15,625 nt of DNA from DATKZS01 sp035527835 [NCBI: bacterium] (lineage in GTDB: Bacteria > RBG-13-61-14): contig DATKZS010000030.1 in the NCBI GenBank assembly GCA_035527835.1, forward strand, positions 1-15,625. The letters run 5' to 3'. Below, one piece after another: positions 1 to 15,625 of this stretch. A program made the translations under genes and the position numbers. Every line of letters begins with the position of its first letter. Positions within the stretch are counted from its first letter, which is position 1. A model generated the notes under the pieces. That model was not told the origin of the DNA, did no database searches, and saw only the letters and a list, made by a program, of their open reading frames with translations.

Positions 1-82
1 TATTTTGGACAAGAGTGAAAAAATATCGCCCTGAAACAGTCGGGGGCAGGTCTTGGGGGGCCGCGCGATGGGCCGTGGTCAT
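1..82 (-). CDS. Possible start of a gene running off the left edge (partial)
   Basis: From an ATG at 82 the minus strand stays open to position 1, giving 27 residues that begin MTTAHRAAPQDLPP and include SGRYFF. It lies 55 bp past the stop of the upstream SDR gene and would be the fifth gene of that operon. No clear ribosome binding site is seen; a purine-rich GAGAGAG lies about 20 nt upstream, too far to count. The family cannot be recognised from so short a piece. It could equally be non-coding DNA, since GC-rich sequence stays open easily. Confidence 0.35.
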   Translation of the reverse strand, partial: MTTAHRAAPQDLPPTVSGRYFFTLVQN

Positions 83-137
83 TGACGAGGCCGGGGCTGC
101 ATCTCTCTCCCGCTCTTTCCGGAATGACCCGCTGATC

Positions 138-1184
138 TCACGGCCACAGTCCCAGCATCCTGCTGAAAAGGCCCAGCACGCCTTGTTTCACGGCGGCGCG
201 GTGGGGGGACGCGGACTTTTCGCGGAGCACCTTTTCACGATTGGCGATGTACCAGTCGTAAGACTCACAAAACATCTCCACGTTTCCGTAGCGGGGCCTC
301 CAGCCAAGCTCCTCCTTGGCGCGGCTGATGTCGAAGTAGAGGGAGCGGCCGTACATCAGGGCATGATAGGGCCCGAGGGGGGAGAGGCCCAGGGCGTGGC
401 TCATTTTCATAAGGGCGGTGACGGGTCCCATGGGCAGGGACACGACCCGACTCGAGGAGCGGGCATGGGCGATGAGGCCTTCCAGGGTGCGGCGCATGGT
501 GTCGAATTCCGCGGCGCCGATATTGTATTCGGCCGGGCCTTTTTTTTGCGCGGCCTTGAGGCAGGCGTCGGCGAGGTCGGCGGCGTGGACGAACTGGTAG
601 AGGTTGTCGCCTTTGCCGAGCACGGGCAGGTTGCGGCCCCGCCTGACCCATTCAAAGATGATCTGCATGATGCCGAGCCGGCCGGGCCCCATGATGGTGC
701 GCGGCCGGATGATGGTGACGTCGAGCCCTTTTTCGCCGTGCTCTTTGCAAAGCCGTTCCGCGGCGAGCTTGGCGCGGCCGTATTCCTCGCGGGGCGCGGG
801 GGCGGAATCCTCGCGCACCGGGTTCTCTGCGGGCGCGCCGTAAACGGCGCTGGACGACAGGTGCACGACCTTGGCCACGCCGGCGTGCGCGGCGGCCTCG
901 AGCAGGACCCGGGTCCCGTCGCGGTTCACGCTCCAGAAGGCCCGGGCGTCTTTGGTGAGCGGGACCATGGCCACGCAGTGGAACACGGCGTCCATTCCCC
1001 GGCAGGCCCGGGTCACGGCCTGGGCGTCGCGGATGTCGGCGCGGACGAACTCCACCGCCTCCGGCCGGTCCGGAGCGTCGTGGAGATCGAGGACCGTGAC
1101 GCTGTCCAACCCGGCCAGGCGCCTTACCAGCGCGGAGCCGAAAAAGCCGGAGCCGCCGGTCACCAGATATTTTTTCGTTTCCAT
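138..1184 (-). CDS. NAD-dependent epimerase/dehydratase (extended SDR, 3-beta-HSD-like)
   Basis: A 348-residue extended short-chain dehydrogenase, expected to be cytoplasmic or membrane-attached and to use NAD(P) to oxidise, reduce or epimerise a hydroxyl. The Rossmann motif TGGSGFFG is at residues 9-16. The catalytic serine region LSSSAVYG is at about 109-116 and the YxxxK pair is Y135/K139. The C-terminal part has the usual WRPRY segment, then an extra basic tail ending in a hydrophobic stretch (GVLGLFSRMLGLWP) that may touch a membrane. The start at 1184 is chosen because TGGxGFxG then falls at the normal distance from the N-terminus; an in-frame extension to 1481 has no family resemblance. 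It starts 4 nt after the stop of the preceding SDR gene, so it is almost certainly co-transcribed. Substrate unknown: 3-beta-hydroxysteroid-type and nucleotide-sugar enzymes both share these features. Confidence 0.88.
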   Translation of the reverse strand: METKKYLVTGGSGFFGSALVRRLAGLDSVTVLDLHDAPDRPEAVEFVRADIRDAQAVTRACRGMDAVFHCVAMVPLTKDARAFWSVNRDGTRVLLEAAAHAGVAKVVHLSSSAVYGAPAENPVREDSAPAPREEYGRAKLAAERLCKEHGEKGLDVTIIRPRTIMGPGRLGIMQIIFEWVRRGRNLPVLGKGDNLYQFVHAADLADACLKAAQKKGPAEYNIGAAEFDTMRRTLEGLIAHARSSSRVVSLPMGPVTALMKMSHALGLSPLGPYHALMYGRSLYFDISRAKEELGWRPRYGNVEMFCESYDWYIANREKVLREKSASPHRAAVKQGVLGLFSRMLGLWP

Positions 1185-1188
1185 GATC

Positions 1189-2238
1189 TCAGATCGTAAT
1201 GTTGTTTTCCCGAAGCCATTGCAATGCCCTGATGGTCCCGGTGTAAAGGTCGGCGGACGGCTGATACCCGAGCTCGTCCATGGCCCGGGATACGGAACAG
1301 AAGATGTTCCGGCCAAGCTCGGCCAAGACGTGGACCTCGGGGACATGCCAGCCGGCGCCCTGGATCGTCCGGTCCGCGAGCAGGGCGAGGCCGGAAACAA
1401 CGCCGGGCAGATGGAGGCGCTTGCCGGAGACGGCGATCCCGGAGTCCCGCATGGCCCTCTCCACGGTGTCAATAATTTCATTCATGGTGTACGGCTCGCG
1501 GTCGGCGATCCAGTAGGTCCGGCCGGCGGCCCGCTCCGCGCCCGCGCACAAGATCAGGCCCTGGCACAGGTTGTCCACGCAGACCATGGACCGTTTGTTC
1601 GTGCCGTTGCCGACGATGGGGAACCCGCCGTTCTTGATGGCCGCGAAAAACCGGTTCTGGCGGGCGGGCTGGCCCGGGCCGTGGAACCATGGCGCCCGCG
1701 CCACCACGGTCTCGATCCCGCCGGCCTCGCCGCGGGACTTTACGATCTCCTCGGCCATCCGTTTGCTCCGGCCGTAATTCATGAACGGACGATACGGGGC
1801 CGACTCGTCAAAGGGGGCGGCGGGGTCCGGGTTTTGGCCGCACACGGCCGACGAGGACACGTACACTATCCTTTTCACGCCGGCCCCCACGGCGGCGGCC
1901 ATTAGGTTTTCAGTCCCGGCGACGTTGACCCGGTAAAGCTCCCTGACCCGGCGCGGATGGATGAGTCCGGCGCAGTGGAAAAGCACGGCGCCCCGCGCGT
2001 CTTTCATGAATTCGGCGAGGGACGCGGGATCAGTGAGGTCGCCCTTGACCATCTCGATGCGGGGCGAGATGGAGGTGAGGGCCGTGAAGTTTAGAGGCCT
2101 GTGCGCCAGGCACCGCACCGGTCCCTGTCCCCATCCGTCACGGAATGCGGGGACCTCGGGGATTCCCGATACCAGGGCCTGGACCAGCCTGGTGCCCAGC
2201 CATCCGGGGGCGCCCGTGACCAGGACCGGCGGGGTCAT
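1189..2238 (-). CDS. NAD-dependent epimerase/dehydratase (extended SDR)
   Basis: A 349-residue extended SDR. TGAPGWLG at residues 8-15 is the nucleotide-binding motif, YVSSSAV at about 126-132 holds the catalytic serine, and YGRSK at 155-159 is the YxxxK pair. The acidic segment VKGDLTDP near 64-71 is the usual adenine-site strand. An insert of about 20 residues after the first helix (around 25-50) makes it longer there than its neighbour. The start at 2238 overlaps the stop of the GMC gene by four bases (ATGA), with GGAAGG six bases upstream as ribosome binding site. It is clearly paralogous in type to the next gene, but the two differ enough to have different substrates. Its position directly after a GMC oxidoreductase suggests it acts on the same molecule; this is inference. 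Confidence 0.88.
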   Translation of the reverse strand: MTPPVLVTGAPGWLGTRLVQALVSGIPEVPAFRDGWGQGPVRCLAHRPLNFTALTSISPRIEMVKGDLTDPASLAEFMKDARGAVLFHCAGLIHPRRVRELYRVNVAGTENLMAAAVGAGVKRIVYVSSSAVCGQNPDPAAPFDESAPYRPFMNYGRSKRMAEEIVKSRGEAGGIETVVARAPWFHGPGQPARQNRFFAAIKNGGFPIVGNGTNKRSMVCVDNLCQGLILCAGAERAAGRTYWIADREPYTMNEIIDTVERAMRDSGIAVSGKRLHLPGVVSGLALLADRTIQGAGWHVPEVHVLAELGRNIFCSVSRAMDELGYQPSADLYTGTIRALQWLRENNITI

Positions 2239-3698
2239 TTGCGGCCTTCCAGGAAATGTGTGACGTTGCGCCGGGCCACGGCCATGATCGTGGACTGGGG
2301 GCCGGGGCCCGGCGAATCCGGGAGCATGCTGGCGTCGTTGAGATACAGGTTGGTGAAGCCGTGGACCAAACCGAACGAGTCGGCCGCGCAGCTGTGTGGG
2401 GGCTCGCCCATGGGGCAGGAGCCGAAGGCGTGCACGGTGGTGAGGCCCAGCGCGGAGCGGGGCAGCGGCCGGTCCAGCCAGGTCATGGCCTGGGCCTCGC
2501 TTTGAATGCGGGGCAGCCCGGCCACGCACGCATATACCTCGCGGGCGCCGCCGGCCAGAAGCACCGTGGACAGCCGCGCCAGGCCCTGGCTCAGGTTGGT
2601 GAGATCCTGGCGCGACAATTTGTAGAAAATCATGCTGCCGTCCGGATCAAGGGGCGCGGGCCTGACCCCGCCGCGGCCGGTGCCCCGGACGGCCACGTAA
2701 TACGAGGCCATGTGGCGGTGAAACCGCATCAGATCACGGTTCGCCGGCCAGTTCTCGCTGAGCAGCAGGGCCAAATGGCCGAGCGAAAAAAAAGCCCCGC
2801 CCAGGGTGATCTCCGGCCAAAACTCATGGACCTGGATCAGCGGCAGCACGCTATCCTCGGCATTGACCTCCTCCTCGAACCGCGCCACCACCTTGAGCAT
2901 GGGATGCAGGCCGAGCGAGTTCCCCACGTTGTGCCTGACCCCGCTGCGGCGCAACAGTGACGGAGTTTCGGTGGGACCCGCGCAGACGAATACGTAGCGG
3001 GCGTCCACCCGGAATTCCTCGGACGGACGGCCGGGCCGCCGCTCCCGGACCACGGCGCCCGCGATGCGAGTGCCGTCGCGGATCAGCTTCACCGCGCGGC
3101 AATAAGGCCGGACCGTGGCCCCCGCCGCCTGTGCCAGGGGGATCAGGGTGCGCGACATTCCTTTCTTGGCGCCGGTGGCACAGCCGCTGGAGCAAGTGTT
3201 GGAGTTCCGACAGCGCCCGGCGGCGCGGGGAATCTCGGCTGATGCCCACCCCATGGCCGCAACGCCCCTGGCCAGGAGCCGGGTGCTCATGGGCCATGAC
3301 TCCGCCTTTTGCACCCCGAGCAGCTCCTCCGCCCAAAGATAGTGGGGCGCCAAGTCGTCGGGTCCGGCATGGACCAGGCCAGAACGCGACTCCCACCCCT
3401 GCAGGGTCTCGCGGGAGGCGCGCAGCCAGAAGCCGCAATTGATCTCGCTGCTCCCTCCCACGCAACTCCCCTCAACGTAGCCGATGGGCACCGGGCCGGT
3501 GACCGGAGTCATGCCCCGCCGCCGGTACAGCTTCTTCATGGCCTCCGGCGCCGGCGCCCCGTATTCATCGAGCGTGAAGCCGCCGCCTTCCTCCAGCACC
3601 AGGACCTCGACCCCGGCCCGCGAAAGCTCCAGGGCGGTGACCGATCCCCCCGGCCCGGAACCGATCACCAGGGCTTCAACGGCCTCGCGGCTTTTCAT
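2235..3698 (-). CDS. GMC-family FAD oxidoreductase (alcohol dehydrogenase type)
   Basis: A 487-residue flavoprotein of the glucose-methanol-choline family, which oxidises alcohols to carbonyls using FAD. The dinucleotide motif GSGPGG is at 13-18 and the flavin-contact motif GGSSEINCG at 81-89. The C-terminal catalytic histidine is H423 in HAFGSCPMG. A Cys cluster (C163, C169, C173, followed by ATGAKKGM) resembles that of bacterial long-chain alcohol or polyol dehydrogenases. Where the family normally has an Asn-Pro (or His-Pro) pair before the final helix, this protein reads PGPGPQST (463-470), so the second catalytic residue looks replaced. No signal peptide is seen. The start at 3698 overlaps the stop of the small upstream gene by four bases. 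That small gene is the usual partner of such dehydrogenases, which favours a dehydrogenase passing electrons onward over an oxygen-using oxidase. Confidence 0.9.
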   Translation of the reverse strand: MKSREAVEALVIGSGPGGSVTALELSRAGVEVLVLEEGGGFTLDEYGAPAPEAMKKLYRRRGMTPVTGPVPIGYVEGSCVGGSSEINCGFWLRASRETLQGWESRSGLVHAGPDDLAPHYLWAEELLGVQKAESWPMSTRLLARGVAAMGWASAEIPRAAGRCRNSNTCSSGCATGAKKGMSRTLIPLAQAAGATVRPYCRAVKLIRDGTRIAGAVVRERRPGRPSEEFRVDARYVFVCAGPTETPSLLRRSGVRHNVGNSLGLHPMLKVVARFEEEVNAEDSVLPLIQVHEFWPEITLGGAFFSLGHLALLLSENWPANRDLMRFHRHMASYYVAVRGTGRGGVRPAPLDPDGSMIFYKLSRQDLTNLSQGLARLSTVLLAGGAREVYACVAGLPRIQSEAQAMTWLDRPLPRSALGLTTVHAFGSCPMGEPPHSCAADSFGLVHGFTNLYLNDASMLPDSPGPGPQSTIMAVARRNVTHFLEGRK

Positions 3699-4117
3699 GC
3701 ATCCCCCGCGCCCATGCCGCGGACCTCCGCTTCCATCAGGGCAGCGCGCACGTCGCCATCCTCGTAAAAGGCCAAAAAGGCGGTGCTGCGGACCACCCGG
3801 AACAATTGCCGGGCCAAGGCCATTCTTCCCCAGGTCCAGGCCTCCACCGCCTTGCGTCTTTTGGGGAGCGGCAGCGACGTGAAACCGCGGCCATGCCTCA
3901 AAAGCACCCAGCTCCGGAAGACCCACATCCCGAGCGAAAAAGCCATCCGCGCGGGGACCGGAATACAGTCCAGCTCGCCCTGGACAAAACCGGCCACCCT
4001 CTCCAGCACGCCGGCCTTTTTTCCTTCATCCAGCGCCACGTCACCGAAAGGGGCGATGGCCTCGCACAGCGCGTTGACAAAAGCGGAGGCGGGCGGTTCT
4101 CCCCTCGCGGCGATCAT
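3695..4117 (-). CDS. Small partner protein of GMC dehydrogenase (gluconate 2-dehydrogenase subunit 3-like)
   Basis: A 140-residue, mostly helical protein. The region LPLPKRRKAVEAWTWGRM (about 88-105) followed by LFRVVRSTAFLAFYEDGDVRAAL-type sequence matches the 'small subunit' that accompanies or is fused to GMC dehydrogenases, as in gluconate 2-dehydrogenase subunit 3. It probably stabilises the flavoprotein or guides its placement. The start at 4117 is preferred over an in-frame ATG at 4135, because AAGGA lies eight bases before the 4117 ATG while nothing suitable precedes 4135, and because a plausible promoter would place the transcript start near 4143. It ends in an ATGA overlap with the GMC gene, so the two are translationally coupled. 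First gene of the operon. Confidence 0.75.
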   Translation of the reverse strand: MIAARGEPPASAFVNALCEAIAPFGDVALDEGKKAGVLERVAGFVQGELDCIPVPARMAFSLGMWVFRSWVLLRHGRGFTSLPLPKRRKAVEAWTWGRMALARQLFRVVRSTAFLAFYEDGDVRAALMEAEVRGMGAGDA

Positions 4118-4125
4118 GTTATAAT
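4097..4125 (+). promoter_or_regulatory. Candidate promoter with perfect -10 box for the membrane-protein gene
   Basis: TATAAT at 4120-4125 matches the -10 consensus exactly; TTCTCC at 4097-4102 is a poor -35 at 17-base spacing. The predicted start of transcription is at about 4132-4134, which is the A of the ATG at 4134 or just before it, so the mRNA would be essentially leaderless. This agrees with the absence of any ribosome binding site upstream of that ATG. Confidence 0.4.
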
Positions 4126-4133
4126 TCCTTGCC

Positions 4134-6056
4134 ATGGCGGACCCCAATAAAAATAACCCCGCGGACCCCGGAAGGCAAGAGCCGGGCCCGGGCTCCGGAC
4201 AGGACCGGGGCCGCCCGGAAGGAACGGGGGGCCGCAAGTTCGGCAAGGCCGGGGCCGCCGCCGGCTTGATTATTATCATCCACCTCTCCCTGCTCCTGCA
4301 TATTTTCGGCGGCCCCGGGAAATTGATCTCCACCGAACCCATCATGCGCTTTGACCATCCCTGGCATTTCTATTACAGCGTCATCGGGGCCCGCTTCCTG
4401 GAGGAGCACGGGAGCACCTGGGGCTATGATCCCTACTTTATGGCCGGGTATCCGACCGATGTAGTGGACGGCAGCGACCGCCTGCTCAAGGTGGGCCTCG
4501 TGGTCCTCCAAGCCCTGGCCCCGGAGACCGCATACAAAATTATGGTCTTCTGCACCGCGGCCGTAGTGCCCATCTTGTTTTTCCTCGCCGCCGCGTGGTT
4601 CGGCATGAGCCGCCGCGAAGTCATCTGGTCGGGCCTGATCGGGACCTGGGTCTGGTGGACGGCCGGCAGCATGCACATGTTGATGATCGGCCTAATGGGC
4701 TTCGTTCTGGCATCCATCTACGGCATAGCCTTGGCCGCCCTGTTCGGCATGGTCCTGCGCCGGCCGTCACCCTCGCGGTGGCTGGGCCTCGCGCTGGCCG
4801 CGCCGGTCAGTATTCTCATTCATCCGGGCGTCGTGCCCATCGCCGGCGTGCCCTGCGCGGTGCTGTACCTTTGCCGCTTCAAGAAAATTGCCGTGCGCGA
4901 CCATCTGCTCGCCGCGGCCGTGGCCGTCCTTGCCTTCATCCTGAACCTCTTCTGGATACTTCCCCTGAGATTAAACGCGGACTTCGCCTTCGCGCTCCAT
5001 GCCTATTTTCAGAACCCGCTCGAGTTACTGAGGTTCCTCGTCATGACCTCGCTCCGACAGGGCCAGACCGTGATCCCGCTCCTGGCCGTGGCCGGGGTCA
5101 TGGGCATCCGCCACGCTTACGCGCCCCGCCCCGAGCTGAGGGCAGTAATCGCCTGGTCGCTCCTGGCCATGGCCGGCATCGCTTTTCTGGGCACCTTTAT
5201 TCCCGTCGTGCGCGAGATCGAGCCGGCCCGCTATGTAATACCCCTCATGTTTTTCCTGGTGTTCCCAACCGCCGTCACCCTGGACCAATGGGCTAAATGG
5301 CGGAAAAAAAACGGCCGGCGCCTGTCCCGGGGCCGGGTGCTGGTTGCGGCCATGCTCGCCCCCAGTTGCATCGCCTTTTTAGCCATCACCTTTTCGCGGC
5401 CGGTTGAGCCGCCCTTCGTGGGCATGAGCGAACGGGTCAAATCCATCATCTCCTTCCTCTCCTCCAACACCAGCCGCGATTCCCGCGTCCTGCTCCAGGA
5501 CAATGGGCTCATGCTGGAGAGCTATCACAAGTCCCACGCCGCCGCCGCCATCGCCTATTACTCCCGCCGCGAGCTGATCGGTGGCCCGCACTGGCAATTC
5601 TGGCTGAAAAATCATTATGCGGACCTGTCCGGATTGATGCTGTTTCAACGCCCCGTGCCATACTGGGACGAGAAGCCGCTCCGGCGGATGATGGACCGCT
5701 ACAACATCGGATGGGCCGGCGCCCATTCCCCGGAAGTCCAGAACCTGTTCGGAAAATACCCGGGCCTGTTTCAGAGGGCCGGTGAGGCCGGAGGCTTCCG
5801 GTTTTACAAGCTCAACCGCACGCCCACGTTCTTCATCGAGGGCGCGGGCCTGGCCACCGCGGACTACAACCGCATCAGCTTGCGCAACGTGCGCGCGCCG
5901 GCGGGAAGGGCCGTCATCTCCTTTCACTGGCATCCCCGGCTCGTCGCCGACCCGCCCGCCAAGCTGGTCCCCGTCATGATCGGCGAGGATCCCGTCGGAT
6001 TCATCGGCATCATTGACCCGCCTCCCGCCCTGGAAATAACCGTCCGGTACTGGTAA
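4134..6056 (+). CDS. Polytopic membrane protein, GT-C / PTPS-related-domain type
   Basis: A 640-residue inner-membrane protein. After a basic, Pro/Gly-rich N-terminus (1-40) comes a first hydrophobic segment (about 43-58), then a loop with MRFDHPWHFYY (71-81) and WGYDPYFMAGYP (96-107). About ten more membrane spans lie between 134 and 421, followed by a soluble domain of some 220 residues. The first-loop acidic/His motif and the GYDP..AGYP signature resemble uncharacterised proteins annotated as '6-pyruvoyl-tetrahydropterin synthase-related' membrane proteins and GT-C lipid-linked glycosyltransferases. A role in sugar transfer at the membrane is plausible but unproven. The start is uncertain: the ATG at 4134 has no ribosome binding site, and the next in-frame Met is at residue 71, inside the conserved loop. 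It is divergent from the GMC operon and appears to be a single-gene unit. Confidence 0.8.
   Translation: MADPNKNNPADPGRQEPGPGSGQDRGRPEGTGGRKFGKAGAAAGLIIIIHLSLLLHIFGGPGKLISTEPIMRFDHPWHFYYSVIGARFLEEHGSTWGYDPYFMAGYPTDVVDGSDRLLKVGLVVLQALAPETAYKIMVFCTAAVVPILFFLAAAWFGMSRREVIWSGLIGTWVWWTAGSMHMLMIGLMGFVLASIYGIALAALFGMVLRRPSPSRWLGLALAAPVSILIHPGVVPIAGVPCAVLYLCRFKKIAVRDHLLAAAVAVLAFILNLFWILPLRLNADFAFALHAYFQNPLELLRFLVMTSLRQGQTVIPLLAVAGVMGIRHAYAPRPELRAVIAWSLLAMAGIAFLGTFIPVVREIEPARYVIPLMFFLVFPTAVTLDQWAKWRKKNGRRLSRGRVLVAAMLAPSCIAFLAITFSRPVEPPFVGMSERVKSIISFLSSNTSRDSRVLLQDNGLMLESYHKSHAAAAIAYYSRRELIGGPHWQFWLKNHYADLSGLMLFQRPVPYWDEKPLRRMMDRYNIGWAGAHSPEVQNLFGKYPGLFQRAGEAGGFRFYKLNRTPTFFIEGAGLATADYNRISLRNVRAPAGRAVISFHWHPRLVADPPAKLVPVMIGEDPVGFIGIIDPPPALEITVRYW
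4150..4178 (-). promoter_or_regulatory. Candidate promoter of the GMC/SDR operon
   Basis: On the minus strand TTGCCT (4173-4178) and TATTTT (4150-4155) are 17 bases apart and each match the housekeeping consensus at four of six positions. The predicted transcript start near 4143 leaves a leader of about 26 bases carrying AAGGA before the 4117 start. The site lies inside the 5' coding region of the divergent membrane-protein gene. Weak boxes; inferred from spacing and position. Confidence 0.35.
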
Positions 6057-6076
6057 CCGCCGCCGGTCAGCGCCCC

Positions 6077-6104
6077 AAGCCTCAAGCCCTGCGCCTCAAG
6101 CCCC
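6077..6104 (+). repeat. Period-7 tandem repeat, AAGCCTC type, four copies
   Basis: Four consecutive heptamers AAGCCTC, AAGCCCT, GCGCCTC and AAGCCCC follow the stop of the membrane-protein gene. They resemble, with G for A at the third base, the AAACCTC/AAACCCC heptamers at 7377-7397. Confidence 0.5.
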
Positions 6105-6119
6105 CATAATATTTTGTCC

Positions 6120-6148
6120 TTGCCCCCTCGCACCATTTCATCTATCAT
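6120..6148 (+). promoter_or_regulatory. Candidate promoter of the FKBP gene
   Basis: TTGCCC (6120-6125) and TATCAT (6143-6148) are separated by 17 bases and match the consensus at four and five of six positions. Transcription would start near 6155, giving a leader of about 57 bases that contains the GC stem and T-tract at 6163-6198. Confidence 0.4.
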
Positions 6149-6162
6149 AACCCTCAGCCTTA

Positions 6163-6198
6163 CGCCCCGTGGATCGAGGGCGGGGGCTGATTTTTTTT
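6163..6198 (+). terminator. Weak hairpin plus T8 tract (terminator or leader attenuator)
   Basis: GCCCC (6164-6168) can pair with GGGGC (6183-6187), or CGCCC (6163-6167) with GGGCG (6178-6182). A run of eight T follows at 6191-6198, directly before AAAGGAGG. It may end transcripts of the membrane-protein gene, or, if the promoter at 6120-6148 is real, sit in the FKBP leader. The stem is short. Confidence 0.3.
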
Positions 6199-6211
6199 AA
6201 AGGAGGCGAAC

Positions 6212-6691
6212 ATGGTGATAGGCGGGGCATGCTCGGTAAAGATGCATTACACCTTGAAGCTGGATGACGGCGAGGTGTTGGAGAGTTCGTTTGACGGCGA
6301 CCCGATCGAGTTCGAGTTCGGTTCGGGCCGGATCATCCCCGGCCTGGAGAAGGCGCTGGAGGGCATGACCGATGGCGAAGAGAAGCACGTGGTGGTGGCG
6401 TGCGAGGACGCTTATGGTCCGCGCAACCCCGACGCGGTGGGCGCGGTCCCGCGCGGCGAGTTCCCGGAGGGCGAGCCGCTCGAGCCGGGCATGATCTTCA
6501 GCCTGCAGCGCCACGACGGCATGACCATGGAGGCCATGGTGGTGGAGATCAATGACGACGACGTCACCCTGGACCTCAACCACCCCCTGGCCGGAGAGAC
6601 GCTGCACTTCGACGTCAAGGTCGAGAAGGTGAGCGAGCCCAAGGACGGATGCTCCCCCGGCGGAGGCTGCAACTGTTCCGGCTGTTCGTGA
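6212..6691 (+). CDS. FKBP-type peptidyl-prolyl isomerase, SlyD-like
   Basis: A 159-residue cytoplasmic chaperone/isomerase that would catalyse cis-trans isomerisation of X-Pro bonds. The N-terminal FKBP half (VKMHYTLKLDDGEVLESS, then FGSGRIIPGLEKALEGM at 36-52) is split by an insert-in-flap domain (about 72-118: YGPRNPDAVGAVPRGEF and so on), as in SlyD. The fold closes with LDLNHPLAGETLHFDV at 120-135, the classic SlyD signature. The C-terminus is a short Cys tail (C147, C153, C155, C158) without the His residues of the E. coli protein, suggesting thiol-based metal binding. The ribosome binding site is perfect (AAAGGAGG at 6199-6206, five bases before the ATG). It stands alone between two repeat-bearing intergenic stretches. 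Confidence 0.92.
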   Translation: MVIGGACSVKMHYTLKLDDGEVLESSFDGDPIEFEFGSGRIIPGLEKALEGMTDGEEKHVVVACEDAYGPRNPDAVGAVPRGEFPEGEPLEPGMIFSLQRHDGMTMEAMVVEINDDDVTLDLNHPLAGETLHFDVKVEKVSEPKDGCSPGGGCNCSGCS

Positions 6692-6729
6692 ACGCCATCT
6701 CTCCGGTATTCCTCCGGCGAGATTACAAA

Positions 6730-6790
6730 GGTTTGTGGTTTGGGGTTTGCGGTTCTAATGCCATGCTCCTCAAACCAAAAACCACAAACC
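6730..6790. repeat. Hairpin of period-7 GGTTTGN repeats (unit A)
   Basis: The left arm (6730-6749, starting GGTTTGTGGTTTGG) and right arm (6771-6790, ending CCACAAACC) are inverted copies matching at 18 of 20 bases around a 21-base loop. The arms themselves read as heptamers GGTTTGT, GGTTTGG, GGTTTGC. No T-tract follows, so it is not a typical terminator, although it lies 38 bp after the FKBP stop codon. Confidence 0.7.
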
Positions 6791-6799
6791 ATTAAGACA

Positions 6800-6919
6800 A
6801 TGCCGATCCCCGGGAACCTGCACACCACCGCCATGGCGGTGATGCCACATACGGACGTGGACCGCGCACTGGCGACCGCGCTCTCTCAAGACATGCGCGA
6901 CAAGGAGCATCTGGCCTAG
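6800..6919 (+). pseudogene. Decayed 5' fragment of a UROD/MetE-like gene
   Basis: A 39-codon frame from ATG at 6800 to TAG at 6919 begins MPIPGNLHTTAMAVMPHTDV and continues DRALATALS. The sequence ..AMAVMPHTDVDRALATALS.. resembles the N-terminus of methionine-synthase/uroporphyrinogen-decarboxylase-like barrel proteins, where a GS(L)PHTDxxEAL motif opens the fold and an IPFWPQLP-type segment follows. Here the similarity stops after about 29 residues and a stop follows. No ribosome binding site precedes it. I read it as the remnant of a gene start, possibly cut off by repeat insertion; a genuine small peptide gene is possible but less likely. Confidence 0.35.
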
Positions 6920-7060
6920 GATCAAGGACACGAGAGCCTCCCGGCGAAAATTTCTTCGCGCTTTCCAATACCGGTCATCAACAATTCCCGCGGCTTGCGC
7001 ATTTCCAAGCTCCATCTTGCCCCTTTTTTGCGGCCTGATTCCGGGCCTTCGCGTCCCAGA

Positions 7061-7165
7061 GGCCAGACCACCCCGATCCGGCTTTCGGGCCACCCAGGTC
7101 TGAACTTCGGGCCACCCAGGCCTGACCTTCAGGCCACCCCTGCCTGAAAAACAGGCCACGGAATA
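7061..7165. repeat. 22-bp tandem repeat, three good copies plus degenerate flanks
   Basis: Copies at 7083-7104, 7105-7126 and 7127-7148 share the core GGGCCACCCAGG (third copy AGGCCACCCCTG) at an exact 22-base spacing. A degenerate copy precedes them at about 7061-7082, and GGCCACGG occurs twice after them, 12 bases apart. The third copy is a hairpin: TTCAGGC (7128-7134) pairs with GCCTGAA (7142-7148). The period is not a multiple of three, so it is not a coding repeat. Confidence 0.7.
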
Positions 7166-7186
7166 GGCCACGGAAAATACGATAAA

Positions 7187-7401
7187 GGTTTGCGGTTTGC
7201 GGTCTGTGGTTTGGGGTTCAAGAAAAGCAAAACCTAAACCCAAAGCCTTCATCGCGCCAGGCCCTAAAACTTTTTGTAGAGCGGCGTTCACCGAAATCAT
7301 CCTCCTATTCTCTTCAACCCGAAACTCCAAACCACAAACCCCAAACCTTACTCCTTCCCCTCCCCTCTTCAACCCCAAACCTCAAACCCCAAACCTCAAA
7401 C
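7187..7401. repeat. Inverted period-7 repeats, GGTTTGN / AAACCNC (unit B)
   Basis: The left arm has heptamers GGTTTGC, GGTTTGC, GGTCTGT, GGTTTGG (7187-7214). The right side has AAACTCC, AAACCAC, AAACCCC, AAACCTT (7322-7349) and, after a C/T-rich spacer, CAACCCC, AAACCTC, AAACCCC, AAACCTC (7370-7397). The right-hand blocks are reverse-complement versions of the left, so the region can fold into alternative long stems. Same family as 6730-6790. Confidence 0.7.
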
Positions 7402-7422
7402 TTTTTTAAGCCCCCCTATAAT

Positions 7423-7461
7423 ATGTAAAAATGACGCAGGCGAACATGTAATTTTTACATG
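7423..7461. repeat. AT-rich overlapping inverted repeats
   Basis: ATGTAAAAAT (7423-7432) is the exact reverse complement of ATTTTTACAT (7451-7460). In addition CATGTAA (7445-7451) pairs with TTACATG (7455-7461) around a three-base loop. The two hairpins share their right arm and cannot form together. TATAAT occurs just upstream at 7417-7422. Confidence 0.5.
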
Positions 7462-7544
7462 GTGGAGGGGGTTGCGTTGCGTAACGGAAGGAATATAATG
7501 AGTTTAGGAATAGGCATGGAGGACCATTGCTGATTAAAATATTT

Positions 7545-7727
7545 CCCCGCAGGGGAATGATGTGAGTAGCCGGGCGGTGAAACCCCCGGAAAGGCGCGCG
7601 ACACCAGACCCTGAAGGGGTCGCACCTCGCCGCCGCTTTTGGTTCAACCCCTTCAGGGTTGATAACTCGGGGGGCGATGTTCCGTAGGTTGCACCTACGG
7701 CTACTCATATTCCCACCCCTTGCGGGG
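7545..7727. repeat. Compact hairpin-rich element with inverted ends
   Basis: The ends are imperfect inverted copies: CCCCGCAGGGG (7545-7555) with TGAGTAGCC (7563-7571) on the left, and GGCTACTCA (7699-7707) with CCCCTTGCGGGG (7716-7727) on the right. Inside lie an eight-base perfect stem CCGTAGGT/ACCTACGG (7682-7700), CAACCC/GGGTTG (7645-7661), GACCC/GGGTC (7607-7621) and CCGGGCGGT/ACCCCCGG (7570-7589). I recall very similar text (GTAGGTTGCACCTACGG followed by CCCC..GGGG hairpins) as a dispersed intergenic repeat in several uncultured or planctomycete-like genomes. A 109-codon minus-strand frame crossing it (7406-7735) is repeat-derived. Confidence 0.6.
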
Positions 7728-7769
7728 TGCGCCAACTTATGGTTCCGGCCAGATTAAGGAGGTTTCCGA

Positions 7770-8219
7770 ATGGAAATAGAAAAGGCGTTACTGGCGCCCT
7801 GCGGGTTATACTGCGGGGTGTGCGGGATCCTGATGGCGCACCGGGACGGGAATGAGAAGTTCAAGGAGCGGCTGGCCGGGGTTTACGGGGTCAAGCCGGA
7901 GGACATGGTGTGCGAGGGCTGTTTATCGGAGACGGTCTTCGGCTACTGCCGGGTTTGTCCCATCAAGTCCTGCGCCCGGGAGCGGGGATATGAAGGCTGC
8001 CATCAGTGCGATGAGTTTCCGTGCTCTCACGTCAACAATTTCCCCATGGCGGCGGGTAAAAAGGCAATACTGCGTGCCATTCCCCAATGGCGCGAGCTGG
8101 GGACCGAGAAATGGGTGGAGTCCGAGCTGGCCCGCTACCATTGCCCGGCCTGCGGCCATGAGCTTTTCCGCGGAGCGAAAAGGTGCCGGCATTGCAAGGA
8201 GCCGGTGGACCAGGACTGA
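7770..8219 (+). CDS. DUF3795-type cysteine-rich protein with zinc ribbon
   Basis: A 149-residue cytoplasmic protein of unknown function. It opens with LLAPCGLYCGVCGI, the DUF3795 hallmark (C11, C15, C18), followed by C48/C51 (CEGC), C60/C63/C68 and C77/C80/C85 (CHQCDEFPC). A separate C-terminal zinc ribbon, CPAC at 125-128 and CRHC at 139-142, is an extra beyond the minimal family. The Cys spacing suggests metal or Fe-S binding. The ribosome binding site is AAGGAGG at 7756-7762, seven bases before the ATG. It is followed by a likely terminator and then a repeat hairpin, so it is probably a single-gene unit. The family is common in anaerobes; no specific reaction can be assigned. Confidence 0.88.
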   Translation: MEIEKALLAPCGLYCGVCGILMAHRDGNEKFKERLAGVYGVKPEDMVCEGCLSETVFGYCRVCPIKSCARERGYEGCHQCDEFPCSHVNNFPMAAGKKAILRAIPQWRELGTEKWVESELARYHCPACGHELFRGAKRCRHCKEPVDQD

Positions 8220-8236
8220 GCGCGGCCAAGTATAGA

Positions 8237-8267
8237 GGCGGTTTCATAACCCCGCCAAGATTTTTTT
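8237..8267 (+). terminator. Probable rho-independent terminator after the DUF3795 gene
   Basis: GGCGG (8237-8241) pairs with CCGCC (8252-8256), possibly extended by TT/AA through a bulge, and a run of seven T follows at 8261-8267. It starts 18 bp after the stop codon. Confidence 0.5.
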
Positions 8268-8270
8268 AAC

Positions 8271-8352
8271 AAGGATATTCAGGATGTTCAGGATTAAGGA
8301 AACCGGAAATCATCCTGGAAATCCTGAATATCCTTATTAATAATCTTTTCAT
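8271..8352. repeat. Period-9 GGATNNNCA inverted repeat (copy 1)
   Basis: AAGGATATTCAGGAT (8271-8285) is the exact reverse complement of 8321-8335. The left arm continues as nonamers GGATATTCA, GGATGTTCA, GGATTAAGG. Similarity extends outwards: AAGATTTTTTTAACA on the left mirrors TATTAATAATCTT on the right. The right arm is followed by ATCTTTTCAT (8343-8352), which also follows the second copy of this repeat at 12687-12788. Confidence 0.75.
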
Positions 8353-8392
8353 CTGGGATGTTTATCCTGGTGATGAAACCAGTTCTAGAGAT

Positions 8393-9136
8393 ATGATTAT
8401 GAGCGGAGAGGTGAAGACGTTCCGGGAGCGGATTGACCGGGAGCGCGTGAGGGAGTTGGAGCGGAGGGAATTGCCGCGTCCGATTGACGCGCTGAACCTG
8501 GTAACGTTCGCGGACGAGGTGAGCTACCGCTGGTACGGGCTGCTGCTTTTCCCGCGGCTGGCGCCGGCGGGGGCGTGGCCGGTGTGGGTGGCGACGCACG
8601 AGCGGAGCATTGTGGGCCCGAAGAACGCGGACGAGATCGTGATCGTGCGCTACCCGAACCACCGCGTCATCGTGAGGGCCATCAAGGGCCGGTATTACGG
8701 CTGGGTGAACCGGCTTCGGGAGAAGGGGGTCAGGTACTTCGAGTTTTCCTTGACGGAGCGAGTTTTTCTGGATGCGGAGCTTGGCCGGGCCGAGATGTTT
8801 GTGGTGGCGCAGTTTAACCTGGACGGCGCGGAGAAAGCCGGGGCGGTGCATGAGGCGGTTGCATCGGACGGGCGGCGGCTGGTTTACGCGTCGCGGGAGG
8901 TGAGCGACGTGGCCATCTTCTCCCCGATGCTGCCCTCCGACCCTAATCCCATGCAATACAAGCATACCGCGGTATTCGCGCTTTCCGGCCCGGAGGCGGC
9001 GCGATCGCTTGATGAGGGACCTATGGCCGGGAGGATTGAGCAGGTGACGGGCGAGGTCTCACTCCAATTGTACCGCCGCCTTCCGAGCCTGGAAGCATTG
9101 CCGTGGTCAAGGCGGCGGATGGACCGGAGCAAGTGA
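8393..9136 (+). CDS. DUF1330-like (dimeric alpha-beta barrel) protein
   Basis: A 247-residue, apparently cytoplasmic protein. Residues about 30-120 run ALNLVTFADEVSYRWYGLLLF, VWVATHERSIVG, DEIVIVRYPNHRVIVRAI, YFEFSLTERV. This order of strands (Asn-Leu opening, Trp/Gly strand, 'D.I.IVRYP' strand, late strand) fits the ferredoxin-like ABM fold of DUF1330 proteins. A second half (about 125-230) repeats a similar rhythm (RAEMFVVAQFNLDG) and may be a divergent second copy of the fold. No catalytic motif is seen. The start could be the ATG at 8393 or the one at 8399; neither has a good ribosome binding site. The sialidase gene starts 42 bp downstream. Function unknown; the family call is by pattern only. 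Confidence 0.7.
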   Translation: MIMSGEVKTFRERIDRERVRELERRELPRPIDALNLVTFADEVSYRWYGLLLFPRLAPAGAWPVWVATHERSIVGPKNADEIVIVRYPNHRVIVRAIKGRYYGWVNRLREKGVRYFEFSLTERVFLDAELGRAEMFVVAQFNLDGAEKAGAVHEAVASDGRRLVYASREVSDVAIFSPMLPSDPNPMQYKHTAVFALSGPEAARSLDEGPMAGRIEQVTGEVSLQLYRRLPSLEALPWSRRRMDRSK

Positions 9137-9178
9137 ATGCCGATCACGCGACCGTCATGAAATTGGGGGCATTTTAAA

Positions 9179-10243
9179 ATGACGAGGCTGTGTACCGTAG
9201 TGTCGGTATGGCTGGCGGTGATGATGGCTGGCGTTGCGGCCGTTGGCGCTGAGTCGGTTCTGGAGTCGGCGGATGTTTTCGTGAGCGGCCGGGGCGGGTA
9301 TCCGGTGTATCGGATACCGGCGATGGTGGTGACGGAGAGGGGGACGGTGCTGGCGTTTTGCGAGGGGCGCAAGACCGGGATCGCGGACCATGGGAACATT
9401 GATATAGTGTTCCGGCGCAGCGAGGACGGGGCAAAGACGTGGGGGCCGCTCCAGGTGATCGAGGGCCGGGGGTTTCAGACGTGGGGCAACCCGGCGCCGG
9501 TGGAGGACCGGGACACGGGGCGGGTGTGGCTGCTGTTCACGCGAAATAATGTCGGGGTGTGGGTGACGTCGAGCGATGACGACGGGATGAGCTGGGCCGA
9601 GCCGCGCGAGATCACGGCGGAGGTGAAGGCTGATGATTGGGGCTGGTACGCGACCGGGCCGGGTCACGCGGTGCAGCTCGCGTCGGGGCGGCTCCTGGTG
9701 CCGTGCGACCACGGAGAGAGCGACGGGATGCACTCTCACGTGATTTATTCGGACGACCACGGGTCGAGCTGGCGTCGGGGCGGGTCGCTTCCGGCTGGCA
9801 CTGACGAGAGCATGGCGGTTGAGGTCGGCTCCCGGGTATATCTGACGATTCGCAACATGTTCGGGAAACAGCGGCGGGCGTATGCGTGGAGCGATGACGG
9901 GGGCGTGACGTGGTCGGCGGCGAAGATTGACGAGTCGCTCACGGACCCGACCTGCCAGGCGTCGGTTCTGGGGCTAGGCCCGGAGCGGGTGTTGTTCCTG
10001 AACCCGGCGAGCGCGCGACGGGAAAACATGGCCATCCGCGTGAGTTATGACGGTGCCGAGAGCTGGAGCGGTCCGCGGACGATTCACGCGGGTCCGGCGG
10101 CGTACTCGGACCTGGCGATACTGCCGGACGGATCGGTGGGGGCGCTGTTCGAGAACGGGAAGCATTGGCCCTACCATAAGATCACCTTTGTCCGGCTGGA
10201 CATGGTCCGGGTATTGAATGGTAAGGCGGAAGGCAGTCAGTAG
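9179..10243 (+). CDS. Exported exo-alpha-sialidase (BNR / GH33-type)
   Basis: A 354-residue secreted enzyme expected to release terminal sialic acid, or a related sugar, from glycans. Residues 1-24 are a signal peptide (VVSVWLAVMMAGVAAVGA). YRIP at 44-47 supplies the first triad Arg, R45. Five Asp boxes form the propeller blades: SEDGAKTW (81-88), SDDDGMSW (132-139), SDDHGSSW (191-198), SDDGGVTW (238-245), SYDGAESW (289-296). D70 lies 25 residues after R45, and E210 lies 15 before R225; both gaps equal those of the Salmonella enzyme as I recall it (R37/D62, E231/R246). R287 and Y309 (AAYSDL) can complete the site. The catalytic set therefore looks whole. The ribosome binding site is weak (GGGGG). 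Its stop is 29 bp from the convergent CocE-like gene, with no clear terminator between. A non-sialidase BNR hydrolase remains possible. Confidence 0.87.
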   Translation: MTRLCTVVSVWLAVMMAGVAAVGAESVLESADVFVSGRGGYPVYRIPAMVVTERGTVLAFCEGRKTGIADHGNIDIVFRRSEDGAKTWGPLQVIEGRGFQTWGNPAPVEDRDTGRVWLLFTRNNVGVWVTSSDDDGMSWAEPREITAEVKADDWGWYATGPGHAVQLASGRLLVPCDHGESDGMHSHVIYSDDHGSSWRRGGSLPAGTDESMAVEVGSRVYLTIRNMFGKQRRAYAWSDDGGVTWSAAKIDESLTDPTCQASVLGLGPERVLFLNPASARRENMAIRVSYDGAESWSGPRTIHAGPAAYSDLAILPDGSVGALFENGKHWPYHKITFVRLDMVRVLNGKAEGSQ

Positions 10244-10272
10244 GCCAGCCTCCTACCCTGCTCGTTATCCTA

Positions 10273-12081
10273 TTATCGCGGAATCACGGGCAGCACGATA
10301 CGGGACGGGTGCTGCGCGTCGTGGTAGATGCTCTGATGGGCGACGATGATGTTGTCGGGCCCGCCCTCGCCCGCCGCGTTTTGGTTGCGGTCGAACTGGG
10401 GGAAGTCGGACGAGGTGACGTACACTCCGATGCGGTGTCCCTTCTTGAAGAGGTTGGAGGTGGCCCAGAGGTCAATGGAGAACTCGTGGACCTCTCCGGG
10501 CTCGAGGGGTTCGGGATGCATGCAGCCGTTTCGGTAGCGGGCGCGGATGATGCCCTCCTGGATGATGATGGCCTTGCCCAGAGGGTCCACGTCCACGAGC
10601 TTGGCGATGAAGTCGGTGTCCTTTGCGCTGGAGGCGGCCCAGAGGGTGAGCGTGAGCGGGCCGGTGACCTCGATCGGCTTCTCGAGCGGCGCGGTGGCGA
10701 ACACGAGCACGTCGTCACGGCCGGAGACGGCGCGCTGGTCCATGGGCCCGGGCTTCACGTCGTCCGTTCCGAGGAAGGCGCCGCCGGCGGTGGGCACGGG
10801 GTTACGCGGGTCGTAGTCATATTTGTCGGCCGGCTCGGCGGCGGGCGGAGCGAGGGAGAGCGAGCCGTCGCCTTTGCCGGTGTTGGCGCGGCCGTTGCTG
10901 TGGAGGTAATAGTCGGTGAACACGGTGCGGGCCAGGGGCCACTCGTTTTCGTCGCGCCACTTATTCTCGCCCATGACGAAGATTTTGAGGGGGGCGGCGG
11001 TGTCGGCGCCGTTGTTCACGCCCTTGAGCCAATGGTCGTACCAATCCATGAATGACGAGACGAAGAGCCGTGCGCCGGAGAGCTTGTCGGGCTCGAACTT
11101 TGACCAGAGGGCGCCGTGGACCCAGGGCCCGATGATGATGCGGGTATCTTTGGCGTCGCCGATGCCGTCCTTTCTGAAGCGGTTGAAGTCGTGGAGCTGG
11201 GGCCCCAGGAAGATGTCGTACCATCCGGCCACGTTGAGGCCGGGCGCGCTGACCTTGTCATAATATTCTTCGTAGTTCAGCGGCGGGAGTCCGCTGACGT
11301 CGCCGGGGTGCTTGAGCCAGGCCTCGGGCCCCTGGGCCAGCAGCGCGGGATCGGTGCGTATCTTTTCGAAGTCCATCTGCCGGGCGTCGCGCAGAGGCTC
11401 GTTGTAGAAGCCTCCGGCGAGGTCGGGCTCGACCTTGCCTGACTTGCCTTCGCGCTGAAGTTGGGAGGTGCGTTCGCCGGCGAGCCATCCCATGACGGAG
11501 GCGAATTCGAGGGCGCCACCGCGGAAGATGATCTTGCCCATGGAGCCGGAGGTGACAAGGGGGACCATGCAGGTGAGGTCGGGGTTGTCGGGAGCGGCGG
11601 TGAGCTGGGTGTAGCCGAAGTAGCTCCCGCCCCACATTCCGATCTTGCCGCTCGCCCAGGGCTGGGCCTTGACCCAGGCCACGGTGTCGTGCCCGTCCTC
11701 GTATTCCCAGATCAGGGGGAACCAGTCGCCCTCGGAGTCGAATTCGCCGCGGGTGTCCTGGATCACGTACACGTAACCGTTCATGACGAAGATCCGCGCG
11801 AGCTCCTTCCAGGGGAACTCGTTCTTGCCGTAGGGGATGCGGGTGAGGACCACGGGGAAGGGCCCGGGGCCGGCGGGCCGGTAAACGTCGGTGGCGAGCT
11901 TGACGCCGTCGCGCATGGGGACCATGACGTTGTGCTCGTACACCATCTTGCCGGGCCCGGTGGCGTCGGCGCCCAGCGCCACCGCCGCGACGCGGGCGCA
12001 GCCGGAGAGCATGGACATGGAGATGACCAGGGCCGCCAGCGCGCGAGCGCTCCTCACCAACACCGCCTTACTTGGATTCAT
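10273..12081 (-). CDS. CocE/NonD-family hydrolase, lipoprotein (X-Pro dipeptidyl-peptidase S15 type)
   Basis: A 602-residue alpha/beta hydrolase. The N-terminus carries a lipoprotein signal with lipobox LSGC (C28), placing it on an envelope membrane. The nucleophile is S153 in GGSYFG, with D289 (GWYDIF) and H322 (GPWVHG) completing the triad at spacings normal for the CocE family. The C-terminal third (about 400-602) is the jelly-roll domain of X-Pro dipeptidyl-peptidases (GPLTLTLWAASSAKDTDFIAKLVDV-type sequence). Family members cleave esters, amides or X-Pro peptides; the substrate cannot be told. The start at 12081 has GGAGGAG six bases upstream and gives a proper signal peptide. It overlaps the small upstream gene by 14 bases, implying coupled translation, and converges on the sialidase gene. 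Confidence 0.9.
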   Translation of the reverse strand: MNPSKAVLVRSARALAALVISMSMLSGCARVAAVALGADATGPGKMVYEHNVMVPMRDGVKLATDVYRPAGPGPFPVVLTRIPYGKNEFPWKELARIFVMNGYVYVIQDTRGEFDSEGDWFPLIWEYEDGHDTVAWVKAQPWASGKIGMWGGSYFGYTQLTAAPDNPDLTCMVPLVTSGSMGKIIFRGGALEFASVMGWLAGERTSQLQREGKSGKVEPDLAGGFYNEPLRDARQMDFEKIRTDPALLAQGPEAWLKHPGDVSGLPPLNYEEYYDKVSAPGLNVAGWYDIFLGPQLHDFNRFRKDGIGDAKDTRIIIGPWVHGALWSKFEPDKLSGARLFVSSFMDWYDHWLKGVNNGADTAAPLKIFVMGENKWRDENEWPLARTVFTDYYLHSNGRANTGKGDGSLSLAPPAAEPADKYDYDPRNPVPTAGGAFLGTDDVKPGPMDQRAVSGRDDVLVFATAPLEKPIEVTGPLTLTLWAASSAKDTDFIAKLVDVDPLGKAIIIQEGIIRARYRNGCMHPEPLEPGEVHEFSIDLWATSNLFKKGHRIGVYVTSSDFPQFDRNQNAAGEGGPDNIIVAHQSIYHDAQHPSRIVLPVIPR

Positions 12082-12421
12082 TTGCGTCTCCTCCGCTTTT
12101 TTTGGTGGCCGCCTCCTTGGCCTTGCCGAGCGCCTCGATCTCGCGTTTCGCCTTGGTGATCTCCAGCCTGGCGTCATAGCGATTCTTGGCGCGATCGCGC
12201 TCCCGTTCCTCTTCCTTGCTCTTCTCGAACAGGCCCAGGACCACCATGAGGATCGCGATCAGGGGAAGGGCGTGGCACATCTTCACGAGCAGCGAGGTGT
12301 CTTCAGAGAACCAGCTCAGGGCGTAGAGCAGGACGAAGTAGAGAAGAAAAACCAGCCCCGCCGAGACGAACCAGTTGCGCCTCTGTAAGAGAGGTATGCG
12401 TTGTTTTCCCTTTCCCGCCAA
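12068..12421 (-). CDS. Small two-helix membrane protein with charged C-terminal helix
   Basis: A 117-residue protein starting at TTG (12421), chosen because GGGGAGG lies six A's upstream and because no other start in this frame has a binding site; the frame stays open to 12592 without resemblance to protein. It has a basic N-terminus, a membrane span at about 17-38 (WFVSAGLVFLLYFVLLYAL), a second at 50-66, then a highly charged helix (67-108, KSKEEERERDRAKNRYDARLE) likely to form a coiled coil. Not recognised as a named family. It is the first gene of a two-gene operon with the CocE-like lipoprotein. A membrane anchor or partner role is only a guess. Confidence 0.65.
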   Translation of the reverse strand: MAGKGKQRIPLLQRRNWFVSAGLVFLLYFVLLYALSWFSEDTSLLVKMCHALPLIAILMVVLGLFEKSKEEERERDRAKNRYDARLEITKAKREIEALGKAKEAATKKSGGDANESK

Positions 12422-12483
12422 TTTTTTCCTCCCCGCTTTCCGCGCCGGATGATTTTCGCCGCGACCGCGCGGGCCGGGCCATG

Positions 12484-12513
12484 ATCTTAGCACCAGATGG
12501 CGAACACTGGCAA
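12484..12513 (-). promoter_or_regulatory. Candidate promoter of the small membrane protein / CocE operon
   Basis: Minus-strand TTGCCA (12508-12513, five of six to consensus) and TAAGAT (12484-12489, four of six) are 18 bases apart. Transcription would begin near 12476, about 55 bases before the TTG start. Confidence 0.4.
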
Positions 12514-12569
12514 GCCGCGCCGCTGTTACGTCGCACCCGGCGCGATGTCCTCGGTCGGGAGGACGAATT

Positions 12570-12864
12570 TCGCACAGAGGCACGGAGAACACGGAGTTCT
12601 CGGAGCGAAATATATTTTATCTCTTCCTCTGTACTACTAACATGCAAGATGTATAAATTTCTTTGCACTTCGAGATGTTCGAACTATTTTTTGACAGGAT
12701 TAACAGGATTTACAGGATGCTCGGAAAGTGCAAGTTGATCTTCTTCCATCCTGTTAATCCTGTTAATTCTGTCAAAAAATCTTTTCATGATTTCAATTGA
12801 ACTGCCAAGACTATGTTTTGGTTGCGGCCAAAGGCCGCGCCAGGGTCTCTGTGACTCTGTGCGA
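12570..12864. repeat. Outer inverted arms of CACAGAG type
   Basis: TCGCACAGAGGCACGGAGA (12570-12588) and its inverted partner at 12846-12864 match at 17 of 19 bases. The left arm continues as a run ACGGAGAAC, ACGGAGTTC, TCGGAG with period near nine. The arms bracket the inner GGATTAACA hairpin, as if one repeat had nested inside another. Confidence 0.6.
12687..12788. repeat. Period-9 GGATNNNCA inverted repeat (copy 2)
   Basis: The arms 12687-12719 (T6, GACAGGATTAACAGGAT, then TTACAGGATG) and 12747-12779 are inverted copies matching at 31 of 33 bases around a 27-base loop. Nonamers GGATTAACA and GGATTTACA make up each arm. As at copy 1, ATCTTTTCAT follows immediately (12779-12788). Confidence 0.8.
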
Positions 12865-12920
12865 GATCAATCAGCCTCTGATCTTGCTCCCGGCCGAATC
12901 ATGGACATGCTCCCCTGGCG

Positions 12921-14087
12921 CTACACCCCGGGCGGCCGGCCCCGGGGCCAGCCGTGGGCCGCGCACATGACCAGGTCGGGCCCGGTCCCGCCCGCGCGAT
13001 ACCTGCACCCGCCGCTGCACTCGGCCGCGGCCTCGCAATCCCTGCACCATTCGAGCGCGGAGAGCGGCGTGACCTTTCTGTCAAGCCAGGCGTTAGCAAG
13101 GCCGCTCTTCACGCTGCCGAGCGGCGAGTCCTGGTAAAAGCCGCACTGACAGACGTCGCCGGAGGGCGTGAGCGAGGCGAGGTGAAGGCCGCAGGCATGG
13201 CCCTCGCCCGAGCCGTGGTACGACGATCCGAAGCCGCGGGCCATGGCGGCGGCCGCGTCGTCGAGGCTTACTCCCGCGCTGCTTTCCCGGTCCCACCGTC
13301 CGGCGGCGAGGGGGAAGTCGAGGCTCCACTCGCGCGCGCCCAGGCCCCTCACCAGCCTCTCCAGCCCGTCCATCTCCCGGATGTTGCCGGCGTGCACCAT
13401 GGTGGCGATGGACAGGTCCTTGCCGCTCCCGGCCACCACCCGGGCGGCGGCCACGGCCCGCGCGAACCCGCCCGGGCCGCGCAGGGCGTCGTGCCCCTTT
13501 TCCAGGCCATCGAGCGAGACCTGGACCTCGTGCACCGGCAGCACCCGGATTTTGGCGCGGGTGAGCGCCACGCCGTTGGTGAGGAGCACCACCCGGAACC
13601 CGCGGCCGGAAAGCGCGGCCGCCAGCCGGTCCCAGCGCGGATACAAGAGCGGCTCGCCGCCGGAGAGCAGCAGCCTAAGGCCCTGCATCGCGTCGAACTC
13701 GGCGATGGCCGCGGCCAGCAGCTCCGGGTCCAGGTCCTTTTTTTCCGGCTCGCCCAGGTAGCAGTGGCGGCAGCGGAGGTTGCAGCGCAGGGTGAGGATG
13801 ACTTCGAGGTAGCGAAGCGACGGCACGGGCGAGGACCCGCGCGCCAGCTTGCCGTCGGCGGGCCGGGGCGTGAAGGCGAGCAACTTTTCGGAGCGGGTGA
13901 AATCGAGCAGCTCGCGGTTCTTGATCTCGCTCTCGCGTTTGTTCCCGTCGGCCTCGTCAATGAAGGCCAGGCCGTCGTCGTCAAGCTCGTAAAGCTCGTC
14001 GGTCATGATGTTGAACAGGTGCGGGCATTCGAGTCCGCGAAAGACCACGTGCGGCGCGAAGCTGACAAAGGGATCAGACCGGCTCAT
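12921..14087 (-). CDS. Radical SAM/SPASM protein with PqqD-like N-terminal domain
   Basis: A 388-residue radical SAM enzyme. The SAM-binding [4Fe-4S] motif CNLRCRHC has cysteines at 102, 106 and 109; GGEP is at 143-146. The C-terminus has a complete SPASM pattern: C299-x10-G310-x4-C315, then C348-x2-C351-x5-C357-x3-C361, then C375, so two auxiliary clusters are expected. Residues 1-75 (APHVVFRGLE, HLFNIMTDELYELDDDG, FIDEADG) have the strand and winged-helix rhythm of PqqD-like peptide-recognition domains. Enzymes of this build modify ribosomal peptides or proteins. The start at 14087 has GGAGGA eight bases upstream and overlaps the seven-cysteine gene by 14 bases. It is the last gene of the yjbQ operon. 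The substrate is unknown; the neighbouring Cys-rich protein is the first suspect. Confidence 0.88.
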   Translation of the reverse strand: MSRSDPFVSFAPHVVFRGLECPHLFNIMTDELYELDDDGLAFIDEADGNKRESEIKNRELLDFTRSEKLLAFTPRPADGKLARGSSPVPSLRYLEVILTLRCNLRCRHCYLGEPEKKDLDPELLAAAIAEFDAMQGLRLLLSGGEPLLYPRWDRLAAALSGRGFRVVLLTNGVALTRAKIRVLPVHEVQVSLDGLEKGHDALRGPGGFARAVAAARVVAGSGKDLSIATMVHAGNIREMDGLERLVRGLGAREWSLDFPLAAGRWDRESSAGVSLDDAAAAMARGFGSSYHGSGEGHACGLHLASLTPSGDVCQCGFYQDSPLGSVKSGLANAWLDRKVTPLSALEWCRDCEAAAECSGGCRYRAGGTGPDLVMCAAHGWPRGRPPGV

Positions 14088-14466
14088 CCAGCCATTCCTC
14101 CGCCTCGTTGACGGCTTGGGCAAGGAGCCGGACGAGGAGCACGTAGCCGCCGCAAGGCACCGTCCCCGCGATCTCCTCCCCGCTCATGAAATCGCAGTCG
14201 TCCTCCCGGAACTCGCACCGCGCGCACAGCAGCCGCTCGATCCGCTCGTTGTGCTCGATTTTTTCATTACTCACCTCACCTGTGGGAGCGGCTTTAGCCG
14301 CGATATTCCCCGCCGCCTCCAACGCCTCTTTCCCGGCTTCCCCTTGCCCCCACTTCTCCCGAAAAAACTCATACCCCCGGCACGACAATTCCTCCTTCTC
14401 GCCCGGCCGGTAAAACCGGCAGTGCGGGACGCAGACCAGGGAGATGAGATCGGGCCGGTCTTTCAT
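14074..14466 (-). CDS. Seven-cysteine small protein, partner of the radical SAM gene
   Basis: A 130-residue soluble protein not matched to a named family. The cysteines fall in two groups: C12-x3-C16-x12-C29 (VCVPHCRFYR, SCRGYEFF) and C81-x2-C84-x6-C91-x13-C105 (CARCEFREDDCDF, then VPCGGYVLL). A low-complexity, charged linker (about 40-75) joins them. The spacing suggests Fe-S or zinc binding at each end. The CDF...PCGGYVLL part looks like a conserved block I have a sense of having seen in uncharacterised proteins beside radical SAM genes, but I cannot name it. The start at 14466 overlaps the yjbQ stop by four bases (ATGA), and its end overlaps the radical SAM start, so all three are coupled. 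It may be a substrate, an electron carrier or an accessory protein. Confidence 0.75.
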   Translation of the reverse strand: MKDRPDLISLVCVPHCRFYRPGEKEELSCRGYEFFREKWGQGEAGKEALEAAGNIAAKAAPTGEVSNEKIEHNERIERLLCARCEFREDDCDFMSGEEIAGTVPCGGYVLLVRLLAQAVNEAEEWLDEPV

Positions 14467-14852
14467 ATTACCTTCACGTGCAGTTGCCGCGAGCGCGGGC
14501 CGTCGAACTCGCAGAAGAACACGGACTGCCAGGTGCCGAGGACCAGGCGGCCGTTTTCGATGATGACAGTGACCGAGCTTCCCATGATGGAGGCCTGGAG
14601 GTGCGCGTCGGAGTTGCCCTCCGAATGCCGCCACGAGCCGCGCTCCGGCACCAGCTTTTCCAGGTGCGCCAGGATATCGCGCTGCACGTCCGGGTCAGCG
14701 TTCTCGTTGATGGTGATCCCGGCGGTGGTGTGCGGCACGAACGCCACCACCACTCCGCTCTCGACGCCGGCCTCCGCCACCGCGCGGGCGATCAAGCCCG
14801 TAACATCAATCATCTCCCGCCTCCGGGAGCTCTTTACCTGGACCGTGACCAT
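14463..14852 (-). CDS. yjbQ: YjbQ family protein (UPF0047, secondary thiamine-phosphate synthase type)
   Basis: A 129-residue, single-domain cytoplasmic protein. The signature VPHTTAGITINENADPDV (39-56) is followed by HSEGNSDAHL (76-85) and GTWQSVFFCEFDGPR (106-120), together diagnostic of the YjbQ/UPF0047 family. H41, H76 and H84 are the likely metal or active-site ligands. Weak thiamine-phosphate synthase activity is reported for the family; the true role remains open. The length is close to the family norm, so the gene is intact. GGAGAGG precedes the ATG. It heads a three-gene operon with the Cys-rich protein and the radical SAM gene, although its link to them is not obvious. Confidence 0.93.
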   Translation of the reverse strand: MVTVQVKSSRRREMIDVTGLIARAVAEAGVESGVVVAFVPHTTAGITINENADPDVQRDILAHLEKLVPERGSWRHSEGNSDAHLQASIMGSSVTVIIENGRLVLGTWQSVFFCEFDGPRSRQLHVKVI

Positions 14853-14893
14853 TTACCTCTCCATCCGCTGAACGCGGCCGGGCCGCAATAAAT

Positions 14894-14899
14894 ATTATA
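14894..14899 (-). promoter_or_regulatory. Perfect -10 box upstream of the yjbQ operon
   Basis: The minus strand carries TATAAT at 14894-14899, about 42 bases before the yjbQ start; transcription would begin near 14887. No convincing -35 is seen at 16-18 bases spacing, so it may depend on an activator, or the match is chance in an AT-rich patch. Confidence 0.4.
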
Positions 14900-14975
14900 G
14901 CCTGATTCACGGGCATAGTTACCGCTTGCGGCCTTGAAAGGACAGGCAAGGGTCTGCCCCCATCGCCAACTCTGT

Positions 14976-15245
14976 TCACTGATCTTTTCTAGCATTGATG
15001 AACCTCACGACATAAATTATGGGCCATGGCAGGACGAGGATGAGGCTGAGGAGGGAGAGGTGCCAGCCTTGGGTGATGAGGCGGCTGTCGAGGAGGGCCA
15101 CGCGGTGCTGGGGCGCGGCGAGGCCGCAGATGAAGAGGCCGAACCAGACGTAGAGATAGAGGATGGCGTGGAAGTGGTACTTCACGAGGTACGCGAGCTT
15201 TTTAAAGACGCCCGATTTCGGGAAAGCGATAATAGTCCCGGCCAT
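14976..15245 (-). CDS. Small membrane protein, unknown
   Basis: An 89-residue protein with two probable membrane spans: about 24-45 (HFHAILYLYVWFGLFICGLA) and 60-83 (LSLLSLILVLPWPIIYVVRF), with a short basic C-terminus. AAGGAGG five bases before the ATG gives a strong ribosome binding site that overlaps the stop codon of the upstream gene (TAAGGAGG), so the two are co-translated. It does not match a family I can name. The similar size, orientation and hydrophobic nature of its neighbour suggest they form one membrane complex or pathway. Its stop is about 75 bp before the -10 box of the yjbQ operon, which runs the same way. Confidence 0.75.
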   Translation of the reverse strand: MAGTIIAFPKSGVFKKLAYLVKYHFHAILYLYVWFGLFICGLAAPQHRVALLDSRLITQGWHLSLLSLILVLPWPIIYVVRFINARKDQ

Positions 15246-15255
15246 GTTGCCCTCC

Positions 15256-15625
15256 TTAGAGGTTTAAAAGGATGGTGAAGGGCATGATGATGATGATTAC
15301 GAGCATCAATGCCCACAAGACCAGGGTTTTCTTCCACTCGCTCCAATCATGCTTGAACTCGACCCACCGCAGCGACAACGAGAACATGAAGACCAGCGCG
15401 AACCAGTCCACGAAATGGGTGAGGGGGATGCCGAGCGGGCGGGTGGGGTAGCGCAGGCCGTTCGGGAAGAACCCGGCGCAGAGCCTGGCGACCCAGGTGT
15501 CGGGCGTGGTCATCCAGACGTGGTTCGCGAAGTTGTAGGGATCAACCACGCCCGCGGTGATGGTTTTCACGCCTTCCTGGCACGGCACCCAGATCCACCA
15601 GTTGTAAATGGTGGCCAGGGGATCC
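15256..15625 (-). CDS. Membrane protein, C-terminal part (runs off the right edge)
   Basis: The frame is open from the window edge (first complete codon at 15624) to TAA at 15256, giving about 123 residues of the C-terminus. The visible start includes DPLATIYNWWIWVPCQEG. A conserved-looking stretch PLGIPLTHFVDWFALVFMFSL (membrane span) is followed by RWVEFKHDWSEWKK (cytoplasmic loop) and a final hydrophobic helix (LVLWALMLVIIIIMPFTILLNL region). The PLGIPLTHFVDWF segment is reminiscent of carotenoid-biosynthesis-type membrane proteins (DUF422/CruF: GxPLxxFxGW), but the resemblance is weak and I do not assign it. Ten bases separate it from the following small membrane-protein gene. Confidence 0.7.
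   Translation of the reverse strand, partial: DPLATIYNWWIWVPCQEGVKTITAGVVDPYNFANHVWMTTPDTWVARLCAGFFPNGLRYPTRPLGIPLTHFVDWFALVFMFSLSLRWVEFKHDWSEWKKTLVLWALMLVIIIIMPFTILLNL

Follow-up and report, generated by a model that had tools for sequence, protein, structure and literature searches.

The window (the whole stretch of DNA analyzed here; 15,625 nucleotides) contains three overlapping genes on its minus strand, which are listed below with the features that they carry.

14463-14852, minus strand: YjbQ (UPF0047), a local neighbor, assigned from its translation and a TIGR00149 score of 163 bits
14463-14466, minus strand: overlap of 4 bases (ATGA) between the YjbQ and Cys genes
14074-14466, minus strand: gene for a seven-cysteine protein of 130 aa (the Cys protein), whose translation contains a short Cys domain twice in tandem
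14281-14305, no strand: palindromic GCGGCT-TT-AGCCGC element, in frame in the linker of the Cys gene, found by eye
14074-14087, minus strand: overlap of 14 bases between the Cys and radical SAM genes
12921-14087, minus strand: radical SAM/SPASM enzyme of 388 aa, assigned from its translation and a Pfam Radical_SAM score of 60.9 bits
13833-14087, minus strand: N-terminal 85 residues of the enzyme, weakly PqqD/RRE-like and shortened in the middle (hhalign)

The translations and coordinates bear out the series of ATGA and 14-base overlaps described in the initial annotation. The palindromic element is GC-rich, lies between the two Cys domains, and has an exact 23-mer in two viral-collection contigs; a repeat finder requiring arms of at least 10 reported no inverted pair at 14281-14305. 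Downstream of the enzyme gene, 34-nt ACAGGATT-type units form an inverted repeat pair (12686-12780; 94% complementary; 27 nt apart) inside another inverted pair, whose arms are at 12567-12588 and 12846-12867, and resemble a small mobile or terminator-like element. Elsewhere in the window, positions 7770-8219 encode a cysteine-rich protein of 149 aa that is DUF3795-like by eye only.

YjbQ is a clear member of UPF0047/TIGR00149 (163 bits against a cut-off of 67.75), and had been counted as part of the coupled system. However, YjbQ is absent from 72 of 72 other loci that carry the system or its pieces, which leaves the window as the sole carrier among 73. Likewise, in a set of 80 of the 467 confirmed YjbQ loci, neither partner gene lies alongside, save for one 27-bit match. 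Both results rule YjbQ out as a system member; its contact with the Cys gene does not recur elsewhere (0/72 loci), and it is a bystander rather than a conserved part of the system.

The enzyme itself is well defined. Pfam Radical_SAM is matched by all 29 members of the enzyme family, and the cluster motif C102-x3-C106-x2-C109 is invariant in 29 of 29 alignment rows. The same is true of SPASM-type cysteines 299, 315, 348, 351, 357, 361, and 375 (with the spacing C348-x2-C351-x5-C357-x3-C361; 29/29 rows), which fit the spacing of the C-terminal SPASM seven-cysteine pattern. In favor of this pattern, the C-terminal part of the solved radical SAM chain 5wgg is matched by residues 293-364 (E 1.1e-5); against it, no SPASM model is among the five Pfam families matched by the 29 members at an E value of 0.1. 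With ten cysteines invariant in 29 rows, the protein fits the initial annotation of a complete SPASM radical SAM protein. A search of viral contigs with the window enzyme gave no match, and a search with the 29-row alignment gave 204 matches, among which none of the 80 listed is orthologue-like (best among the matches listed, 31% over 223 residues, E 9e-22). A plasmid search returned 12 records, all below 60% identity and none covering 80% of the query.

None of the best 25 of 70 NCBIfam models reaches its cut-off with the window enzyme. The top-scoring model is GeoRSP (TIGR04303), which likewise combines radical SAM and SPASM, at 81.2 bits against a cut-off of 400, a comparison at the level of the enzyme; among the 29 members, the best E value to TIGR04303 is 6.3e-28, and the best to any NCBIfam model listed is 2e-30. 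The PqqE/PqqD and mycofactocin MftC systems also contain a radical SAM/SPASM enzyme and a PqqD-type part, and the window enzyme scores 59 bits with the PqqE model (cut-off 381) and 71.5 bits with the mycofactocin model TIGR03962 (cut-off 265). The mycofactocin enzyme is reported to be co-inherited with a small conserved protein (PMC3023750). Among solved structures, a profile search ranked SkfB first, followed by PqqE and then by cytosylglucuronate decarboxylase. SkfB is a sactipeptide maturase, and its match (82.5 bits) lies over the radical SAM core and spans 157 of 391 profile positions; by eye, the partner protein in the window is unlike a sactipeptide precursor.

These relatives bear on a RiPP-like function, which we regard as the main alternative, possible but doubtful, in which the PqqD-like part of the enzyme would bind the Cys protein and the enzyme would cross-link or otherwise modify the conserved cysteines, and so yield a modified protein or a cofactor of peptide origin. 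SCIFF, like mycofactocin, provides a model for such a function. The ranking of SkfB and PqqE as the best solved relatives fits peptide modification, but a small-molecule enzyme, the decarboxylase, comes closely next. A weak PqqD likeness at the enzyme N-terminus also favors RiPP-like modification. In hhalign comparisons to 17 PqqD segments, which were taken from the genomes sampled here with the weakest PqqD match (L362) excluded, the N-terminus gave 68% over 48 columns (23 rows) and 76% over 31 columns (51 rows), and 100 column-shuffled controls of the 23-row PqqD comparison gave at most 3.4%. By contrast, none of the 29 enzyme members matches Pfam PqqD at an E value of 0.1, and ≈16 residues in the middle of the N-terminus are without a PqqD counterpart. 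The peptide-recognition domain proposed in the initial annotation thus finds weak support: judged from sequence comparison, the N-terminus seems weakly PqqD-like, and we do not call it PqqD proper. The single-sequence structure model of the enzyme is of low confidence (mean pLDDT 32.5), as is that of the Cys protein (mean pLDDT 41).

The cysteines of the window Cys protein are at residues 12, 16, 29, 81, 84, 91, and 105. This protein had been described as an unrecognised one, and it remains so; its best Pfam match is at noise level (E 0.15), NCBIfam gives no match, and no family in either collection was passed. A direct scan of genomes with the window protein also gave no match. For the Cys family as a whole, including its short forms, matches in Pfam, in PDB sequences, and, for the window protein and the short forms, in NCBIfam are at noise level only, such as a CCCH zinc finger (1/16, E 0.033) and ribosomal L32p (2/8, E 0.019). 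A fold like that of the small Fe-S subunit of hydroxyphenylacetate decarboxylase was not recovered by Pfam or PDB profile searches and was set aside.

Conservation within the family is strict. No substitution occurs at any of the seven cysteines, or at the glycine after the last one, in an alignment of 52 long or fused proteins (52/52), one that consists of 15 long, 7 fused, and 29 Nitrospirota proteins and the window protein, and that leaves out eight short forms, a subfamily that occurs without the enzyme, and the Nitrospirota matches that were not fetched. The long form consists of the short domain duplicated in tandem, because each half matches the short form in hhalign comparisons (95.4% for the first half and 96.7% for the second), where 40 shuffled controls for each half gave at most 1.6% and 1.4%, respectively. 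Compared to each other, the two halves gave 92.9%, with controls of up to 48.2%. Three of the conserved cysteines fall in the first repeat and four in the second, and the linker between the repeats of the window protein, at 51 residues, is the second longest of the 52. The small size of the protein and the existence of short forms of 54-65 aa are consistent with RiPP-like modification, but by eye neither of the two Cys alignments has a leader/core pattern, and the short form is conserved across its whole length.

The distribution of the two genes was determined in 297 genomes sampled from the phylum to which the Desulfuromonadaceae genome G026 belongs, presumably Desulfobacterota, with an orthologue threshold of E 1e-30. 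The enzyme is present in 30 of these genomes: 29 have a match at E 1e-30 or better, and in G026 itself the enzyme is a piece cut by the contig end, with an overlapping Cys gene. In 30 of 30 enzyme-bearing genomes, the Cys gene is either next upstream of the enzyme gene or fused to it, as a separate long form (107-126 aa) in 15, a separate short form (54-65 aa) in 8, and a fusion in 7. Six of the 30, all short-form carriers, were missed by the long-form Cys profile and were therefore counted through their neighboring open frames. In the 23 unfused pairs from these other genomes, with start codons picked by hand, the two genes overlap in 16 and lie within 10 nt of each other in 22; the remaining pair has a gap of 189 nt. 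Thus, the overlap of the Cys and radical SAM genes is more than chance. A second sample, centered on G012, contained the enzyme in 17 of 118 genomes, all of them already in the first sample, and therefore represents the same phylum and adds nothing to the evidence.

The pair also occurs in Nitrospirota, where G003 was the first genome with an enzyme orthologue. Among 148 Nitrospirota genomes, 52 have the enzyme (E 1e-40) and 52 have the Cys protein (E 1e-4): 49 have both, 3 the enzyme only (G003, G341, and G349), 3 the Cys protein only (G352, G423, and G439), and 93 neither (Fisher p ≈1e-31, a value that treats related genomes as independent). A short-form search in G003 gave no match, and many of the genomes are drafts, so that absences may be gaps. 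Of the 24 Nitrospirota loci read at the outset, 9 have the two genes in a head-to-head orientation, and the other 15 have no Cys gene within ≈1.5 kb. Overall, the distance is within 2.5 kb for 18 of the 49 pairs and 2.5-10 kb for 3; another 4 pairs share a contig at a distance of over 200 kb, and 24 are on different contigs, a class in which draft pairs may be closer than they appear, some matches being at contig ends. In 74 other genomes, the Cys family was not detected, and the two positive controls of that search were both found. An enzyme orthologue was likewise absent from 24 of these 74 genomes (best E 8.6e-26, core only) and, at a threshold of 1e-40 in a search that had no positive control, from the other 50.

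These results support the proposal that the Cys protein and the enzyme form a unit, since the Cys protein is present in every enzyme-bearing genome of the first sample (30/30) and in 49 of the 52 in Nitrospirota, and they show that the two are co-inherited even when their genes are unlinked. Such strict co-inheritance also favors RiPP-like modification. Shared descent alone, in which the pair would be co-inherited without a common function, must be weighed here. On the enzyme tree, a first group contains the first-phylum enzymes with long or fused partners, including the window enzyme on a long branch, and a second group contains the Nitrospirota enzymes together with the short-form enzymes. 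The arrangements of the gene pair are clustered on this tree, and the genome samples are phylogenetically non-independent, both of which could reflect shared descent. However, the pair is kept in adjacent, fused, head-to-head, and unlinked arrangements in two phyla, and we consider shared descent alone to be very improbable. The tree omits L191, which had too few columns, and has no rows for L083, L109, L121, and L122; the enzyme match in L109 contains an in-frame stop, and G136 has a broken second copy, L122.

The fusions and the occurrence of the Cys protein without the enzyme are informative about its role. The seven enzyme fusions are single open frames, with the Cys domain ahead of the enzyme N-terminus. 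On the enzyme tree, two changes are required to account for the fused form, with six fusions in one clade and one (L099) elsewhere, on a long branch whose position is unsure. Moreover, six of the 297 first-phylum genomes have a Cys match and no enzyme at E 1e-30. One of these (G135, locus L177) has by eye an apparent remnant of a fused gene. The other five (G047, G200, G224, G247, and G268; loci L175, L176, L178, L179, and L180) encode a divergent Cys subfamily upstream of an RluA-type pseudouridine synthase, with intact genes; the synthase was checked in Pfam in L176 and L180 and assigned by eye in the rest. In the loci read, a phosphoglycerate dehydrogenase gene, checked in Pfam in one, follows the synthase gene. 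All seven cysteines are kept in both of the sequences of this subfamily that were counted. Compared to the partners of PqqE and MftC, the Cys protein thus stands apart by its seven cysteines, its duplication, its fusion to the enzyme in some genomes, and its occurrence without the enzyme in others.

Both the seven enzyme fusions and the five genomes with intact genes and no enzyme weigh against RiPP-like modification. Together with a fusion to a cupin described below, they favor a partner domain over a substrate as the role of the Cys protein. Fusion does not by itself rule out a substrate role, because borosins can carry a RiPP substrate and the enzyme that modifies it in one chain.

A frequent third component of the system is a cupin of ≈114 residues with a histidine-rich tail, for which the Pfam scans covered two members. 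In 16 first-phylum loci, the cupin gene is on the same strand as the enzyme gene and at most 1 kb downstream of it, and in G445 it adjoins the Cys gene. In G443 (locus L366, positions 1600-2289), a Cys domain and a cupin are contained in one open frame of 229 aa, which is head to head with the enzyme gene. The gene that follows this fusion is ferritin-like or rubrerythrin-like by eye. In the first phylum, the cupin occurs in 24 of 297 genomes, of which 18 bear the enzyme (17 with cupin matches at E 1e-37 or better and one at 1.5e-19), and the matches in the 6 enzyme-less genomes are weaker (4e-13 to 2e-27). In Nitrospirota, the cupin occurs in 29 of 148 genomes, and all 29 have both the enzyme and the Cys protein. 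Free-standing cupin genes are mostly beside ArgJ and nitronate monooxygenase. In eight Nitrospirota loci (L246-L249, L251, L252, L254, and L261), a free-standing cupin gene follows an ArgJ-like gene, checked in Pfam in L246, and in several of these a nitronate monooxygenase gene is next.

Other neighbors are local partners of the system. Among 20 Nitrospirota loci chosen because the Cys and enzyme genes lie apart, 13 (L211 and L213-L224; checked in Pfam in one) have CutA1 touching or overlapping the unlinked Cys gene. A histidinol dehydrogenase gene is near 12 of the CutA1 loci, on the opposite strand. Downstream of the enzyme gene, four genomes in the short-form group carry an ATP-grasp gene (five loci, L142, L143, L145, L147, and L151, where the L151 copy is broken and the identity was checked in Pfam in L145 only), which is a further point in favor of RiPP-like modification. 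An ArsP_1 permease gene, checked in one locus, and an ArsR-like gene, assigned by eye, are near in four loci.

This set of neighbors raises the alternative of metal handling, in which the enzyme and the Cys protein would help to assemble or fill a metal site, with roles in metal homeostasis for the His-tailed cupin, CutA1, and the ArsP-type permease. We consider this function distinctly unlikely. It would account for the cupin gene downstream in 16 loci and its fusion to the Cys domain in G443, for CutA1 beside the Cys gene in 13 of the 20 chosen loci, for the permease and ArsR-like genes in four loci, and for one cupin locus (L262) that comes after a metal-ABC-permease-like gene, by eye. However, CutA1, the permease, and the cupin are each limited to part of the range of the system, the free-standing cupins are mostly in the ArgJ and nitronate monooxygenase context, and the 15.6 kb of the window lack a cupin as well as any member of the CutA1 and permease clusters.

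The interpretation that fits best, because of the invariant cysteines in a duplicated domain, the fusions, the coupled genes, and the enzyme-less occurrence, is that the Cys protein would bind metal or Fe-S clusters as a partner subunit of the enzyme, and would pass electrons or hold and present a substrate. We place about even confidence in this interpretation. In the mechanism that we propose, the Cys protein would fold around metal, either [Fe-S] clusters or zinc, by way of the three cysteines of repeat 1 and the four of repeat 2. It would bind the enzyme as a subunit, in order to pass electrons or to hold and present the substrate, and the small His-tailed cupin may often serve the same pathway. 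No Pfam, NCBIfam, or PDB relative of the Cys protein supports an Fe-S or zinc fold.

A broader scheme is a three-part pathway for a cofactor or metal center, new to biology and present in at least two phyla, in which the enzyme would act on or through the Cys protein to produce a redox or metal cofactor, protein-bound or peptide-derived, that the cupin would carry or finish. We regard this pathway as rather unlikely. Within it, the Cys domain, with its seven enzyme fusions and one cupin fusion, might act as the hub, a role that we hold to be just as speculative.

A literature search, whose coverage left most subscription journals outside, found no description of a system of this enzyme and Cys protein among the titles and abstracts listed. 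PMC12257519 concerns a peptide pathway unrelated to this system, in which a B12 enzyme and a cupin-like hydroxylase take part, and PMC9431491 concerns the M. voltae proteome. The suggestion that the system is an undescribed one holds to the extent that no name was found for the unit of Cys protein and enzyme. We conclude that the window contains a single copy of an enzyme system that is conserved and as yet unnamed. The co-inheritance profile of this system links an enzyme family that is without a single-function model to two small proteins that fall below every cut-off in the scans made. The system is present in about one-tenth of one phylum sample (30/297) and in about one-third of another (52/148), and its two or three genes make it a small, defined system in which biochemists could look for bound metal and modified residues.
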